NCBI GenBank assembly: GCA_016125405.1
Contig: WGLW01000010.1
Span: 62,001 to 126,000, forward strand
Direction of reading: 5' to 3'
DNA from: Alphaproteobacteria bacterium
Lineage (GTDB): Bacteria; Pseudomonadota; Alphaproteobacteria; Caulobacterales; Hyphomonadaceae
Length of the DNA: 64,000 bases
Of this stretch, positions 1-64,000 are shown piece by piece (positions within the stretch are counted from its first letter, which is position 1; each line of letters opens with the position of its first letter). Position numbers and translations under genes: made by a program. Under the pieces are notes generated by a model. That model was not told the origin of the DNA and searched no databases. It saw nothing but the letters and a program-made list of their open reading frames with translations.

Positions 1-149
1 TCATTTTCGTTTCCCCCCGGAGCCGGCTATTGAGCCGCCTTGATCGCAGGCCAAGTCTAGACCCGTGGCGCGAGGCGACAAGACGCGGGTTGCCATGGGC
101 GCGATCAACCCCCATTTGGGCCTGGCCAATCACCGTGATAATTGCCCCC

Positions 150-1109
150 ATGACCCCAGATTCACAGACCGCCGATCCGCTCGGCGCAGGCGATGATTTC
201 GTCGCGACCTTCCAGATCGAGGACGAACCCGTCCGCGGCCGGATTGCGCGGCTGGGCGACGGCACGCTCGACCCAATCCTCAAGCGCCACGATTATCCCC
301 GCTGGGCGGCGCACTTTCTGGGAGAGGCGATTACGCTTGCCGTTCTGGTTTCCGCTTCGCTGAAATTCGACGGTCGCGTCATGGTTCAGGCACAGGGCGA
401 TGGCCCGGTGTCGCTGCTCGTGGCCGAGGCGCGCTCGGACGGCGGCATGCGTGGGTATCTTCAGCTCAATCGCGAAAAGTGGGACCGGCTGGATGCGATC
501 AACAAGGGCGCGCGTCCTCATGTGCCCCAGGCGATCGGGCAGGGCGTGCTGGCGATGATGCTTGCACCCGACGACGCCAACCGCTCACCCTATCAGAGCC
601 TCGTTCCGCTGGACGGCGCAACGCTGGCGGATTGCGCCCAGGCCTGGTTCACCCAGTCTGAGCAGGTGCCAACACGCATCCGCCTCGCCGTCGGGGAAAT
701 TTCCGAGCCCGGCGGAGAGAAACGCTGGCGCGCCGGAGGCGCCCTGATCCAGCAGATCGCGGGCGACGAAACGAGGGGCGACACAGAGGAAGCTTGGAAC
801 ACGGCGCGTACGCTGTTCGACACGGTGACCGACCTTGAGCTGGCCGATCCGGATCTTTCGTCCGCGCAGCTGCTCTTCCGTCTCTTCCACGAATCCGGCG
901 TCCGGCTTGAGCCGCCGAAGCCGCTGTTCGATCACTGCACGTGCTCGGAGCAGAAGGTCCTCGACACGTTGCGGTCGATCGCCCGCGACGAGGTCATGGA
1001 GCTTGCGGGCAACAAGGGCGAGGTCGCGGCCGATTGCCAGTTCTGCGGTCGCGTCTATCGCTTCCCGATCAAGCAGGCGCTGGGCGAGGACGAACCCGGC
1101 GGAGCCTAG
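150..1109 (+). CDS. hslO: Hsp33 redox-regulated chaperone
   Basis: This 319-residue protein is a cytosolic holdase chaperone that is activated by oxidation and protects unfolding proteins during oxidative stress. The C-terminal zinc/redox centre is visible as a CTC pair (Cys263, Cys265) and CQFC (Cys296, Cys299); alphaproteobacterial Hsp33 commonly has this CxC plus CxxC form. An in-frame ORF extends upstream to position 30, but the ATG at 150 starts where the family's conserved region begins and the upstream part has no similarity I recognise. Its stop overlaps the stop of convergent apaG by three bases. The neighbourhood hslO, apaG, metZ, dCTP deaminase is a recurring alphaproteobacterial arrangement as I recall it. 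Confidence 0.93.
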   Translation: MTPDSQTADPLGAGDDFVATFQIEDEPVRGRIARLGDGTLDPILKRHDYPRWAAHFLGEAITLAVLVSASLKFDGRVMVQAQGDGPVSLLVAEARSDGGMRGYLQLNREKWDRLDAINKGARPHVPQAIGQGVLAMMLAPDDANRSPYQSLVPLDGATLADCAQAWFTQSEQVPTRIRLAVGEISEPGGEKRWRAGGALIQQIAGDETRGDTEEAWNTARTLFDTVTDLELADPDLSSAQLLFRLFHESGVRLEPPKPLFDHCTCSEQKVLDTLRSIARDEVMELAGNKGEVAADCQFCGRVYRFPIKQALGEDEPGGA

Positions 1110-1513
1110 TTCGGTCGCCGCTCGTCGTAAGGGCTATCTAGCGCGAACAGTGGAATGCGCGCATCCAGCGTCGTTCCCTCTTCGTCCTCCAGGCGATAGA
1201 CGCCCTGCATCATGCCCGAGGGCGTCGTTAGCGGAGCGCCCGAGGTGTACTCAAACCGCCCCCCTGGTTCGAGCACCGGATTCTGCCCCACGACGCCGGA
1301 GCCGTTCACCTCCTGCACGCGCCCGTCGCTGTCCGTGATGCGCCAGTGGCGCGTCATCAGCTGAAGGCGTTTCTCGCCGCGGTTCTCGATTTCAACATGG
1401 TACGCCCAGATATAGCGGTGGTCCTCGGGAGAACTTTCGTCCTCAAGGAAGGAAGGCTGGACACGCACCAGGACGCCGTCAGTCTCCGCTTCATAGGAGA
1501 TATCGACCGGCAT
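1106..1513 (-). CDS. apaG: ApaG protein
   Basis: The 135-residue protein matches the ApaG family (DUF525), a small immunoglobulin-like beta-sandwich protein linked to cation resistance and nucleotide metabolism without a settled biochemical role. Recognisable family features are the central IWAYHVEIENRG and LMTRHW segments and the GSGVVGQNPVLEPG turn. Length is normal for the family (about 125 to 135). It lies downstream of metZ on the same strand, 35 bases apart, so the two are probably co-transcribed. Confidence 0.93.
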   Translation of the reverse strand: MPVDISYEAETDGVLVRVQPSFLEDESSPEDHRYIWAYHVEIENRGEKRLQLMTRHWRITDSDGRVQEVNGSGVVGQNPVLEPGGRFEYTSGAPLTTPSGMMQGVYRLEDEEGTTLDARIPLFALDSPYDERRPN

Positions 1514-1548
1514 TCCCGCACTCCACTCCGTCCGCCGCGAATCGGCGC

Positions 1549-2751
1549 TCAGCCCGCCAGCGCCTGCTCCAGATCTTCGGCAAGATCTGCTGGGTCCTCA
1601 AGACCAACGGAGAGCCGGATCCAGTCATCGGTCAGTCCCACCTCGGCCCGTTCCTCATCCGTCAGGGTACGATGGGTCGTGGTCGCCGGATGGGTGATCA
1701 ACGACTTGGAATCGCCGAGGTTGTTCGAGATGTCGATCAGCCGAAGCCGGTTCAGCATCGCAAACGCCGCCTTGCGCCCGCCCTTGACCGCGAATGCCAC
1801 AAGCGACCCGCCGCCCTCGGGCATTTGCGAGGCGTGAATGTTGTGGTGCGGGTGATCGCTGCGGCCGGGATAGCGCACCGTGTGGATGGCCGGATTACCG
1901 GCCAGCCTGTCGGCAATGAGACGCGCGTTTTCACTCATCTTGCGCACACGCAGGTCGAGCGTCTCGAGACCCTTCAGCAGGACCCACGCATTGAAAGGCG
2001 ACATCGATGGGCCGGTGTGACGGTAGTATTGCTGAACCTCGTCTTCGATCGCCTTCTGCCTGCCCAGGATCGCCCCGCCGAGAACGCGACCCTGACCGTC
2101 GATGTGCTTTGTGGCGGAGTAGACAACCCAGTCCGCGCCGAGCTGCAGGGGTTTCTGCAGGATGGGCGAGGCGAAAACATTGTCCACGATCAATTCTCCG
2201 CCAGCTGCGTGGGTCAAGTCAGCGACGGAGCGGATATCGACCGCGTCCAGCATGGGGTTGGAGGGCGTTTCGATCAGGGTAAAGCGCGTCTTTCTGGACA
2301 GCGCCTTCTTCCAGTCACTCAGGTCCGTTCCGTCCACGAACGTCACTTCGACGCCCATCTTCGGCATGACATTCTTCAGGATCCAGATGTTGGACGAGAA
2401 CAGCGCCCGCGGCGCGACGATGCGGTCCCCGGGCTTGCATGCGGCCGTCAGCATCGTGTTGACTGCGGCCATCCCGCTGGACGTCGCGCGGCAGTCTTCG
2501 GCACCCTCCAGCTGGGCGAGACGTTCCTCGAACATCCGCACAGTCGGGTTCGCGTAACGCGAATAGATGTAGCCGGGCTCCTCTCCGGCCATGCGCGCGA
2601 GGTGCCGCTCCGCAGACGGATAGACAAAGCCGGACGTCAGGAAGAGGCCTTCCGAGGTTTCGCCCCATTCCGAACGCGTCGCGCCGCCGCGCACCATGAG
2701 GGTCGCGGGCCGCAGCTGACGGGCGTTTGGGGTTTTTGGATCGTCGGCCAT
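1549..2751 (-). CDS. metZ: O-succinylhomoserine sulfhydrylase
   Basis: This 400-residue PLP enzyme belongs to the Cys/Met metabolism family and should make homocysteine from O-succinylhomoserine and sulfide in methionine synthesis. The PLP-binding motif SATKHIDGQGR places the Schiff-base lysine at residue 215. The SRYANPTVRMFEERLAQLEGAE block near residue 64 is typical of the family. The ORF runs upstream to 2859 with low-complexity sequence, so the ATG at 2751 is preferred; it gives the usual family length. Distinguishing MetZ from MetY or cystathionine gamma-synthase rests on overall resemblance. Confidence 0.9.
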   Translation of the reverse strand: MADDPKTPNARQLRPATLMVRGGATRSEWGETSEGLFLTSGFVYPSAERHLARMAGEEPGYIYSRYANPTVRMFEERLAQLEGAEDCRATSSGMAAVNTMLTAACKPGDRIVAPRALFSSNIWILKNVMPKMGVEVTFVDGTDLSDWKKALSRKTRFTLIETPSNPMLDAVDIRSVADLTHAAGGELIVDNVFASPILQKPLQLGADWVVYSATKHIDGQGRVLGGAILGRQKAIEDEVQQYYRHTGPSMSPFNAWVLLKGLETLDLRVRKMSENARLIADRLAGNPAIHTVRYPGRSDHPHHNIHASQMPEGGGSLVAFAVKGGRKAAFAMLNRLRLIDISNNLGDSKSLITHPATTTHRTLTDEERAEVGLTDDWIRLSVGLEDPADLAEDLEQALAG

Positions 2752-2912
2752 TGTCGGAACCCTGCGGTTTTCCTGACGCAATAGGCTGAAAACGCCGCCA
2801 GCGCCAGCGCCTGCGGGCCAACTGTCTGCCCTGGATGGAGATCGGCGCTCGGCAGCCAAATCCGGTGCGCAGGCAGGCCGATGCTGGTATGCAAAGGGTC
2901 CGGAGACCTCGA

Positions 2913-3554
2913 ATGATTCTCATTGGCCAGTACGACAGTCCCTTCGTGCGGCGTGTCGCGATCGCTCTCAGGCTTTATGGCATGGAGTTCGAACACCGGC
3001 CCTGGTCGGTCTTCGGCGATGCCGAACGATTGGGAGCAATCAATCCCCTGCGGCGTGTCCCTACGCTGGTCCTCGATGATGGCGAGGTCCTTACCGAGAG
3101 TTTCTGCATTCTCGACGCGCTTGATCAGATGGTGGGCGAGGGCAGGGCGCTGATTGCCTCGACAGGGCCGGACCGGCGTCATGCGCTCAGGATATCCGCC
3201 CTCGCAGTGGGGCTTGCCGACAAGGCGGTGTCGCTCGTTTATGAACGCGCCGTCCACGATCGCGCGACGCCAATGTGGGTCGAGCGGTGCCGCACGCAGA
3301 TATCGAGCGTGCTGGATGCGCTTGAGGCCGACCGCGCACGCCAACCCGGCGACTGGTGGTTCGGCGCCAATATCGGACACGCCGATATCGCGGTTGCTGT
3401 CGCCCTGTTCTTTCTCTCTGACGCCCATCCGGGTCTGTTCGATCTCAACCATTGGCCAAAGCTTGCGCGCCACTCGATCCGGTGCGAAGCCTTGCCGCCT
3501 TTCCTTGAGCTTAAGCAGACGTTCAAGGTTACGCCGTCAGGCAAAACGGGGTGA
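2913..3554 (+). CDS. Glutathione S-transferase family protein
   Basis: A 213-residue cytosolic protein with the glutathione S-transferase layout: an N-terminal thioredoxin-like domain (about residues 1-80) and an alpha-helical C-terminal domain. The start MILIGQYDSPFVRRV, the cis-proline segment NPLRRVPTLVLDD and the following ES pair (TESF) are the usual glutathione-binding elements. Substrate cannot be inferred. It is transcribed away from metZ and its TGA overlaps the possible GTG start of the next gene at 3551, so the two are likely coupled. Confidence 0.85.
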   Translation: MILIGQYDSPFVRRVAIALRLYGMEFEHRPWSVFGDAERLGAINPLRRVPTLVLDDGEVLTESFCILDALDQMVGEGRALIASTGPDRRHALRISALAVGLADKAVSLVYERAVHDRATPMWVERCRTQISSVLDALEADRARQPGDWWFGANIGHADIAVAVALFFLSDAHPGLFDLNHWPKLARHSIRCEALPPFLELKQTFKVTPSGKTG

Positions 3555-3562
3555 TCTCTGGA

Positions 3563-4636
3563 ATGACGAGATCGAAACCAGACATGTCCAAATCCGATAT
3601 CGCGCTTCGCAAGGCGGAAACGACGAACGGCGTCCTGCCCGACAGCGGGCTCAAGGCCCTCATCGCATCCGGCGCAATTGCGGCCGCCAGCGGCGTGGAC
3701 GAAGACCAGATCCAGCCCGCCAGTCTCGATCTCCGTCTCGGAGATGTCGCCTATCGCCTGCGCGCCAGTTTCCTGCCGGGCGATCACGAGGTGGCCAACC
3801 GGCTGGATGACTCGCTCGTCATGCATTCGCTGGACCTCACGCGCGGCGCGGTGCTGGAGACGGGCTGTGTCTACCTGGTGCCGTTGCAGGAGAAGCTGAG
3901 ACTGCCCAAGGACATGTCCGCGGCGGCAAACCCGAAAAGCTCAACTGGCAGGATTGACGTATTTGTGCGCGCCGTGACAGACCGGGCGCGGGCCTTCGAC
4001 GGCATGGCGGCGGGGTATGCCGGCGACATCTATGCCGAGATTTCGCCCCGCACGTTCTCGGTTCTCGCCCGCACCGGAGACAGGCTGCTGCAGCTGCGCG
4101 TGCGGCGTGGTGAGCCGAGGCCCGTACGCGACCTGACCTTCAGTCTCGATCTTCATCCAGCGGCCGACGACATTGTCGGCTACCGCGCCAAGCGTCATTC
4201 GCGGGTGATCGATCTTTGCGGGGTTGGCGCACACACTGTCGAGGATTTCTGGGAGCCCGTGCGGGCGCGCGAAGGCCGCATCGTGCTGGATCCCGGTGAG
4301 TTCTACATCCTCGCTTCGAAGGAAAAGATCGTCATCCCGCTGGATGAAGCTGCGGAAATGGCGCCGATCGCGCCCGAGCTGGGAGAATTCCGCGCGCACT
4401 ATGCGGGCTTCTTCGATCCCGGTTTCGGCGTCACCCACACGCGCGGCAAGGCGGTGCTGGAAGTGCGCTCGCGCGATGTGCCGTTCATTCTTGAGGACGG
4501 CCAGCCGGTCGGCCGCCTGATCTTCGAGAAACTGACCGCGCCGCCGGATGTGCCCTATGGAGCTGAGGGCAGCCATTCGACCTACCAGGGTCAAGGCCTC
4601 AGGCTGTCGAAATACTTCCAGTCGACCGGGCAATAG
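3563..4636 (+). CDS. 2'-deoxycytidine 5'-triphosphate deaminase family protein
   Basis: A 357-residue protein of the long, two-domain dCTP deaminase/dUTPase-like family found in alphaproteobacteria, expected to deaminate dCTP to dUTP for thymidylate supply. QPASLDLRLG near the start and ANPKSSTGRIDVFVR correspond to deaminase/dUTPase fold motifs, and FFDPGFG repeats the DPGF motif in the second half. Three starts are possible: GTG at 3551, ATG at 3563 and ATG at 3584; none has a strong ribosome binding site. I use 3563. Its first bases abut the GST gene. Confidence 0.87.
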   Translation: MTRSKPDMSKSDIALRKAETTNGVLPDSGLKALIASGAIAAASGVDEDQIQPASLDLRLGDVAYRLRASFLPGDHEVANRLDDSLVMHSLDLTRGAVLETGCVYLVPLQEKLRLPKDMSAAANPKSSTGRIDVFVRAVTDRARAFDGMAAGYAGDIYAEISPRTFSVLARTGDRLLQLRVRRGEPRPVRDLTFSLDLHPAADDIVGYRAKRHSRVIDLCGVGAHTVEDFWEPVRAREGRIVLDPGEFYILASKEKIVIPLDEAAEMAPIAPELGEFRAHYAGFFDPGFGVTHTRGKAVLEVRSRDVPFILEDGQPVGRLIFEKLTAPPDVPYGAEGSHSTYQGQGLRLSKYFQSTGQ

Positions 4637-4706
4637 GAAACGTCCCGCCCATTCAACGCTGGTTCAGGCTCGCTGGACTAGCGCAGATACGTCACTGGAG
4701 GCGCTG

Positions 4707-5723
4707 ATGCGGATGTCACGGCGATCGATGGTCTCGGGCTTGGGCGCGACGCTGCTGGTTGGGCCGGCATCGGCGCGAATTCGCAAGGTTGCCGGGTCCT
4801 ACGGAGATGCGGCGGATTATTCGGCAGCGCGGCGCGGGGTCTCGCTGCTGGTGATGCAGGACGGTAAAATGCTGTTCGAGGACTATCCTCGTCCAGGCGG
4901 ATCCGCTGAGGCGTGGGAGCTGGCCAGCGGCACCAAGAGTTTCACTGGCGTGATGGCCGCAGCCGCGCAGGCCGATGGGCTGCTCGACATTGAAGAGCCA
5001 GCGTCGAAGACGCTGCTGGAATGGCGCGGCGATCCGCGCAAGTCGCGCATTACCATCCGCAATCTGCTATCCCTGAATGCGGGGTTAGAAGGCAAGCGAG
5101 CCATCGGGCGGCCGCCGGACTATCTCGAAGCCATTGAAGCGCCAGCGATTCACGATCCGGGTGCGGTGTTCGAGTATACGCCTACCAATTTCCAGATCTT
5201 CGGTGAGATCATGAGGCGCAAGCTGCGCGCCGCCGGCCGGCCTGATGATCCGGTCGTCTATCTGCGCGCTCGCGTGCTGGACCGCATCCAGGCGCCGCCG
5301 TCGGACTGGAAACGAGGGCGCGATGGAAATCCCTTCATGCCGCAAGGCGCACAATATACGGCGCGCAACTGGGCGCGTTTCGGCCAGTGGGTGATGGACG
5401 GGGGGCAGGGCGTTGATCAGCGCACCTTCCACGCAATGTTTGAATCGAGTTCTGCCAATCCCGGCTACGGCATGTCGTGGTGGCTCTTGCGTCCCGGACT
5501 TATCGGGCCCGATCCGCGCGCCGGCATAGACGGCGCCGCCATCGGAGAAGCGGCTCAGAAAGAGGATATCGTCATGGCCGCTGGCGCCGGCGACCAGCGG
5601 CTCTATCTGTTCCGCAGGCGTCGCCTCGTGGTGGTTCGTCAGGCCAATCACATCATCCGCTCGTTCGGGCCGCTGGCGAAGAAATGGCGGGACGAGGATT
5701 TTCTAAGACTGATGCTGACCTGA
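4707..5723 (+). CDS. Beta-lactamase-like serine hydrolase, exported
   Basis: A 338-residue class C beta-lactamase/DD-peptidase fold hydrolase. The catalytic SxxK is S74-G-T-K77 and the second motif tyrosine is probably Y157 in EYTPTNF. The N-terminus has consecutive arginines (SRRSMVSG) followed by a hydrophobic stretch, resembling a Tat signal, so it probably acts in the periplasm. ATG 4707 is preceded by GGAG at 4697 with good spacing, which excludes the longer upstream reading. The substrate is unknown; related proteins include esterases and peptidoglycan-related enzymes. Confidence 0.8.
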   Translation: MRMSRRSMVSGLGATLLVGPASARIRKVAGSYGDAADYSAARRGVSLLVMQDGKMLFEDYPRPGGSAEAWELASGTKSFTGVMAAAAQADGLLDIEEPASKTLLEWRGDPRKSRITIRNLLSLNAGLEGKRAIGRPPDYLEAIEAPAIHDPGAVFEYTPTNFQIFGEIMRRKLRAAGRPDDPVVYLRARVLDRIQAPPSDWKRGRDGNPFMPQGAQYTARNWARFGQWVMDGGQGVDQRTFHAMFESSSANPGYGMSWWLLRPGLIGPDPRAGIDGAAIGEAAQKEDIVMAAGAGDQRLYLFRRRRLVVVRQANHIIRSFGPLAKKWRDEDFLRLMLT

Positions 5724-5735
5724 GAGGGCGCTAGA

Positions 5736-6383
5736 CTAGCGTTTCAGGCCGGCTGCGGTCTTCGCAAGATCTGCGATCTTCTCCCAGTCTTTCGCATCGA
5801 CCAACGCCTTTGGGGTGATCCACCCGCCGCCGACGACAGCGACGTTGGGAAGGGCGAGATAGTCCGGCGCGGTTCTCTCGGTGACGCCCCCCGTAGGGCA
5901 GAACTTCACGTGACCAAAGGGACCATGCAGCGCCTTCAGCATGGCCGGGCCGCCTGCCTGTTCCGCGGGGAAGAATTTGAAACGGTCAAGGCCCAGCGAC
6001 AGGCCGGTCATGATCTCGGTCGCAGTGCAAACGCCGGGCAGGATCGGAACGCCGGCTGCACGAGCGCCTTCGACGATGAAGGAGGAGAGGCCGGGCGTAA
6101 CAATGAAGCGCGCCCCCGCCTTCATGGCGACATCGAAATCCGTCGGGCTCAACACAGTGCCCGCGCCGACAATGGCCCCCTCGATCCCGCTCATCCGCCG
6201 GATCGCTTCGGCCGCCGCTTCCGTGCGCATCACCAGCTCGATCACCCTGAGGCCGGCGCCGACGAGTGCGGCGCCCAGAGGTTCGGCATCCTCCGAGCGG
6301 TCAACTGTGACAACGGGGATGACAGGCTGGATCGCCATCAGCGCATCGACGGTAAGTTTTGCTGCGTCGGGTTTCCGGGTCAT
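5736..6383 (-). CDS. eda: 2-keto-3-deoxy-6-phosphogluconate aldolase
   Basis: A 215-residue KDPG aldolase, the last enzyme of the Entner-Doudoroff pathway, splitting KDPG to pyruvate and glyceraldehyde 3-phosphate. The Schiff-base lysine is K136 in RFKFFPAE, the acid/base glutamate is E49 in VIELVMRTE, and the phosphate-binding CPTGGV follows at T164. It begins only 4 bases after edd, so translation is likely coupled. It ends 12 bases from the convergent hydrolase stop. Confidence 0.95.
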   Translation of the reverse strand: MTRKPDAAKLTVDALMAIQPVIPVVTVDRSEDAEPLGAALVGAGLRVIELVMRTEAAAEAIRRMSGIEGAIVGAGTVLSPTDFDVAMKAGARFIVTPGLSSFIVEGARAAGVPILPGVCTATEIMTGLSLGLDRFKFFPAEQAGGPAMLKALHGPFGHVKFCPTGGVTERTAPDYLALPNVAVVGGGWITPKALVDAKDWEKIADLAKTAAGLKR

Positions 6384-6387
6384 GGCC

Positions 6388-8229
6388 TCAATTTCCTGTA
6401 GGCGGCGCCCAGCCGGGGAAAATCGTCGCGCCGCTTTCCGGGTCGCTGACCGAGGCGCGGAATGGGGCGAAGAGTTCGAGGCCAAAACCGGGTTCAGGCA
6501 TTTCGGTGGGCTTGCCGGGTTTGCGCCTGCCCAACTCGGAAGGGTCGGTCTTGATCTCAAGGACGCCCTTGGCGGCATCGACCACGATGACGTCGCCATC
6601 GCGAATGCGGGAGATTGGTCCGCCCTCATGCGCCCCGGGATAGAGGTGAATCGCTGCTGGAACCGAGCCGGAGGCGCCTGACATCCGACCGTCCGTCACC
6701 AGTGCCACGCGGTAGCCCTTGTTCTGAAGCACGGAGAGCGGTGGCGTGAGGCGGTGCAGTTCCGGCATGCCGTTGGCGCGCGGACCCTGGAAGCGGACGA
6801 CAGCGACGACGTCGCGGTCGAGTTCTCCGGCCTTGAAGGCCGCCTGCAATTCCTCCTGGCTCCCGAACACCGCAGCCGGCGCCTCGATGCGCCGGCGATC
6901 ATCGGGAACAGCGGAAATCTTGATGATGGCGCGGCCGAGCGAGCCGGTAAGAAGGCGAAGACCGCCTTCGCGTTCGAACGGGTTGGAAACCGGTCGCAGA
7001 ACGCTCTCGTCGAGCGACTTCTCTGGCGGGGCGCGCCAGGCCAGCTTGCCGTCGTCGAGCCACGGCTCCAGCGCATAGGCTTCCATGCCGGCGCCCATGT
7101 TGGTGAGCTTCTCAACATGCAGAAGGCCGGCGGAGATCAGTTCCCGGATGAGGAAAGCCATGCCGCCCGCTGCATGGAACGTGTTCACGTCAGCCGACCC
7201 GTTGGGATATATGTGTGTCAGCAGCGGCGTGACCGCCGAGAGGTCGTGGAAATCGTCCCAGTCGATGCGGATGCCCGCCGCCGCCGCCATCGCCGGAATG
7301 TGGAGCGAGTGGTTGGTCGATCCGCCCGTCGCCATCAGCCCGACAATGGCGTTGACGAAGGCGCGCTCGTCCATCACGTGGGCGAACGGCAGTTCGCGCG
7401 AATGACCGAGATCGATTGCGCGCGCCGCTGTGGCGCGCAACATGGCCTCGCGCAGGGGCGTGTCCGGATTGACGAAGGCGTTGCCGGGAAGGTGGACGCC
7501 CATCACCTCCATCATCATCTGGTTGGAGTTGGCCGTGCCATAGAAGGTGCATGTGCCGGCGGCGTGATAGGATGCCGCTTCCGCCTCCAGCAACTTTTCG
7601 CGGCTGACCTGGCCGAGCGCAAATTGCTCGCGAACCTTGGCTTTCTCCTTGTTCGGAATACCGCTGGGCATCGGCCCGGCGCCGGAGAAGAGAACGGGCA
7701 GGTGGCCAAACGACAGAGCCCCAATCACGAGGCCCGGCACGATCTTGTCGCATGTCCCCAAGAGCAGCGCCGCATCGAAGGCGTCATGTGTCAGCGCAAC
7801 CGCAGTCGATAGCGCGATGACGTCACGCGAGAACAGCGACAACTCCATGCCCGGCCGACCCTGGGTGACGCCATCGCACATCGCGGGTGTGCCGCCTGCG
7901 ACCTGTGCCGTGCCGCCGGCCTTTCTCGCTGCATCCTTGATGATGTCGGGGTAACCGCCGAAGGGCTGGTGCGCGCTCAGCATATCATTGTAGGCGGTGA
8001 CGATGCCGAGGTTGGGAGCGGTTCCGCGCAATGTCAGCTTGTCGCCCAGCGGCATGGCGGCGAATGCATGGGCGAGATTGGCGCACCCCATGCGCGCGCG
8101 GCCGGGGTCTGAATTGCGGGCGGCGTCTACGCGCTCGAGATAGGCTTTGCGTGTCTGTGCGCTGCGCTTGACGATGCGCTGCGTCACCTCATCGACTTTG
8201 GGATGCAGTTTGGGTTTTGACTGCGCCAT
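6388..8229 (-). CDS. edd: 6-phosphogluconate dehydratase
   Basis: A 613-residue IlvD/Edd family iron-sulfur dehydratase that turns 6-phosphogluconate into KDPG. Visible signature stretches are [35 protein letters not shown] (interior cysteine), CDKIVPG and the C-terminal [11 protein letters not shown], all characteristic of the family; cysteines in the CDGV and TCDK segments are expected cluster ligands. Length is normal for Edd. It follows pgl by 35 bases and is followed by eda within 4 bases. Confidence 0.95.
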
Positions 8230-8264
8230 GCCGTCCTGACTTTGTCTGGCCGGTCGTGATAATC

Positions 8265-8960
8265 CTAGGGAGCCCAGAAAGAGTGCACCGGAACCTTCTT
8301 CTGGGACAACAGATCGCGGATCGGAGAGTTCCCGCGACCTTCCTTCGCATCGTTGTACACGTTGAGTTTTTCCTGCCCCATGAACAGCAGGACAATACGA
8401 CGTGATGAGAGAATCCCCGGAATGGTCAGCGTCATCCGTTCCGGCGAGCCCGGTGCGTTGGGCGCATGGATCCCGGCGACCTTGCGTGAGCCGGCAGGAT
8501 CAGCGGCGGCGTCATAGCCTTCCGCGCCCGGAATCAGTGACGCAATATGTCCGTCTGGTCCCATGCCAAGCAGGCAGATGTCGAACGGCATCAATGGCGA
8601 GATGCGTTTCTCGGTAACGCTGGCGCCGCCGCTCGCCTTGGCGTGATTGGTCTTGAACGGAACGAAGGTGGCGTCCGCCGCCCGGCGGTGCAAAAGCTGT
8701 TCCCGGATCAGGTATTCGTTGCTCGCCGGATCTTCCGGGGAGACCCATCGCTCGTCGGTAAGGGTGATGCTCACCTTTTCCCAGGGCAGCGGCAGATTGG
8801 AGAGGCCCTGATAGACAGGCCCCGGCGTCGTGCCTCCGGCCAGCGCCAGGCTCGCCTTGCGACGCTTGCGTACGGTTTCCGCGATATGATCCGCCAGATC
8901 CGTCTTCAGGCCGTCGAACAGGCGTCTGCGGTCGAGGAAGGTGGATTCTTCGTGATTCAT
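8265..8960 (-). CDS. pgl: 6-phosphogluconolactonase
   Basis: A 231-residue DevB-type 6-phosphogluconolactonase that hydrolyses the lactone made by Zwf. The motifs [15 protein letters not shown] (sugar-phosphate loop), [15 protein letters not shown] and [16 protein letters not shown] are diagnostic of the family. It lies between zwf (10 bases upstream) and edd (35 bases downstream), which confirms its role in the operon. Confidence 0.95.
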
Positions 8961-8970
8961 GGAAGCAGGC

Positions 8971-10428
8971 TCATTCGTACCAGCTGTGTCCGTTGCGTTC
9001 AGTCAGAGCGAAGGCGCCCGCAGGCCCCCAGCTGCCCGCAGGATACGGTGCGGGTTTCATTCCCGTGCGAGCCCAGCCATCGACGATGCGATCGATCCAC
9101 AACCAGGCCGCCTCGGCCTCGTCGCGGCGGACAAACAGCGTCGAGTTGTTGTTGATCGCCTCAAGCAGCAGGCGTTCGTAGGCGATGCGCCGGCGGGGAA
9201 TGCCACCAGCCGTGTCCGTGAAAGCGTCGTCCAGGCTGAGATCGAGTGAGAGCGGCTTCAGTTCGTAATCATGGCCGAGCGTTGGCGTCTTGTTCATGAT
9301 CAGGAGCGCGATTTCCTCTTCCGGTTGCAACCGGATCGTAAGCCGGTTGGCCATCAGCGGGTTGGCGCCGAAGATCGAGTGGGGGACATCGCGGAACTGG
9401 ATGACGATTTCAGATGCGCGCTCGGGCATGCGCTTGCCGGTGCGCAGGTAGAAGGGGACTCCGGCCCATCGCCAGTTATCGATGTAGGCGCACAGCGCGA
9501 CAAAGGTTTCCGTGTCAGATGGTTTGCCGCCTTCCTCTTCCACATAACCCGGCACGGTCTTGCCGTCCGTCACGCCGCGCGTGTACTGGCCGCGCACGGT
9601 CTGGCTCTGCAATTGCGATGTGCGGACGGGCCTGAGGCTGCGCAGCACTTTCACTTTTTCGCCGCGGACGCTTTCGGGCCGCAGATTGGTCGGCGGCTCC
9701 ATGGCGATCAGGCACAACAGCTGCAGCATGTGGTTCTGCACCATGTCGCGCGTCGCGCCATATTCGTCGTAATAGGAAAATCGCCCCTCGACGCCGATCG
9801 TCTCGGCGATGGTGATCTGGACATGATCGATGGCGTGGCGATTCCACAATGGCTCGAAGAGCGCGTTGCCAAAACGAAGCGCGATCAGGTTCTGCACCGT
9901 CTCCTTGCCGAGATAGTGGTCGATCCTGAAGATGCGGTCTTCGGTAAAGCGTTCGGCGATGACGGTATTTATGGCTTCGCAGGTCGCGCGGCTCTTGCCG
10001 ATCGGTTTTTCCACGATGATCCGATTGGGGGCGTCAGACAGATCCGCCGCTGCGAGGCCGCGCACGATGGGCGTATAGAGCGCCGGCGAGGTCGACAGGT
10101 AAAAGATCTTTTCGTCGGTTCCTTCAAGCTTGGCCTTGAGTCGATGGAAGGTGTCCGGCTCGGTGGCGTCTCCGTTGGAATATGAGAGACGCTCGGAGAA
10201 GGCGGCCCACGCCTCGTTGCTGAAGTGTTCGCCAGCGCGCTCTCGTACCCAGTCCTCAACCTGTGCGCGAAAGTCATTGTCACTCAAGGCATGCCGCGCC
10301 GCGCCAACAATACGAAGCCCCACCGGCAGGTGTCCGTCCTGGTCGAGAAAGTAGAGGGACGGAAAGAGCATCCGACGGGCGAGATCGCCCGTCGCTCCAA
10401 AGATGATGAAGGCCCCCGGCGCTGTCAT
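8971..10428 (-). CDS. zwf: Glucose-6-phosphate 1-dehydrogenase
   Basis: A 485-residue NADP-dependent dehydrogenase, first gene of the zwf-pgl-edd-eda operon and the entry step from glucose 6-phosphate. The dinucleotide loop GATGDLARR and the active-site signature RIDHYLGKE with catalytic histidine are both present. Two starts compete: GTG 10437 and ATG 10428. The ATG is preferred because GAGG lies eight bases before it on the coding strand. Together the four genes encode a complete glucose 6-phosphate to pyruvate route. Confidence 0.95.
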   Translation of the reverse strand: MTAPGAFIIFGATGDLARRMLFPSLYFLDQDGHLPVGLRIVGAARHALSDNDFRAQVEDWVRERAGEHFSNEAWAAFSERLSYSNGDATEPDTFHRLKAKLEGTDEKIFYLSTSPALYTPIVRGLAAADLSDAPNRIIVEKPIGKSRATCEAINTVIAERFTEDRIFRIDHYLGKETVQNLIALRFGNALFEPLWNRHAIDHVQITIAETIGVEGRFSYYDEYGATRDMVQNHMLQLLCLIAMEPPTNLRPESVRGEKVKVLRSLRPVRTSQLQSQTVRGQYTRGVTDGKTVPGYVEEEGGKPSDTETFVALCAYIDNWRWAGVPFYLRTGKRMPERASEIVIQFRDVPHSIFGANPLMANRLTIRLQPEEEIALLIMNKTPTLGHDYELKPLSLDLSLDDAFTDTAGGIPRRRIAYERLLLEAINNNSTLFVRRDEAEAAWLWIDRIVDGWARTGMKPAPYPAGSWGPAGAFALTERNGHSWYE

Positions 10429-10603
10429 GTGTCGCACCTCAGTCCTGCGGCAAGGATCACGTCAATAGGAGATACGCGGATTGGCGTGGCGAGACACCTC
10501 GTGGGAGCATCCCGCCGAGGTAATTCGCGTTTTTCGGCGTTCTGAAACCAGTTTGGGCCGGCAAATGCGCGTTTGGAGCGGCTTGGGAGTACCAACGAAC
10601 CCG

Positions 10604-10632
10604 TTGAGAGGCGGGACGGAACCGATTAGGAG
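10604..10632 (+). promoter_or_regulatory. Possible sigma-70 promoter for tRNA-Gly
   Basis: TTGAGA at 10604-10609 and TAGGAG at 10627-10632 are separated by 17 bases, ending 13 bases before the mature tRNA 5' end. The -10 hexamer is poor, so this is only a candidate. Confidence 0.3.
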
Positions 10633-10645
10633 TGGTCGATCGCGC

Positions 10646-10719
10646 GCGGGTGTAGCTCAATGGCAGAGCAGAAGCTTCCCAAGCTTACGACGAGGGTTCG
10701 ATTCCCTTCACCCGCTCCA
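10646..10719 (+). tRNA. tRNA-Gly (anticodon CCC)
   Basis: A 74-base cloverleaf folds with acceptor GCGGGTG paired to CACCCGC, D-stem GCTC/GAGC, anticodon loop TTCCCAA, T-loop TTCGATT and an encoded TCCA 3' end. The anticodon is CCC, reading GGG glycine codons. The outermost base pair of the anticodon stem (G against A) appears unpaired; the rest of the fold is regular. It is transcribed divergently from zwf. Confidence 0.93.
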
Positions 10720-10997
10720 GGCGGCTTTAGCTGCGTTTTCAGGGGCAAGCTCATAGCAAATAGCATGTAACGGGGCTGATTCGCGCGCTGTTCTAAAGAT
10801 GATCAAAGTGGTCTTTATGTTTGACCGGGTAAATTTAACCATCTCTTCTGAAGGGTTAATCGAACTCTATTCCACGTTTACCAATTTGGCAGTCGAGCTG
10901 CGACAAATTGGACAAACTGACAATGATAGGCGCGATTTAGAGCTTTCCTAGTTGCTATTGGCTCAGATGGGTCTAGTTCCGGGGAACGCGAGGGGAA
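10720..10997. promoter_or_regulatory. Intergenic region with inverted repeats upstream of MarR gene
   Basis: No gene is seen here. Two inverted repeats stand out: TTAACC at 10835 with GGTTAA at 10854, and CCAATTTG at 10881-10888 with its exact complement CAAATTGG at 10904-10911. Inside the second pair a further GCAG/CTGC arm pairs, so the 31 bases can fold as a hairpin. MarR proteins usually bind inverted repeats near their own promoter, so these are candidate operators, though 87 bases from the start codon is rather far. Confidence 0.45.
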
Positions 10998-11462
10998 ATG
11001 CAATTGGACGGTTTGGAAAAACCTGCGACTCGACGCGGCTTGGACGTTGACGCCAGCGTAGTTGCGCGTCTGCTGGAGCAAACGGCGCGTGCCGTTTACG
11101 AAAGCCGCGGTCCAAGGGCGGTTCATCCCGGTCAGTGGGCGGTATTGCGCTATCTTGCGCGTGCCGGAAGGCAGGCCCGCACGGTCGGGGGCGTCGCCGT
11201 CTATCTCGGCGTGACGCATGCCCCAGCGTCACGGGCCGTGGCTGCGCTGGCCCGCAAGGAACTGGTCACGGTTCGGCCCGACCCCGAGGATCGCCGTGTT
11301 CGCCGCATCGACCTTACGTCTGCCGGCCGCGCCTTGCTCGACCAGGATCCGGTGCATCGCCTCACATCGGCGATCGAAGGGCTCGATACGCGAGCCCAGG
11401 CGGATTTCGCGCGTACGCTGGAAGCCGTTTACGCCAAGCTGGCCAAGACGGACGCGTCCTGA
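10998..11462 (+). CDS. MarR family transcriptional regulator
   Basis: A 154-residue winged-helix regulator. The MarR core is visible: HPGQWAVLRYLARAG, the recognition helix region THAPASRAVAALARKELV and the wing RPDPEDRRVRRIDLTSAGR. GAGGGG lies just before the ATG. It precedes the methionine sulfoxide reductase gene by 18 bases on the same strand, suggesting one transcript and a link to oxidative or methionine oxidation stress, which is inference. Confidence 0.88.
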   Translation: MQLDGLEKPATRRGLDVDASVVARLLEQTARAVYESRGPRAVHPGQWAVLRYLARAGRQARTVGGVAVYLGVTHAPASRAVAALARKELVTVRPDPEDRRVRRIDLTSAGRALLDQDPVHRLTSAIEGLDTRAQADFARTLEAVYAKLAKTDAS

Positions 11463-11480
11463 GGCGCCGGATACGTCTGG

Positions 11481-11975
11481 ATGAGTGAACGCGCCATCCC
11501 TCTCTCCGACGACAAGGCGACACGCTATTCCGATCTTGTTGTAGAGGTCGCCGCGGTTGTTGCGGGCGAAACCTCCCGAACCGCGCGCTACGCCACAACG
11601 ATTTCGCTTCTCGTCTCGGCTTTTGACGACCGCTTTTTCTGGTGCGGCTTTTATGAGGTTGATCCGCTCAAGCCGGAGGAACTGGTTGTCGGTCCCTATC
11701 AGGGAACGCTGGGTTGCCTGAGAATTCCGTTCGGAAAAGGCGTTTGCGGCGTATGCGCCTCCCGTCGCAAGACCATAATCGTTCCCGATGTGCACGCCTT
11801 TCCTGGACACATAGCCTGCGACAGCAGGTCCAATTCGGAAATCGTCGTTCCGGTGTTCGACCGGAGCGGTCGGTTGATCGCGGTGTTGGACGTCGATTCG
11901 ACGAAGTTCGCCGCGTTTGACGAAATCGACGCGCGTGGGCTTGAACGCATCTGTTCAGCGATGATGTCCGGCTGA
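11481..11975 (+). CDS. msrC: Free methionine-(R)-sulfoxide reductase (GAF domain)
   Basis: A 164-residue single GAF-domain enzyme that reduces free methionine-R-sulfoxide. The three active-site cysteines of the family are present at C79 (GCLRIPFG), C89 (GVCG) and C113 (HIACDS), with the same 10 and 24 residue spacing as in the E. coli enzyme; C92 is an additional cysteine. It follows a MarR gene and converges on the lipoprotein gene. Confidence 0.9.
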   Translation: MSERAIPLSDDKATRYSDLVVEVAAVVAGETSRTARYATTISLLVSAFDDRFFWCGFYEVDPLKPEELVVGPYQGTLGCLRIPFGKGVCGVCASRRKTIIVPDVHAFPGHIACDSRSNSEIVVPVFDRSGRLIAVLDVDSTKFAAFDEIDARGLERICSAMMSG

Positions 11976-11997
11976 CGCGCCTTATACTGCCGTTTGG

Positions 11998-12372
11998 TTA
12001 CTTCACTGGTCCGATGTCGGTAACCGACATGTGGTCCTGAAGATCACGATACACCACGGCTTCGTAGGTCGCGCCGCCCGACAGCTTGATGGTGAAGCGA
12101 TAGTTGAGTCCGGCGACGACTTGCGTCGCCACCTGGACGCCTTCGACCGTGGCCTGCGCAGGGTAGCGTTTGAAGAGCTCAGCGACGGCAAGATCGCGCG
12201 CGGCCGTCTCGTTTGCGTTGGCTTCGTCAACCGGCCCCGATGACGTGTATCCGCCGGCGACGACTTGCTCCGGCGCCGGATTGCTTTCGTGTTTGTCGGG
12301 TGCGGCTGACTTGTCTGCACACCCGCAGAATGTGGCGGCAACAGCGATGACGACTACTGACAGGCGAAGCAT
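11998..12372 (-). CDS. Cystatin-like lipoprotein
   Basis: A 124-residue protein with a short signal sequence ending in FCGC (lipidated Cys18 likely, lipobox atypical). The mature part resembles phytocystatins: an early VAGG segment near residue 38, an alpha-helix-like DLAVAELFKRY, and QVVAGLNYRF at residues 84-93, which matches the cystatin QxVxG loop that inserts into papain-like proteases. It is therefore a candidate periplasmic inhibitor of cysteine proteases. ATG 12372 is chosen because AGGAG lies 10 bases before it; ATG 12381 lies only one base after that site. Confidence 0.7.
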   Translation of the reverse strand: MLRLSVVVIAVAATFCGCADKSAAPDKHESNPAPEQVVAGGYTSSGPVDEANANETAARDLAVAELFKRYPAQATVEGVQVATQVVAGLNYRFTIKLSGGATYEAVVYRDLQDHMSVTDIGPVK

Positions 12373-12470
12373 GTGCGTCATTCTCCTTCGGCCCTGACGC
12401 CTCTGGTGCAGAGATAATATACGGGATTTCCGATGCGCGTTAGCGGCATGAAGCTGACGCTCGAGTTCCC

Positions 12471-12501
12471 AAAAAAAGGGCCCGGACTTTCGTCCGGGCC
12501 C
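12471..12501 (-). terminator. Intrinsic terminator of the MFS gene
   Basis: A perfect 10-bp stem (GGGCCCGGAC at 12478, GTCCGGGCCC at 12492) with a 4-base loop is followed, on the minus strand, by seven T residues. It lies 25 bases after the MFS stop. Confidence 0.9.
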
Positions 12502-12526
12502 GTCTGGTTTGTGCAATATGGACGCC

Positions 12527-13870
12527 TCAGGCCATTCGCCCGCTGCGCACTTCCTTGGCGATCGCCCAGGCTTCGAGCAGCAAGACGACCACCGTGATCG
12601 CATAGAAGGGCGTTACCCAGAACATGGCGGCCTGAAGTCCCGCCGCGTCCGACATGCCCTTGCTTTCGTGGAACCACGTCGAAAGCGTGCCGACCAGCGA
12701 GGGTCCGCCGCCGAGGCCGATCAGGTTCAGCACCATCAGCAGCATCGCGCCGGCTTGCGTACGCTGCGCCGGCTTCACCGAGTTCTGCACCACAGCGAGG
12801 GCAGGTGCGAGATACATGATGGTGAGGAAGGTCGGACCAGCGAGGCAAGCGAGCGCGACCTGCCAGGTTGGTGCATAAACGTAGCCGACATAGAACGGGA
12901 TCGACAGGCCGACCGCGATGGCGGGAAGCATGGCGTACCAGATCTTCGAGCGCTTCACGAGCCAGTCGACGATGAGGCCGGAAAGCCAGGTGCCGAGGCC
13001 CATCGCAACGGCAATCATCATCGCGTAATAAAGGGCGATGTCGCCGATCGCCATGTGTTTGACGCGCGTGAGGAACGAGACGTTCCAGCCGAGCGCGGCG
13101 TAGCCGACCAGAGCAGTCAATCCGCAACCGAGCGCCGTGAGCACCAGCACCGGGCGGGTGAAGAACTCGATGAAGGTGCGGATGAAGCCCGGACGCTCAA
13201 GCGCTTCCACAGGCGCTTCTTCCATGTGGGTGTCGAGCGGCGCGTCAGCGGCCCCGCGCTTGGGCTCCTTCACCACCAGCAGGAGAATGAAAGAGGCGAT
13301 AATGCCGATGATGCCGATGCCGATGAAGGCCATGCGCCAGGAATAAAGCTCGGCGATCTTTGCCCCGAAACCGGCGCCGAGCGCCTGGCCGAACGGCACC
13401 CCGAGTGAGAACACGGCGAGCGCCAGCCCGCGTTTTTCAGCCGGGAAGTAGTCGGAAATGATCGAATAAGAGGGCGGCGCACCCGCCGCCTCGCCGACGC
13501 CAACGCCGATGCGGGCCGTGACCATCACAGGATAGGTCTTCGAAATGCCGCACAGCGAGGTGAACAGACTCCACAGGAAGCAGCCGAAGAACAGGATACG
13601 CACGCGGCTTGTGCGGTCAGCCAGGAAGCCGACGATGACGCCGAAACCGGTATAAAACAGCGCGAAATAGAGCCCGGTCATCAGGCCAAGCTGTTCGTCG
13701 GTGAGATTGAGGTCCTTCTTGATGAACTCCTGCAGCGTCGACATCAGCTGCCGGTCCAGGAAGTTGAAAATGTAGATGAAGCACAGCATGGCCACGACGA
13801 TCCAGCTGTAGGCGCTGACTGGTCGCGGCACGGCTGCTGCCGGTGCGGCTGCTTGCGTGGCAGTGCTCAA
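12527..13870 (-). CDS. MFS transporter, spinster-like
   Basis: A 447-residue inner-membrane transporter with about 12 hydrophobic segments. The FNFLDRQLMSTLQE segment at the end of helix 1, GFLADRTSRVRIL between helices 2 and 3, and RIGVGVGEAAGAPPSYSIISD in helix 4 are typical of the spinster-like major facilitator group common in Caulobacterales. Substrate unknown. The start codon is TTG at 13870, supported by GGGAGG five bases upstream on the coding strand; no ATG occurs nearby. Its own terminator follows. Confidence 0.87.
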   Translation of the reverse strand: MSTATQAAAPAAAVPRPVSAYSWIVVAMLCFIYIFNFLDRQLMSTLQEFIKKDLNLTDEQLGLMTGLYFALFYTGFGVIVGFLADRTSRVRILFFGCFLWSLFTSLCGISKTYPVMVTARIGVGVGEAAGAPPSYSIISDYFPAEKRGLALAVFSLGVPFGQALGAGFGAKIAELYSWRMAFIGIGIIGIIASFILLLVVKEPKRGAADAPLDTHMEEAPVEALERPGFIRTFIEFFTRPVLVLTALGCGLTALVGYAALGWNVSFLTRVKHMAIGDIALYYAMMIAVAMGLGTWLSGLIVDWLVKRSKIWYAMLPAIAVGLSIPFYVGYVYAPTWQVALACLAGPTFLTIMYLAPALAVVQNSVKPAQRTQAGAMLLMVLNLIGLGGGPSLVGTLSTWFHESKGMSDAAGLQAAMFWVTPFYAITVVVLLLEAWAIAKEVRSGRMA

Positions 13871-14074
13871 GAATACCTCCCGATTTCGTTTCTGTCCGTC
13901 GTCCCCGCAGCCCCTCTCATGGGGGCCTTTGACGCCGGGGACATTTCCACAACGTAACCTGTTTGGCGAGGCGCCAATTTGGGGGAGTCGACCCCGCGAT
14001 ATTCACCTGTGCTTGATCTCGCGGGCCCAACAGCGCATCTAGGCCGCCGACGCCTCCTCCCCAGGGATTTCCAA
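13871..14074. other. Divergent intergenic region
   Basis: About 200 bases separate the minus-strand MFS gene and ettA. I see only the MFS ribosome binding site at its left end and no clear hairpin, repeat or small gene. Promoters for both sides presumably lie here. Confidence 0.5.
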
Positions 14075-15742
<1,668 letters not shown>

Positions 15743-15752
15743 GGAGTTCGCC

Positions 15753-16547
15753 ATGAACGTCCGCGACAAGATCGTCATCGTTACTGGCGGCGCCAGCGGC
15801 ATTGGCAAGGCGATGGTCGAGAAGTTTCACGCCCAGGGCGTAAAGGCGCTTGTGGTGGCGGATCTCAACGGTCCCGGGGCGGAAACGGTCGCGAAGTCGG
15901 TCGGCGGAATCGCTGTGCAGGCTGACGTGACGAAAGAGGGCGACGTCCAGAAAATCGCGCGCGCCGCGGAGGAAAGGTTCGGGCGCATTGATCTGTTTTG
16001 CTCCAACGCCGGCATCTCGATCCGCGACCCGGACATCGACAACGCGGCTTCGACGCCGAATGACGGTTGGGCCCTCGCCTGGAGCGTCAATGTCATGGCG
16101 CACGTGTACGCGGCGCGCGCGGCGCTTCCCGGCATGATCGAGCGGGGCGAAGGTTATTTCCTCAACACGGTTTCGGCGGCGGGCCTGCTTTCGCAGATCG
16201 GCAGTGCTGTCTATTCGACCACCAAACACGCCGCTATCGGCTTTGCCGAGCATCTGGCGATCGCCGAACGTGAGAAGGGAATTGGCGTGTCCGTGCTCTG
16301 CCCGCAGGCGGTCGACACGCCGATGCTGGGCGGGGCGGCGGGCTCACAGAATGTCGATGGCGTTCTGTCGCCAGAACAGGTGGCGGATGCAGTGGTGCAG
16401 GGGCTCGCAGCCGAGTCTTTTCTCATCCTTCCTCATCCCCAGGTCGTCACCTACATGCAGCGCAAGACCGGCGATTACGACCGCTGGCTGAGGGGCATGG
16501 TGCGTCTGCGCCGCGGCGTGATCGATGGCGCGCGAGGTGGCCGCTGA
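15753..16547 (+). CDS. Short-chain dehydrogenase/reductase
   Basis: A 264-residue Rossmann-fold oxidoreductase of the classical SDR family. TGGASGIGK near residue 10 binds the cofactor, NAG follows strand 4 (CSNAGIS), and the catalytic tyrosine-lysine is in YSTTK. The substrate cannot be predicted. It starts 10 bases after ettA, so it may be transcribed with it. Confidence 0.88.
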   Translation: MNVRDKIVIVTGGASGIGKAMVEKFHAQGVKALVVADLNGPGAETVAKSVGGIAVQADVTKEGDVQKIARAAEERFGRIDLFCSNAGISIRDPDIDNAASTPNDGWALAWSVNVMAHVYAARAALPGMIERGEGYFLNTVSAAGLLSQIGSAVYSTTKHAAIGFAEHLAIAEREKGIGVSVLCPQAVDTPMLGGAAGSQNVDGVLSPEQVADAVVQGLAAESFLILPHPQVVTYMQRKTGDYDRWLRGMVRLRRGVIDGARGGR

Positions 16548-16608
16548 CTTCGGTGGCATGATCCTGCTGCCTCAAGGAACACTGTCTGCCGCGGGGCATT
16601 CAGTTAGA

Positions 16609-16800
16609 ATGATAGAAGCTGTCTGGATATTGGGGCTGGTGCTGCTCGCAGGCGGGATCGCCTATGGTTGGTGGAGATATGCGACCCGGGCGAAGTCGCT
16701 CGATCCGGTTACGGAACAGGCGACACGCGAAGAATACTCGCAACCGACACGTGACGACATTGCGGCGTCGTCCGGCCCTCAAAAGCGTCACGGCGCCTGA
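16609..16800 (+). CDS. Small single-span membrane protein, unknown
   Basis: A 63-residue ORF starting MIEAVWILGLVLLAGG with one membrane segment (about residues 3-21) and a charged cytoplasmic tail. I do not recognise a family. The reading frame continues upstream to 16525, overlapping the SDR gene, but the membrane segment right after the ATG at 16609 favours the short form. No strong ribosome binding site is visible. Confidence 0.5.
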   Translation: MIEAVWILGLVLLAGGIAYGWWRYATRAKSLDPVTEQATREEYSQPTRDDIAASSGPQKRHGA

Positions 16801-16806
16801 ACCATA

Positions 16807-16841
16807 AAAGAAAATGCGCCTCTTCCTGTTGGAAGAGGCGC
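16807..16841 (-). terminator. Intrinsic terminator of the tonB-like gene
   Basis: An 11-bp perfect stem (GCGCCTCTTCC at 16816, GGAAGAGGCGC at 16831) with a TGTT loop is followed on the minus strand by a T-rich run. It lies 63 bases after the TonB-like stop and ends the BlaI-M56-TonB operon. Confidence 0.85.
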
Positions 16842-16904
16842 GAGTGGCCGGCCAAGACGTGGGGCGTCCTTACGCGCCGGCTGGTTTGGTGTTCGTAGCT
16901 GCGG

Positions 16905-17534
16905 CTAGTTCCGGACCGTTTTCAGATTCCAAACATACTGGAGCGTGTGGTCGCATATGGCCGCGGGAGCGCCGTCCACGGTCGCCGGCGAGAACCGTGC
17001 GCGGCGCACCCAGGCGAGCGCCGCATCATCAAGCCGCGAGTGGCCGCTTGATTGCGCAATGTTCGCCGAAGTGATGCGGCCCTGGGCGTCGATGCAGAGC
17101 GAAAGGCTAGTCGTTCCTTCCTCGCGTCCCCGGATCGAGGCTGCCGGGTAGGGCGGCTTGTCCATCGGCCTCAGTTTCGGAGCGATACGGACAGGCGGGG
17201 GCTTCACGGGACCGGTTGGTTCCATGACAACCTCCGAGGTCTTGGTCGGGGTTGTGGGTTCCTCGTACACGAACTTCTTGTCCAGTGGCGGATCAACGGC
17301 CGGGACTGGAAGCCGGATCGTTGGTCCGGTTGGCGGGAGGAGGGGGCGATCACGTTCGGGTTCGCTGGCCTTTGGCGCGAGGTTCACCAGAACCGTTGGA
17401 GACTCGATCGCCCGCACGATCCGTGTACCTGCCTGCACCGCCGCATAGGCCGCAAGGGTGGCGACCAGAAGTGTCGCGCCGAGACCGGTGATCCGGGTCG
17501 AATTCGGCGCGTGTTGTCTCATTGCCTCATACAT
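16905..17534 (-). CDS. TonB family energy transducer
   Basis: A 209-residue protein with one N-terminal membrane anchor (about residues 18-36), a proline-rich periplasmic linker (LLPPTGPTIRLPVPAVDPP) and a C-terminal TonB domain (RPMDKPPYPAASIRGREEG onward). It would couple inner-membrane energy to outer-membrane transport, or serve a signalling role with the neighbouring M56 protein, whose C-terminus has the same domain. AGGAGG lies six bases before the ATG. It follows the M56 gene by 47 bases. Confidence 0.85.
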   Translation of the reverse strand: MYEAMRQHAPNSTRITGLGATLLVATLAAYAAVQAGTRIVRAIESPTVLVNLAPKASEPERDRPLLPPTGPTIRLPVPAVDPPLDKKFVYEEPTTPTKTSEVVMEPTGPVKPPPVRIAPKLRPMDKPPYPAASIRGREEGTTSLSLCIDAQGRITSANIAQSSGHSRLDDAALAWVRRARFSPATVDGAPAAICDHTLQYVWNLKTVRN

Positions 17535-17581
17535 GGAGGCCTCCTGTTACGTTCCGTTGGAGAGTCAGACGTTTGCCGGCG

Positions 17582-18934
17582 TCAGTTTGCCGAAGGCTTC
17601 ACCGGCGACAGGTAGTGCGGCTTCGAGAGGTCAGCCGGCCCCAGCGACCAGTAGAAATCCAGCGGGTAATCACACATCCGAACGGGTCTGCCGTCGCGCG
17701 TGGCGGGATTGAATTTCAGCTTGGTCGCCCAATCGATAGTGGCCTGATCAAGCCTCTGGTATCCGCTCGGCCTTAGGAGCTTGGCGGATTCGACGTCGCC
17801 GGTTTCTGTGACGCAAAGCTTCACGACCACGTCGCCCTCTTCCTTCGCCTTGACCGAGTCGGCTGGATAGTCCGGGCGAACCATGTCGGCGCGTGGCGTT
17901 GGATTCTTCACCTCCTGCGGTTCAACCTTGATGTCGTGTTTCAGGGGTGCAGCGGCTTCAGGCGGCAAAAGCTGCAGTTGAAGGAACACTTCCTGAGGAT
18001 CGCCGGGAGATACCGGCGGCGTCTGGATGGTCGACTGGATGACGCGCTCGGGCTGGGCGGCCCAGGCGGCAGCAGCGCCGGTTGCGGCAAGGGTGAGGAT
18101 CGCGGCGGTCGCGGCGAAGCGCCTGCGCCGTGAAAAGGGCGTACGTGTCAGCATGGCTATGCGTTCCGTCAGTGGATGCTGGGTCCCTGCGGGCCAGTAG
18201 CAGCCGACCGGCAAGGGACGTTTCGCCAGCCGGCTTTTCAGAAGGGTCTCCGCATAGGCGCGGCGAGCCCTCGGGCGTCGTTCGACGACTGCGGCGTCGC
18301 ACGACAATTCCTGGTCGACGCGCATCATGTGCGCGCCGATGTGAACGAGCGGATTGAACCAGCACACACAGCGCGCCAGCGCCGCAAACGCATTGATGCG
18401 CGCATCGTGGCGCTCAAGGTGGACTTGTTCATGGGCAAGGATCAGGCGCTGTTCGATGAAGCTGTATCGATGGCCGAAGTCATCCGGCGTCACGATGCGC
18501 TGGCGGCGAATGCCGATGACAGCCGGGCCGGCCAGCCCAAGCGACATGTCGTCGAGAAACTTGCGCTGGCGCAATCCGATGTGGACCGCCATGGCGAACG
18601 CGCCGCCAAGCCAGATGATCATCGACGGCGCATACAGCATGTCCAGCCAGCTAACGTGCGCCGCATGCGATACGGCGCGGGAGGCTTCCTCCATGCCGGT
18701 TGGCAGCTGGATTGCCGGCGCAGCAACCTCTATCGCGCGCGACGGGATCAGGGTTGCGAGGGCGGCGGCGGGCGCCAGCGTCCAGCTTAGATAGGCTGCA
18801 CGCGGGCCCAGATAGCGCAGGACGTATGCGCGTGCGAGCAAGATGACCGAGATGGCCGCTGCAGCGGCCAGGTTGGCCTGTAGCAGATCGCCGAGAACGC
18901 TAACGACCAGGCCGGAAACAGGCGAGACATTCAC
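17582..18934 (-). CDS. M56 (BlaR1-type) metallopeptidase with C-terminal TonB domain
   Basis: A 450-residue membrane protein with several N-terminal membrane helices and a gluzincin motif H168-E-Q-V-H172 in LILAHEQVHLERHDA, typical of M56 peptidases that cleave BlaI-type repressors. After another membrane segment (about residues 275-293) the C-terminus carries a TonB-type domain (PDYPADSVKAKEEGDVVVKL onward) in place of the penicillin-binding sensor of BlaR1. Its start overlaps the stop of the BlaI-like gene by four bases. Confidence 0.85.
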   Translation of the reverse strand: MNVSPVSGLVVSVLGDLLQANLAAAAAISVILLARAYVLRYLGPRAAYLSWTLAPAAALATLIPSRAIEVAAPAIQLPTGMEEASRAVSHAAHVSWLDMLYAPSMIIWLGGAFAMAVHIGLRQRKFLDDMSLGLAGPAVIGIRRQRIVTPDDFGHRYSFIEQRLILAHEQVHLERHDARINAFAALARCVCWFNPLVHIGAHMMRVDQELSCDAAVVERRPRARRAYAETLLKSRLAKRPLPVGCYWPAGTQHPLTERIAMLTRTPFSRRRRFAATAAILTLAATGAAAAWAAQPERVIQSTIQTPPVSPGDPQEVFLQLQLLPPEAAAPLKHDIKVEPQEVKNPTPRADMVRPDYPADSVKAKEEGDVVVKLCVTETGDVESAKLLRPSGYQRLDQATIDWATKLKFNPATRDGRPVRMCDYPLDFYWSLGPADLSKPHYLSPVKPSAN

Positions 18935-19305
18935 TTCCCGTCCTCCTCGATCTTGGCGATCAGTTGCTTCAGCTGGCGGATGTCGCTGGCGGTCAGTTCC
19001 TGGTTGTCGGCGAAGTGGGCGACGAGAGGGGCGACTTCCCCTTTGAACAGGCGGTCGAGCAGGCCCTTGCTCTCGGCATGCACATAGGCCGACCGTGCGA
19101 TCAGCGGCCGGTAGCAGTAAGCGTCCCCCTCTCGCGCGCCCGCGATCGCCTTCTTGCGCAGGAGCCGCGTGATGAGCGTCTTCACCGTGCCGGGCGCCCA
19201 GCCATTAGGGCCGGCGACCTTGGCGATGATCTGCTCAGCCGTCAGCGGGGCCTTGCGCCATAACGCTTCCATGATCCGGCTTTCGGCGTCTGAAATCTGC
19301 GTCAT
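18931..19305 (-). CDS. BlaI/MecI/CopY family repressor
   Basis: A 124-residue winged-helix repressor with the family start (ISDAESRIMEALWRKAPLTAEQI), recognition region GWAPGTVKTLITRLLRKKAI and a C-terminal dimer region ending in QLKQLIAKIEEDGK. Such repressors are inactivated by proteolysis by their cognate M56 partner, encoded directly downstream with ATGA-type overlap. ATG 19305 is used; upstream in-frame sequence contains the operators. Confidence 0.9.
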   Translation of the reverse strand: MTQISDAESRIMEALWRKAPLTAEQIIAKVAGPNGWAPGTVKTLITRLLRKKAIAGAREGDAYCYRPLIARSAYVHAESKGLLDRLFKGEVAPLVAHFADNQELTASDIRQLKQLIAKIEEDGK

Positions 19306-19307
19306 GA

Positions 19308-19340
19308 TACACCTGTATTTTACATGAGAATACACGTGTA
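19308..19340 (-). promoter_or_regulatory. Two BlaI/CopY-type operator boxes
   Basis: TACACCTGTA at 19308-19317 and TACACGTGTA at 19331-19340 both match the TACAnnTGTA box bound by CopY/BlaI/MecI repressors, 23 bases centre to centre. The second is part of a perfect 14-base palindrome at 19329-19342. The first lies 3 bases before the blaI-like start codon, so the operon is very likely autoregulated. Confidence 0.8.
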
Positions 19341-19418
19341 TTATCGACTGTCAACGGCGTCGCGTTCACAGTTGCAGCGATCGATTCCGGAAACTGGATG
19401 GGCGCGGCTCGGCGCTGG

Positions 19419-20474
19419 TCAGACGCCGCCGCTCGAGATCGAGAACTTGCGGCGGGCGCCAAGCAGGCGCTGCGCATCAGCGATGGCCTGCGCTGCCGAT
19501 TCCGCCAGCTTGAAACGAGGCTCGGTGCGCAACGCATCAAGCGCCTCGGAGAGATGTTCGATCGATTCCCGCAGCAGCACCGGATCGAAGCGTTTCTCTG
19601 CCTTCAGGCGCAGCGCACGGCCGAGATTGATCTTGGCTGCGATCCAACGGTCGGGCGCCTCGCTGCGGTTGATATCGGTCAGCGTGGCGCGGGTGATCTC
19701 GACCGACTGATCGAGCCAGGCCTCGTCACCGGCGAAGGCCAGCTGCAACGCGCCCGAGGCGGCGTCATCCACCATCTCGGCAAGCAGTTTCGGATCGGCC
19801 GCCGGTTTCTCTGCGAGGATCTCCAGGAGGTTCTCGACCACCGGCTGCAACCGCTCGGACCGGAAGTCCTGCGGCCGGCCAAGCGCCGGGCGGAACTGTT
19901 TCGCAGCTGCGTAGGCGACGGCCCGCGACAGCGCTTCGGTCCACATCGCCTTTTTGTCGGGCATGCGCAGGGTTTGCGCCGGGCGCCGCTTCTCGAACGG
20001 ACTGGACGGACGGCTGGCGATGCGCGCCACGCCGCGCGTTCCGCGCTGACGCTCACCCCACATCAGCAGGTCAGCGCCAGTCCGGCGGAGCAGGAGGTCG
20101 GCTTCCTGTTCATTGCTGATCGTCCCCGGAAAGGGAATCACGCGGAACGGTCCGCCAAACATGAAATCTGAGAGATGCTGGTCGGCAGTCTGGCGCAGGA
20201 AACGGCCAACCGCGCCTCGCCGGCCGCCGCCGCCGCGCACGACCAGCATGCGCGCGCCCACATCCTTCATGCGCTGAATGCTCGCCGCGGTCGCCGCCCG
20301 ATGAACGGCGGCAAGCATGCGAAAGACAGACCGGATCACAAGGAAAGCCAGGACCAGGCCGATAAGCACGGCAAGGCCCGCGCCGATGCGCGACAGGACG
20401 GGCGACGCCGCAAGGAAAGCGTCGCCACGGGTCCACAGCCCCTTGGCCTGGTTCAAGATCAGGGAAACATCCAT
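19419..20474 (-). CDS. Membrane-anchored protein of unknown function
   Basis: A 351-residue protein with one membrane segment at about residues 28-50 (RIGAGLAVLIGLVLAFLVI) and a large soluble part. The C-terminal half is alpha-helical with regularly spaced leucine/alanine pairs that look like degenerate TPR-type repeats (KINLGRALRLKAEKRFDP, SIEHLSEALDAL). I do not recognise a named family. It is the last chromosomal gene before the prophage. Confidence 0.75.
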   Translation of the reverse strand: MDVSLILNQAKGLWTRGDAFLAASPVLSRIGAGLAVLIGLVLAFLVIRSVFRMLAAVHRAATAASIQRMKDVGARMLVVRGGGGRRGAVGRFLRQTADQHLSDFMFGGPFRVIPFPGTISNEQEADLLLRRTGADLLMWGERQRGTRGVARIASRPSSPFEKRRPAQTLRMPDKKAMWTEALSRAVAYAAAKQFRPALGRPQDFRSERLQPVVENLLEILAEKPAADPKLLAEMVDDAASGALQLAFAGDEAWLDQSVEITRATLTDINRSEAPDRWIAAKINLGRALRLKAEKRFDPVLLRESIEHLSEALDALRTEPRFKLAESAAQAIADAQRLLGARRKFSISSGGV

Positions 20475-20607
20475 AACAGCGTCCTGCCGGCCCCAAGCGC
20501 CCGGTGCTGCGGCGGTTCTTCATACACGCAGGCCCAAATCCGGCGCAACGGGCCACGGCGCCGCGACAGTCATGGCCGGCTGCGTCTGCCAGTCACGCTG
20601 GGGAAAA

Positions 20608-20655
20608 TGGCGACCCCGACTGGATTCGAACCAGTGGCCTACGGTTTAGGAAACC
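20608..20655 (-). other. attL: 3' part of tRNA-Arg(CCT)
   Basis: On the minus strand these 48 bases hold the anticodon loop TTCCTAA, the T arm with TTCGAAT and the acceptor 3' strand CGGGGTC followed by GCCA. The D arm and 5' acceptor strand are missing; the upstream sequence does not resemble a tRNA. This is the expected product when a phage inserts into the 3' half of a tRNA gene. The intact tRNA should be at the other prophage end, outside the window. Confidence 0.85.
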
Positions 20656-20701
20656 ACATAAAAGCTGTTTTGAATCAGCGGAAGTTCCGACTTTCGTTAC
20701 T

Positions 20702-21922
20702 CTAGGAGACGTTCCGTTCGGCTGTTTCAGGGCTGGAGTCGGAACCGGCTTCCAGGGCGTCCCTCATCGCCTTGCGGCCGTCCTCGCGGTGCTTCTGCAC
20801 CTTGCGGGAGGTCAGCACATCCGGTGGCGTGTAGGTCGCGTGAAGCCTCGAGTTCGTGTCCATTGAGTTGGCGAGGAACTTCGCCCGCTCCTCAGGCGAG
20901 GCGCCGCCGATATGGGCCTCCTTGTTGGCGGTGCGGCGGATGTCCATGGCAACCCGGCGCTGCGCCTGCGGCCTCAGCTCCTCGCCAGGTAGAGCGGCGT
21001 CGCGGACCCAGGCGAACTCCCGGGCGAACTGGGCGGCGTCGCGCCAGGCCTTGCCGGTGACGTCACTGACCAGCAGCACAGCATTGGGGAGCGGGGTCAC
21101 GGCGCCGCCCTTGGTGACGTGGACCTTGAGATCCTCGAAGAGGTCGGCCGGGATCGAGGCCATGACGACGCCCCGCTTCTTTTTGCGGCCCTCGACCTTC
21201 TTGCGTTCGCGGTGGATGTAGGGCCCGTCCTTGTCTTCACCGATCATGGCGAGGGTGAGGGTCCGGGCATCGACCGGGGAGAGCGCCGCGGCGTACATGA
21301 CGCGGATGGCCAGCGCCATGTTGGGCTGTTTGAGCTCCGTCGCCTTGTCAATAAGTTTGTCAATTTCAGCAGGTGAATAGATCTGTGTCCGGCCGTCTGG
21401 CTGGCTGTTCTCGATGGTGCCGGCCGGCGACTTTTCGATCAGCTGGTAGTCAACCGCGGCGTTGAGCATCTGACGCAGTTTCAGTATCGTGCGCCAGCGG
21501 ACATACTCGCTCTCCGTGATCTCATTGAGATGTTCGACGAAGGCTTCGATGTCTGACGGCATGATCGCGCGGAGCTGGAGATTGCCAAGCTTTGGCCCGA
21601 TGCGCTTCCAGGCATCGCGGAGTTCCTGCTGGGTCTTGTCGGCGCGTTTGTAGAAGGCCGGGCGGTGGGACCACTTCCACCAGAACTTGCCGAACGATCC
21701 CCGCGGCCAGGGGTTCGCTTCGTTGCGGGGGGCCATGCGGTTCTGGCGCAGCGCGTCCAGCTTCTTGTTGTGCTGTTCGGCGACGGCCATGGCGCCGAAG
21801 CCATCGTGACCCAGGGACACCCGCTCCAGACCGTAGCGCTCACAGTCGGTCTTCTTGGGCTCCCAATAGGCATGGACGCCCTTCTTGACGACGTAGTAGC
21901 GGGGACGTTTGCGATGGGTCAT
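20702..21922 (-). CDS. int: Phage integrase (tyrosine recombinase)
   Basis: A 406-residue site-specific recombinase next to the tRNA attachment site. An N-terminal SAM-like core-binding region is followed by a catalytic domain where MDIRRTA carries the second arginine and ATYTPPD the tyrosine nucleophile. Other active-site positions look unusual: the region expected to hold the first arginine reads ALSPVDARTL, and the usual histidines are replaced by Met (MDIRR) and Asn (LANSMD). GGAG lies six bases before the ATG. It ends the leftward early operon. Confidence 0.85.
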   Translation of the reverse strand: MTHRKRPRYYVVKKGVHAYWEPKKTDCERYGLERVSLGHDGFGAMAVAEQHNKKLDALRQNRMAPRNEANPWPRGSFGKFWWKWSHRPAFYKRADKTQQELRDAWKRIGPKLGNLQLRAIMPSDIEAFVEHLNEITESEYVRWRTILKLRQMLNAAVDYQLIEKSPAGTIENSQPDGRTQIYSPAEIDKLIDKATELKQPNMALAIRVMYAAALSPVDARTLTLAMIGEDKDGPYIHRERKKVEGRKKKRGVVMASIPADLFEDLKVHVTKGGAVTPLPNAVLLVSDVTGKAWRDAAQFAREFAWVRDAALPGEELRPQAQRRVAMDIRRTANKEAHIGGASPEERAKFLANSMDTNSRLHATYTPPDVLTSRKVQKHREDGRKAMRDALEAGSDSSPETAERNVS

Positions 21923-21992
21923 GGCAGGCTCCAGGGTTCCAGCCAGCCAACGGTGAGGCCAGCTGCCTCAACAGTGCATGAAAGCCGCCAGG

Positions 21993-22262
21993 TCAGTCGT
22001 CGTCCGGGAACGCCCGGTCGATCTCATCACCGGTCTGCGGCTCTGTGAAGGGCTGCCGGGACGCCCGGATCCTGAGACCGTCACGGTTGATCGTGATGTC
22101 GACATGGTCGTAGCCGGCCTCGGCGCACCATTTGAGATGTTGGCCCACAGAGGGCTGCCGCGACGGGAAGAACTGGACCCCAGCGGATTGTGCGGACCTG
22201 CAATCATCCTTGAAAGGTGGTGGCAGCTCGACCTGGGGCAGGTTGTTAAATTTCCCGACCAT
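21993..22262 (-). CDS. Small phage protein, unknown
   Basis: An 89-residue acidic-ended protein (C-terminus DEIDRAFPDDD) without recognised domains. CAEAGYDHVDITINRDG suggests a small alpha/beta fold. Its ATG touches the stop of the upstream gene, supporting this frame over the overlapping ORF in another frame. Confidence 0.55.
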   Translation of the reverse strand: MVGKFNNLPQVELPPPFKDDCRSAQSAGVQFFPSRQPSVGQHLKWCAEAGYDHVDITINRDGLRIRASRQPFTEPQTGDEIDRAFPDDD

Positions 22263-22519
22263 CAGTTCGGCGCTCCTCCGGCTGACTTAACTGCATCGAT
22301 CGCAACGGCATTGCCGATCTCGATGTTCCTGGCGACGAGCTGCATCGCCATGTCTGGCGTCATCTTGCGTTGGTCCTGCAAGGCGATGAGGTTGCCGACG
22401 AGCTGACTCACCAGCGCCAGCATTTCCTGCGCGTCGAGCGCGGGGTCCAGAGCGGCCTTGAGGCGAGCCATGCAATCGATGTGACGCTGGTTCGGTTTGT
22501 GGGGTCGCACCGGCGGCAT
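22262..22519 (-). CDS. Small helical phage protein, unknown
   Basis: An 85-residue, mostly helical protein (MARLKAALDPALDAQEMLALVSQLVGNLIALQ). No family recognised. The start codon at 22519 overlaps the stop of the membrane protein gene upstream, which decides the start against the longer in-frame ORF. Confidence 0.55.
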   Translation of the reverse strand: MPPVRPHKPNQRHIDCMARLKAALDPALDAQEMLALVSQLVGNLIALQDQRKMTPDMAMQLVARNIEIGNAVAIDAVKSAGGAPN

Positions 22520-22728
22520 CAGTCGTCCTCCTCGACGGTAAGCGAGATCAGCCAGCCAACAGCATTGGCAACCAGGAGAATGGGGACGCTGAGCGGCCAC
22601 AGAACGATGACCAGGGCGACGCCCCATCCCGGGATGTCCGGCGGCGGGGGATCCCATGCGGCGATGTAGAGCGAGACCAGCAGGCCGCCGACGAGCCAGA
22701 TCAGGAGCAGGGTGGCGAAGGGCATCAC
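22519..22728 (-). CDS. Small two-span membrane protein, phage
   Basis: A 69-residue protein with two hydrophobic segments (about residues 4-22 and 36-58) separated by a proline-rich turn (WDPPPPDIPGWG). Unknown function. Its start overlaps the stop of the upstream HTH gene. Confidence 0.6.
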   Translation of the reverse strand: MMPFATLLLIWLVGGLLVSLYIAAWDPPPPDIPGWGVALVIVLWPLSVPILLVANAVGWLISLTVEEDD

Positions 22729-22922
22729 GTCGTCTCCCGGTTCAGCGCCGAGAAGGTCAGGCGCAGGGCTTTGGCTTTGTCGAAGACGTCCTTGGTTTCC
22801 CGGACCGGGTAACCGGCGATGGCCAGGGTGTCGGCGATCTCGAGCGGCGACAGCCGGCAGCCGACGAGATGGCGGAGAAGATCAACCTCGGTCTCGTTCC
22901 ATGGTTTCCGGACGAAGTTCAT
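22725..22922 (-). CDS. Small GcrA-like HTH protein
   Basis: A 65-residue protein whose first half (WNETEVDLLRHLVGCRLSPLEIADTL) follows the tryptophan-led helix-turn-helix pattern found at the start of GcrA. It lacks the C-terminal half of GcrA, so it could be a DNA-binding domain alone. It starts within the stop of the upstream gene. This assignment is by pattern only. Confidence 0.5.
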   Translation of the reverse strand: MNFVRKPWNETEVDLLRHLVGCRLSPLEIADTLAIAGYPVRETKDVFDKAKALRLTFSALNRETT

Positions 22923-23128
22923 GCAGGCCTCCCGTAGAGACCCATCCGGAGCTGTGTCTTCCCGAAGGCGTGACCGGACGAGCAGGCCACTTCATCGCGC
23001 TGACGGAGCCCGTGTACACTGCACCCGCCTGCTGTCGCTGAGGTCGAACAGTAGACGACGCAGTCACCACAGCGGGCGGGGATGTCCCGCGTTGCCACTG
23101 GTCGATCGAACAGGTCGGCTTGGGTCAT
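22919..23128 (-). CDS. Small cysteine-rich phage protein
   Basis: A 69-residue protein with cysteines in CGDCVVYC, GGCSVHG and ACSSGH, suggesting a small zinc-binding module. No family recognised. ATG 23128 overlaps the methyltransferase-like stop at 23125, which fixes the start. Confidence 0.5.
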   Translation of the reverse strand: MTQADLFDRPVATRDIPARCGDCVVYCSTSATAGGCSVHGLRQRDEVACSSGHAFGKTQLRMGLYGRPA

Positions 23129-23772
23129 GCTATTGCTCCCAGTCCGATCCGCCTCACATGCCCGCCCCACTGATCGGCCATGGCGCTGGCGATGCCGGCG
23201 AACGAGCGTGACCGCTCTTTCCAGCGCTCAGGTCCGGGCGAAGCGTGATGCACGCGGGGCGTCCGGCCTCCGACAATCTCGGTGGGGACCAGCTTGGGCA
23301 GGTTCTTCAGCCAGAGGCAGGTGCCTTTGATTTCTCCATGGCCGAACTGCCACGGCTGGATGGTCTGCGCGGCGGGCTCGAAATTGCGGATGGCCGCCTT
23401 GGCGTGGCGGTGCATGATCGGGTTTTCAATGGCGATGCGCTCGATCGGCGCATTCCAGAAAGCCGAAAACAACTCCGCGCCCTCGCGCATGTCCGACCAC
23501 ATCTGACCGACGGTTTTTCCGGCGGGGGGTGCGTTCAGCCAGCGGACGCCGGAATTGCAGAGGCGCGTGCATGGGGGATGGGCGACCATGAGTAGGTCCC
23601 AGCCATCGTTCAGCAGGTCGCGCGCGTCGCCCCGGATATGCCGGTTGCTGCCATCCTCGGCGGCCAGTAGGTCGCAGGACCAGGCGTCATGCCCCCGGTC
23701 GCGAAACGCCCGCCGGACGACGCCGGAGAACTCGCAGGCGACAAGGACGCGAGGGGTTCTGCCTGGTGTCAC
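23125..23772 (-). CDS. DNA cytosine methyltransferase-like protein
   Basis: A 215-residue protein starting with GTG. VLVACEFSGVVRRAFRDRG resembles the cofactor-binding start of C5 cytosine methyltransferases, and HPPCTRLCNSG resembles their catalytic PPC loop. It is shorter than a full methyltransferase and the usual ENV motif appears as IAIENPIM. Such truncated proteins are common in phages; activity and target are unknown, with host DNA defence as one possibility. Confidence 0.6.
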   Translation of the reverse strand: MTPGRTPRVLVACEFSGVVRRAFRDRGHDAWSCDLLAAEDGSNRHIRGDARDLLNDGWDLLMVAHPPCTRLCNSGVRWLNAPPAGKTVGQMWSDMREGAELFSAFWNAPIERIAIENPIMHRHAKAAIRNFEPAAQTIQPWQFGHGEIKGTCLWLKNLPKLVPTEIVGGRTPRVHHASPGPERWKERSRSFAGIASAMADQWGGHVRRIGLGAIA

Positions 23773-23936
23773 GTCGCCACCGAGGCACGCACCAAAAGCG
23801 CGAAAAACACGGCGGCGGCTATCAGCAGGCCGGCCGCCAAAATCAGAGTGACGATGATGGCACTGGAGCGCCTTATGCGCGCGACCTTCAAACGCGCCTC
23901 ATCGTCTGTCATTCGCTCGTTACTGTTTTCAGTCAT
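23769..23936 (-). CDS. Small single-span membrane protein, phage
   Basis: A 55-residue protein with a charged N-terminus and one long hydrophobic helix (SSAIIVTLILAAGLLIAAAV). Unknown role. Overlaps both neighbours by four bases. Confidence 0.55.
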   Translation of the reverse strand: MTENSNERMTDDEARLKVARIRRSSAIIVTLILAAGLLIAAAVFFALLVRASVAT

Positions 23937-24334
23937 GCCATTCTCCCGAAGACGCGGTCGCAATGCTCCGGACACCAGGACTGGCCAGGCTTCGACGTCA
24001 GCCCGCAGTACCGATGTGCCGGGCTTCTGGGGTCGCCGATGATGTAGCGGCAGCTGTCCGGCCGCAGCTCATGGATCTCGAGAAGCAGCGGCGCCGTCTT
24101 GATCGGGACGATGGGCTTCAGCGGGCGCGGCGGCAGCGAGATATTGCCTATGGTCTTCGGTCTTCGCTGGCTTCTGCGGCCGTCGATCTCGCGCTTCAGC
24201 CCCATGCGGTCAAGCTTTCCGCAGATCGTTGGACGGGAGACGCCGTAGTCTCTGGAGATGGTGCGCGCGGTCTCGCCCCTATCGAAGCGTTGCCGCAGAT
24301 CCTCCTCGCGTTCGGGTGTCCAGAACGGGCCCAT
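23933..24334 (-). CDS. GcrA family cell-cycle regulator homologue
   Basis: A 133-residue protein with the GcrA layout: N-terminal helix-turn-helix (FWTPEREEDLRQRFDRGETARTISRDYGVSRPT), a basic linker, and a C-terminal region with CRYIIGDP, RYCGLTS and WCPEHC. In alphaproteobacteria GcrA works with sigma-70 at promoters carrying CcrM-methylated GANTC sites. A prophage copy could redirect host cell-cycle transcription or drive phage promoters; that is inference. It overlaps the ASCH gene start at 24334. Confidence 0.83.
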   Translation of the reverse strand: MGPFWTPEREEDLRQRFDRGETARTISRDYGVSRPTICGKLDRMGLKREIDGRRSQRRPKTIGNISLPPRPLKPIVPIKTAPLLLEIHELRPDSCRYIIGDPRSPAHRYCGLTSKPGQSWCPEHCDRVFGRMA

Positions 24335-24780
24335 CAGGCAGCGGGCCTCCTGTCGTTGGCCTCGAAATCCCGCCACCGAATCAGCACGCCCTCGAAGACA
24401 TCGACGCCCTCGTGTTCCTTCGCCCAGAACGCCTCGAGCTCCTTCCAATCCTTGAAGCCGTCTTCGCGAGCGAAGGCGTTGCACTCACGCGCGTACGTTG
24501 GATAGGTGGCGAACCGAGGGTCCGTGTTCGTCGAGGACCAGGACTTCGAGTAGCCCCGCCGGATGTGCGCTCCGAAGAACAGCTGGACCGGATACACAGC
24601 CTCAGCGGTCGCCGTGCCGATCAGCTTGCACTGCGCCGTGCGCATGCCCGTGAAGAGCTGCAGGGCTTCGCCTGGTACGGCGTGTCGACTGCGCCCGGAG
24701 CGATAGGCCCTGATCGTCTGGCGCTTCGTGCCGGTAGAGATCGGGTCGACAAAGCGCGGGCGGAAAGAATAGGCGACCAC
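24334..24780 (-). CDS. ASCH domain protein
   Basis: A 148-residue protein with the phage-type ASCH start: SFRPRFVDPISTGTKRQTIR, where the GTKRQTIR segment is characteristic of this small RNA-binding PUA-like fold. The C-terminal helical part is rich in Trp and acidic residues. The role may be RNA or modified-nucleotide binding, unproven. It sits three bases after the repeat protein gene. Confidence 0.75.
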   Translation of the reverse strand: MVAYSFRPRFVDPISTGTKRQTIRAYRSGRSRHAVPGEALQLFTGMRTAQCKLIGTATAEAVYPVQLFFGAHIRRGYSKSWSSTNTDPRFATYPTYARECNAFAREDGFKDWKELEAFWAKEHEGVDVFEGVLIRWRDFEANDRRPAA

Positions 24781-24783
24781 CGA

Positions 24784-26124
24784 TCAGGTCTCCACCGCCG
24801 GCGCGTAGTCCTCGGGCGACGCGAAGGCGAGTTGCGCCGGGTTGGACTTGACGCGCCAAGTCGAGGCAATGGCGGCGTGGCATTCGCGACCGGCGCGGCC
24901 GCCATAGGCGTTGGGATCGACACGCAGCATGTAGCGCTTGTGGTCGCCAGTTTTCGGATCGGGCGAACTGTCGGTGACACACACCATGACGACGGGCTCG
25001 TCGTCCGGAACCTCGAGACGGATCAGTTCGCGCGGAAAGCCCAGAGCGTCTTTGTCGGAATGGACGACACGGCCGCCTTCCTCCTCGACATATCTGGCAT
25101 AGCCGAAGCGGTCCATCATGACCCGGCGGACTTCGGCGTTCCGTTCGCCGGTGATGTGTTTTGCTGTCAGCTGGTCCGGCGTCTCGATGATCCACGCGGG
25201 GATTCGGACGCCATTGACGGCGTGAAGCGTGTAGCCGTCGCGATAGAGCAAGGCCGGACCGGCGGTGTTGTGGAGCCTGCCGCGGTCATCGACATTGACC
25301 TGCTCCGGCCGGTCGGTGAGAATGACGAAACGATCGAACGGATACCACCAGCCGACCGACTGACTGATCGCGATGTGGGCGTCGAGCATCGCCTTCTCGC
25401 GTGGTGAATAGACGACGCCGAGTCGCTGTGCGCCTTCGAGCCACGGCCAAAGCGATTCGTGCTGACCCCAGAACCATGTACCCGTGTACTGGAGTTTCTG
25501 GTCCCAGAGCTGGTCCCCGAGCTGGTCCCCGAGCTGGTCCCCGAGCTGGCCCCAGAGCTGGTCCCCGAGCTGGTCCCTGAGCTGGCCCCAGAGCTGGTCC
25601 CTGAGCTGGCCCCAGAGCTGGTCCCCGAGCTGGTCCCTGAGCTGGCCCCCGAGCTGGTCCCCGAGCTGGTCCCCGAGCTGGCCCCAGAGCTGGTCCCCGA
25701 GCTGGTCCCTGAGCTGGCCCCAGAGCTGGTCCCCGAGCTGGCCCCAGAGCTGGTCCCTGAGCTGGCCCCCGAGCTGGTCCCTGAGCTGGCCCCAGAGCTG
25801 GTCCCTGAGCTGGCCCCAGAGCTGGTCCCTGAGCTGGCCCCAGAGCTGGTCCCCGAGCTGGTCCCTGAGCTGGCCCCAGAGCTGGCTCAGCTTGAATTCC
25901 TTCGGCCAGGTCTGGCAGAGCAGGTTGATGTAGAGTTCGGCGGCGAGCGGCGATGAGAGCCGCACGACGTAGGGTCGAGGTTTCCCAATCGATTCGTAAA
26001 GAACGCCCACGGCGTCAGCGGCGCGGTCGAAGTCTGCCGCAGCGGTAGATCGGCCCGCGGCCAGAAATTCCGCGTAAGTCGAATCGATGACCAAACGACG
26101 GGCGGGGGTAAGATCGGTGATCAC
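24784..26124 (-). CDS. Repeat-containing DUF6745-like protein
   Basis: A 446-residue protein in three parts: an N-terminal helical region, 32 tandem four-residue units of the form QL(W/R/G)(G/D), and a C-terminal domain of about 220 residues with GWWYPFDRFVILTD and HNTAGPALLYRDGY..NGVRIPAWII, resembling the DUF6745 family as I recall it. The function is unknown. GTG 26124 is preferred over TTG 26142 because a GGAG site lies seven bases before it. The repeat predicts a regular extended or helical rod between two globular domains. Confidence 0.75.
   Translation of the reverse strand: MITDLTPARRLVIDSTYAEFLAAGRSTAAADFDRAADAVGVLYESIGKPRPYVVRLSSPLAAELYINLLCQTWPKEFKLSQLWGQLRDQLGDQLWGQLRDQLWGQLRDQLWGQLRDQLGGQLRDQLWGQLGDQLWGQLRDQLGDQLWGQLGDQLGDQLGGQLRDQLGDQLWGQLRDQLWGQLRDQLGDQLWGQLGDQLGDQLGDQLWDQKLQYTGTWFWGQHESLWPWLEGAQRLGVVYSPREKAMLDAHIAISQSVGWWYPFDRFVILTDRPEQVNVDDRGRLHNTAGPALLYRDGYTLHAVNGVRIPAWIIETPDQLTAKHITGERNAEVRRVMMDRFGYARYVEEEGGRVVHSDKDALGFPRELIRLEVPDDEPVVMVCVTDSSPDPKTGDHKRYMLRVDPNAYGGRAGRECHAAIASTWRVKSNPAQLAFASPEDYAPAVET
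25501..25884 (-). repeat. 32 tandem 12-bp repeats inside a coding region
   Basis: A 384-base array of exactly 32 twelve-base units of the form CAGCT(G)G plus variable bases, coding QLWG, QLRD, QLGD or QLGG on the minus strand. Because the unit is a multiple of three with no stops, other frames on both strands are also open across it; those are not genes. Copy-number change would alter protein length without a frameshift. Confidence 0.95.
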
Positions 26125-26182
26125 GATGGGGCTCCGTAACAAGAGTGGGCCCGGCGCGCCGCGGAGACGCGCCGGGTTATGG

Positions 26183-26545
26183 CTAGTCGCTGACGCGGAC
26201 CAGTTCGGCCGGCGTATATTCGGTCTGCTGCAGGACCTCGTAGGCGCCCGGCGGCACCTTGACCGAACCGTGTTCGGCTTTGGCTCCCGAGATCAGCTCG
26301 TGCTTCAGAGTCGCGCCGGCGCCACCGACCAGGATGAAGTCGAAGAGGCCAGCGTTGACGTCATGTTCCGACGTCTGGAACCGGAAGCCATCGACGGCGG
26401 GGTTACGAATGGCGTGGGCGTGACCGGTCCGCTCGCCATGGGCGAGGACGATGCGTCCATGAGCATCGCGGCGTTCCTGCACGAGGCCTGCCGGGAGCCC
26501 GGTGACGGCCCTCAGACAGACGTCGCCTTGGCGATAGTGTTCCAT
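26183..26545 (-). CDS. Conserved phage protein, unknown
   Basis: A 120-residue protein starting MEHYRQGDVCLRAV with a GERTGHAHAI motif in the middle and a beta-rich C-terminal part (VPPGAYEVLQQTEYTP). Proteins of this shape recur in phage early regions, but I know of no function. AAGGA lies before the ATG at 26545, which decides against the long upstream ORF. Confidence 0.65.
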   Translation of the reverse strand: MEHYRQGDVCLRAVTGLPAGLVQERRDAHGRIVLAHGERTGHAHAIRNPAVDGFRFQTSEHDVNAGLFDFILVGGAGATLKHELISGAKAEHGSVKVPPGAYEVLQQTEYTPAELVRVSD

Positions 26546-26565
26546 TGGAATGTCCTTCCTTACTG

Positions 26566-27018
26566 CTACGGCCCCGCAGGGCCTTCGATGGTGACCGGAT
26601 GAGACTCGCCGGATGGGTGCTTCAGCGTCATGATCGGCGCATCGACCGCGGAACGGAACAGCGCCACGGAGCGCTTGGCGTTGCCCAGCTTCGCGAAGCC
26701 TTCGCCGCCGCAGGCGATCAGCCGGTTGTTGCCGGCGCGGAGATGCCAGCGCCATTGTCCGGATTCGTCGGGGAAGACCTCGAAGCGGGCGCCGACGGGT
26801 GGGGCGGGGCGGAACAGATCACTAAGCCAGTTCGGGATACCAGGCATGGGTCTCTCCTTCATGCAGCCCGCCGGATCGGCGGTTCTGAGCAAGGACTCCA
26901 GAAGGCCGGTCTCGATGGGAATGAGCGACTCACCACGTCGCCGCGCGTGATCGAGCGACCAGCGCAGCCGGTGCAGCGTCATGTCGGTGACGGCGTGTGA
27001 GGGGACGGCGGCTGGCAT
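26566..27018 (-). CDS. DUF1508 (YegP-like) domain protein
   Basis: A 150-residue reading frame. Its C-terminal half (FEVFPDESGQWRWHLRAGNN, then CGGEGFAKLGNAKRSV) matches the DUF1508 domain, a small fold of unknown function. The ATG at 27018 overlaps the upstream stop. A second in-frame ATG at 26847 has a strong GGAG site six bases away and would give a 93-residue protein holding just the domain; both forms may be made. Confidence 0.65.
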   Translation of the reverse strand: MPAAVPSHAVTDMTLHRLRWSLDHARRRGESLIPIETGLLESLLRTADPAGCMKERPMPGIPNWLSDLFRPAPPVGARFEVFPDESGQWRWHLRAGNNRLIACGGEGFAKLGNAKRSVALFRSAVDAPIMTLKHPSGESHPVTIEGPAGP

Positions 27019-27314
27019 CAGATGACCGGGCCCTTCGGCTCCTCGACGACACGGGCGAGATCGCGCCTGGCCTGGTGCACACGTTTGGCCGCAGCGGCGA
27101 CAACCTCTGCCTGGATCGCCGGGAGGCGCTCCCGGACCCAGGCGACAACGGCGGTTTCAAGCGGGCGGTAACTGGGAAGGGAGCCGCCGAAGGTCCACGC
27201 AACCACCAAATCCTGGTCGTCCGGTATTGTCGGGTGGCTACGCAGCAGATTGTATTCCTCGATGCGGTCCGCCAGATCGCGAAGCGCCAGCATTTCTCCG
27301 GGCCCGCCCTTCAT
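27018..27314 (-). CDS. Phage protein, unknown
   Basis: A 98-residue mainly helical protein (LALRDLADRIEEYNLL; WVRERLPAIQAEVVAAAAKRV) without recognised domain. It overlaps bet and the DUF1508 gene by four bases at each end, which supports both its frame and ends. Confidence 0.6.
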   Translation of the reverse strand: MKGGPGEMLALRDLADRIEEYNLLRSHPTIPDDQDLVVAWTFGGSLPSYRPLETAVVAWVRERLPAIQAEVVAAAAKRVHQARRDLARVVEEPKGPVI

Positions 27315-28525
27315 CTCTTGTCCTTTCCGGATTTGGCCGCGCGGGCCGCGTCGGTATCGTAGATGTCAATCAGCGCCATGACGCGGTCGCGCATCGGGCC
27401 CTTGTCGAGCACGTCGTCACGCAGCCGCATCAGGTCCGCGATGCCCTCTTCAAGAATCAGGTGACGATCGAGCGGCATCTCACCCTTGAGCGCTTCCTCA
27501 CAGGCGATGACGAACGCCTCTTCCTCGGTCGGCGCGTCGTCCTGGTTCTCATCCTCGGGCGACCCGCCGTTCCCGTCGCCGGCGTCAGCTTCATCGACAT
27601 GGGGCGCGTCGGTAGCTTCTTCCGGCGACGGGGCGTCGACCCCTTCGGGGGGGACGGCGGGGTCAACCTCGACTCCATCCTTGAAAGTCCCTGAGGCCAT
27701 CGAGAACTGACGGCGCGCCGGTCGTTCCGCGGCGCGAGCGTCGATGATCTCGTGACCGATGATCTGCCCGGCCATCTCTTCGGCGGAATAGTCACCGCCG
27801 ATCTCTTCGGGAAATGCCTGCCGCAGGGCCTGGGCTTCGGCGACTTTGGCCAGCTGGCCGCGGGTCCGTTTCGACCACATGCGGTTGGGCGATTCGTCCT
27901 GCTCTTTGCCCCCCTTTGGAGCGTAGGCCTCGAGCCAGTAAACCGGATCGCCTTCGAAGGCGCAGCGCTGCCCTCCGACCATCCGGTAGACGGTGAGCTG
28001 CGCCCATTCCGGGAATTCGATCGTGACCCGGCCGACCTCGGCCTCGACCATGGGTCCATAGACAACCTGGTCCTTGCCGGCATAGGCGCCGGTGCGCGCT
28101 GCCGTAGTCCGGAGCTCCGAGATCGACGGCCAGACGGTCTCGACCATCTTGCCCAAACCGGAATGCCAGACCGGGACGATGTGGACGGGCTTCTTGAACG
28201 GGTCGAGCTTGCGGGCCTTGCAATAGGCCAGCGCCATGCCGACCGACTCGGCGGTCTTGGCTTCCGGCCAGATCGCTTCGACCAGCGTCCGCCAGCTTGC
28301 GGCGCTGACGCCCATCTCCGCGAACTCTTTGCCCATGGCTGGATTCCAGGGCAGCCGGGTCCGCGCCACGGCCGGGACATTGCGGCTCGTCTCCCTTGGT
28401 TCGTCATGTTTCTGCTGCACCGACGCCATGGCTGCGCGCGCCGTCGCCAGATTCGACTGCTTCTCTTGCGGCCGCTGGGCAGGACGCTGCGCCGGCTTAG
28501 GCGCGGCGGGGCGGGGGGTTGGCAT
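27311..28525 (-). CDS. bet: Bet/RecT single-strand annealing protein
   Basis: A 404-residue protein. The central region (SVGMALAYCKARKLDPFKKPVHIVPVW) matches the conserved core of phage lambda Red-beta/RecT annealases, which pair complementary single strands during phage recombination. The C-terminus (after about residue 290) is acidic and low in complexity and may bind partners. Together with the RecE-like nuclease encoded upstream it forms a two-component recombination system. Confidence 0.9.
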   Translation of the reverse strand: MPTPRPAAPKPAQRPAQRPQEKQSNLATARAAMASVQQKHDEPRETSRNVPAVARTRLPWNPAMGKEFAEMGVSAASWRTLVEAIWPEAKTAESVGMALAYCKARKLDPFKKPVHIVPVWHSGLGKMVETVWPSISELRTTAARTGAYAGKDQVVYGPMVEAEVGRVTIEFPEWAQLTVYRMVGGQRCAFEGDPVYWLEAYAPKGGKEQDESPNRMWSKRTRGQLAKVAEAQALRQAFPEEIGGDYSAEEMAGQIIGHEIIDARAAERPARRQFSMASGTFKDGVEVDPAVPPEGVDAPSPEEATDAPHVDEADAGDGNGGSPEDENQDDAPTEEEAFVIACEEALKGEMPLDRHLILEEGIADLMRLRDDVLDKGPMRDRVMALIDIYDTDAARAAKSGKDKR

Positions 28526-28898
28526 TGGGCGCTCCGAAGTGTTTGACGTAGGCGGCGTGGAACGGATGACCCGGCATGTCGCCGAGGACCTGGATAAGCG
28601 TCACGTTGATGCGAGCGACGATCGCCGCCTGTTCCGGTCCAGGCATCTCCTGGATGAAGCGGAAGATCGTGCCGGCCAGGCAGTCTGCGATGGTGTCGAT
28701 CGGAACGATGGAAGAGCGGGCGACGTCGTCGATCATTAACGACGGCGACTCCTCCATCAGCACGGCCTTCAAGGCGTCGTTGGCCAGCTGCGACGCCCGG
28801 TCGACGGTGTCGCCATCGGCAAGCCGTCGACGCGTCACCTGGGCAAGCTGGTTGAGCTTCTTGAAATAGGCGATGTCTTCCGGGGTCAGCGCGCTCAT
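28497..28898 (-). CDS. Phage protein between recombination genes
   Basis: A 133-residue helical protein (SALTPEDIAYFKKLNQLAQV...) with no recognised domain. Its start overlaps the RecE-like stop and its end overlaps the bet start by 29 bases, so it belongs to the same module and may assist recombination; that is only context. Confidence 0.6.
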   Translation of the reverse strand: MSALTPEDIAYFKKLNQLAQVTRRRLADGDTVDRASQLANDALKAVLMEESPSLMIDDVARSSIVPIDTIADCLAGTIFRFIQEMPGPEQAAIVARINVTLIQVLGDMPGHPFHAAYVKHFGAPNANPPPRRA

Positions 28899-30031
28899 TC
28901 CGGGATCCCCTTCCAGAGCAGGGAGCCCAGCTGTTCGTCGGCGATCTCGGCGCAAGGCTCGATCTCGGCCCATGGCGTCTCGAAGCCGTAGCGCTCGCGA
29001 TAGGCCCGGTAATTGCCAAGCGCAGCTTCGACCTTCTCGCCGGCCTGGTCCCACATCCGGCCTTGTGGCTGGTGGACCCACGGGATCAGGACCGGCGCCC
29101 GCTCCTTGCCGTACTCATCAGAGCGAACCTGGTAGAACACCCAGACCCATAACCAGGTCTCGGCCTGCATGATGTCGGCGAGGACCTTGTCCTCCTCGGC
29201 CAACAACGCGGCCGGCTCGCCGTCCTGGTCGTAGACGTAGATCTTGTTCTCGGCGATGAACTCACGGGCCCTGGCCCGGGCTTCGTCGTAGAACCGGCGT
29301 TGCAGGTCGTATTCGAACTCCGTGATCTGCCGGATCGTGGCGTGCCGCGTCGATTGCGCCTTCCAGTTCGACAGCGTCTTGAGATCGCCGGTCAGCTTGC
29401 CGCTGACCTTGTCGAGACGGGCCCGCAACAAAGTGTCGGGATCATCGGGGCGACGCCAGAAGATCGAGACTTCGGTGAGGCCGGACTTCAGCCAGGGCCC
29501 GAGATCCGGGTGGAGATGGACCAGCTCCGCCATGTGCTGGAAGGCGAGGTCCTCGGCGCGGCTGATCTTGGCGCGGCCGCGGGACAGCGCGGTCTTGAAG
29601 TCCGATTGAATGACATCCCAGCAGAGCGACCCCAGCTTGTTGCGCTTCGCGACGTCGATCAGCTTCGATTTATCCCAGGTCTCCGGCGGCGTGACGCCAT
29701 GCTTCTTCAGCATCTCCTTGATGTCGGCGGCGGATCTTGCCTTGTCGTTGTGCTCGGTCTCCAGCGGTTCAACCGCGAAACCCCGCTCATAGGCCGTCTT
29801 GCCCTCGAGAATGAGGGTGTGGAGCGCGTTTCCTTTGCGGAGATGGGCGACCTTGCTGTCGCGGATCTTGCGCCAGGGGTTGTGCCGCGAGGCATACCAC
29901 CAGGTGGCGGGATCCCGCAGCAGCACCTTGAGATCCGATGACCCGATGGCGTCAGCGGCAAAATAAAACCGCTCCGGCAGCCCAAGATGGATTCCCTCCG
30001 GGGGATCGAAGACGATCTCCTGACCCATCAA
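28895..30031 (-). CDS. RecE-like PD-(D/E)xK exonuclease
   Basis: A 378-residue nuclease of the Cas4/RecE-like fold. An N-terminal helix region (SSDLKVLLRDPATWWYASR) precedes the catalytic core, where RARLDKVSG and TGDLKTLSNW supply the D and (D/E)xK residues, and YDLQRRFY provides the conserved tyrosine-glutamine helix. It should degrade one strand of double-stranded ends to feed the Bet annealase. The second Met (30028) is an equally possible start; either overlaps the upstream gene. Confidence 0.82.
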   Translation of the reverse strand: MMGQEIVFDPPEGIHLGLPERFYFAADAIGSSDLKVLLRDPATWWYASRHNPWRKIRDSKVAHLRKGNALHTLILEGKTAYERGFAVEPLETEHNDKARSAADIKEMLKKHGVTPPETWDKSKLIDVAKRNKLGSLCWDVIQSDFKTALSRGRAKISRAEDLAFQHMAELVHLHPDLGPWLKSGLTEVSIFWRRPDDPDTLLRARLDKVSGKLTGDLKTLSNWKAQSTRHATIRQITEFEYDLQRRFYDEARARAREFIAENKIYVYDQDGEPAALLAEEDKVLADIMQAETWLWVWVFYQVRSDEYGKERAPVLIPWVHQPQGRMWDQAGEKVEAALGNYRAYRERYGFETPWAEIEPCAEIADEQLGSLLWKGIPE

Positions 30032-30396
30032 GAAGCATCCTTGTTGGGGGTCGCGGGGTGTGGGGCGTATTTCGCCACCGGTCCGGCCTCGATAAGAGCC
30101 ATGTGTTCAAGGCTATGCGCGGCATGGATGAGCATCGGCGCCCGGTTGAATGTCGCGGCTGTCGCCTCGATGGCGCCCATCGTTCCGCGCGCCAGTTCGG
30201 CGACGAATGCAGCGGGTGAGGCGCTGCCGAGATGGCGGGCGTAGGCCAGCACGACTTCCGAGAAAGCGACCTGGAGAACGGCGTAGGCGCGGTCTGCAGG
30301 GAGATCGGCATGGGCCCGGAGGATCAGCTCATCGGCGACGGCGACGATGGCCGGGCTGGTGGCGTAGGATCCTTTTGGAATGTTCCTGTCTGGCAC
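30028..30396 (-). CDS. First gene of the leftward early operon, unknown
   Basis: A 122-residue helical protein, no family recognised. The frame is open from an ATG at 30423, but no ribosome binding site precedes that codon, whereas GTG 30396 has GGGAGG eight bases upstream, so GTG is preferred. This leaves an untranslated leader in which the operator-like site at 30425 would sit. Confidence 0.6.
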   Translation of the reverse strand: MPDRNIPKGSYATSPAIVAVADELILRAHADLPADRAYAVLQVAFSEVVLAYARHLGSASPAAFVAELARGTMGAIEATAATFNRAPMLIHAAHSLEHMALIEAGPVAKYAPHPATPNKDAS

Positions 30397-30424
30397 GTCC
30401 CGGTCCTCCCGACCAAGACGCATG

Positions 30425-30441
30425 TGTCACACATAGAGACA
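30425..30441 (-). promoter_or_regulatory. Operator-like site O1, left early promoter
   Basis: TGTCACACATAGAGACA shares the 17-base register of the palindrome at 30887 and is nearly identical to a site at 38632. It lies just upstream of the first early gene, close to a possible -35 TTGACC at 30452-30447 (minus strand). Confidence 0.6.
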
Positions 30442-30459
30442 GATGGGGTCAAGAGAAAA

Positions 30460-30476
30460 TGTTTCTGGTGGAGACG
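30460..30476 (-). promoter_or_regulatory. Operator-like site O4, degenerate
   Basis: TGTTTCTGGTGGAGACG keeps the two half-sites GTTTC and GAGAC with a five-base spacer. It flanks the possible left early promoter together with O1. It is weaker than the others. Confidence 0.4.
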
Positions 30477-30480
30477 TTTT

Positions 30481-30807
30481 TTAGGTGCCGGTTTTTCGGA
30501 GGGTCACTTTGAGGGCCTCGATTGCCGCAGCGAATCGGGGCCTTTCCCCGGGGGGAATACCATCCCAGACGGTCCAATAACCATTGGGATCCGCCGGATT
30601 CCGGACGATGAGGTCGGCGGGATCGAGCCCCAGCGCCTCCGCTGCCGCCTCAAGAAACTGTTGATTATACTGGCGAGCGCCGCTCTCGATCGCTGAGACG
30701 TAAGAGCGATTGACCCCGATTCGCTCCGCCAGCTGCTCCTGGGTGACGTCCTTCGCCTTCCGCCATTCCCGCAGAAAGAGACGTTGTCGGCGCGCGCGTT
30801 TCTTCAT
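30481..30807 (-). CDS. CI-like XRE family repressor
   Basis: A 108-residue protein with an N-terminal XRE helix-turn-helix (LREWRKAKDVTQEQLAERIGVNRSYVSAIESGARQ). No peptidase domain follows, so it is not a LexA-type repressor; induction would have to be indirect. It is transcribed opposite to the Cro-like gene, with the operator region between them, and is the likely lysogeny repressor. ATG 30807 is used because the frame upstream begins with TTG and lacks a spaced binding site. Confidence 0.75.
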   Translation of the reverse strand: MKKRARRQRLFLREWRKAKDVTQEQLAERIGVNRSYVSAIESGARQYNQQFLEAAAEALGLDPADLIVRNPADPNGYWTVWDGIPPGERPRFAAAIEALKVTLRKTGT

Positions 30808-30886
30808 GCGCTCATTTTGAAGGTCGATTAATTCAAACACTATCAACCCCTTGAAACATTTCCAGCCATTCGTGTTTACAAATCGT

Positions 30887-30903
30887 CGTCTCAGATAGAG
30901 ACG
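30887..30903 (+). promoter_or_regulatory. Operator-like palindrome O2, right early promoter
   Basis: CGTCTC and GAGACG form a perfect six-base inverted repeat around AGATA, 7 bases before the Cro-like ATG. A TTGAAA at 30851 with GTTTAC 17 bases later may be the promoter. Binding here would block the right early transcript. Confidence 0.65.
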
Positions 30904-30910
30904 TTATGCG

Positions 30911-31210
30911 ATGGACCTTAACCAGTGGATGAAAGAAACGCGGACGACATCCGGCGAGATTGCAGCAGCGATCGGGCGGTCCGGGTCCTATGTCCGCGAG
31001 CTGCGCCGCGGCGCCCGGACGCCCAGCATTCCGACCGCCCAGGCCATCGCCGTCTTCACTGAAGGCCGTGTCGGTCTCGACGAATGGCCAGTTCAGCAAG
31101 CCCCCAATTCGCCGGAAGTCCCGGCCGAATCCGCCCCGACCCCCGACGAGGAGGGCCGGGCCGCCAGCACCCAGAGGAGACCAGCATGGCCCGCAAAGGC
31201 AAACCCGTAG
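30911..31210 (+). CDS. Cro-like HTH protein
   Basis: A 99-residue protein whose first 60 residues form a YdaS/Cro-like helix-turn-helix (TSGEIAAAIGRSGSYVRELRRGARTPSI); the rest is proline/alanine-rich. Position and orientation, divergent from the CI-like gene and first in the rightward transcript, mark it as the lytic-side switch protein. Confidence 0.7.
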   Translation: MDLNQWMKETRTTSGEIAAAIGRSGSYVRELRRGARTPSIPTAQAIAVFTEGRVGLDEWPVQQAPNSPEVPAESAPTPDEEGRAASTQRRPAWPAKANP

Positions 31211-31674
31211 ACGACTTCGAGGACGATCAGACCGGCGACAAGGGCGATGCTCAAGCCCAGGGCGGGTTTGACGACGCCGACGACCGCGGCATCGGCGACA
31301 ACAGCGATGACGACGGCGTCGTCGAACTGACCCGTCTGGCCGAACAGGCGAAGCCGCTGCTCGAAGCCCATGCCGAGCAACAATCCGAGATCGATGCGAT
31401 CATGGAAGAGGCGCGGGAACGCTGCCAGCCTTATCGCGATGAGCAGAAAGCCATCATCAAGGCCGCCGCCGAAGGTCGTGACGGCCGCGCCGGCGTCCCG
31501 AAGAAGGTCTTCCGGTCGCTGATCACATGCCGCCGCTACGGCGAGAAGCAAAGCCTGATCCCGACCAAGCTCAACGAAGATGACCGCGAGCTCTACACCC
31601 CGCTCGTCGAAGCGCTCGGTGCGGACTTCATGCGGACGCCATTGGGCGAGGCTGCGGCAGCAGCTGAAGCCTGA
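31186..31674 (+). CDS. Acidic phage protein, unknown
   Basis: A 162-residue protein with a strongly acidic N-terminal third (DDFEDDQTGDKGDA...) and a helical middle (LTRLAEQAKPLLEAHAEQQSEIDAIMEEARERC). No family recognised. GAGGAG precedes the ATG at 31186; the gene overlaps the end of the Cro-like gene by 25 bases. Confidence 0.65.
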   Translation: MARKGKPVDDFEDDQTGDKGDAQAQGGFDDADDRGIGDNSDDDGVVELTRLAEQAKPLLEAHAEQQSEIDAIMEEARERCQPYRDEQKAIIKAAAEGRDGRAGVPKKVFRSLITCRRYGEKQSLIPTKLNEDDRELYTPLVEALGADFMRTPLGEAAAAAEA

Positions 31675-31687
31675 GGGGACCCGGGGA

Positions 31688-31722
31688 GGGATCGGCCCGC
31701 GCGTTCGCGACAGGCCGATCCC
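31688..31722 (+). other. Long hairpin in the rusA leader
   Basis: GGGATCGGCC at 31688 pairs perfectly with GGCCGATCCC at 31713 around a 15-base loop that contains TTCGCG. The same hexamer forms the loop of the intergenic hairpins at 37-38.5 kb when read on their coding strand. No T-run follows, so it is not a classical terminator. Confidence 0.6.
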
Positions 31723-31739
31723 CGCACCTGGGGGACATC

Positions 31740-32198
31740 ATGCTCGAAATCTATGACGGTAAGGTCTACCGGTTTGTCGTGCCGGGCGAGCCGCGCGGCA
31801 AGGGCCGCCCGCGCGCCACGGCGTATCGCGCCAAGGATGGAAACATCCGTGCCCGGAACTACACGCCAGCGACAACGGTCTCCTATGAAAACCTGATCCG
31901 CATGGCGGCCGCGGACGTCTTCGAGCATCCGCTCGAAGGTCCGGTCGAGTGCAGGATCTTCGCCTATCTCGGCATCCCGCGTTCGGCGCCCAGGTCTCGG
32001 CGCGCCAGGATGCTGGCCGACAAGGAATACCCGACGAAGAAGCCGGATGGCGACAACATCATCAAGGCGGTCTTCGACGCGCTCAACACCGTCGCCTTTC
32101 ACGACGACGTCCAGGTCATCGACCACCATCTCCATAAACGCTGGTCCGACACGCCCCGCCTTGAGGTCTTCATTTATCCGATGGAGACCCGGCCATGA
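31740..32198 (+). CDS. rusA: RusA-family Holliday junction resolvase
   Basis: A 152-residue RusA-like endonuclease. The start VVPGEPRGKGRPR and the acidic catalytic segment KPDGDNIIKAVFDALN followed by HDDVQV are the family hallmarks. It should cut branched DNA made during phage replication and recombination. GGGGGA precedes the ATG, and its TGA overlaps the dnaB start. Confidence 0.88.
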   Translation: MLEIYDGKVYRFVVPGEPRGKGRPRATAYRAKDGNIRARNYTPATTVSYENLIRMAAADVFEHPLEGPVECRIFAYLGIPRSAPRSRRARMLADKEYPTKKPDGDNIIKAVFDALNTVAFHDDVQVIDHHLHKRWSDTPRLEVFIYPMETRP

Positions 32199-33745
32199 CG
32201 TTGACCAAGGACCAGCGCCTGCAGGTCGACGCCATGGCTGAAGCCCGGCTGGCGCCACGAACCCCGGCTGAACTGGCTGGCGCGCGAGGCCGAGGCATGA
32301 CGGCCGACCGCGATCTTCTCGCCCCGGAGATGGCCGTTCTCGGCGCGCTTCTCAGCGACAACGCCGCGATGTCTCGCATCGAGGGCGTCCTCGAACCCGA
32401 CGATTTTCTCGCCGGCGCCAACGGCAAGATCTTCGACGTCGTCCGGCGGCTGATCTCGGAAGGCCGTGTCGCCGACGGCGTCACGCTTCGCGAGCATTTT
32501 GAACGCGAGGAAACGATTCGAGACATCGGCGGTGTCCGCTATCTCGCCGATCTGCTCGGGTCCGCGGCGTTCGGACCCGAGATCGCCGACTATGCGGAGC
32601 TGGTCCGGTACAGAGCGCACCGCAGGCGCATCATCGAAGCCGGTCGCGAGATGACGCGGCTAGCCGAGACCTCCGACGCCGTCGGTCGCGACGATCTTGA
32701 CGGCATCATTACCGGCGCCCAGCGCGTCATCGATCGGGCGCTGCAGGGTGGCGAGAAACGGGAGTTCGTCCGGTCCACGGTTGAGGCCGTGGCGTCAGTG
32801 ACGCGAGCGGTCTCCCGCAAGGGGACAGGAATCTCGACAGGGCTGCCGAAACTGGACCGCAAGATCGGCGGTTTATTTCCCGGCGACCTTATCGTCATCG
32901 CGGCGCGGCCGTCGATGGGGAAGACCCAGCTGGCTTCGGTGCTGGCAAACAGCGTCGCCGATCAGCCAGTCCCTGAAGGCGAGACCGGGGGCATGGAGCC
33001 GCCTGGTTGCGTCACCGACCGGACGGCGCGCAACCGCGTCGTCGGATTCTTCTCGCTGGAAATGGACCGCGCCCAGATCTCGCAGCGGGGTCTCTCCTCG
33101 GCCCTCTTCGGGCGAATGCGGCACCGGCTGCCCTATAGCCACATGCGCAACGGCTGGATCAAGGACGCCGACGTCGAGGCGATCAAGGCCGTCACCGAAC
33201 AGATGTCCTTAGTGATGATCGACGACCGGGCGCAGATCACAATCGGCTATCTACGGGAGCGGATGACGGCGCTGAAGCGGCAATACGGCCGGCTCGATCT
33301 CGTCGTCATCGATTATCTGCAGCTCATGGACAAGGAACTACGGCGCCAGGAGACCGACGCAGCCGGCATCGGCCGCATCACCATGAAGCTGAAGACCTTC
33401 GCCAAGGAATTCGGCTGTCCGATCGTCGTGCTCTCCCAGCTCTCCCGCGAGGTCGAAAAACGGGAAGACAAGCGCCCCCAGCTTTCCGATCTCCGCGACA
33501 GCGGATCGATCGAGCAGGACGCCGACATCGTCCTCTTCGTCTACCGCGCCCATTATTATCTGAGCCGGCAGGGCGAACCGAAAAAGGCCGCTGACAAGCA
33601 GCAGTGGCAGCAAGAGCTCGACAATTCGGAACCGCATTTCGACGTCATCGCCGCGAAGCTGCGAGCCGGGGCGCCGGGCGACGTCCGGCTCTACTGGGAC
33701 GCGCCGACGGGGTTCATCGCCAATGAAAGGGAGGACGTATCGTGA
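32195..33745 (+). CDS. dnaB: Replicative DNA helicase, DnaB-like
   Basis: A 516-residue hexameric helicase. The N-terminal domain (ETAVLG-type start APEMAVLGALLSDN) is followed by the RecA-like core with Walker A SMGKT (GKT at 242-244), FFSLEM, Walker B LVVIDYLQL, and QLSREVEKREDKRPQLSDLRDSGSIEQDAD. It drives phage fork unwinding, presumably taking over or replacing the host helicase. A short extra loop lies between Walker A helix and FFSLEM. Confidence 0.93.
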   Translation: MTLTKDQRLQVDAMAEARLAPRTPAELAGARGRGMTADRDLLAPEMAVLGALLSDNAAMSRIEGVLEPDDFLAGANGKIFDVVRRLISEGRVADGVTLREHFEREETIRDIGGVRYLADLLGSAAFGPEIADYAELVRYRAHRRRIIEAGREMTRLAETSDAVGRDDLDGIITGAQRVIDRALQGGEKREFVRSTVEAVASVTRAVSRKGTGISTGLPKLDRKIGGLFPGDLIVIAARPSMGKTQLASVLANSVADQPVPEGETGGMEPPGCVTDRTARNRVVGFFSLEMDRAQISQRGLSSALFGRMRHRLPYSHMRNGWIKDADVEAIKAVTEQMSLVMIDDRAQITIGYLRERMTALKRQYGRLDLVVIDYLQLMDKELRRQETDAAGIGRITMKLKTFAKEFGCPIVVLSQLSREVEKREDKRPQLSDLRDSGSIEQDADIVLFVYRAHYYLSRQGEPKKAADKQQWQQELDNSEPHFDVIAAKLRAGAPGDVRLYWDAPTGFIANEREDVS

Positions 33746-34614
33746 CAGCGCGCTATTCGATCATGCCGGCGAGGGCATTCGACGACCCAAACCTGACGCA
33801 TCTAGACCTGCGCGTGCTTGGCGTCATCGGTTACCATCTCAACCGCGGAAACGACGCCTGGCCATCCCAACGAACTCTGGGGGAGAAGGTCGGCGTCACC
33901 CGGGAATCGATTAACCGATGCCTCCGGCGCCTGCGCGAATACGGGTACATCAAGGTCCGGAGACAGAGCCGGGAGGACGGAGGAAACCATGTTTCAATCG
34001 TCCATGTGCTGCTCGACACCCCCGGTGATCCAGAGATCACAGCCGGGGATGAGTGTGACGTAGAGGATCACGGGGGGTGTGACGCAGGCGCGTCACATGC
34101 AAAAGAACTCCCCATAAGAACTCCTTCAGTAGCTAAAGCTACTGCGCATTCCGAAGAACTTTTCCCGGATTCTAAGCCGACTCCTGAGCCCAAGACCAAG
34201 GCTCCGGAGGATCCCTACAAGCAGTTCGTGTTCTCTGCCGGATTGCCCTTGCTGAAAGGCCAGGGGATGGCCGAAGGGCGCGCGCGAGCGTTCCTCGGCG
34301 GCCTGTTACGCGACAACGAGACCGTCGACGTCGCCAATGCGATCACGGCCTGCCAGAAAGCCGCCCCGATCGATGCGCGGTCATGGCTGGTCCAGGCGAT
34401 GAAGCGGAGGACTCCAAAGCCTGCCGGCCTCTCAGGCGTAGGCGACGACCCCGAGGCGCTGGCGACGCGGCTGGACTGGCGGTTCGAGCAGTTCGCTGCG
34501 GGACAGCGCTGGCCGACCCATTGGGGCCCGGCGCCGGATGATCCTGCCGCCGATTATCCCGAGGACCTATATCGGCGACACGGTCTGAAGCGCTGGTCGC
34601 GGGAGGACGCATAG
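33742..34614 (+). CDS. Winged-helix phage replication protein
   Basis: A 290-residue protein with an N-terminal winged helix (DLRVLGVIGYHLNRGNDAWPSQRTLGEKVGVTRESINRCLRRLREYGYI), a proline/acid linker near residues 90-160 and a C-terminal helical part. This layout is common for phage replication initiators or helicase loaders placed beside dnaB. GTG start overlaps the dnaB stop. Confidence 0.75.
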   Translation: MTARYSIMPARAFDDPNLTHLDLRVLGVIGYHLNRGNDAWPSQRTLGEKVGVTRESINRCLRRLREYGYIKVRRQSREDGGNHVSIVHVLLDTPGDPEITAGDECDVEDHGGCDAGASHAKELPIRTPSVAKATAHSEELFPDSKPTPEPKTKAPEDPYKQFVFSAGLPLLKGQGMAEGRARAFLGGLLRDNETVDVANAITACQKAAPIDARSWLVQAMKRRTPKPAGLSGVGDDPEALATRLDWRFEQFAAGQRWPTHWGPAPDDPAADYPEDLYRRHGLKRWSREDA

Positions 34615-34619
34615 CCGCC

Positions 34620-34982
34620 ATGCTGGTCGTGATCGCCAACGAGCGGGACATGCACGAGGCGCTTCGCGCCCGGCGCCGCGCGTTGCACATCACCCAGGAG
34701 GAGGCGGAACACGAGGTCGGGCTGACCCGGGGCCACATCGGCAAGATCGAGAACTGCAAGCAGAAATGGGGGAAGCACGTCTTCCGGATGACGCCGACGC
34801 TGGAATGGCTGCTGGAGTTCTACAAGCTCCGCATCGTCGTCATCGACGCCGACGACGACAGGCTTCCGGTGCTCGACCATCTCACTGCCCGGATGCTGCA
34901 TGACCTCGCTGTGGCGCGGCGTCAGGCCCGTTCCCATCGTTGTCCAGAAACCATGGACCTCTTCGAGGAGCTGGCGGCGTGA
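34620..34982 (+). CDS. XRE-type HTH protein
   Basis: A 120-residue protein with a helix-turn-helix (LRARRRALHITQEEAEHEVGLTRGHIGKIEN) and a helical C-terminal tail. It could regulate late genes or host genes; nothing specific is visible. Its stop overlaps the GTG of the next gene. Confidence 0.7.
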   Translation: MLVVIANERDMHEALRARRRALHITQEEAEHEVGLTRGHIGKIENCKQKWGKHVFRMTPTLEWLLEFYKLRIVVIDADDDRLPVLDHLTARMLHDLAVARRQARSHRCPETMDLFEELAA

Positions 34983-35215
34983 AGTGCTGCGTCCCGTTCT
35001 GCCATGCGGAGACGCGCCGCTTCGAGGAAGACAGCTCCGAATGGATCTGCTCCGCCAATTGGGATTGTGTCGACAGGCGGATCCGGAAGGCCTGGCGACC
35101 CGGTCGCGGCGACGCCGCCTGGTGGACGGCGATGATCAAGCGGCAAGCCGTGTTCGGCGGTCTGGTCATGCGGGTGAAAGAACATAGTGCGGCGGTGCGT
35201 GTCCCCGGGTCGTAA
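34979..35215 (+). CDS. Small zinc-finger-like phage protein
   Basis: A 78-residue protein starting with GTG. CCVPFC and ICSANWDC are spaced like a four-cysteine zinc ribbon found in many phage proteins with unknown role. Start chosen from the GTGA overlap with the preceding gene; the frame also has an ATG upstream at 34940 inside that gene. Confidence 0.55.
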   Translation: MKCCVPFCHAETRRFEEDSSEWICSANWDCVDRRIRKAWRPGRGDAAWWTAMIKRQAVFGGLVMRVKEHSAAVRVPGS

Positions 35216-35272
35216 CGGGGTCGATAAGCGGGCCTCACGCTGGCCAAAGGCCGTCTTGCGGAGTCGCACACG

Positions 35273-35668
35273 ATGTCGAACAGCAACTTCAACGGCCGCA
35301 TGGAGGACATCTCCGAGCAGACGAAGCCGGCCGAGTCGGTGCATCGCCTGCTGTCGGCCTTCAACACAACCAACGCCACGGTGGCGAAGAACGCGCCGTG
35401 TGTCCTGGACTCGATCGATCTCTGGAACGCCGGGACGGTTACCTATCTGAAACTCTACGACAAGGCGACGGCGCCGGCGGAAACCGACACTCCGGTTCTC
35501 ACGATCTATCTCGCGGCGTCGCTGACCCGGAATATCCAGTTTCCCAAGGGTCTCAAGTTCGCGGCTGGGCTGGCCTATCGCATGACCACGGCGGGCGCCG
35601 ACAACTCGACGGCTGCGGTCGCCGCGGCGGCCGTGCTGGCCATGAACATGGCGTATCGGGCGCTCTGA
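35273..35668 (+). CDS. Virion-associated-like protein, unknown
   Basis: A 131-residue beta-rich protein. Segments such as APCVLDSIDLWNAG, YLKLYDKATAPAETDTPVLT and FPKGLKFAAGLAYRMT recur in phage genomes, usually near structural genes. Here it lies in the replication region, away from the capsid and tail cluster. GGAG is ten bases before the ATG. Confidence 0.6.
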   Translation: MSNSNFNGRMEDISEQTKPAESVHRLLSAFNTTNATVAKNAPCVLDSIDLWNAGTVTYLKLYDKATAPAETDTPVLTIYLAASLTRNIQFPKGLKFAAGLAYRMTTAGADNSTAAVAAAAVLAMNMAYRAL

Positions 35669-35805
35669 TGAAAACGGCGCTGGCCCTGCTGGCCGGCGCG
35701 GCCTTCCTCCTCGCCTTTGCCTGCCTCAGCTATGCTGCCGGCTATCTCATCGTGGCGTCGCTGGTTTCTTACGCGGTAGACGGCCTGGTGGCAGGCTTGC
35801 GATGA
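35668..35805 (+). CDS. Very small membrane protein, phage
   Basis: A 45-residue, almost entirely hydrophobic protein (KTALALLAGAAFLLAFACLS). Its ATG overlaps the TGA of the preceding gene, the same coupling used elsewhere in the prophage. Its 3' end overlaps the converging minus-strand gene. Confidence 0.5.
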   Translation: MKTALALLAGAAFLLAFACLSYAAGYLIVASLVSYAVDGLVAGLR

Positions 35806-35995
35806 AGCACCGGGCCCGCTGCATCTCGACCTCCTTGCAGATCGCAATCGCCCGGTCGGTCCAGACCTTGAAGGCCGGATAAGGCATAACGAACTGCCAG
35901 CCGCCTGGTGTCTGTGTGTGGACATCCGAGATCCGAATCCGGATGTTGTCGCCTTCGATTCCGATGTTGCCATCGGCTCCAACAAATTGAACCAT
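35747..35995 (-). CDS. Small phage protein, unknown
   Basis: An 82-residue protein with two beta-rich stretches (GNIGIEGDNIRIRISDV; GGWQFVMPYPAF). GAGGAA six bases before the ATG supports it as a real gene despite the 59-base overlap with the convergent small membrane gene. Function unknown. Confidence 0.6.
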   Translation of the reverse strand: MVQFVGADGNIGIEGDNIRIRISDVHTQTPGGWQFVMPYPAFKVWTDRAIAICKEVEMQRARCFIASLPPGRLPRKKPATPR

Positions 35996-36147
35996 GGTCT
36001 ATTCCTCGTTTTATGTCCCCGACCGCGCGCGTCCTTTCGTTGGCGCCCGTTTTTGGGGCAGACAGAAACCCTGTAGTGTCGCCGGTTTCGAAGGCCTGAC
36101 CGCGATCAGCGAAACTTCATCTATTGTCGGGGCAGCCCCCGAGAAAC
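35996..36147. other. Intergenic gap with no gene
   Basis: About 150 bases between the 35995 start and the terminator at 36148. I see the ribosome binding site of the left gene and nothing else that can be supported; its promoter presumably lies here. Confidence 0.4.
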
Positions 36148-36178
36148 AAAAAAACCCCCGCAGACGAGCTGCGGGGGT
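36148..36178 (-). terminator. Intrinsic terminator ending the leftward cassette transcript
   Basis: ACCCCCGCAG at 36154 pairs with CTGCGGGGGT at 36169 around ACGAG; seven T residues follow on the minus strand. It lies 22 bases past the stop of the 283-residue membrane protein. Confidence 0.88.
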
Positions 36179-36199
36179 CAAGGCGGGGGAGCAACGTGA

Positions 36200-37051
36200 T
36201 TACTGGCCGGCGGCGCGACGTTGTGCGGCGCGCTGCTGAAACGCCGAGATGCCGGCTTCCCGTGTGATGCCAGCCTGCAGGATCTTGCGACCCCGGCCGG
36301 CTTCGGCGACATCCGCGAAGGCTGCGGCCTGGCGGATCTCGCTGGGTCCCTTCGGGCCCTTTGGAGACGGCAACAGACGAATGGCGCCACCCTTCGGCCG
36401 CTGGGCCTCGTGGATGTCGCGAGGCTTGCCGTGACCGAAGAGAGCGAACAGCAGGAGCAGGTTCAGGGCCGTGAAAGCCGCGGCGCCGATTCTGTTGTAG
36501 CTGTCCGACCAGGCCACCGCCGCATGTGCAACGGCGTCCTGGCGCGCCATCGTCTTCCGGGCCTGCGCCAGAGCATCGGATTTCTCTTCCTGCGCTTTGA
36601 CATCCCCGTCTTCAGGGAAGATCGAGCGCCGGGAGATCATGTCGAGCTGGCTGGTCAGCCGGTCGGCGTCGGCCTTGGCGACGTTGTAGGCCACCAAAGC
36701 ATCAGCCTGGGCCGCATAGGCCTGCCGGTAGATCTGGCCGCGCAGCACCGTGGCGCCTTGCTCCACGCCGAAATAATCGACGCAGACCAGAGCGGCGCCG
36801 ACCAGCAGCAGTGCGAGACCCCGGAAGAAACCCGGACCCTCGAACAGCGTCGGTAGCGTGAGCGCGATCAGCGTCGCCGCCGAGATATGCCCGGCCACAA
36901 GGGCCGGCACGACGTCGAAGTGATCCGGCTTGGCCCAGCCGATCCACGCCAGAAAGGCGCCGTCGGCCAGAAGTACGGCCCAGGCCACGATGATGGCCGC
37001 GCCGCGCAGAAACCGGCCGATATGGAAAGGCCGGCTGGGTGTGGTAGTCAT
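36200..37051 (-). CDS. Phage membrane protein with coiled-coil region
   Basis: A 283-residue protein with about four membrane segments: three before residue 90 (AAIIVAWAVLLADGAFLAW; VVPALVAGHISAATLIALT; GLALLLVGAALVCVDY) and one near residue 200 (AAFTALNLLLLFALFG), separated by a helical charged stretch that may form a coiled coil. Its position near the switch and last in a leftward transcript suggests a host-interaction role such as superinfection exclusion, but I have no direct evidence. Confidence 0.6.
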   Translation of the reverse strand: MTTTPSRPFHIGRFLRGAAIIVAWAVLLADGAFLAWIGWAKPDHFDVVPALVAGHISAATLIALTLPTLFEGPGFFRGLALLLVGAALVCVDYFGVEQGATVLRGQIYRQAYAAQADALVAYNVAKADADRLTSQLDMISRRSIFPEDGDVKAQEEKSDALAQARKTMARQDAVAHAAVAWSDSYNRIGAAAFTALNLLLLFALFGHGKPRDIHEAQRPKGGAIRLLPSPKGPKGPSEIRQAAAFADVAEAGRGRKILQAGITREAGISAFQQRAAQRRAAGQ

Positions 37052-37059
37052 CGGGTCTT

Positions 37060-37067
37060 GCTCCCAT
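37060..37067 (-). promoter_or_regulatory. Start-associated sequence, gene at 37051
   Basis: On the minus strand ATGGGAGC ends eight bases before the start codon. The same octamer precedes every gene-start of the 36-38.5 kb array except the second gene of the two-gene module. GGGAG can serve as the Shine-Dalgarno. Confidence 0.65.
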
Positions 37068-37078
37068 GCAAGGCGGAC

Positions 37079-37102
37079 CCTGCAGCGCGCGAACGCTGCA
37101 GG
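37079..37102 (-). other. Hairpin with CGCGAA loop
   Basis: A perfect 9-bp stem (CCTGCAGCG and CGCTGCAGG) encloses CGCGAA (TTCGCG on the coding strand). No T-run follows. A second perfect 10-bp hairpin with a GAAA loop lies at 37114-37137. Confidence 0.75.
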
Positions 37103-37143
37103 ACCCGGGGATTCCGCCGGCGGGAAACCGCCGGCGGGGTCTC

Positions 37144-37515
37144 TCACGAGACTGGGGAGGGGCTTCGCCCGCCCCGCGTGAACGGAGCGGGTGGCAAGTC
37201 AGCCGTCACCATCGATCATAATATCGAGTGTGAAGCGTCCCGGCTCATTACGGCCATGAGCGCCCCAGCAGCAGGCGCAACCCGGGTTGGTATCGAACAG
37301 GTCCGTGGTGCGCCGCAGGGTGATATGCATCACCGGTTCAAGGCTTTCGCGCAGTTCGGCCAGCCAATCATCGAACTCCGGGGTTCGGAATTCTCTGTTG
37401 CTGTACTCCATCGCGCATTCGCCGCAGATGTGAACGTATTGTTTGATGATGCTGCGTTCGTCGATCATTGTTTTGCTCCCATGAGGAGGGCGTAAGCCCC
37501 TCCCCAGTCTCGTGA
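37144..37515 (-). repeat. Inverted-repeat module 1
   Basis: The left arm 37144-37170 and right arm 37488-37515 are reverse complements: 22 bases perfect plus five more after a one-base gap. Between them lie a hairpin with CGTGAA loop (about 37172-37190), one gene, the ATGGGAGC element at 37475-37482 and a hairpin at 37483-37505. Confidence 0.85.
37199..37468 (-). CDS. Small cassette protein, unknown (module 1)
   Basis: An 89-residue acidic protein with cysteines in HICGECAMEY and GCACCWG that could bind a metal. No family recognised. The ATG at 37468 is preceded by the array's ATGGGAGC element with six bases between. The gene is the only one inside its inverted-repeat module. Confidence 0.6.
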   Translation of the reverse strand: MIDERSIIKQYVHICGECAMEYSNREFRTPEFDDWLAELRESLEPVMHITLRRTTDLFDTNPGCACCWGAHGRNEPGRFTLDIMIDGDG

Positions 37516-37519
37516 TGTC

Positions 37520-37893
37520 CACCAGTCCTCTCCCGGAACGCCTCGACCTGCGCGAACAGGAGGAGGCGCCCGGCGGCTAGGCCGCGAAGGCGTAGAGACG
37601 ATTGGTCTCGACGCCTTCGACCCAGCGCAATTGCTTGTGACGGAGGCCGAACAGTTGCCGCGCCTCGATCGAGTGGAAGAGGCACAACGACCGGGTTCCG
37701 CCTGGCGCTTCGACAACCCAGACGGAGAGGAAGAGGCCCCTTCCGGCGCGATCGAGGTCGCGCAGCAGGTCAAGCGTCGGCCGCTTGTCCGTCTCACCCA
37801 GGGGGCAAGGCGGCAGAGTGAGATGGTCATAAGCGAGAATTTGCATATCAAGCTCCCATGCCGGGCCAGAGGCGGCCCGAGGGAGGACTGGTG
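37520..37893 (-). repeat. Inverted-repeat module 2
   Basis: CACCAGTCCTC at 37520-37530 is exactly complementary to GAGGACTGGTG at 37883-37893. Inside are a CGCGAA-loop hairpin (37541-37566), one gene, ATGGGAGC (37852-37859) and a CGGGCC/GGCCCG hairpin (37861-37879). Only four bases separate it from module 1. Confidence 0.75.
37577..37846 (-). CDS. Small cassette protein, unknown (module 2)
   Basis: An 89-residue protein with alternating hydrophobic pattern suggesting a mixed alpha/beta fold (MQILAYDHLTLPPCP, GRGLFLSVWVVEA). No family recognised. The ATGGGAGC element ends five bases before the ATG. Confidence 0.6.
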   Translation of the reverse strand: MQILAYDHLTLPPCPLGETDKRPTLDLLRDLDRAGRGLFLSVWVVEAPGGTRSLCLFHSIEARQLFGLRHKQLRWVEGVETNRLYAFAA

Positions 37894-37966
37894 ACCACGA
37901 TGCACCCGGGAGGGCTGCGGGGAGCCTCAGAGGGCTCCACGCGCGAACGTGGAGCCCTGCAGGCAG

Positions 37967-38155
37967 TCAGTAGCCCAGAGCGGACAAAACCTCCCAGGCG
38001 TCGATCCTGTCGTCCCTGAAGAGGGGTTGCAGTTCGGATCGGATGTCGATGTCCTGGTCGATATCGTGATTGTTGAGCACGAGCTCGACCTGGCGGCGGG
38101 TCCACAACACCGGTTCCCCGTCATTGTGGGCGTCGTAGATCTCTTCTGACGTCAT
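37967..38155 (-). CDS. Small cassette protein, unknown (module 3, second gene)
   Basis: A 62-residue acidic, helical protein (SEEIYDAHNDGEPVLWTRRQ). It follows the membrane protein gene by three bases and is the one array gene without its own start-associated element, consistent with coupling. Unknown function. Confidence 0.55.
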   Translation of the reverse strand: MTSEEIYDAHNDGEPVLWTRRQVELVLNNHDIDQDIDIRSELQPLFRDDRIDAWEVLSALGY

Positions 38156-38158
38156 GGC

Positions 38159-38398
38159 CTAGTCCTCCTCGCTGACGGGGCGACGCCAGATCGGTTCGAG
38201 GAGGTCGATGAGATTGACGTACATCGATACGAAACTGAGCCCGCAACCGATAGAGGCGGCCGCGGCGAACATCAGCAGCACCGGCCAGTAAGGCGAGCCG
38301 GCATAGATGGCGAGAACGAACCAGCGCGCGGCGATGAAGCCGAGCGCTGCCGAGACGCCGAAGAGGACCGCCGTTGCGGCGATGTAGAGACGTTGCAT
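38159..38398 (-). CDS. Small membrane protein (module 3, first gene)
   Basis: A 79-residue protein with two hydrophobic segments (about 5-32 and 38-62). No family recognised. The ATGGGAGC element ends seven bases before the ATG at 38398; the in-frame extension upstream crosses the inverted repeat and hairpin and is not used. Confidence 0.6.
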   Translation of the reverse strand: MQRLYIAATAVLFGVSAALGFIAARWFVLAIYAGSPYWPVLLMFAAAASIGCGLSFVSMYVNLIDLLEPIWRRPVSEED

Positions 38399-38448
38399 TG
38401 TTGTTGCTCCCATGATGGAGGGCGAAACCCTCCCGGGTGCATCGTGTC

Positions 38449-38562
38449 GCGTGACGCTCGAAGGGACCGCCCGTACCTGCGCGAACAGGCGAACGGGGCG
38501 GCCGGTAAGCCATTTGAAGTGCTCCCATACCGGGCCAGAGGCGGCCCGTTGGAGCGTCACGC
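38449..38562 (-). repeat. Inverted-repeat module 4, without gene
   Basis: GCGTGACGCTC at 38449-38459 is exactly complementary to GAGCGTCACGC at 38552-38562. Inside are a CGCGAA hairpin (38467-38501), ATGGGAGC (38521-38528) with an ATG seven bases on, and a CGGGCC hairpin identical to module 2's. Only 19 bases lie between hairpin and start element, so the gene is missing. Confidence 0.75.
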
Positions 38563-38822
38563 TTGCGCATCCTGGAGCGGGTGCGCGGGGTCCTGCGATG
38601 TCAAACAGCGGCTGAAGCCTGGGCCTCAGAATGTCTCTATGTGTGACGAAAAGGTTTAACGAAGCGATAACGGCTGCGCAACGCTTCGAGGAAAATCGCG
38701 GGTTCACGTCGAGAACCGCCGGAATCGCCCGTCACTACGGGAAACATTGATGCAAGCGATGTTGTCGTGACCGCTGGCCTGGCGTTTATGCAGTGTTGAG
38801 GTCTTAAGGTGGGTAAGGGCCA
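38563..38822. promoter_or_regulatory. Divergent intergenic region with operator-like site O3
   Basis: No gene is seen in these 260 bases between the leftward array and the rightward packaging arm. The site at 38632-38648 is, on the minus strand, CGTCACACATAGAGACA, identical to O1 except for the first base, so the CI/Cro switch may control the array. No convincing promoter hexamers could be fixed; a rightward promoter is also expected. Confidence 0.55.
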
Positions 38823-39350
38823 ATGGCGCGCGATCATCTCCATGAGAACCCCGAAGCACGAGACAGGATCGAACAGGAGCGATGGGACCAGCTCCTGCAG
38901 CGCAAGGCCCGGGATGGCGCCCAGCTACTGCGCTACAGGCTCTCGGGGGGCTGGTTTCTATCCATTCCGGCGGTGCTGCGTCGCGGTGATGGCGTCATGC
39001 TGATGCGGCGTCGTCGAACGCTGTTCGGCCACAAGGTGCAGTACGAGGGTCACGTCGTCGCCGAAGCCGGCGTCTCGATGGATGATGTCGCGCTAGCGGA
39101 CGCTCTAGAGATCCTGGAGCGCTGGGTACTCACACCGGCCACCAAGGGCGTCAAACTCCTCGAGGACGGCCGTCTGGCCTTCGGGATCGACGCCACCGAA
39201 TATGCTGAACTCAAGGACCGCCTCGGGCACGGTCTCACCAGGCTTCCCCTCAGTGACGACGAACAGTTCAGCCACGGTCGCCTGGTCTTCTTCGTGGCCG
39301 GTTCCCATGCCTGGCAACGCGGCATGGCGCCCGGCCAGGTGTTGTCGTGA
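38823..39350 (+). CDS. Phage protein, unknown
   Basis: A 175-residue protein with a helical N-terminus and a mixed C-terminus (TLFGHKVQYEGHVVAEAGVSMDD). No family recognised. AAGGG precedes the ATG; the stop overlaps the GTG of the next gene. Confidence 0.6.
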   Translation: MARDHLHENPEARDRIEQERWDQLLQRKARDGAQLLRYRLSGGWFLSIPAVLRRGDGVMLMRRRRTLFGHKVQYEGHVVAEAGVSMDDVALADALEILERWVLTPATKGVKLLEDGRLAFGIDATEYAELKDRLGHGLTRLPLSDDEQFSHGRLVFFVAGSHAWQRGMAPGQVLS

Positions 39351-39604
39351 AGCTCTGGACCATCGCTGAAGCCCTGTTTCTGGCCCCTATGGGATGGTGG
39401 GCGACCAGTGCGCTTGGGGACGTTATCCAGGAGCCCGGCAGGCCCCTCGCACTGGCGGCCCTCTGGAGTGTCTGCTTCGCGTTCTCGCTGACCTGGTCGC
39501 TACGCTTGGCCGCCCGCGTCGTCAGGGCATTTGTCGAGCGTGAGCCAACTCCAAACAACCCAACAAAAACAAAGCCACCGCTTCATCTCGCGAAGAGAGA
39601 ATAA
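39347..39604 (+). CDS. Small two-span membrane protein, phage
   Basis: An 85-residue protein started by GTG with hydrophobic stretches at about residues 5-25 and 34-58. A holin is possible by shape, but it lies far from the endolysin, so I leave it unassigned. Confidence 0.5.
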   Translation: MKLWTIAEALFLAPMGWWATSALGDVIQEPGRPLALAALWSVCFAFSLTWSLRLAARVVRAFVEREPTPNNPTKTKPPLHLAKRE

Positions 39605-39703
39605 CAAACACTCTCACCCTAATGCGTGTGAGCGCGCGCAGCGCGCCACCAGGCCCCTCGGGTGCGTGTCTCACAGTGAGGCGCAAGCTCTAGACACGCC
39701 CAC

Positions 39704-40225
39704 ATGGCAGGCGCTTCAAAACATCGGCAGGAAGTCCTCGATCTGCAACGAGCGATACGCGACCTCGAACGCGAGAACGCAGACCTCAAGGTCAAGGTCG
39801 CCCTGCTCGATCCGGAAGCGGCACTGGCCGACATCCCGCCCATCGTCGAGAAATGTACGCAACAGCTATGCGACCAGGTCCTCGCCATCGGAGCGCAAGG
39901 ACTCGGGCATGACGAGATCAAGGCCAAGCTCGGCATCAAGGATGAAGACTGGGAGGAGTGGTGTATTAAACACCCCCAATTCGCGGCGGCCGCGGCGCGC
40001 GCAAAGACGATGGGCCGGGCTTATTGGTCGAAGATGGCGCGTGAGTCCATCGAGCGCGGCGACAATCGCTTCCCCGTCAACACGTACAGCGCCTTGATGG
40101 TGCAGATGTTTTCGCAAGGCAGTGGCAAGCATGGCGATGCATCCAAGCTGCTCGTGCTCGATCTCGCAACGGTGTCGCAGACCCCTCCACGTCGCGCGAA
40201 ACGCCCAGCAATGACGGGCAAATGA
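39704..40225 (+). CDS. Candidate terminase small subunit
   Basis: A 173-residue protein with an N-terminal coiled coil (LQRAIRDLERENADLKVKVALL) and a helix-turn-helix-like region (GLGHDEIKAKLGIKDEDWEEWCIKHPQF). This layout and its location before TerL fit a DNA-recognising small terminase subunit. Assignment rests on context and HTH pattern only. Confidence 0.55.
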   Translation: MAGASKHRQEVLDLQRAIRDLERENADLKVKVALLDPEAALADIPPIVEKCTQQLCDQVLAIGAQGLGHDEIKAKLGIKDEDWEEWCIKHPQFAAAAARAKTMGRAYWSKMARESIERGDNRFPVNTYSALMVQMFSQGSGKHGDASKLLVLDLATVSQTPPRRAKRPAMTGK

Positions 40226-40429
40226 GATGAAAAAGTTCCGACCTGTCCCCAGTTGGAACCGGTGGGGGGCGCCCCTCCAAAGCGCCACCCCCGGGGGAAA
40301 AATCGGGCGCGCCACGGAAGCACGTATATATCCCGCAAAAAAATTTCTGAGCTTTGCAATTGAACCCGGTTTTCAAAATCCGGGCTTTGCTCGCCCCCAA
40401 TTTCGGAAAACGGAACGGAGGATCCTGCG
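40226..40429. other. Gap between packaging genes, possible packaging site
   Basis: About 200 bases without a gene. It has a G/C-rich block that can pair (around 40258-40296), an A/T-rich stretch near 40325-40350 and an imperfect hairpin CCCGGTTTT/AAAATCCGGG near 40364-40384. A cos or pac site is often next to terminase genes, but nothing here proves it. Confidence 0.3.
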
Positions 40430-40963
40430 ATGACGGCAGTGGCCTATCGGAATGGCGTCCTTGCGGTGGACAGCCTGGCGCAGAACGGCGGGTTCAAGCT
40501 CTCGCCGCCGGCGGACAAGGCGGTAGCGGTGGAAATCGCGGTGGGGCAGTTCGCGCTGGTGGCCGGCGCGGGGTCTGCCGTGGTTGTCGACCGGGTCAGG
40601 GCCTGGGCGCTTGCCAACCTGAAGGACTGGGCCCGGCGGAGCTGTCCTGTCGACGAGCTGCCGGAGATTGGGCCTGATGATGACACAACGGTTTTCATTC
40701 TCCTGCCGGATGGACGTCATTTCGCGCTGCAGGAATGCGGAGGCGACCGACTGACCGCGCCGTTCTTTGCGACGGGGGAATTCACCTTCTTGCTCGGGGC
40801 CATGGCGGTGGGCGCTTCAGCGGCGTCGGCAGTGGCGGCTGCGGCCGAATATTCCGTTCACTGTGGCTGGCCGATCAGGATCTACGACCACAAGAAGGGG
40901 TTCCGGATCGCGCTGCAGGACATGACGCAGGTCCGGAACTGGGACCGCGCGGAGCGGCCGTAA
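40430..40963 (+). CDS. Proteasome/HslV-like NTN hydrolase-like protein
   Basis: A 177-residue protein resembling peptidase T1-type folds: Thr2 directly after Met, D14 in VLAVDS, and the C-terminal GAMAVGASAASAVAAAAEYSVHCGWPI segment similar to the proteasome-like helix region. Phage members of this type sit near head genes and may act as maturation or host-interaction proteins; catalysis is not shown. GGAGG precedes the ATG. Confidence 0.5.
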   Translation: MTAVAYRNGVLAVDSLAQNGGFKLSPPADKAVAVEIAVGQFALVAGAGSAVVVDRVRAWALANLKDWARRSCPVDELPEIGPDDDTTVFILLPDGRHFALQECGGDRLTAPFFATGEFTFLLGAMAVGASAASAVAAAAEYSVHCGWPIRIYDHKKGFRIALQDMTQVRNWDRAERP

Positions 40964-42508
40964 ATGGCGGTTCTGCGTTTTCCTGATTCACCGACGATCC
41001 GGCGGTTCCACGCCGCCTCGGACAAGACCGTGCGCATCGTGCAGGGGCCGGTGGAGAGCGGGAAATCGGTCGGCGTCGGCGTCGCCGGGCTCTACAAGGC
41101 GATCATCACCTTTCCTCGATCGGTCGATGGCATCCGGCGGTCGCGCTGGCTAGTCTGGCGGCAGTCGTATCCGCAGCTGCTGGGCTCGACGATGACGACC
41201 TGGCGGAAGTGGTTTCCCGAAAGCATCTACGGGAAGATCACGGGGTCGGAGCCCTATATCCAGCGGCTGAAGTTTCTCGACGTCGACGCCGAAATCGTGT
41301 TCCAGGCCTTCCCCGATTACACCGACAAGGTCGTGTCGGACCTGAAGTCGACGGAATGGTCCGGGGCCTGGGCGAACGAGATGCAGTTCGCACCGCGGCA
41401 GCTGTTCGTCGAGATCAACGACCGGACCGGCCGCTATCCGTCCAAGGACGAATGCCCGGCGTGGAATCGGAAGGTGTTCCACATTGGTGACATGAACGCG
41501 CCGCACACCTTCGATCACTGGGTCCTCTACATGCGTGGCGACACCCCGTTGCCGGCGGACATGCCGGAGGACGAGAAGATCGCGCTGCGGAAGCCGGAGG
41601 ACTGGGAGTTCTTCGTCCAGCCCGCGGCGGTGAAAGAGGTAACGACCCCGGACGGCAAGCTGCTCCGCTACGAGATCAACCCCCGCGCCGAGAACCTCGT
41701 GAACATGGGGGAGGGGCAGTACCTGATCCGGACCCAGGGCAAGACGCGGTCGGAGGTCATGCGAGATCTCGGAAACAAGGTGGTGCCGATGGCCAAGGGA
41801 ACGCCGCGCTATCCGAAGTTCGATCGGGACTGGCACGTCGCCAAGGAGGAGATCGAACCCAATCCGAACTTCCCGATCATTCTGGGACTCGACTTCGGCA
41901 TGGCGCCGGGCTGCGTCTTCGAGCAGTACATTCGCGGCCGCTGGTTCTGCCTCGACGAACTGATCGCGACGAACACCGGATCCGATGAATTCGCCCCGAT
42001 GGTCAAGGAAGTGCTGCTGCGCCGCTTCCCGTTCTATCGCGACGCCGGTCTGACGGCCTGGGGCGATCCCCAGGGCAGCTGGGGGTCTGCGTCGTCGGCG
42101 AAGCATGAGAACACGTCCTATGCGATCTTCCAGCGTCACGGCATCGTTGTGCACAGCCCCGCCGGCGCCGGGCGCGACAACCCATCCCTGCGATGGGAGA
42201 CCGGCCGGGCCTGTCTCGACGCCACGGTGAACCGGGCCCCGAAGGTACTGATCGACCCGAGATGTCGCCGCCTGATCACGGCGCTGGATGGCGGGGCAAC
42301 GATGAAGGAGACCAAGATCGCTGGTGGCCTTCAGGCCCGGCCGGAGATCGTCAAGGATGGACATTCCCACATCTGCGAGGCCTGGGAGTATCCGCTGTGG
42401 GGCGGCGGCGAGGCTAATGAACTGATCACGACGCCGCGGGCGTCCGGCAACAAACCGGTGCAGACGTTCGGCCGTCGCTCCGTTTTTCTATCGAGGAGAA
42501 ACCGCTGA
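40964..42508 (+). CDS. terL: Terminase large subunit
   Basis: A 514-residue packaging motor. Walker A is GPVESGKS at residues 28-35, and the RNase H-like nuclease begins with GLDFG (Asp310). Between are the arginine-rich WRQSYPQLLG and Walker B-like region with GAWANEMQ. It packages DNA into the procapsid through the portal encoded downstream. It directly follows the NTN-like gene and overlaps the next start. Confidence 0.9.
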   Translation: MAVLRFPDSPTIRRFHAASDKTVRIVQGPVESGKSVGVGVAGLYKAIITFPRSVDGIRRSRWLVWRQSYPQLLGSTMTTWRKWFPESIYGKITGSEPYIQRLKFLDVDAEIVFQAFPDYTDKVVSDLKSTEWSGAWANEMQFAPRQLFVEINDRTGRYPSKDECPAWNRKVFHIGDMNAPHTFDHWVLYMRGDTPLPADMPEDEKIALRKPEDWEFFVQPAAVKEVTTPDGKLLRYEINPRAENLVNMGEGQYLIRTQGKTRSEVMRDLGNKVVPMAKGTPRYPKFDRDWHVAKEEIEPNPNFPIILGLDFGMAPGCVFEQYIRGRWFCLDELIATNTGSDEFAPMVKEVLLRRFPFYRDAGLTAWGDPQGSWGSASSAKHENTSYAIFQRHGIVVHSPAGAGRDNPSLRWETGRACLDATVNRAPKVLIDPRCRRLITALDGGATMKETKIAGGLQARPEIVKDGHSHICEAWEYPLWGGGEANELITTPRASGNKPVQTFGRRSVFLSRRNR

Positions 42509-43014
42509 TGGCTGATCATCTGGACGTGTCGCCCACAGTGACACCATTGGTCTGGAACATTGCGTTCTGTTCATCTTCTGTGAGCAGCTGGTGGGATGTC
42601 CTGTCGCCGGCCTGGTGTCGTCATGTCCTCGCCTTTGGCTTCTCGCCGGGGACCCAGACCTGGACCGTCGTCGAATGTGGCGACGACCGGCTGATGGTGC
42701 TGTCGATCCCCGATGGTCCGGTCTTCGATGAATGGCTGGCGCGGCTGATGCGCGCCAAGGCCGTGATCCTGCGTCACACCGCGAAAGACGCGCCGTCGCA
42801 TCGTCACCGCATCGGCGTCTGGTGTTCCAGCATGGTCGGCCGTCTGACCGGAGTGCCCGGCGGTGCGTGGAGGCCGATGGTGCTTTACCGGAGCCTTGTC
42901 GCTGACGGAGCACAGCCAGCGTTCGGAACCCCGCCATATGTCCTTCAAGGCAAAGGCCCCGAAAGAAGATCCTGCGACACAGCAGGCGCGAGAAGCCGCG
43001 CAGGCGCGCGCTGA
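42508..43014 (+). CDS. Conserved phage protein, unknown
   Basis: A 168-residue protein. WWDVLSPAWCRHVLAFGF, EWLARLMRAKAVILR and a central CSSMVGRLTGVPGGAWRPMVLYRSL segment recall a phage family near portal genes with conserved Trp, His and Cys; an enzyme-like fold is possible but unproven. Its start overlaps the terL stop and its end overlaps the next gene by 77 bases. Confidence 0.55.
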   Translation: MADHLDVSPTVTPLVWNIAFCSSSVSSWWDVLSPAWCRHVLAFGFSPGTQTWTVVECGDDRLMVLSIPDGPVFDEWLARLMRAKAVILRHTAKDAPSHRHRIGVWCSSMVGRLTGVPGGAWRPMVLYRSLVADGAQPAFGTPPYVLQGKGPERRSCDTAGARSRAGAR

Positions 43015-43255
43015 CACGTCTCGCAAAGACGAGACGCAACGCAATCTCGACAGTCTGACCCGGGAACTGCTTCGGGTCTTCGGCCGCAGCTCCGGCGGCG
43101 GTCTCGCCGGCGGCGGCGGTGCAGCAGGCGCCGGTTCACTGGCGGGCGCCGGGACAGTGGCGTCCGGCGGCGGAAGCTTCGATCCAGGATCGATCGGTCC
43201 GATCGTCGTCGATCCGTTTTCAGAGGGTGGATACGTCGCCCGGATCTATCAGTAG
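42938..43255 (+). CDS. Small glycine-rich virion-region protein
   Basis: A 105-residue protein: charged helical first half, then a glycine-rich stretch (RSSGGGLAGGGGAAGAGSLAG) and FSEGGYVARIYQ at the end. Short proteins like this occur just before podovirus portals. Function unknown. Confidence 0.55.
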   Translation: MSFKAKAPKEDPATQQAREAAQARADTSRKDETQRNLDSLTRELLRVFGRSSGGGLAGGGGAAGAGSLAGAGTVASGGGSFDPGSIGPIVVDPFSEGGYVARIYQ

Positions 43256-43264
43256 GGAGCGACC

Positions 43265-44812
43265 GTGGCCGAAGGCGTTGCCGACACGGTGCTCGAACGG
43301 ATCTCGTCGGCGCGGACGGATCGCAGCCGCATGGCGGGCCGCATCAACCGGTTCTACGAACTCGCGCTGCCCCATCGCCAGCTTGTCGGGACCAAATCCG
43401 ACACGCCTCGCGACCCCGGCGAACAGGACGACATCTTCGATTCGACGCTGCAGGACACCGTCGATGATTTCGCGTCAGACATGCTCGACGCCTTCACGCC
43501 ACACTACAAACCTTGGGTGGCGATCGCACCGTCCGAGACGCTCGGCACCGGTGAACAACAACAGTTCAAGGAATCGGTGAAGCGCTACGAGGACGTGCTT
43601 TACGCCGAGATCCTGGCGTCAACGTTCTACCAGGAAAGTCAGGAATGCTGGGTGGAGCTGGCCGGCGCGGCGGCCGGTATGCTGATCCCGTGGACGCCGA
43701 ACGGTCGCCAGATCCGGCCGCAGCCGATCCTGATGTCCAATCTTCTCATGGACCACGGTCCCAATGGAGAGCTCGACGGCCGCTGGTTCGAGATGAAGGT
43801 CGCGAAATGCCATCTCAGAACGGCGTTTCCGATGGTGAAGTGGGATGCCCACGAGGCGTTCAGCAAGAAGAATTGCGACGATGATTATCGAGCGGTCGAC
43901 GTCATCCAGGGCGCTTACGCCGATCATGATGGCAAGGGCGAGGCCGTTTATTTCTGCGTCTACGCTGATGGCAAGAAGGTCCATCTCAAACGGCTGAGCG
44001 GCGTCGGGGCGTCCCCGATTGTCGCCATGCGCTGGCGGACGTCGCCGCCCTCGGCCTGGGGACCTGGTCCCGGTCAAAAGGGGGTTTCACCCGGCGGCGC
44101 GCTCAACGAGCTGTCCTATCTCGTGCTGAAGCATCTCGGCAAACAGGCAGACCCGCCGATGCTTTACGACGAAGACGGCCTGTTCAACCCCGAAATGGGC
44201 GTCAACGCTGGCGAGTCCTATGCCCGCCGCGCCGGGTCGAAGTTCGATTTTCTTGTCACCGAACAGGATCTGCAGACCGCGTTCTTCGAGCAGAACGATC
44301 TGCGCATGGCGGTCCGCCGGGCGCTCTACCAGGACAAGCCATTCCAGCGCGCCGACACCCCGCCGACCGCGGCGCAATGGCTCGATGAGAAGGCGACGAA
44401 CGACAAGCGCCTGCAATTGGCGCGGATGCGGATCTACGACGAATGGGTCATTCCGGTGCTGCAGCGGTTCGCCTGGATCCTGCAGCGCCGCGGCGTCCTG
44501 CCTGATGTCGCGATCAAGGGCAAGATCATCGGGGTCCGTTATGTAAATCCGTTGTCGCGGGCCTCCGACATGGAGGATGTCACGCGGGCGAGCCAGTTCC
44601 TGCAGATCGTCAACGGCGCTTTCCCGCAGACCGCGCAGGCCTCGATCGACTCGTTCCAGACAATGGCCAACATCAAGGAAAAAATGGGCGAGGAACTCGT
44701 CGTGCTGAAGAAGCCCGACCAGCAAGCCCAGCTGATTCAGGAAATCCTGAAGGGAGGAAAAGGCAATGGCCCAGCAGCCGCGCAAGTGGGCGGATCTCCG
44801 CCGGCAGCCTGA
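43265..44812 (+). CDS. Podovirus portal (head-tail connector) protein
   Basis: A 515-residue portal of the T7-like head-to-tail connector family. Typical blocks are the N-terminal helical region with RINRFYELALPHRQ, DIFDSTLQDTVDDFASDMLDAFTP, and a C-terminal region with TPPTAAQWLDEKAT and VIPVLQRFAWIL. It forms the ring through which DNA enters. GTG start with AGGGAG seven bases before it. Confidence 0.88.
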   Translation: MAEGVADTVLERISSARTDRSRMAGRINRFYELALPHRQLVGTKSDTPRDPGEQDDIFDSTLQDTVDDFASDMLDAFTPHYKPWVAIAPSETLGTGEQQQFKESVKRYEDVLYAEILASTFYQESQECWVELAGAAAGMLIPWTPNGRQIRPQPILMSNLLMDHGPNGELDGRWFEMKVAKCHLRTAFPMVKWDAHEAFSKKNCDDDYRAVDVIQGAYADHDGKGEAVYFCVYADGKKVHLKRLSGVGASPIVAMRWRTSPPSAWGPGPGQKGVSPGGALNELSYLVLKHLGKQADPPMLYDEDGLFNPEMGVNAGESYARRAGSKFDFLVTEQDLQTAFFEQNDLRMAVRRALYQDKPFQRADTPPTAAQWLDEKATNDKRLQLARMRIYDEWVIPVLQRFAWILQRRGVLPDVAIKGKIIGVRYVNPLSRASDMEDVTRASQFLQIVNGAFPQTAQASIDSFQTMANIKEKMGEELVVLKKPDQQAQLIQEILKGGKGNGPAAAQVGGSPPAA

Positions 44813-45056
44813 GGCCCAGCCTACGCACGGCGCCTTGTCTCCTGTGGTCCGCGCCGGCCTGGCGCAGTTCGGGCGCACCGCCCCGGGACAGGAGTTTGTC
44901 GACTGGCTCGATGACCAGCTGCGGCGGACCTGTCCGCCCGGAATCGCCGACGGTGCGTGGAGGGATTTTGAGGCCGAACGGAGGGTGTTCGCTCGATTGG
45001 CATTCTGGCTGACCAGCGAGGACACTGATGGCGTCGCTCCCAAAGCAAGGCGATAA
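44766..45056 (+). CDS. Small protein between portal and scaffold
   Basis: A 96-residue protein overlapping the portal end by 47 bases and the scaffold start by 29 bases. RTAPGQEFVDWLDDQLRRTCPP looks helical. GGAGGAAAAGG before the ATG supports translation. No family recognised. Confidence 0.6.
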   Translation: MAQQPRKWADLRRQPEAQPTHGALSPVVRAGLAQFGRTAPGQEFVDWLDDQLRRTCPPGIADGAWRDFEAERRVFARLAFWLTSEDTDGVAPKARR

Positions 45057-45780
45057 CAAGGATAAGTCGGGAACCGGGGGCGGGTCCGACGACAAGAAAG
45101 CGGCTGACGACAAAGGTGCTGAGGACAAAGGCGCCGAAGACGACATCAAGGACGACAAGTCCGGTGACGTCGACAAGTCCGGTGGGTCGGACGACGACGC
45201 TGGGGGCGGCGGGGCAGGGGACGATGGCGACGACAAAGGGGGCGCTGATGACGGCGCCGTCGTCCCCGAAACCGCCGACGGATACAAGGTCGAACTTCCC
45301 GACATCGGCATAAAGGGCGCAGACGGCGAGCCGCTGAAGCTCGATCCCGAGGACCCGGCCGTCGGTCAGCTTCGTGACTGGGCCCACAAACACCAGCTCC
45401 CGCAGGCGGCCGTCGACGGCGCGCTCGAGATGTACGGTGGGATCATCAAGCAATCGATCGAACTGCAGAAAAAAGCCGGTGATGACCGGCATGAAGCGCA
45501 GCTCAAGGAACTCGGTTCCGGGGACTCCAAAAAGGGTTCGGAATACGCGGTGCGTGTTCTCAAGGCGGCCCTGGGCGCATTTCCGGAAAACGACAGGACC
45601 CACGAGCAGGGTCTTCTCGATGCGCTGAGGACGCCTGCGGCGGTCAAGGCAATCGAGGCTCTGCTCAACGGTCTGAATGCCGAGGGGTCGGGGCGCGATC
45701 CCAACAAAGGCAAGGAACGTGACACCAGCGACGGGGCGCGCGCCAGGCGTCTCTTCGGGAAGTCGATGAAGGGCGCTTGA
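45028..45780 (+). CDS. Capsid scaffolding protein
   Basis: A 250-residue protein with an extremely acidic, Asp/Gly/Lys-rich first 80 residues, a helical middle (LRDWAHKHQLPQAAVDGALEMYGG) and a basic C-terminus (ARRLFGKSMKGA), the typical layout of podovirus scaffolds that bind coat protein through their basic tail. It lies between portal and capsid genes. Confidence 0.78.
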   Translation: MASLPKQGDNKDKSGTGGGSDDKKAADDKGAEDKGAEDDIKDDKSGDVDKSGGSDDDAGGGGAGDDGDDKGGADDGAVVPETADGYKVELPDIGIKGADGEPLKLDPEDPAVGQLRDWAHKHQLPQAAVDGALEMYGGIIKQSIELQKKAGDDRHEAQLKELGSGDSKKGSEYAVRVLKAALGAFPENDRTHEQGLLDALRTPAAVKAIEALLNGLNAEGSGRDPNKGKERDTSDGARARRLFGKSMKGA

Positions 45781-45782
45781 CC

Positions 45783-46772
45783 ATGGCCGCACTCGAAACC
45801 ACCAGCGCGACGATGATCGATTGGGCCAAGCTTTTGGACCCGGATGGCGATGTCGCCGATGTCGTCGAGATGCTCTCGCAGGACAACGAGATCCTGCAGG
45901 ACATCATCATGGTCCAGGCCAACGGCATCCTGTCGCACCGCGTCACGATCCGGACCGGCCTCGGCGGCCCCGGCACCTGGCGCCGGCTCTACCAGGGCAT
46001 CCAGCCGACCCGTGCGACGACCGCGCAGGTTGAAGAGGCGATGGGCAACCTCGAAGACCTGACCGAGGTCGACAAGGACGAAGCCGATCTCAACGGCAAC
46101 ACCCTGAAATTCCGGCTGTCGCAGAACGAAGCCAAGATGGAAATGCTGTCGCAGCAAATGGCGACGACCATCATCTACGGCGACGCCGAACAATATCCCG
46201 ACCGGTTCACCGGTCTGGCCCCGCGCTTCAACGCCATCTCCGGCGCCGCGAACGGCGACAACATCCTCGATGGTGGCGGCGTCGGATCCGACAATACGTC
46301 GATCTGGCTGATCCCGTGGGATGAAAAGTCGGTGTTTGGCCTGTTCCCGAAGGACTCCAAGGTCGGCCTGCAACACGACGACATGGGTGTTCAGCTGATC
46401 CAGAACTCGGACGGCTCGAAGTACAAGGCCTATGTCGACCACTACAAGTGGGAGCTGGGCATTTGCGTCAAGGACTGGCGTCGCGTCGTCCGCATCGCGA
46501 ACATCGACGTCACGACCCTGACCTCCGACGCCGCGGCGGGCGCCGACCTTTTCGATCTGCTCGCCCAGGCGCTGGAGATCATCAAGGGGATGGGCAACAT
46601 CCGGATCTACTGCAACCGCAAGATCTCCTCGTTCATGCGCCGGCAGCGAACCAAGGCCCAGAACGTCGTGATCTCGATGGATGAAGTCGCCGGCAAGAAG
46701 GTTCTCGCTGTCGACGGCAACCCGGTTCGCCGGGTCGACGCCATCCTGAACAACGAAGACGCCATCGCCTGA
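45783..46772 (+). CDS. Major capsid protein
   Basis: A 329-residue protein in the capsid position after portal and scaffold. It resembles the podovirus major head proteins of the GP7/Bcep22-like group, with EMLSQDNEILQDIIMVQANG and YIYGDAE-type stretches (TIIYGDAEQYPDRFTGLAPRF). ATG 45783 is used rather than TTG 45777. Confidence 0.83.
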   Translation: MAALETTSATMIDWAKLLDPDGDVADVVEMLSQDNEILQDIIMVQANGILSHRVTIRTGLGGPGTWRRLYQGIQPTRATTAQVEEAMGNLEDLTEVDKDEADLNGNTLKFRLSQNEAKMEMLSQQMATTIIYGDAEQYPDRFTGLAPRFNAISGAANGDNILDGGGVGSDNTSIWLIPWDEKSVFGLFPKDSKVGLQHDDMGVQLIQNSDGSKYKAYVDHYKWELGICVKDWRRVVRIANIDVTTLTSDAAAGADLFDLLAQALEIIKGMGNIRIYCNRKISSFMRRQRTKAQNVVISMDEVAGKKVLAVDGNPVRRVDAILNNEDAIA

Positions 46773-46830
46773 GGCAGGACCAGGCACGAAACGCAGGGCC
46801 GGTGGCCCGAGACCAGGAAGGACCACGCTG

Positions 46831-47247
46831 ATGCGTATCGACAGCCGATTGGTGATGAGCGACGAACAGGCCATCACGGGCACGGCGGCATCGACCAGCC
46901 ACATCGATCTCGGCGCCGATCGCAACATCGGGGCCGGCGAGCCGCTCTGGTGGGTCGTCTTCTGTTCCGAGGATTTCACGCTGCTGACCTCGCTGTCGAT
47001 GTCGCTGGAATCCGACGACAACTCGTCGTTCTCGTCGCCGGTCGCGAAGCTGACGGAGAGCAAGACGCTGGCGCAGCTGGCTGCGGGCGTCCGGGTGGTC
47101 GCGCAACGGCTGCCGGATGGTCTGGAGCGCTATATCCGCTCCAAATACACAGTCACTGGCACCGATCCCGACGCCGGCAAGCTGACGTCCTGCATCGCGA
47201 AAGCGCCGGAACTGCGGAAACTCTACGCGAAAAACTACAGCGTCTGA
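46831..47247 (+). CDS. Bbp16-like capsid cement protein
   Basis: A 138-residue beta-rich protein. The start MRIDSRLVMSDEQAITGTAASTSHIDLG followed by RNIGAGEPLWWVV resembles the Bbp16 family of capsid decoration proteins, which stabilise the head from outside. It directly follows the capsid gene. AAGGA precedes the ATG. Confidence 0.75.
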   Translation: MRIDSRLVMSDEQAITGTAASTSHIDLGADRNIGAGEPLWWVVFCSEDFTLLTSLSMSLESDDNSSFSSPVAKLTESKTLAQLAAGVRVVAQRLPDGLERYIRSKYTVTGTDPDAGKLTSCIAKAPELRKLYAKNYSV

Positions 47248-47297
47248 GGCCAGATGGCCGAAGACAGGCGCTGTAGCGCCAGAAGAAGGGAATGAGG

Positions 47298-47846
47298 ATG
47301 GCCCTCAAGAAGCGGTACCTGCTGCAATCGGATCACTATCTCGGCGGCAAATATTTCGAGCGCGGCGACGTGATTCTTTTCCCGCCGCACAAGAAGTCGG
47401 CGATGATGGTCGAATGCGACGCCAAGGGCCGGCCGATCGAACGGGCCGCGCGTCCTGTTGTCGAGGATGTCACGCGCCTCGACATGCCGAACATCGAGGA
47501 CCGCGAGGAGATCGAAGAGCTTTCGGGTGAAGACCGGGCAGCCCGGATCTCCGTCGCCGTCCAGGATGTCATGCGGGAAAATGCGGACACCAGCTTCCTG
47601 AAGACCGGCCAGATCCGCGTCGAAGTGATCCGGCAATCTGCCGACATCGCTGATGTGACACGCGAGGAGATCGACGCCGCTGTCGCCGAAATCCAGGCCG
47701 CCGAAGGTGTCGCCGAGACTGAAGCGGCAAATGCGGCAGCTGCAACGGAAGCGGCAAAGACCAAGGCTGCGACGGCGCCGGCTCCGGCGGCGGCTCCTGC
47801 CGCGGCGCCGGCAGCTGCGGCGAAGGCGGCCGCCACAGGCAAGTAG
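47298..47846 (+). CDS. Head-region protein with Ala/Pro-rich tail
   Basis: A 182-residue protein whose first 120 residues look globular (YLLQSDHYLGGKYFERGDVILFPP) and whose C-terminal 50 residues are almost only Ala, Thr, Pro and Lys. No family recognised. ATG 47298 suits the AAGGG spacing better than ATG 47292. Confidence 0.6.
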   Translation: MALKKRYLLQSDHYLGGKYFERGDVILFPPHKKSAMMVECDAKGRPIERAARPVVEDVTRLDMPNIEDREEIEELSGEDRAARISVAVQDVMRENADTSFLKTGQIRVEVIRQSADIADVTREEIDAAVAEIQAAEGVAETEAANAAAATEAAKTKAATAPAPAAAPAAAPAAAAKAAATGK

Positions 47847-47901
47847 GGCGCTTTCCGTCTATTCTCTCTCATTCCTCCCTCGGGACGGACAGCGCGAACT
47901 G

Positions 47902-47928
47902 CCCCGGCTTCGGCCGGGGTTTTCTTTT
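47902..47928 (+). terminator. Intrinsic terminator after the capsid genes
   Basis: CCCCGGC-TTCG-GCCGGGG, a 7-bp stem with a stable UUCG loop, is followed by TTTTCTTTT. It lies 56 bases after the preceding stop and would limit read-through from head into tail genes. Confidence 0.9.
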
Positions 47929-47972
47929 GAGGGTGCGTGGGGGGATCGCGGACCTGTCGCCATGGTCCCGCC

Positions 47973-48578
47973 ATGAGCGTCTACGCCGCCCCTGTCGAGG
48001 TTTGCAACGCCGCGCTTGCCGAGATGGGCGACGACCAGATCGTCGCGCTGACCGATGGGTCTCCGGCCGCGATCACGCTCAACACTCGATATGAGCCCTT
48101 GGTCAAGAAAGAACTGACCAAACACGGCTACAGCTGGGCAAAAAAAGTCGCGAGGCTCGTCTATCAGGGCGAGACCGGCAATGCTCCGACCTATGCCTAC
48201 TATCTCCCGAATGACGTCCTGACGCCGCGCTGGCTGATGGTTGGCCACGCCCCTGTGGTTCGTGGGTACCAGCTCTCATCGAACAAGCTGCTGGTCGACG
48301 TCAAATACGACTATGACCTCCACTACACCTGGCGGGTCCCGGAAAGCCAATGGCCGGCGGACTTCGCCGACGCCATGGTGAAGCGGCTTCACTCCGTCCT
48401 GCTGCGCGCCCTGCCGGTCGATTATGTGACGGCGCGGGAACGCGACCAGGCGGCGGACTTCGATTTCTCGGCCGCCCGGATTCGCGATCGCATGGCGAAC
48501 GGGAAGCAGCCGAACTACAGCCCGGATCCTGTCCTGGTCCAGGCCTGGCGGGGTGCATCGCCACATGCGCAAGCGTAA
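47973..48578 (+). CDS. Tail tubular protein A-like adaptor
   Basis: A 201-residue protein that fits the T7 gp11-like tail adaptor. VEVCNAALAEMGDDQIVALTDG, LNTRYEPLVKKELTKHGYSWA and a C-terminal FADAMVKRLHSVLLRALP helix follow that family's pattern, and it precedes the nozzle protein as in T7-like phages. No clear ribosome binding site. Confidence 0.72.
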   Translation: MSVYAAPVEVCNAALAEMGDDQIVALTDGSPAAITLNTRYEPLVKKELTKHGYSWAKKVARLVYQGETGNAPTYAYYLPNDVLTPRWLMVGHAPVVRGYQLSSNKLLVDVKYDYDLHYTWRVPESQWPADFADAMVKRLHSVLLRALPVDYVTARERDQAADFDFSAARIRDRMANGKQPNYSPDPVLVQAWRGASPHAQA

Positions 48579-50646
48579 GGACTATCAGAACACCTTCAGC
48601 GCCGGCGTCCTTGCTCCCGATTACGACCAGATCGGTGAAGACCTGGCAAAACAATCGCTGCGCACCGGTCTCAATGTTGCCCTGAAGATCAGCGGCGGCA
48701 GCCTGAGGCGCGCCGGATCAGCGGAGCTGGCGTCGGTTGTCGGCGAGGCTCGCACGATCGTCTTTGACTTCGATGACGGCACCTTCGAACATCTCGTCTT
48801 CTCCAATGCCCTGGTCTCGATCCGTGATGACACTGGCGTCGAACTCTCGACGCTGGTCGGCCCGTGGACCACGGCGGACCTCGATTCCATGCAGATCGTC
48901 ACTGGTCACAACCGGGTCGACATTGCATCAAGGTCGTTCTGGCCGCAGGTCCTGATGCGGGCGTCCGACGGGACCTGGTCGATCGGCGATCTCGAATTCG
49001 CCAGCGGCATCGCCAGCGGCATCCGGCAGCCCTATTTCCGTTACGCCGCGCTCGGGGTCACGATGACGCCCAGCGCGCTTTCCGGAACCATCGACGTCGC
49101 CTTCAGTGAAGACGTCCTGACGGCAGATTATGTTGGCATCCGTATGCGTTATCTCACCAGCGAGATCGAGATCGCGACGGTTGTCGATGCTCAGAACGGC
49201 ACGGCGACGGTTATCCAGCCGCTTTTCCCGACCTACGACGTCACGGTTGCCTCGACCTCTGGGTTCCAGGTCGGCGAGATCGTCGAGGGCGACACGTCCG
49301 GCATCCAGGGCATCGTCGCTGGCATCGTCTCCAGCACTGTGATGACGGTGGTGATGTACAAGGGTTACACCACGTTCACGGCGTCGGAGCCACTGATCGG
49401 TCCGCGCGCCGCAACGACGGTGACATCGACGGCAGGGGCGTCTGGTGGTCCTGCGGCGACGACGGTCTGGGATGAAGCCATGATCGGTCCCCACGTCGGT
49501 TATCCAAGTGTGAACGCGCGTCACCGCAACCGCTACTGGCTGGCCGGCTTTCCCAAGGCGGGGAGCTATCTCGCCGCCTCTGCGATCGGCGTTGACGAGG
49601 ATTTCGACGTCGGGACCGGCGCGGACAACGAAGCCTTCGTCGAGGGTCTCGGCGACGACAAGAGCGCGAATATCCGCCATCTCATTCCGGCCGCGCAAAT
49701 GCTGGTTCTTACTGACCGGTCGGCCTATTACGTGCCGGAAAGCGAGAACACCCCGATCACGCCGACCTCGATCGACTATCTCTTCATTTCGAAGGACGGC
49801 GCCTCTGTTGCGGCACCGGCTCTGACGGCCGAGGGCGCCGTCTACATCGCGACAACTGGTCGGCTGCTGGCGGTGTCGCCGACCGGGAACGTCCGGGCGT
49901 CCTGGCGCATCGTCGATCTCTCTGAGACCAGCTATCATCTCCTCAACAATCCGGTTGAGCTAGCGGTCGCCAACGGAATCGGGGCCCGCCCGGAGCGCTA
50001 TGTTTTCGTGCGCAACAGCGACGGGACGATCGCGGTCCTGATGTATAAACGCGGCGCCGACACGGTCGGGCTGTGCCCCTGGCAGCGAGGCGGCTCCGAC
50101 ATCTGGCGATCATTCTCGGTCTGGGGGACCCGCGCGTTCTGCATCGCCCGGGCGCGCAACCGCTGGCAGCTCGAAGAGATCTCGTTCGATTACACGATGG
50201 ACGGCACGGTCGATTATGAAACGGCCAACACGACCTACAACGGCCTTTCGGTGCATTGCGCCATCGGCGGCCATGTCTTTGCGTCCGGAACGGTAGCGGC
50301 GGGCGAGGTTCCTGACGTCGCGCCGGGATCGGATCGCGCCCTCGGTTTCGATTTCACGCTGACGCAGGAGCCGATGCCGCCGCTCTCGAAATATATCGGC
50401 CATGAAAAGCGCCGCGCCAGTGCGTGGGTCAACTTCAAGAACCGCGGGAATGTCCGGGTGAACGGTGTATTGAAACCGGCATTCTTCGGCGGCGACGATC
50501 TTGGCGTCGCCCCGGCGCTGAAGTCTGGGTCGGTGAAGGAATATCTGCTCGGTTGGCAGGAGGGCAATTCAGTGACGATCGAGCAGCGTGAAGGCGAGGG
50601 CGCCCCGATGGAATGCGGGTCCGTGACCTTCGATCTGGTGAGCTGA
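48565..50646 (+). CDS. Tail nozzle (tail tubular protein B-like)
   Basis: A 693-residue, beta-rich protein resembling T7 gp12-type nozzles. The start (TFSAGVLAPDYDQIGEDLAK...GLNVALKISGGSLRRAGS) is typical of these proteins, as is HRNRYWLAGFPK.. with DFDVGTGADNEAF. It completes the short tail tube. The start overlaps the preceding gene; GTG 48553 is an alternative. Confidence 0.78.
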   Translation: MRKRKDYQNTFSAGVLAPDYDQIGEDLAKQSLRTGLNVALKISGGSLRRAGSAELASVVGEARTIVFDFDDGTFEHLVFSNALVSIRDDTGVELSTLVGPWTTADLDSMQIVTGHNRVDIASRSFWPQVLMRASDGTWSIGDLEFASGIASGIRQPYFRYAALGVTMTPSALSGTIDVAFSEDVLTADYVGIRMRYLTSEIEIATVVDAQNGTATVIQPLFPTYDVTVASTSGFQVGEIVEGDTSGIQGIVAGIVSSTVMTVVMYKGYTTFTASEPLIGPRAATTVTSTAGASGGPAATTVWDEAMIGPHVGYPSVNARHRNRYWLAGFPKAGSYLAASAIGVDEDFDVGTGADNEAFVEGLGDDKSANIRHLIPAAQMLVLTDRSAYYVPESENTPITPTSIDYLFISKDGASVAAPALTAEGAVYIATTGRLLAVSPTGNVRASWRIVDLSETSYHLLNNPVELAVANGIGARPERYVFVRNSDGTIAVLMYKRGADTVGLCPWQRGGSDIWRSFSVWGTRAFCIARARNRWQLEEISFDYTMDGTVDYETANTTYNGLSVHCAIGGHVFASGTVAAGEVPDVAPGSDRALGFDFTLTQEPMPPLSKYIGHEKRRASAWVNFKNRGNVRVNGVLKPAFFGGDDLGVAPALKSGSVKEYLLGWQEGNSVTIEQREGEGAPMECGSVTFDLVS

Positions 50647-51107
50647 TGGTTGCCATAGCAGCACTTGGTCTGGCCGCTGTTTCGGCCGTCGCCAGCCTCG
50701 TATCCGGGGCGAAGCAGTCGCAGGCCCTCAAGGAGCAATCGCTCCAGGCGGAGTACAATGCGCGAAATCTCGAATTGCAGGGACAACAGGTGTCGGCTCA
50801 ACGTCGCGCCGAACTCAACCAGTCACTGTCGACGATCGACGCCATTCGTGCGGGTCGCAATGTGGCTTCGGGGTCCCCGACGGAGCTCGCGGTAAAGTCC
50901 GACTTCCGGCAGCGATCGCGGGACGCCGAGAACCAGGATGTCCTGGCCTATCGTGTCGGGGCCTTCGGGACCCGCTACAAGGGCGACCAGGCGCGCCGTG
51001 CCGCTCCGTTCGCAATTGTCGGCGGTATCGGTCAGGCGGCGGGCTCTCTGGCCGGCGGTCTCGCCGGTTTCGGTCATGCTGGCGCGGGCGCCGGAGGTAG
51101 CGGATAG
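50646..51107 (+). CDS. Internal virion protein, gp14-like
   Basis: A 153-residue protein with a hydrophobic N-terminus (IAALGLAAVSAVASLVSG), a helical middle (QALKEQSLQAEYNARNLELQGQ) and a glycine-rich end, the layout of podovirus internal/ejection proteins such as T7 gp14. ATG overlaps the stop of the nozzle gene. Confidence 0.65.
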   Translation: MVAIAALGLAAVSAVASLVSGAKQSQALKEQSLQAEYNARNLELQGQQVSAQRRAELNQSLSTIDAIRAGRNVASGSPTELAVKSDFRQRSRDAENQDVLAYRVGAFGTRYKGDQARRAAPFAIVGGIGQAAGSLAGGLAGFGHAGAGAGGSG

Positions 51108-52780
51108 TGGCCGGTTCCGGTCTTCCTCTCAAAGTTCAGACTGGGCCGTCGCCGATCCCTCAGATCAGCGGCGCTGGCGATGCCGCGCAGTTCGAGGCGT
51201 CGACCTTTGCCGAGGTTGCCCGGTCGGCGTCGCTGATCGGCGCTGATCTTCGCCGACAATCCGTCGTCGACGCCAAGAAAAAGGCGGTCAAGGATTTTGG
51301 CCAGCAGGAACAGCAGACCCACGATGGCCAGCTGGTGGCAAGCCCGGAACACAAGGGCTTTCTCGGAATCAAGCTGGCGTCCGACGAGGCCTACAACAAC
51401 ATGATCGAGGCGCTGACGCTGGAGCGCGCCAAGACGGATGCGACCGACCAGGTCGTCCAGCTGCGCGCCGATCACTTCGGCGACGTCTCCGGGTTCAACC
51501 AGGCGCTCGACGGCTGGCGCAAGGGCTACATGGAGCACGCGCTCCCGGAAACGGCTCCGCAGGTCCACCAGATCATCGAGCAGACCGCCCGCGATGGTCA
51601 GAGGGCTGTCATATCCGATCGGGTGCAGGCCGATATCAAGGAGGCCCGGTCAGCAATGGACGCCGGAATCGAACGGCTGACCGGCGATGCCGAGATCCTG
51701 CTCAAGGACGGCGCCGCCCCGGACTCGCCCGACGTGAAGGAGAAGCTGGCGGAGATCCAGGACCGTCTGACAACCAAGGTCAACAATCCGCTCTATGAAT
51801 ATTCTGCTGAGGAGCACGGCCTTGACGCCGACGCCCTGGCGACGCGCATGGAGGTTGCGGCGCTGACCCCGGAGGTCAGGAAAGCATTCAACAAGGGTGG
51901 CTATGCATCGGCTCTCGAGGCCGCTGACACGATCACGGATGCACTGCACCGGGATCAGGCTACGACGGTCAAGATCCGGTCGGCGCTGCGCAATGAAGCC
52001 AATCTGCTCGAGACCGTCGAGAATGCCAAACAGTCCGCCCAGCGTGAGGCCGATGCGGCGGAAACGAAACGACGCAAGGAAGTCGGCACGAAACTCGACG
52101 AAGCGGCGGTACGCCGGATCTATGATCCCGAGGCCAAGGCGCCGGATCGCATCAAGGCCGTCGAGGCCGCGGCTCCGTACATCACTGGCGACCGGTTCGG
52201 CACGCTCTACAAGCTGGCGGTGAAGGGTCCGAATTCCGAGGGCGACGACGGCATCGACTATCCGCGTCTGATGCAGCTGGCGCGCACCGGGCAGCTCACG
52301 GCCGATGAGGCCTTTGATCAAGGCGCCGGGCTCACCGGGACCCATCTCAACAGCATCCTGGATGAGGTCCAGCGCCACCAGGACAAGGACTTCAAGGCTG
52401 GCGACGATATCCTGAAGGGCGCCTTTGCGCAGAGCCAGTTCGAATTCGCACCGGCGCTGGCGGCTTCGGAGGCCGAAGCCAACGAAGAACTGCGGGCCTG
52501 GCGCCAGCGTAACCCGGAGGCCGATGCGCTCGTGGTGACGCAGAAAGCTCGGGAGATCGCGGCGCGCCGTGGTCGATCGGCGGCCGTGACCATGGTTTCT
52601 GACATCAATGCCCGGACATCGACGACGACCGCGCCGACAACCAAGGATGTGACGGCGCGGATGCAGGAGCTCGAAGACGGCATCGACTCCGGTACGTTGG
52701 ATGAGGACCGGGCGGTCGAAGAATATCAGCAGCTCAAGGAAGTGCTCCGGCTGCTGGAACTTGGCGATGGCAAAAAATGA
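51107..52780 (+). CDS. Internal virion protein, gp15-like
   Basis: A 557-residue, strongly helical protein with long charged stretches (for example ENAKQSAQREADAAETKRRK) and no membrane segment. Its position between a gp14-like protein and a giant protein suggests an ejected internal virion protein. GTG start overlaps the previous stop. The function is inferred from order only. Confidence 0.62.
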   Translation: MAGSGLPLKVQTGPSPIPQISGAGDAAQFEASTFAEVARSASLIGADLRRQSVVDAKKKAVKDFGQQEQQTHDGQLVASPEHKGFLGIKLASDEAYNNMIEALTLERAKTDATDQVVQLRADHFGDVSGFNQALDGWRKGYMEHALPETAPQVHQIIEQTARDGQRAVISDRVQADIKEARSAMDAGIERLTGDAEILLKDGAAPDSPDVKEKLAEIQDRLTTKVNNPLYEYSAEEHGLDADALATRMEVAALTPEVRKAFNKGGYASALEAADTITDALHRDQATTVKIRSALRNEANLLETVENAKQSAQREADAAETKRRKEVGTKLDEAAVRRIYDPEAKAPDRIKAVEAAAPYITGDRFGTLYKLAVKGPNSEGDDGIDYPRLMQLARTGQLTADEAFDQGAGLTGTHLNSILDEVQRHQDKDFKAGDDILKGAFAQSQFEFAPALAASEAEANEELRAWRQRNPEADALVVTQKAREIAARRGRSAAVTMVSDINARTSTTTAPTTKDVTARMQELEDGIDSGTLDEDRAVEEYQQLKEVLRLLELGDGKK

Positions 52781-55700
52781 TGACCAGCTAGACCAGGTCT
52801 ACGGTCGCCAGCTGGACGCCGATCAGAAGTCGGCCGTTATCGCCGAGATGAAGGCGAAGGCGCAGGCCAGGAAGCCTCCTCCTGACGCGCAGACCGATGC
52901 CGCGGCTGCCGAGCCGGCAGACCAGAAATCAATCAAGCTGCCGTCGAATCTCTTCGGCGTCTGGGATGTCGCCAAGACCTGGCGCGCCATGAAGGGCGTC
53001 GGAGAAGACATCGCCACCACGGTCGAGCATCCCGGCGATGCGGCTATGTCCGCGATGCAGGGGATCCGGGACGCCGGTATTCAGGCGCCTGGGGCGTTGG
53101 CCCATCTAGCCTACGACGTCCCGAACGAGATCGGGGCTTTCCTGCTCAATCCCCCGCGGTTCGGCCCGGTCCCGGAGGCAGTTCGTGCGCAAGGCAAGGC
53201 CGCCGCCGACGCGCTGATGGCGGAGACCCGACGCGGCAGCGCCTATATCGATGAGGCGACGAAGGCGCTGGATGCTGCGATCCCGCAGGTGGCCGAGGCC
53301 CATACTGGCACGGAAGGCTTCATTCAGGGGACGACCCAGTTCCTGGCGGGTCTCGCCGCGACCCATAAACTGGTTCCGGGGAAGATCGGCGGAACGGCCG
53401 GCGCCGACATGGTTGTCCGCAACGCCGCCGCCAACGTCCTGGCGTTCGATCCCAAGGATCCGACGCTTGGCAACCTGGTCCAGCAATATTTCCCGCAACT
53501 CAAGGACAGTTGGGAGACCGCGACTTCGATCGACGCCGGCGATTCGACCGGAACGGATATGCTGAAGCGTGCTGCCGACAGTCTCGGCATGGATGCCATC
53601 GGCGGCGTTCTCGGCGCTCTTGCGGGTATCGTGCGCAGCGGCAAGCGCGCCGCCAAGATCAAGGCCGACGCCGGCGAAGCTGGCGGCGAGGTTCGCGACA
53701 AATCAAGAGAGATCGCCGACCAGGAAGCCGAGGCGGAGCGCGCCGTCGCCGGACTTGGCGATCCCGCCGCGCCGGCGGTCAGTGACGGTCCGTCTGCGGC
53801 GCCGCGGATGTTTCAGGGCGAGACCAACCCGGAACAGCAGGCCGTGCGCGTAGAGGCTGCGGCGCGCCGTGCTGGCGTCCTTGATGAGCCGGCGCCCGAG
53901 ATCTCGCAGGCCGAAGCCGAAGCCGAAGCGATCGGAATGGGCGGGACGCCACGGAGCGTCGACCAGATCCTCGAGATGATGGATCAGGCGAAAGCTGGCG
54001 AGCGGCCGCGTCCATTGGCGACGTTCGTCCGGAGTCAGGGTGGCATCGCGGATACCCCGCATTTTGCCGGCGAGATCGACGCCATCGGCGGCAAGAAGCT
54101 GAAGAACAAGAACGGCGTCGATTTCGAGACCATGGCGGAGCGCGCCGCCGAGGCCGGTTACATCCCGCTCGACGAAAACGGCCGCTACGACGTCAACCAG
54201 TTCATTGACGCCCTTCGGGACGACATCCAGGCGGAAGACGCCGGCGACATCGCGAGGCGGGCCTATTCAATTAACGACGCCACCGCCGCGGCCAAACTGC
54301 CGGACCTGTTGCGCCTCCAGCGCGAACTCCAGGACATGGGCGTCGACTGGAGTATCCGGGGCAAGAACAAGCGGCGGGCACACGCCGCGCAGGCGGCGGA
54401 ACAGGCGACCTTCACCGGCGCGCCGCGGACGCTCGATGATCTCGACGCGGTGCAGAACCAGATCGACGCCGCAGGAACGTCAGGGTTTCGGCCGTATGAC
54501 GACACGACCCTGGGCCCGGACCCGGCCCTTGACGCTTCTGGCCTCTTCGATCCCGAGGCCGCCTCGAAGCTCGACCCTCTCGAGATGAAGGTCCAGCTCG
54601 GCCGGTTGTCGGATAGCGAGGTTCTGGACTCAGCGGAGGCCTATCTCGGCGCCGCGGTAAAGACGCCGGACCAGGCGCGGATCCTGCTGCTCAGCAAGGC
54701 CATGGCGGGACAGGAGACCGGGATTGCCCGCGACGCCGGCAAGCTGTCCCCTGAAGAACGCGCTGCGGTGCTCGACCAGACCGGCGAGGAGGGCGGTGAA
54801 GGGCCTGCCGCTGGTCTTGATGAGGGCGGCGAGGGCGGCCAGCCGACGCCGGAGGAGCCGCCCTGGAAGACGGCCGAGGGCAAACGCCAGTTGGCGCAAC
54901 GCGTCCTCAAGATGCCGGAATCCATGCAGTCCTTCATTCTCGACGAAGGCATCAAGAACGCGACCGACGCCGAACATCGTGCAGCGATGGAAGAGGTCCG
55001 GCAGCTCGTCGAGAATACGAAATCAGCGAAGTTTGCCGATTCTGCCGAGGATGCATTCGTGCGCGCCGAACGGGCGCTGCAGCCAACCCGGCCGCTATCC
55101 CGCCGGGAGGCGTCGCTGCTGGATGAGACCGTCGCTGCCGGTGGCGATCTCTGGCAGGGCCTCAAGGACCGAGGAATCCGGGACGACGCAGCCGCTGAAA
55201 TGGTGGCGCACGCCGTCGCCGATGAGCGCGTGGGCATCGCCAGAGCAGTGCGCGCTGCGGCTGATGTCAGCGCCGGGCGGTCCGTCCGCGGCGATGGTCA
55301 AACGCCGGACTTTCGGACAAAGGCCCACATCGCACCAATCATCGAGGCCGGAACGGCTCAATACCCCGAACTGGCAGCCAAGCTGGCGGGGATCCGCTAC
55401 TGGGTTGAATCGCAGACAGCCGCCGGCCGGAAGGTGGCCGTCGACGACATCGCGCGCGCTCTGGGCATGAGCCATGGCGCTGTGCTGCAGGATCTGGCGC
55501 GCCTCCGACATGAAAAGGTCTTGCTAGAGATCGATGGGCTCCGTCCGCATCTCTGGAAGACCCGAGATCTGTTCGCGGATGGCCAGGGCGGCCGGACGCC
55601 CTCGGCGATTGACGACGCCGAACTGGAATACGCGGCCGGAACGAAGCCGGATCCCCGGGGTCGTAAATCGCTCTCGGAACAGCAGTTCGAGGTCTTCAAG

Positions 55701-58700
55701 CTTGCCCGCGAAGGCAAGGGCAACAAGGAGATCGCCGAGATCCTGGGCGGGCCTGAGGCGACGAAGTCGACGGAAACTATCGCCACGGTGCTGGCTCAGA
55801 TCCGTCGCAAGGGCTTCGACGTCGAACGCCTGAAGGGACCAGTGAAGGATCCTAAGACGCTCCGCATCATCGAGCTCCGGGCGCAGAACCTGCCCTACAA
55901 GGTCATCGCGGAACGCATCTATCCTGAAGTCGATCTCGAAGTCGCCGAGCGGCGCGTCAACGCGCTGATCGCCAAGAACAAGGAGGCCATCGCAAAGCGC
56001 CGTTCGGAGCTGTCCGCTGATTCCAAGCCGGGCGCGCCGGCAGGGAACGCGCAGACGCCGCGCGAAATGGTCAACACGTTGATGGCCCGCATTACGGAAG
56101 ACTTCGGCACGGCCGGGGAACAGCTGATTCGGTCCGGCGCCGTCGTTCTACACCGCAGCGCCAACACGGTTCCGACGCTCACCCACGCGACGACGGAAGC
56201 GGTTTATTCGAATGGCGTCGTCCACATCCTGGCCAACCGGATCACGCCTCAGCGGCTCTATGGCCTGATGCTGCACGAGGTCGGCGCCCATGCCGGGCTG
56301 CGCGACATGCTGGGCGGCGACGTTTACGACGCCATCGCGGCCAACATCCTCAAGTTGGCCGGCGAAGGCGACCAGGCCGCATGGGAGGCTAGTCGTCGCG
56401 TCCACCCCAGAACGCTGATGGAGCATGTGCCCGACGAGCTGATCGCCTATTACATCCAGGGCGCGCCGCGCGACGCATCGATCTGGCGCCGCATCGAGGG
56501 CGCGATTCGGGCCTGGCTCTACAAGACCTTTCCGAAGGCCGCCAATCTGATCAAGCCGACGTCCGAGGCGCTGCGCCAGATGGCGGTGAAGTCCCTGCGT
56601 CGCTATGCAAAGCTGTCGATCGACCGTGAATACGCCCTGGGCGGCGACAACGATTTCATCGGTTTCTATTCAGGTGTCGATCGTGGACTTCGCGGCATCG
56701 AAGGCGACAGGATCAGCGGCGACGAGCTCATGGCGCGCCTCAGGGAGCAGCCCGGGGTCAACGAAGAGGAGCTTCAGAACCTTGGTATCGAATCCTGGCT
56801 GCAGGGCCGCGCCAGCGTCTCCATGGCCAAGGTCCGGCAGTTCGTCGATGATCGCCGCCTCTTTCTCGACCGCAGCCTGACAACGGTTCGGGGCGTCAAA
56901 GGTGATCTCCGCTTCGGTCGCACCGACGGCGCGCGCGATGTCATCTTCCGGTTGCCGGAGGACGTCCCAGGCGGCCAGTACAGCGCTTCGGGATCGCCGA
57001 ACAAGGGCGTCCTCTCCGTCGCCCGGCTGTCGGATCGCCGCGCCAGCGATGGCCGCAAGGTGACGTTCCTCGAAAATCTCGACAGCGACATCCATCCGCT
57101 CAACGGTTATGGCTTCACGCGCCCTGAAGTCATCGATCCCGCCATCGCTGAACGGCAGGACCGCCTGCTCGCCGAGGTCGAAGGCCTGCAGCGTCCGCTG
57201 GACTTCCTGGAAGGGCAGGGTACCGGCGCGGCGACCAGCCTGCCCGAATACCAGGCCTGGCGGACGAAGCGGCAGGAGCTGCTCAACGACATCGCTGAGC
57301 ATGGCGACCACATCGGTTACATCGCGGGTCAGATCGGCAGGCCTTTCCCGCCGGCAGGGACGCCGCTGAAAAACTGGGCGACGACGACGATCCGGAACCT
57401 CCTGGCGTCGACCAGCGTCACCGATGCCGAGGGCTTCGCCATTCCGACCCCGGCGATGTTCCGCGACCTCAGCGAGGAACAGAAACAGTTCTGGGGCGCC
57501 ACGGTCAAGGATGCGCTGGAACAGGCGGCGAAGGACCTCGATCTCGACGTCAGCACGACGCCGCTTCGCATGGGACGTCTCGGCGAGCCGGAGGCTCCGG
57601 TTATCTGGCTCGATGACGCCGATCGGGCGCGCATCGTGCAGACCGGCGTACCGCTCTATGCTGATGCGCGGCAGGGTCAGGCGCCGGGCAGCATCGACCC
57701 GCCGAACCAACTCAACGTCGCGGCCCCGGGCGGCCGGAAGATCTATGTCAACCTCGCGCGGGTGGCGGCCGATGGAGACATCAAGGGTCTGATTCAGTCG
57801 CTGGCCAACCGCTATGCCGGCGAGATCAACAAGGCCCGCGGTGGTGAACGTCAGGCGGATGCCGACCTGCTGGCGTCCTCGGCGCAGGTCGATGCCTGGG
57901 AGACACTCCGCAGCCGCAGGTCAGGCGAACCGCTGGGGGCCAAGGAATCACTGGCGGCCCGCCAGCTCTGGGCGGCGTCGGCGGACTGGGTGTCGCAGAT
58001 CTCGAAGCGCTATCTGCAAAGCAAATCGCCGGCTGACAAATTCGCACTGAACCAGGCGATTGCGGTTCACCGCGCCATCCAGGCGGAGGTCGTCTCGGCG
58101 CGAACCGAGACGGCGCGCGCCTTGCGGTCCTGGGCGCTGCCGGCGGGCTCGACGGCCGAGAAGTTGAACCAGATGCAGGGCATCCTGACGATGCACGGCG
58201 TCGACCATGCCGACGAGCTGGCAGGCCGTCTCGCCGTGCTGGGCCCTGACCAGGTCGGGATGCTGGATGAGGTCGTCGAGAAGTCGCTAAGGGCCAAGAC
58301 GTCGGATGTCCTAGGCGAACTGTGGCGTTCCGCGCTTCTGTCGAGCCCGAAGACCCACCTGGTGAATTTGCTCTCGAACACCGCGGTTCTGTCCTATGAC
58401 GTCGCAGAGACCGCGGTATCCGGCATCGTTGGCCGCGCCCTCGGCAACCCGGCCATGGGTGAGATGGTCGGCGAGGCGGCCCAGAAGTGGGCGGGCGTCA
58501 TGGCCGCCTATCGGGCGCAGATGAAGTTCTTCCATGAGAACCGCCGCTTCTCAACGACCGCCGGAGCGCATGACGTGGTCGCGGGGACCAAGGTCGACGC
58601 CGCTCACGCCAATGCCATCTCCTCCGAGGCTTTCGGGCTCAATCCGGAAAGCCAGGTTGGGGCGGCCGCCGACGTCGTCGGCCGTGTGATCAATACACCG

Positions 58701-60125
58701 CAGGCCCTGCTGGGCGGCGCCGACGACTTCTTCAAGGGCGTCAATTACATGGGTGAACTTTACGGCCGGGCCCATCGGGCGGCGGCGGATGAGGTCCATG
58801 CCGGGCTCCTGGAGCGCGACGCCATGGGCGCCCGCATCGCGGAACTCGTCGACCAGCCCTCCGAGGAGATGCAGATCGCCGCGCGCCAGGCGGCGCAAGA
58901 ACGGACCTTCACGACGCCGCCCCGCTATGGTGGCGTCGTCTCGGCGATGTTCAAGGCGCGGGACTGGATGAACGGCGCCGGCCTGCCGCTAGGCCATTTC
59001 GTCCTGCCGTTCATCAACACCCCGGCGAACATCATGAAGTGGACGTTCTCGCGGACGCCGGCGGGGCTACTGATGCGCGAGATGCAGCAAAAGCTGCAGG
59101 CCGGCGGCAAGACCGCACAGCTGGCCAAGGTCCAGATGGCAATGGGCACGATGGGTCTCAGCCTCGCCTGGGAGCTTGCGGCGTCGAACCAGATCACGGG
59201 TGGCGGCCCGGTCAATGCCGGAGACCGGCAGTTGCTGGAACGGAACGGCTGGCAGCCCTACAGCGTCCGGGTGGGCGACCACTGGGTCAGCTATCAGCGC
59301 TTCGATCCCCTGGCGACGTTCCTGGCCATCGGCGCGGACCTACACGAGATCATCGCCAACCGGGACTACACCAACAATGGCGGAACGGAGATCGGCGAGG
59401 TCGTCGCCCAGTCGATGGGGGCAATCGGCAACTCCTTCCTGTCGAAGACCTATCTGCAGGGCGTCTCAGATTTCAACGCCTTCCTCGGCGACCCACGCCG
59501 CTATGGCGAGCGCTATCTCGAGAACATCGCGGCCTCCATGGCTGGCCCGGCCGGCATCGCAGAGATCCGGCGGCAGGTCGACCCGGCGATGCGCGATGTC
59601 CATTCGATCGCGACGGCGATCAAGAACCGCTGGCCCGGCGCGTCTGAAAGTCTGCCGGCGGCGCGCGACCTCTGGGGCCGTCCCCGGATGTATCAGTCCC
59701 ACTGGGGTATGGCCTACGACGCCATGTCGCCGTTCGCGGCGCGGAAGATCGATCCGGCGCCGGTCGATAAGGAGCTGATGCGGCTGCGCTATGCGCCGCA
59801 GCTGCCTGGCCGGTCGATCTCGGTCCCGATCGGAGGCCGCTCCGTCATGGTCCCGCTCAACAACCGGCCCGATATCTACAACCGGGTCCTGGAGCTGTCT
59901 GGCGACCGGGCTCTCAAGATGGCCAATGATCTTGTCCAGTCGGCGGGCTATCAGGGTCTGCAGGATTCCTCGGAGCCGTTGCCTGGCACCAAGGCCTACG
60001 CGATCGAGACGATCATTCTGCGCAACCGGACCTACGGCCGCCAGCTGGCCCTTCGCGAATACTGGGGCGATCTCCAGGACCTCGCCCGCAAGGAACTGGC
60101 GCGGGAACTGGAAGCCACGCCCTGA
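52767..60125 (+). CDS. Giant polyvalent virion protein with zincin-like and LPD38-like domains
   Basis: A 2452-residue protein, likely injected with DNA like other large polyvalent phage proteins. In order: a helical N-terminus, low-complexity linkers, a region with two helix-turn-helix-like stretches (around residues 890-990), a zincin-like H1170-E-V-G-A-H1175 motif, further enzymatic-looking domains, then from about residue 1850 a region beginning ELWRSALLSSPKTHLVNLLS with FVLPFINTPANIMKW near 2078, matching the LPD38-type C-terminal module. The ATG at 52767 overlaps the preceding gene by 14 bases; the ORF has no frameshift. Confidence 0.78.
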   Translation: MAKNDDQLDQVYGRQLDADQKSAVIAEMKAKAQARKPPPDAQTDAAAAEPADQKSIKLPSNLFGVWDVAKTWRAMKGVGEDIATTVEHPGDAAMSAMQGIRDAGIQAPGALAHLAYDVPNEIGAFLLNPPRFGPVPEAVRAQGKAAADALMAETRRGSAYIDEATKALDAAIPQVAEAHTGTEGFIQGTTQFLAGLAATHKLVPGKIGGTAGADMVVRNAAANVLAFDPKDPTLGNLVQQYFPQLKDSWETATSIDAGDSTGTDMLKRAADSLGMDAIGGVLGALAGIVRSGKRAAKIKADAGEAGGEVRDKSREIADQEAEAERAVAGLGDPAAPAVSDGPSAAPRMFQGETNPEQQAVRVEAAARRAGVLDEPAPEISQAEAEAEAIGMGGTPRSVDQILEMMDQAKAGERPRPLATFVRSQGGIADTPHFAGEIDAIGGKKLKNKNGVDFETMAERAAEAGYIPLDENGRYDVNQFIDALRDDIQAEDAGDIARRAYSINDATAAAKLPDLLRLQRELQDMGVDWSIRGKNKRRAHAAQAAEQATFTGAPRTLDDLDAVQNQIDAAGTSGFRPYDDTTLGPDPALDASGLFDPEAASKLDPLEMKVQLGRLSDSEVLDSAEAYLGAAVKTPDQARILLLSKAMAGQETGIARDAGKLSPEERAAVLDQTGEEGGEGPAAGLDEGGEGGQPTPEEPPWKTAEGKRQLAQRVLKMPESMQSFILDEGIKNATDAEHRAAMEEVRQLVENTKSAKFADSAEDAFVRAERALQPTRPLSRREASLLDETVAAGGDLWQGLKDRGIRDDAAAEMVAHAVADERVGIARAVRAAADVSAGRSVRGDGQTPDFRTKAHIAPIIEAGTAQYPELAAKLAGIRYWVESQTAAGRKVAVDDIARALGMSHGAVLQDLARLRHEKVLLEIDGLRPHLWKTRDLFADGQGGRTPSAIDDAELEYAAGTKPDPRGRKSLSEQQFEVFKLAREGKGNKEIAEILGGPEATKSTETIATVLAQIRRKGFDVERLKGPVKDPKTLRIIELRAQNLPYKVIAERIYPEVDLEVAERRVNALIAKNKEAIAKRRSELSADSKPGAPAGNAQTPREMVNTLMARITEDFGTAGEQLIRSGAVVLHRSANTVPTLTHATTEAVYSNGVVHILANRITPQRLYGLMLHEVGAHAGLRDMLGGDVYDAIAANILKLAGEGDQAAWEASRRVHPRTLMEHVPDELIAYYIQGAPRDASIWRRIEGAIRAWLYKTFPKAANLIKPTSEALRQMAVKSLRRYAKLSIDREYALGGDNDFIGFYSGVDRGLRGIEGDRISGDELMARLREQPGVNEEELQNLGIESWLQGRASVSMAKVRQFVDDRRLFLDRSLTTVRGVKGDLRFGRTDGARDVIFRLPEDVPGGQYSASGSPNKGVLSVARLSDRRASDGRKVTFLENLDSDIHPLNGYGFTRPEVIDPAIAERQDRLLAEVEGLQRPLDFLEGQGTGAATSLPEYQAWRTKRQELLNDIAEHGDHIGYIAGQIGRPFPPAGTPLKNWATTTIRNLLASTSVTDAEGFAIPTPAMFRDLSEEQKQFWGATVKDALEQAAKDLDLDVSTTPLRMGRLGEPEAPVIWLDDADRARIVQTGVPLYADARQGQAPGSIDPPNQLNVAAPGGRKIYVNLARVAADGDIKGLIQSLANRYAGEINKARGGERQADADLLASSAQVDAWETLRSRRSGEPLGAKESLAARQLWAASADWVSQISKRYLQSKSPADKFALNQAIAVHRAIQAEVVSARTETARALRSWALPAGSTAEKLNQMQGILTMHGVDHADELAGRLAVLGPDQVGMLDEVVEKSLRAKTSDVLGELWRSALLSSPKTHLVNLLSNTAVLSYDVAETAVSGIVGRALGNPAMGEMVGEAAQKWAGVMAAYRAQMKFFHENRRFSTTAGAHDVVAGTKVDAAHANAISSEAFGLNPESQVGAAADVVGRVINTPQALLGGADDFFKGVNYMGELYGRAHRAAADEVHAGLLERDAMGARIAELVDQPSEEMQIAARQAAQERTFTTPPRYGGVVSAMFKARDWMNGAGLPLGHFVLPFINTPANIMKWTFSRTPAGLLMREMQQKLQAGGKTAQLAKVQMAMGTMGLSLAWELAASNQITGGGPVNAGDRQLLERNGWQPYSVRVGDHWVSYQRFDPLATFLAIGADLHEIIANRDYTNNGGTEIGEVVAQSMGAIGNSFLSKTYLQGVSDFNAFLGDPRRYGERYLENIAASMAGPAGIAEIRRQVDPAMRDVHSIATAIKNRWPGASESLPAARDLWGRPRMYQSHWGMAYDAMSPFAARKIDPAPVDKELMRLRYAPQLPGRSISVPIGGRSVMVPLNNRPDIYNRVLELSGDRALKMANDLVQSAGYQGLQDSSEPLPGTKAYAIETIILRNRTYGRQLALREYWGDLQDLARKELARELEATP

Positions 60126-60178
60126 CGATGAGCGGGCGGTGCGTGGGCTGAGCAGCCGCCTCAGCTGATTTCTTCGAC

Positions 60179-62476
60179 ATGACCGACGTCACGATTCCGG
60201 ACGAAGCGACCTATGTCGAGTTCGATGCATCGAGCGTCGGGCCGCATTCGTTCACCTTCACCTATTTCGACAAGACTGATCTCCACGTCTCGATCGACGG
60301 CGTAGAGCTGGCGCAAGGCGATTTCAGCCACACCCCGGACACCACCAAGGATGGCGGCTACGACGGCGGATCGATCACGCTCAACGATGCCGTAGCCGAC
60401 GGCGCCGGGCTGATCTGGCGCGAAGTGCAGACGATCCGAACGACGGTCTATGGCGCCGGTCCCTTATCGCCCCAATCGATCAGCCGGGACATGACGCGCG
60501 ATGTTGCCATGGCACAGGATGCGCGGCGGGACATCGGGCGATCCGCCAAGGTCGCTCAGGGTTCGGACGGTCCTGTTCTCGAGCCCGAGGAGGGCACTGT
60601 CCTGGGATGGGTTGGCGGCGTCTTGCGCAACGTTGCGCTGGCCTCCGTCAGTGTCGTTGCCGTAGCGACGAGCTGGTTTGTCCCCCTTGGCGAGCCATTG
60701 GGAACAGGCTGGGCTGCGTTGTGGGCCGGGCCGCGCAGCGAAGCGATGCCCGAACAGCTGATGGCGGACCGCACCATTTACGTGAACCATGGTGCGGCGT
60801 TCACCGACAGCGACGGCAATGATTGGGCGGCTGGTGGCGCGGGCGATCTCGCGGGTGGCTACGATGCGCCCTACAGCACGGTCACTGCGGCCTGGAAGGC
60901 GGTGCAGAACGGGCTCTGGCTCAATGGCTATAACGTCGTCATCCAGATCGCGGATGGCACATGGGATGAGATCGTCACCATGTCGGGCCCGCCGTCTCCT
61001 GGCTGGCGAGACATGGGCTCGATCATCGTACGCGGCAATCTCGACGACGAAGACGCCTGCTTCAATCTTCATACTGGCAATTATCCCTGTTTTTCGATCT
61101 ACGACGCCGCCCTGGTTCGGGTCGAGGGGATCAAGTTCTCCAACCCCAATGCGCTCGACCATGGCTTCAAGGTCTATAGAAACGCCTATTGTGAGATCGG
61201 CCAGATCAAGGCGGACGACTGCGCTCTGTCGTGTTTCCAGCCCGCCGATGGCTTCATCTCCGTCGCAGCGCGAGGGTTCGCAGCCGGGTGGGTCAAGTTT
61301 GACGGAGATTCGACCCACGGCATCGTTTGCGAAGTCGCGAATGGTGGCTTCGACGGATCGGCCGCGCAGATCCAGTTCGGCGCCTCGGTCTCGTTCTCCG
61401 GCCACATCACTTCGGCCTTCGTCAATTTCGGCGAGATCTCCTATTTCGGTTGCCACAACATCACCTTCACCGGGGCCTTCACCGGCCGGAAATATTATGG
61501 TTCCGACACCGGCTATGGTGCGCCACTCGACAAGCTCGAATCGATTCCGGGATCGCTCGAAGGCGTCTGGACCAATCCGTGCCTGACGACGCCGCAGGGT
61601 CGTCTCACCGCGAGCAGCACGGATCCCTGCCCCGCGGCCGATCAGACGGCGAAGACCACCCTCTACTACCTGGCCGACATTGGCGATTATGGCGCGTTCT
61701 CGATCAACCATGCCGCCACCTACGAGATGGCGACAATCGGCGCGGCGGGTCTCTCGCTGGCGCTCAACACCTCGGATCACTTGTCAGGTAAAAACTACGA
61801 CGTCCTGCTGTTTCGAAAGACGACAACCGGCGAGTTCCTGATCGGATCCTCACCGGCCTGGACGAGCGACACGGCGCGCTCGGCGGCTGTCTCTCGTCCC
61901 AATGCCGTGCTGGCCAATACGGCCGCAATGACCGTCGTCTACAACAATGGTGTAATCTCAGGCACGCAAGCCCTTGCGGCGGGCGAAGGCGTTGTGGTCG
62001 GCGGCTTTCGCTGCAGCGCGAACGGACAAACAGAAGATAGCGTCGCCAACCGCTTGGTCTGGAATCTATACAATCGACGCAGCCGCCCGGTCCGCGCGAT
62101 TCTCTCCGGCACGCACCCTTGGTCGACGGCTAGCTGGCAGGAGATGGCCACCGCCTGCCGGGTCTCGATGTTTCGTGGTCTCGATGAGGATGGCGTCACT
62201 GCCCATGCCAACCAGTCCGTCGTCAACTCGTCTGGCGCGGCTCAGGTTGGGCTTGGGATCGGGGTCGATTCGACAAGCGCCGTAGCGACGGGATGCGTTG
62301 GAGATTTCGACGCGGCGACCAGCTCCGAATATCGGTCGTTGGGTGCACATTACGCTGGGTTACCTGGTCTCGGGTTTCACTACGTCGCTGGACTGGAGTT
62401 GGGCGCCGGTTCTGGCACTCAAACCTGGGGCAACGCCAATGTGCCTTTCGGTCTCGTCGGCGAGGTCATGGCATGA
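60179..62476 (+). CDS. Tail fibre/spike with T7-type N-terminus
   Basis: A 765-residue host-binding protein. The first 120 residues (PHSFTFTYFDKTDLHVSIDG...REVQTIRTTVY) are the T7 tail-fibre anchoring domain. After a hydrophobic stretch, residues 190-450 look like a right-handed beta-helix (repeated GI/VxxxN-type turns; FSIYDAALVRVEGIKFSNPN). The C-terminal part is a separate beta-rich domain that probably binds the host surface. Confidence 0.8.
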   Translation: MTDVTIPDEATYVEFDASSVGPHSFTFTYFDKTDLHVSIDGVELAQGDFSHTPDTTKDGGYDGGSITLNDAVADGAGLIWREVQTIRTTVYGAGPLSPQSISRDMTRDVAMAQDARRDIGRSAKVAQGSDGPVLEPEEGTVLGWVGGVLRNVALASVSVVAVATSWFVPLGEPLGTGWAALWAGPRSEAMPEQLMADRTIYVNHGAAFTDSDGNDWAAGGAGDLAGGYDAPYSTVTAAWKAVQNGLWLNGYNVVIQIADGTWDEIVTMSGPPSPGWRDMGSIIVRGNLDDEDACFNLHTGNYPCFSIYDAALVRVEGIKFSNPNALDHGFKVYRNAYCEIGQIKADDCALSCFQPADGFISVAARGFAAGWVKFDGDSTHGIVCEVANGGFDGSAAQIQFGASVSFSGHITSAFVNFGEISYFGCHNITFTGAFTGRKYYGSDTGYGAPLDKLESIPGSLEGVWTNPCLTTPQGRLTASSTDPCPAADQTAKTTLYYLADIGDYGAFSINHAATYEMATIGAAGLSLALNTSDHLSGKNYDVLLFRKTTTGEFLIGSSPAWTSDTARSAAVSRPNAVLANTAAMTVVYNNGVISGTQALAAGEGVVVGGFRCSANGQTEDSVANRLVWNLYNRRSRPVRAILSGTHPWSTASWQEMATACRVSMFRGLDEDGVTAHANQSVVNSSGAAQVGLGIGVDSTSAVATGCVGDFDAATSSEYRSLGAHYAGLPGLGFHYVAGLELGAGSGTQTWGNANVPFGLVGEVMA

Positions 62477-63204
62477 CGCAAGAGTGCGCAGCCGGGAAGC
62501 GTATATCGGATGATCAGCGCGCCGCGGCGAACGCTCGAGTGGGCCGGGAAATGCGTCCTGTGAATGGCCGCGTTCGTGAAAACGACGAGATCGCCTACGG
62601 CCAGCTCCGGAGTTTCCAAGGGGCCAAACAAGGCGACGATGTTGTCGTCGGTTACACCAGGCCAGAAGACCGTGGTGTGGTCGCTCGCCAAGGGCGCGGT
62701 GGACTGCGGCAGGGCGCCGAGCGTTGCCGACCGGAGCTGATTTTCATCGGCGCGAACGAGGGCGATTCCCGGCGCGTCCCCACCGCAGGCCCGCAGCGGA
62801 ATCCACAGATTTATACCGACATCGTGCATGCCATCGAAGTGGCCGTCGCAGTGCCAGTGGAAAGCATTGGCGGCGGGCAGGGCGGGGTCGGCAAGAAATA
62901 TCCCACCATAGGGAGACCGGGTGATTGGTCGGTCTCTGATCAGGGATTGCAAAACTGGTTCTGCGATAGTTTCGGCCAGCCGCCGTGCGCCGCAGGTGTC
63001 GATCGAAAGGGTATGCCGCCCGCGAAGACAGGGGGAGGCTTCGTTGGTGACGCCCTCAGAGGCCTGATCCAACAGGTCGTCGATGGCGGACTGCAGGTCC
63101 GAAAGTGCCGTCTTGTCATCATCGTCGACCGCGCCCCGAAGGACAAGAAAGCTCTGACTGACCAGCACGCCCAGCCGACTCTGGTCAGGGGTAAGTGAAT
63201 CCAT
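62419..63204 (-). CDS. Fe(II)/2-oxoglutarate dioxygenase, PhyH-like
   Basis: A 261-residue protein on the strand opposite to its neighbours. The metal triad is H118-C-D120 in FHWHCDGH and H215 in AAIHRTH, and R226/R227 about 11 residues later is in the expected 2-oxoglutarate-binding place. GINLWIPLRAC is the usual strand after the HxD. The substrate is unknown; position between fibre and lysis genes suggests a lysogenic-conversion enzyme acting on host surface or small molecules. GGGAGG eight bases before the ATG; tail-to-tail overlap of 58 bases with the fibre gene. Confidence 0.75.
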   Translation of the reverse strand: MDSLTPDQSRLGVLVSQSFLVLRGAVDDDDKTALSDLQSAIDDLLDQASEGVTNEASPCLRGRHTLSIDTCGARRLAETIAEPVLQSLIRDRPITRSPYGGIFLADPALPAANAFHWHCDGHFDGMHDVGINLWIPLRACGGDAPGIALVRADENQLRSATLGALPQSTAPLASDHTTVFWPGVTDDNIVALFGPLETPELAVGDLVVFTNAAIHRTHFPAHSSVRRGALIIRYTLPGCALLRHAMTSPTRPKGTLALPQV

Positions 63205-63682
63205 GGTTGATGCCTCCCAACGCGACGACCTAACCACGGCTTTCACTACCAGCAAATCAACGCTCCAGCTGCTGTGCGACGGGGACTTGACGCCAACCGG
63301 AACCTTCCGCGAGGGCCGCCCTGAGTTTCGGCTGACCCGGCCGCTGGTCTTCGAGGACATCGTCGTCCCGAAATTCTACGTAACCGATCGGTATTCCCTG
63401 CCCGGCCGGTTGATCCCGCTGCTCTGGGAACCCCATCACGCCCGCTATTCGACGCCGGCAGTCATCCACGACTGGCTGTTCGAGACCAAGCTGAAGCCCT
63501 TCGAGGACAGCAACGCCATTCTGATGCGGGCGATGCAGGCCGCTGGCGTGCGAGCGGACCAACGCTGGATCGTCTTTCTGGCGGTCTCGTTCTTCGGCCG
63601 CCGAGGCTATGGCGTCGTCGATCCGGACAATATCCCGCTGGTCCGGTCGGTGCGTCCTGACCTCAGGGGCGTGCTGGCATAA
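63203..63682 (+). CDS. DUF1353 phage protein
   Basis: A 159-residue protein with the DUF1353 core: VPKFYVTDRYSLPG, ARYSTPAVIHDWLFE and RADQRWIVFLAVSFFG. Such proteins occur beside endolysins, role unknown. Its ATG shares the bases CATG with the start of the opposing dioxygenase gene. AGGGG is eleven bases upstream. Confidence 0.75.
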   Translation: MVDASQRDDLTTAFTTSKSTLQLLCDGDLTPTGTFREGRPEFRLTRPLVFEDIVVPKFYVTDRYSLPGRLIPLLWEPHHARYSTPAVIHDWLFETKLKPFEDSNAILMRAMQAAGVRADQRWIVFLAVSFFGRRGYGVVDPDNIPLVRSVRPDLRGVLA

Positions 63683-63689
63683 GGCCGCC

Positions 63690-64000
63690 ATGGCCGAATA
63701 TTCCGAAAGCTTCAAGCGCGCGATCGAGTTCGTCCTCTCCCAGGAGGGCGGCTGGGCCGATAACCCCAAGGACCCCGGCGGGGCGACCTTCAAGGGCGTG
63801 ACGCTGAAGCTGTTCCGGGCCTGGCGCAACAATCCCAACGTCTCGAAGCAGGATCTGCAGCAGGCTTCGATCGACGAGATCTTCGCGCTTTACCACCAGC
63901 TGTTCTGGAAACAGGTTCAGGGCGACAGCCTGCCGCCGGGCGTCGGCCTGATGGCCTTCGACGCTGCTGTCAATTCCGGTGTTCCAAATGCGGGCCTGGC
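63690..64000 (+). CDS. GH108 muramidase endolysin, cut by window end
   Basis: The first 103 residues of a lysozyme-like N-acetylmuramidase. FVLSQEGGWADNPKDPGGATFKGVT is the GH108 active-site segment with catalytic glutamate in QEGG, and MAFDAAVNSG is the second conserved part. It degrades peptidoglycan at lysis. The gene continues past 64000; a holin has not yet appeared. Confidence 0.88.
   Translation, partial: MAEYSESFKRAIEFVLSQEGGWADNPKDPGGATFKGVTLKLFRAWRNNPNVSKQDLQQASIDEIFALYHQLFWKQVQGDSLPPGVGLMAFDAAVNSGVPNAGL

Follow-up and report, generated by a model that had tools for sequence, protein, structure and literature searches.

Tandem inverted-repeat modules in a leftward prophage operon as candidate self-closing cistron domains

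Genomic context of the leftward operon

The window, i.e., the whole stretch of 64 kb that was analyzed, is part of a 3.86-Mb genome (G000:C18:62001-126000). It harbors four abutting modules bounded by inverted repeats, downstream of which a terminase, a head-tail connector (PF12236), and a GP7-family major capsid protein (PF20911) are encoded in rightward direction. As its capsid protein shares 48.9% identity with the counterpart in Bordetella phage BPP-1 and 43.9% with the one in phiV10, the prophage can be classed, judging by sequence, as BPP-1/phiV10-like. A related capsid protein occurs in 91 of 50,697 phage records, all of them less than 60% identical. The late region further contains a reading frame of 2474 aa (52701-60125), whose product is presumably a large protein of the internal virion or polyvalent type; it holds two hairpins with the loop CGCGAA, by chance or because of coding.

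Between the rightward early region and the late genes sits a leftward operon, consisting of modules 4, 3, 2, and 1 in this order, a fifth gene, and an intrinsic terminator at the operon end (36153-36179, minus strand; 11-bp stem and T-run). The third-position G+C of the operon genes (0.69-0.82 vs. 0.81-0.87 in three rightward prophage genes) is part of a codon-position G+C that resembles other prophage genes, and the operon genes are therefore probably real. None of the five operon proteins gave a family match above the curated cut-off, and six Rfam matches at E ≤ 1 were all under their gathering scores. A promoter scan of 35000-40500, relying on a consensus that is poor for this host group, returned no sigma-70-like site on either strand. 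An exact TTGACA is present on the leftward strand at 38599-38604, approximately 40 bases upstream of the module 4 arm and without a good -10 box; the transcript could begin close to this arm.

Architecture of the four modules

In the leftward RNA, the modules are laid out as 5′ arm, hairpin A, the start motif ATGGGAGC with the SD sequence GGGAG, start codon, gene(s), hairpin B, and 3′ arm. The segments span 372, 374, 551, and 114 bp (modules 1 to 4) with gaps of 4, 2, and 2 bases, and their perfectly complementary ends comprise 22, 11, 19, and 11 bases, respectively. Arms, lengths, spacings, and the abutting of the segments had been claimed in a preliminary description of this DNA and were borne out by the inverted-repeat search. 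The single layout assigned there to every module holds for arms, hairpins, and start motif but not for gene content, with two genes (79 and 62 aa) in module 3 and no plausible one in module 4. All features listed in the following lie on the minus strand, the hairpins being taken from local folds and the start motifs from a motif search unless indicated otherwise.

The 5′ arm of module 1 (37494-37515) is a 22-bp perfect complement to the 3′ arm (37144-37165), and five more pairs follow after one bulged base. Its inner part doubles as the 5′ strand of hairpin A (37482-37505, local fold -15.9), next to which the start motif including GGGAG is found (37475-37482). The gene (37199-37468; codon-position GC 0.57/0.44/0.69) encodes 89 aa without family assignment, and hairpin B (37168-37192) carries the loop CGTGAA on the plus strand. 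The 89-aa product contains CGEC and CACC clusters and could bind metal.

Module 2 possesses a 5′ arm with a perfect core of 11 bases (37883-37893) and an imperfect extension to 37869 (25 nt, 84% complementary), matched in the inverted-repeat search by a 3′ arm with an equally long perfect core (37520-37530) and an imperfect extension to 37544. Hairpin A (37861-37879), of which 19 bases are identical to the module 4 hairpin, is followed by the start motif (37852-37859), a reading frame of 89 aa to which family searches assigned no family (37577-37846), and hairpin B with CGCGAA as plus-strand loop (37538-37570).

Within module 3, the 5′ arm (38428-38446) is a 19-bp perfect complement to the 3′ arm (37896-37914), and its inner part likewise doubles as the 5′ strand of hairpin A (38417-38433). 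Downstream of the start motif (38406-38413), a reading frame for a hydrophobic product of 79 aa (38159-38398) precedes a second gene of 62 aa (37967-38155) with a weak match to phrog_11448 (E 0.0089, function unknown). Hairpin B (37931-37958, hairpin search) consists of an 11-bp perfect stem with the loop CGCGAA on the plus strand.

Module 4 is bounded by arms with perfect cores of 11 bases, the 5′ arm at 38552-38562 with an imperfect extension to 38540 (23 nt, 87% complementary) and the 3′ arm, obtained as inverted repeat, at 38449-38459 with an imperfect extension to 38471. Hairpin A (38531-38548) and the start motif (38521-38528) are followed by an ATG and no plausible gene. Since start motif and ATG run directly into hairpin B (38468-38503, loop CGCGAA on the plus strand) and the frame then continues across module 3 in another frame, we regard module 4, on the basis of its reading frames, as empty, with no convincing gene.

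The fifth gene (36200-37051, minus strand), a reading frame of 283 aa without a family in family searches, calls for a correction to the four-module picture: it is preceded by the same start motif (37060-37067) and a CGCGAA hairpin (37074-37107, hairpin search and local fold) and has no arms. The complementarity of its 5′ and 3′ ends was no better than random, being equaled by a fraction of 0.416 of 500 random stretches. Eight bases of its 3′ UTR (36140-36199), TTGCTCCC, are complementary to the start motif GGGAGCAA.

Arms and start-site hairpins

New in the present analysis is the observation that the 5′ arm extends, in all four modules, into the 5′ strand of hairpin A beside the ribosome-binding site. 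The preliminary description had treated arms and hairpins as separate elements; this has to be revised, as the arms overlap the 5′ hairpins and are not independent of them. In modules 1 and 3, this overlap falls within the perfect core, in modules 2 and 4 within the imperfect extension. As a consequence, closing of a module competes with hairpin A. The outer part of the arm stays clear of hairpin A over approximately 10 nt in module 1, 13 nt in module 3, and 14 nt in modules 2 and 4 (11 of them perfect). When the inner 15 bases of the 3′ side were replaced by random 15-mers of the window, the fraction reaching an equal duplex was 0.001 in module 1, 0.005 in module 2, and 0.014 in module 4; in module 3, a fraction of 0.29 was as good, so that the extension of this duplex into hairpin A is not significant. 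Modules 2 and 4 have a start region in common and different outer arms, yet in both the 3′ side matches its own 5′ partner. Cognate arm duplexes range from -41.3 to -52.9 kcal/mol vs. -14.9 to -33.2 kcal/mol for non-cognate ones, a low cross-pairing that unrelated arms would likewise give.

The minimum free energy fold of 37045-38575 closes four of four modules. The fold of the whole operon (2431 nt) closes modules 1, 2, and 4 with a mean probability of 0.98-1.00 and leaves module 3 open (probability 0.0; ~94 pairs leave the module), with the uncertainty that attaches to thermodynamic folding of such long, GC-rich RNA. For modules 2 and 4, the fold energies suggest that hairpins A and B together with the 11-bp core are more stable than the long duplex.

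Folded singly, all four closed modules have a mostly paired SD. GGGAG of module 1 is unpaired at 0.57-0.90 in the nascent 5′ end vs. 0.06-0.28 in the full module; barring just the last 30 nt still left the SD mostly paired, namely to the remaining 3′ UTR. In modules 2 to 4, the SD is predicted to be paired with or without the 3′ arm, and the fold gives no on/off change. Its partners there are initially bases of the 5′ arm or bases just upstream of hairpin A, and others later on; in module 3, later pairing with GCUCCCC of the 3′ UTR is predicted. The complement of the SD motif, GCTCCC, is present in the 3′ UTRs of module 3 and the fifth gene. Burial of the SD was set aside as proof of regulation because a control with 22 other prophage genes speaks against it: their mean SD openness spans 0.00-0.76 (mean ~0.36), making burial alone weak evidence, and the unpaired fractions in local folds of modules 2 (0.15) and 3 (0.25) fall inside this range.

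Processing by RNase III is known from T7-type intercistronic processing and from the stems flanking ribosomal RNAs. It could, although we consider this rather improbable, account for the modules without any translational switch, the arm stems being cut and the cistrons freed with hairpin A guarding the 5′ end and hairpin B the 3′ end. Duplexes of 22-27 nearly perfect pairs, hairpins just inside both arms in four of four modules, and only 2-4 bases between abutting modules agree with this explanation, and cutting of a 5′-3′ UTR duplex is described for icaR (PMC3868564). However, a guard hairpin should sit clear of the arm, whereas in each module hairpin A shares bases with the arm or its extension, so that cutting would remove part of it; moreover, modules 2 and 4 offer only 11 perfect pairs.

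RNA or DNA level and distribution of the operon

Eight of the nine local hairpins, which are not fully independent owing to their shared loop, fold more stably in the leftward than in the rightward RNA, and the ninth ties. In 14 hand-delimited helices, the non-Watson-Crick positions of the leftward strand comprise eight G-U, three A-C, and six others; the ratio of G-U to A-C is suggestive of leftward RNA in a small sample. The arm duplexes show no strand preference (two of four each way). Together, the strand evidence leans to RNA.

Two readings had been offered initially, namely long-range RNA stems of a putative protected or self-regulating mRNA, and DNA segments with arms as points of exchange or inversion. 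RNA stems fit better, given the leftward genes, the arms reaching into the ribosome-site hairpin, the hairpin stabilities, and the G-U positions, while DNA exchange or inversion finds no positive sign, since the start motifs all point one way and differing arms give no shared crossover. We thus regard DNA gene cassettes as less likely than the RNA reading and, in absolute terms, as unlikely. In such cassettes, the shared hairpins and start motif would be swap boundaries, the arms exchange or inversion points, and module 4 a cassette that was emptied. The empty module 4, the unrelated genes within one framework, and the sequences common to modules 2 and 4, i.e., a start region of 34 nt (91%) and the hairpin B core CCTGTTCGCGCAGG, are in line with this explanation. 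An integron-like system would have one type of recombination site common to all cassettes, but the modules differ in arm sequence, so that the cassettes would lack a recombination site in common. The five start motifs share one direction, the own genome contains no second copy of the framework, its single assembly copy is the only form seen, with none inverted, and among 15 genus genomes the exact hairpin A is restricted to two known places. Past gene swaps would be compatible with module 4 being empty and with the hairpins recurring.

Among all genomes, phages, plasmids, and viral contigs searched, the operon was found only in its own genome. A joined query of the proteins of modules 1 and 2 with the 62-aa and 79-aa proteins retrieved the own genome only from 105 family genomes, phages, and plasmids, apart from a match in G022 that was rejected for being out of frame within a 660-aa reading frame. 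The same query without the 79-aa protein gave none in genome contigs and the own genome only in 385 class genomes. No match to the 283-aa protein was obtained in phages or viral contigs, and only the own one in 398 order genomes. In viral contigs, the module 1 protein matched two AT-rich loci (63% over 19 residues) that are devoid of the module framework and were judged unrelated. The TerL query gave none in genome contigs and two loci in viral contigs, one of which (L065, 47%) lacks such modules over the 2.5 kb preceding TerL; the portal query gave none in viral contigs. Three framework patterns were encountered in 0, 7, and 5 stretches of the viral contigs; 10 of these 12 stretches have no inverted repeat of at least 12 bases nearby, and in the other two, L076 and L078, such a repeat measures 14 and 13 bases, respectively. 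Allowing up to three mismatches, hairpin A was no more frequent in the 15 genus genomes than the reversed control.

Shared motifs and chance expectation

The motif GCTCCCAT has five copies in the window, all in the operon stretch, each just upstream of a start codon and all oriented one way. Their count alone is not significant, as 19 of 100 shuffles reach five; significant is the placement before start codons, not the count. Four copies were present in the host sample, none with a start codon 2-9 bases on. Among perfect hairpins of the window with a 6-nt loop and a stem of at least 6, CGCGAA is the commonest loop (4 of 38), and two of these four, lying inside the 2474-aa reading frame, were excluded from the operon set. 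In the leftward RNA, the hairpin B loop reads UUCGCG, or UUCACG in module 1.

Conservation of this UUCGCG/UUCACG loop in five hairpins, including one upstream of the armless fifth gene, would suit RNA hairpins bound by a protein such as an antiterminator or repressor as the working part, the arms being minor or by-products. We hold this to be very unlikely, for it leaves the perfect 19- and 22-base arms and the chain of modules unexplained, and no regulator was identified.

Among the perfect inverted repeats of the 64-kb window with 20-800 bases between arms, those with 22 and 19 bases rank first and second in length, followed by one of 15 bases. With arms of at least 11 bases, a loop of 40-700, and a gap of at most 6, a single chain of four abutting pairs is present in the window. 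Of 200 dinucleotide shuffles of the window, 191 were without an abutting pair, nine had a chain of two, and none a chain of three; the longest arm in any of them measured 16 bases. Host control DNA (433,681 bases, of which ~44 kb are window DNA outside the modules) yielded two chains of two and one arm of at least 17 bases. Apart from L045-L047, copies of this same region, the viral and relative loci (566,948 bases) contained no chain and three arms of at least 17 bases. The assertion of the preliminary description that the layout lies beyond chance is upheld by the chain of four vs. at most two in shuffles and control DNA. A chance or mutational by-product without function, e.g., of template switching, is regarded as highly improbable, for although the finding comes from a single genome and perfect arms could be recent, four such pairs stand in a row with the same internal order and shuffles and control DNA never exceed two.

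Operator repeats were set aside as counterparts, given that the long TTGTCCAT- or TTGCCTCG-type inverted repeats of L013 and BPP-1 are not chained around genes. In L013, a viral contig whose capsid protein is related, direct and inverted repeats of the TTGTCCAT type form an array within an apparently non-coding stretch (600-1100). BPP-1 (L056 11608) carries a 22-base inverted repeat of TTGCCTCG type with 60 bases between arms, just past the endonuclease gene bbp27 and near bbp28.

Comparison with known systems

By analogy, and as far as the available texts describe them, the nearest known systems appear to be the fold-back mRNAs of the icaR and hok/aapA kind and the mycobacteriophage ESAS. The 3′ UTR of icaR mRNA of Staphylococcus aureus is reported to pair with the SD region, to block initiation, and to invite RNase III (PMC3868564). 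All four modules share its hallmark, a 3′ UTR complementary to the own 5′ UTR or SD, and with it the predicted pairing around the SD; the UCCCC-type anti-SD of icaR moreover resembles GCTCCCC of module 3 and the fifth gene. As described in that source, icaR is one monocistronic gene with a short motif, whereas four tandem modules with perfect arms of 11-22 bases are present here on one putative transcript. In type I toxin mRNAs (hok, aapA3), the full-length message is described as folded shut, with metastable hairpins during transcription (PMC6733600). The competition of early local hairpins with a later long-range fold is similar to what is predicted here, but, compared with the account given there, the present operon has several cistrons and its genes mostly do not encode small hydrophobic peptides; only the 79-aa product fits this description, and the 89-aa products of modules 1 and 2 appear non-hydrophobic on inspection. 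For an antisense antitoxin RNA on the other strand, the promoter scan mentioned above, with its consensus poorly suited to this host group, listed no candidate site.

Start-associated repeats of mycobacteriophages had been put forward as the nearest analogue. Cluster K phages are reported to carry SAS/ESAS, a repeated SD-like motif before genes with an inverted repeat just upstream (PMC3203893), and the arrangement of an inverted repeat directly upstream of an SD-type repeat recurs here as hairpin A before ATGGGAGC in four of four modules. This part of the analogy stands, but the motif differs, the 13-bp GGGATAGGAGCCC given in that source having zero occurrences in the window, and ESAS repeats are local according to the same text. 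The right half of TM4 contains five exact SAS (GGGATAGGAGCCC) and no abutting inverted repeats. For E. coli operons, ORF-wide mRNA structure domains are reported, each operon ORF folding as its own domain as envisaged here; in contrast, the available text describes no dedicated closing arms (PMC5318159). Within titles and opening abstracts of the open-licence PMC papers listed by the searches, we found no description of a tandem series of gene-bracketing arms.

Proposed mechanism and implications

Our favored reading, put forward tentatively and with slightly less than even confidence, is that the leftward genes form an accessory operon of a BPP-1-like prophage, transcribed into an RNA made up of self-closing cistron domains, the 3′ end of each folding back on its own start. 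In this model, fold-back would control the translation of each cistron and probably its processing by RNase III. The outer 10-14 bases of each module would clamp its two RNA ends together. The inner arm would toggle between hairpin A, which is local and would be the first to form on the nascent RNA, and a longer duplex with the 3′ end that would arise after completion of the cistron. In this way, the 3′ end of each cistron would act on its own start, and closing would alter the pairing options of the SD and create a duplex of 23-27 bp suited to RNase III. Fold-back of the kind known from icaR or hok would allow translation and turnover to be set for each gene separately within one transcript, and the differing arm sequences would prevent cross-pairing between the domains. 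As for the direction of the switch, closing as the off state would be the likelier option, and the fold-back control would probably act together with RNase III, which would cut the closed stem.

In a more general form, which we consider doubtful at present, the locus may exemplify a polycistronic phage mRNA of orthogonal self-closing domains with one or two genes each, in which an outer clamp is combined with an inner strand-displacement switch between the start-site hairpin and the duplex with the own 3′ end. A gene would be translated or cut as a unit only once its own 3′ end exists, and genes would be swappable within a fixed frame. Pairing of 5′ and 3′ UTRs in bacteria is known from single messages. 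If the proposed reading is true, one transcript would be divisible into independently controlled RNA units by sequence alone, which would provide a ready-made part for multi-gene RNA construction as well as a direct test of why the ORFs of operons fold as separate domains.
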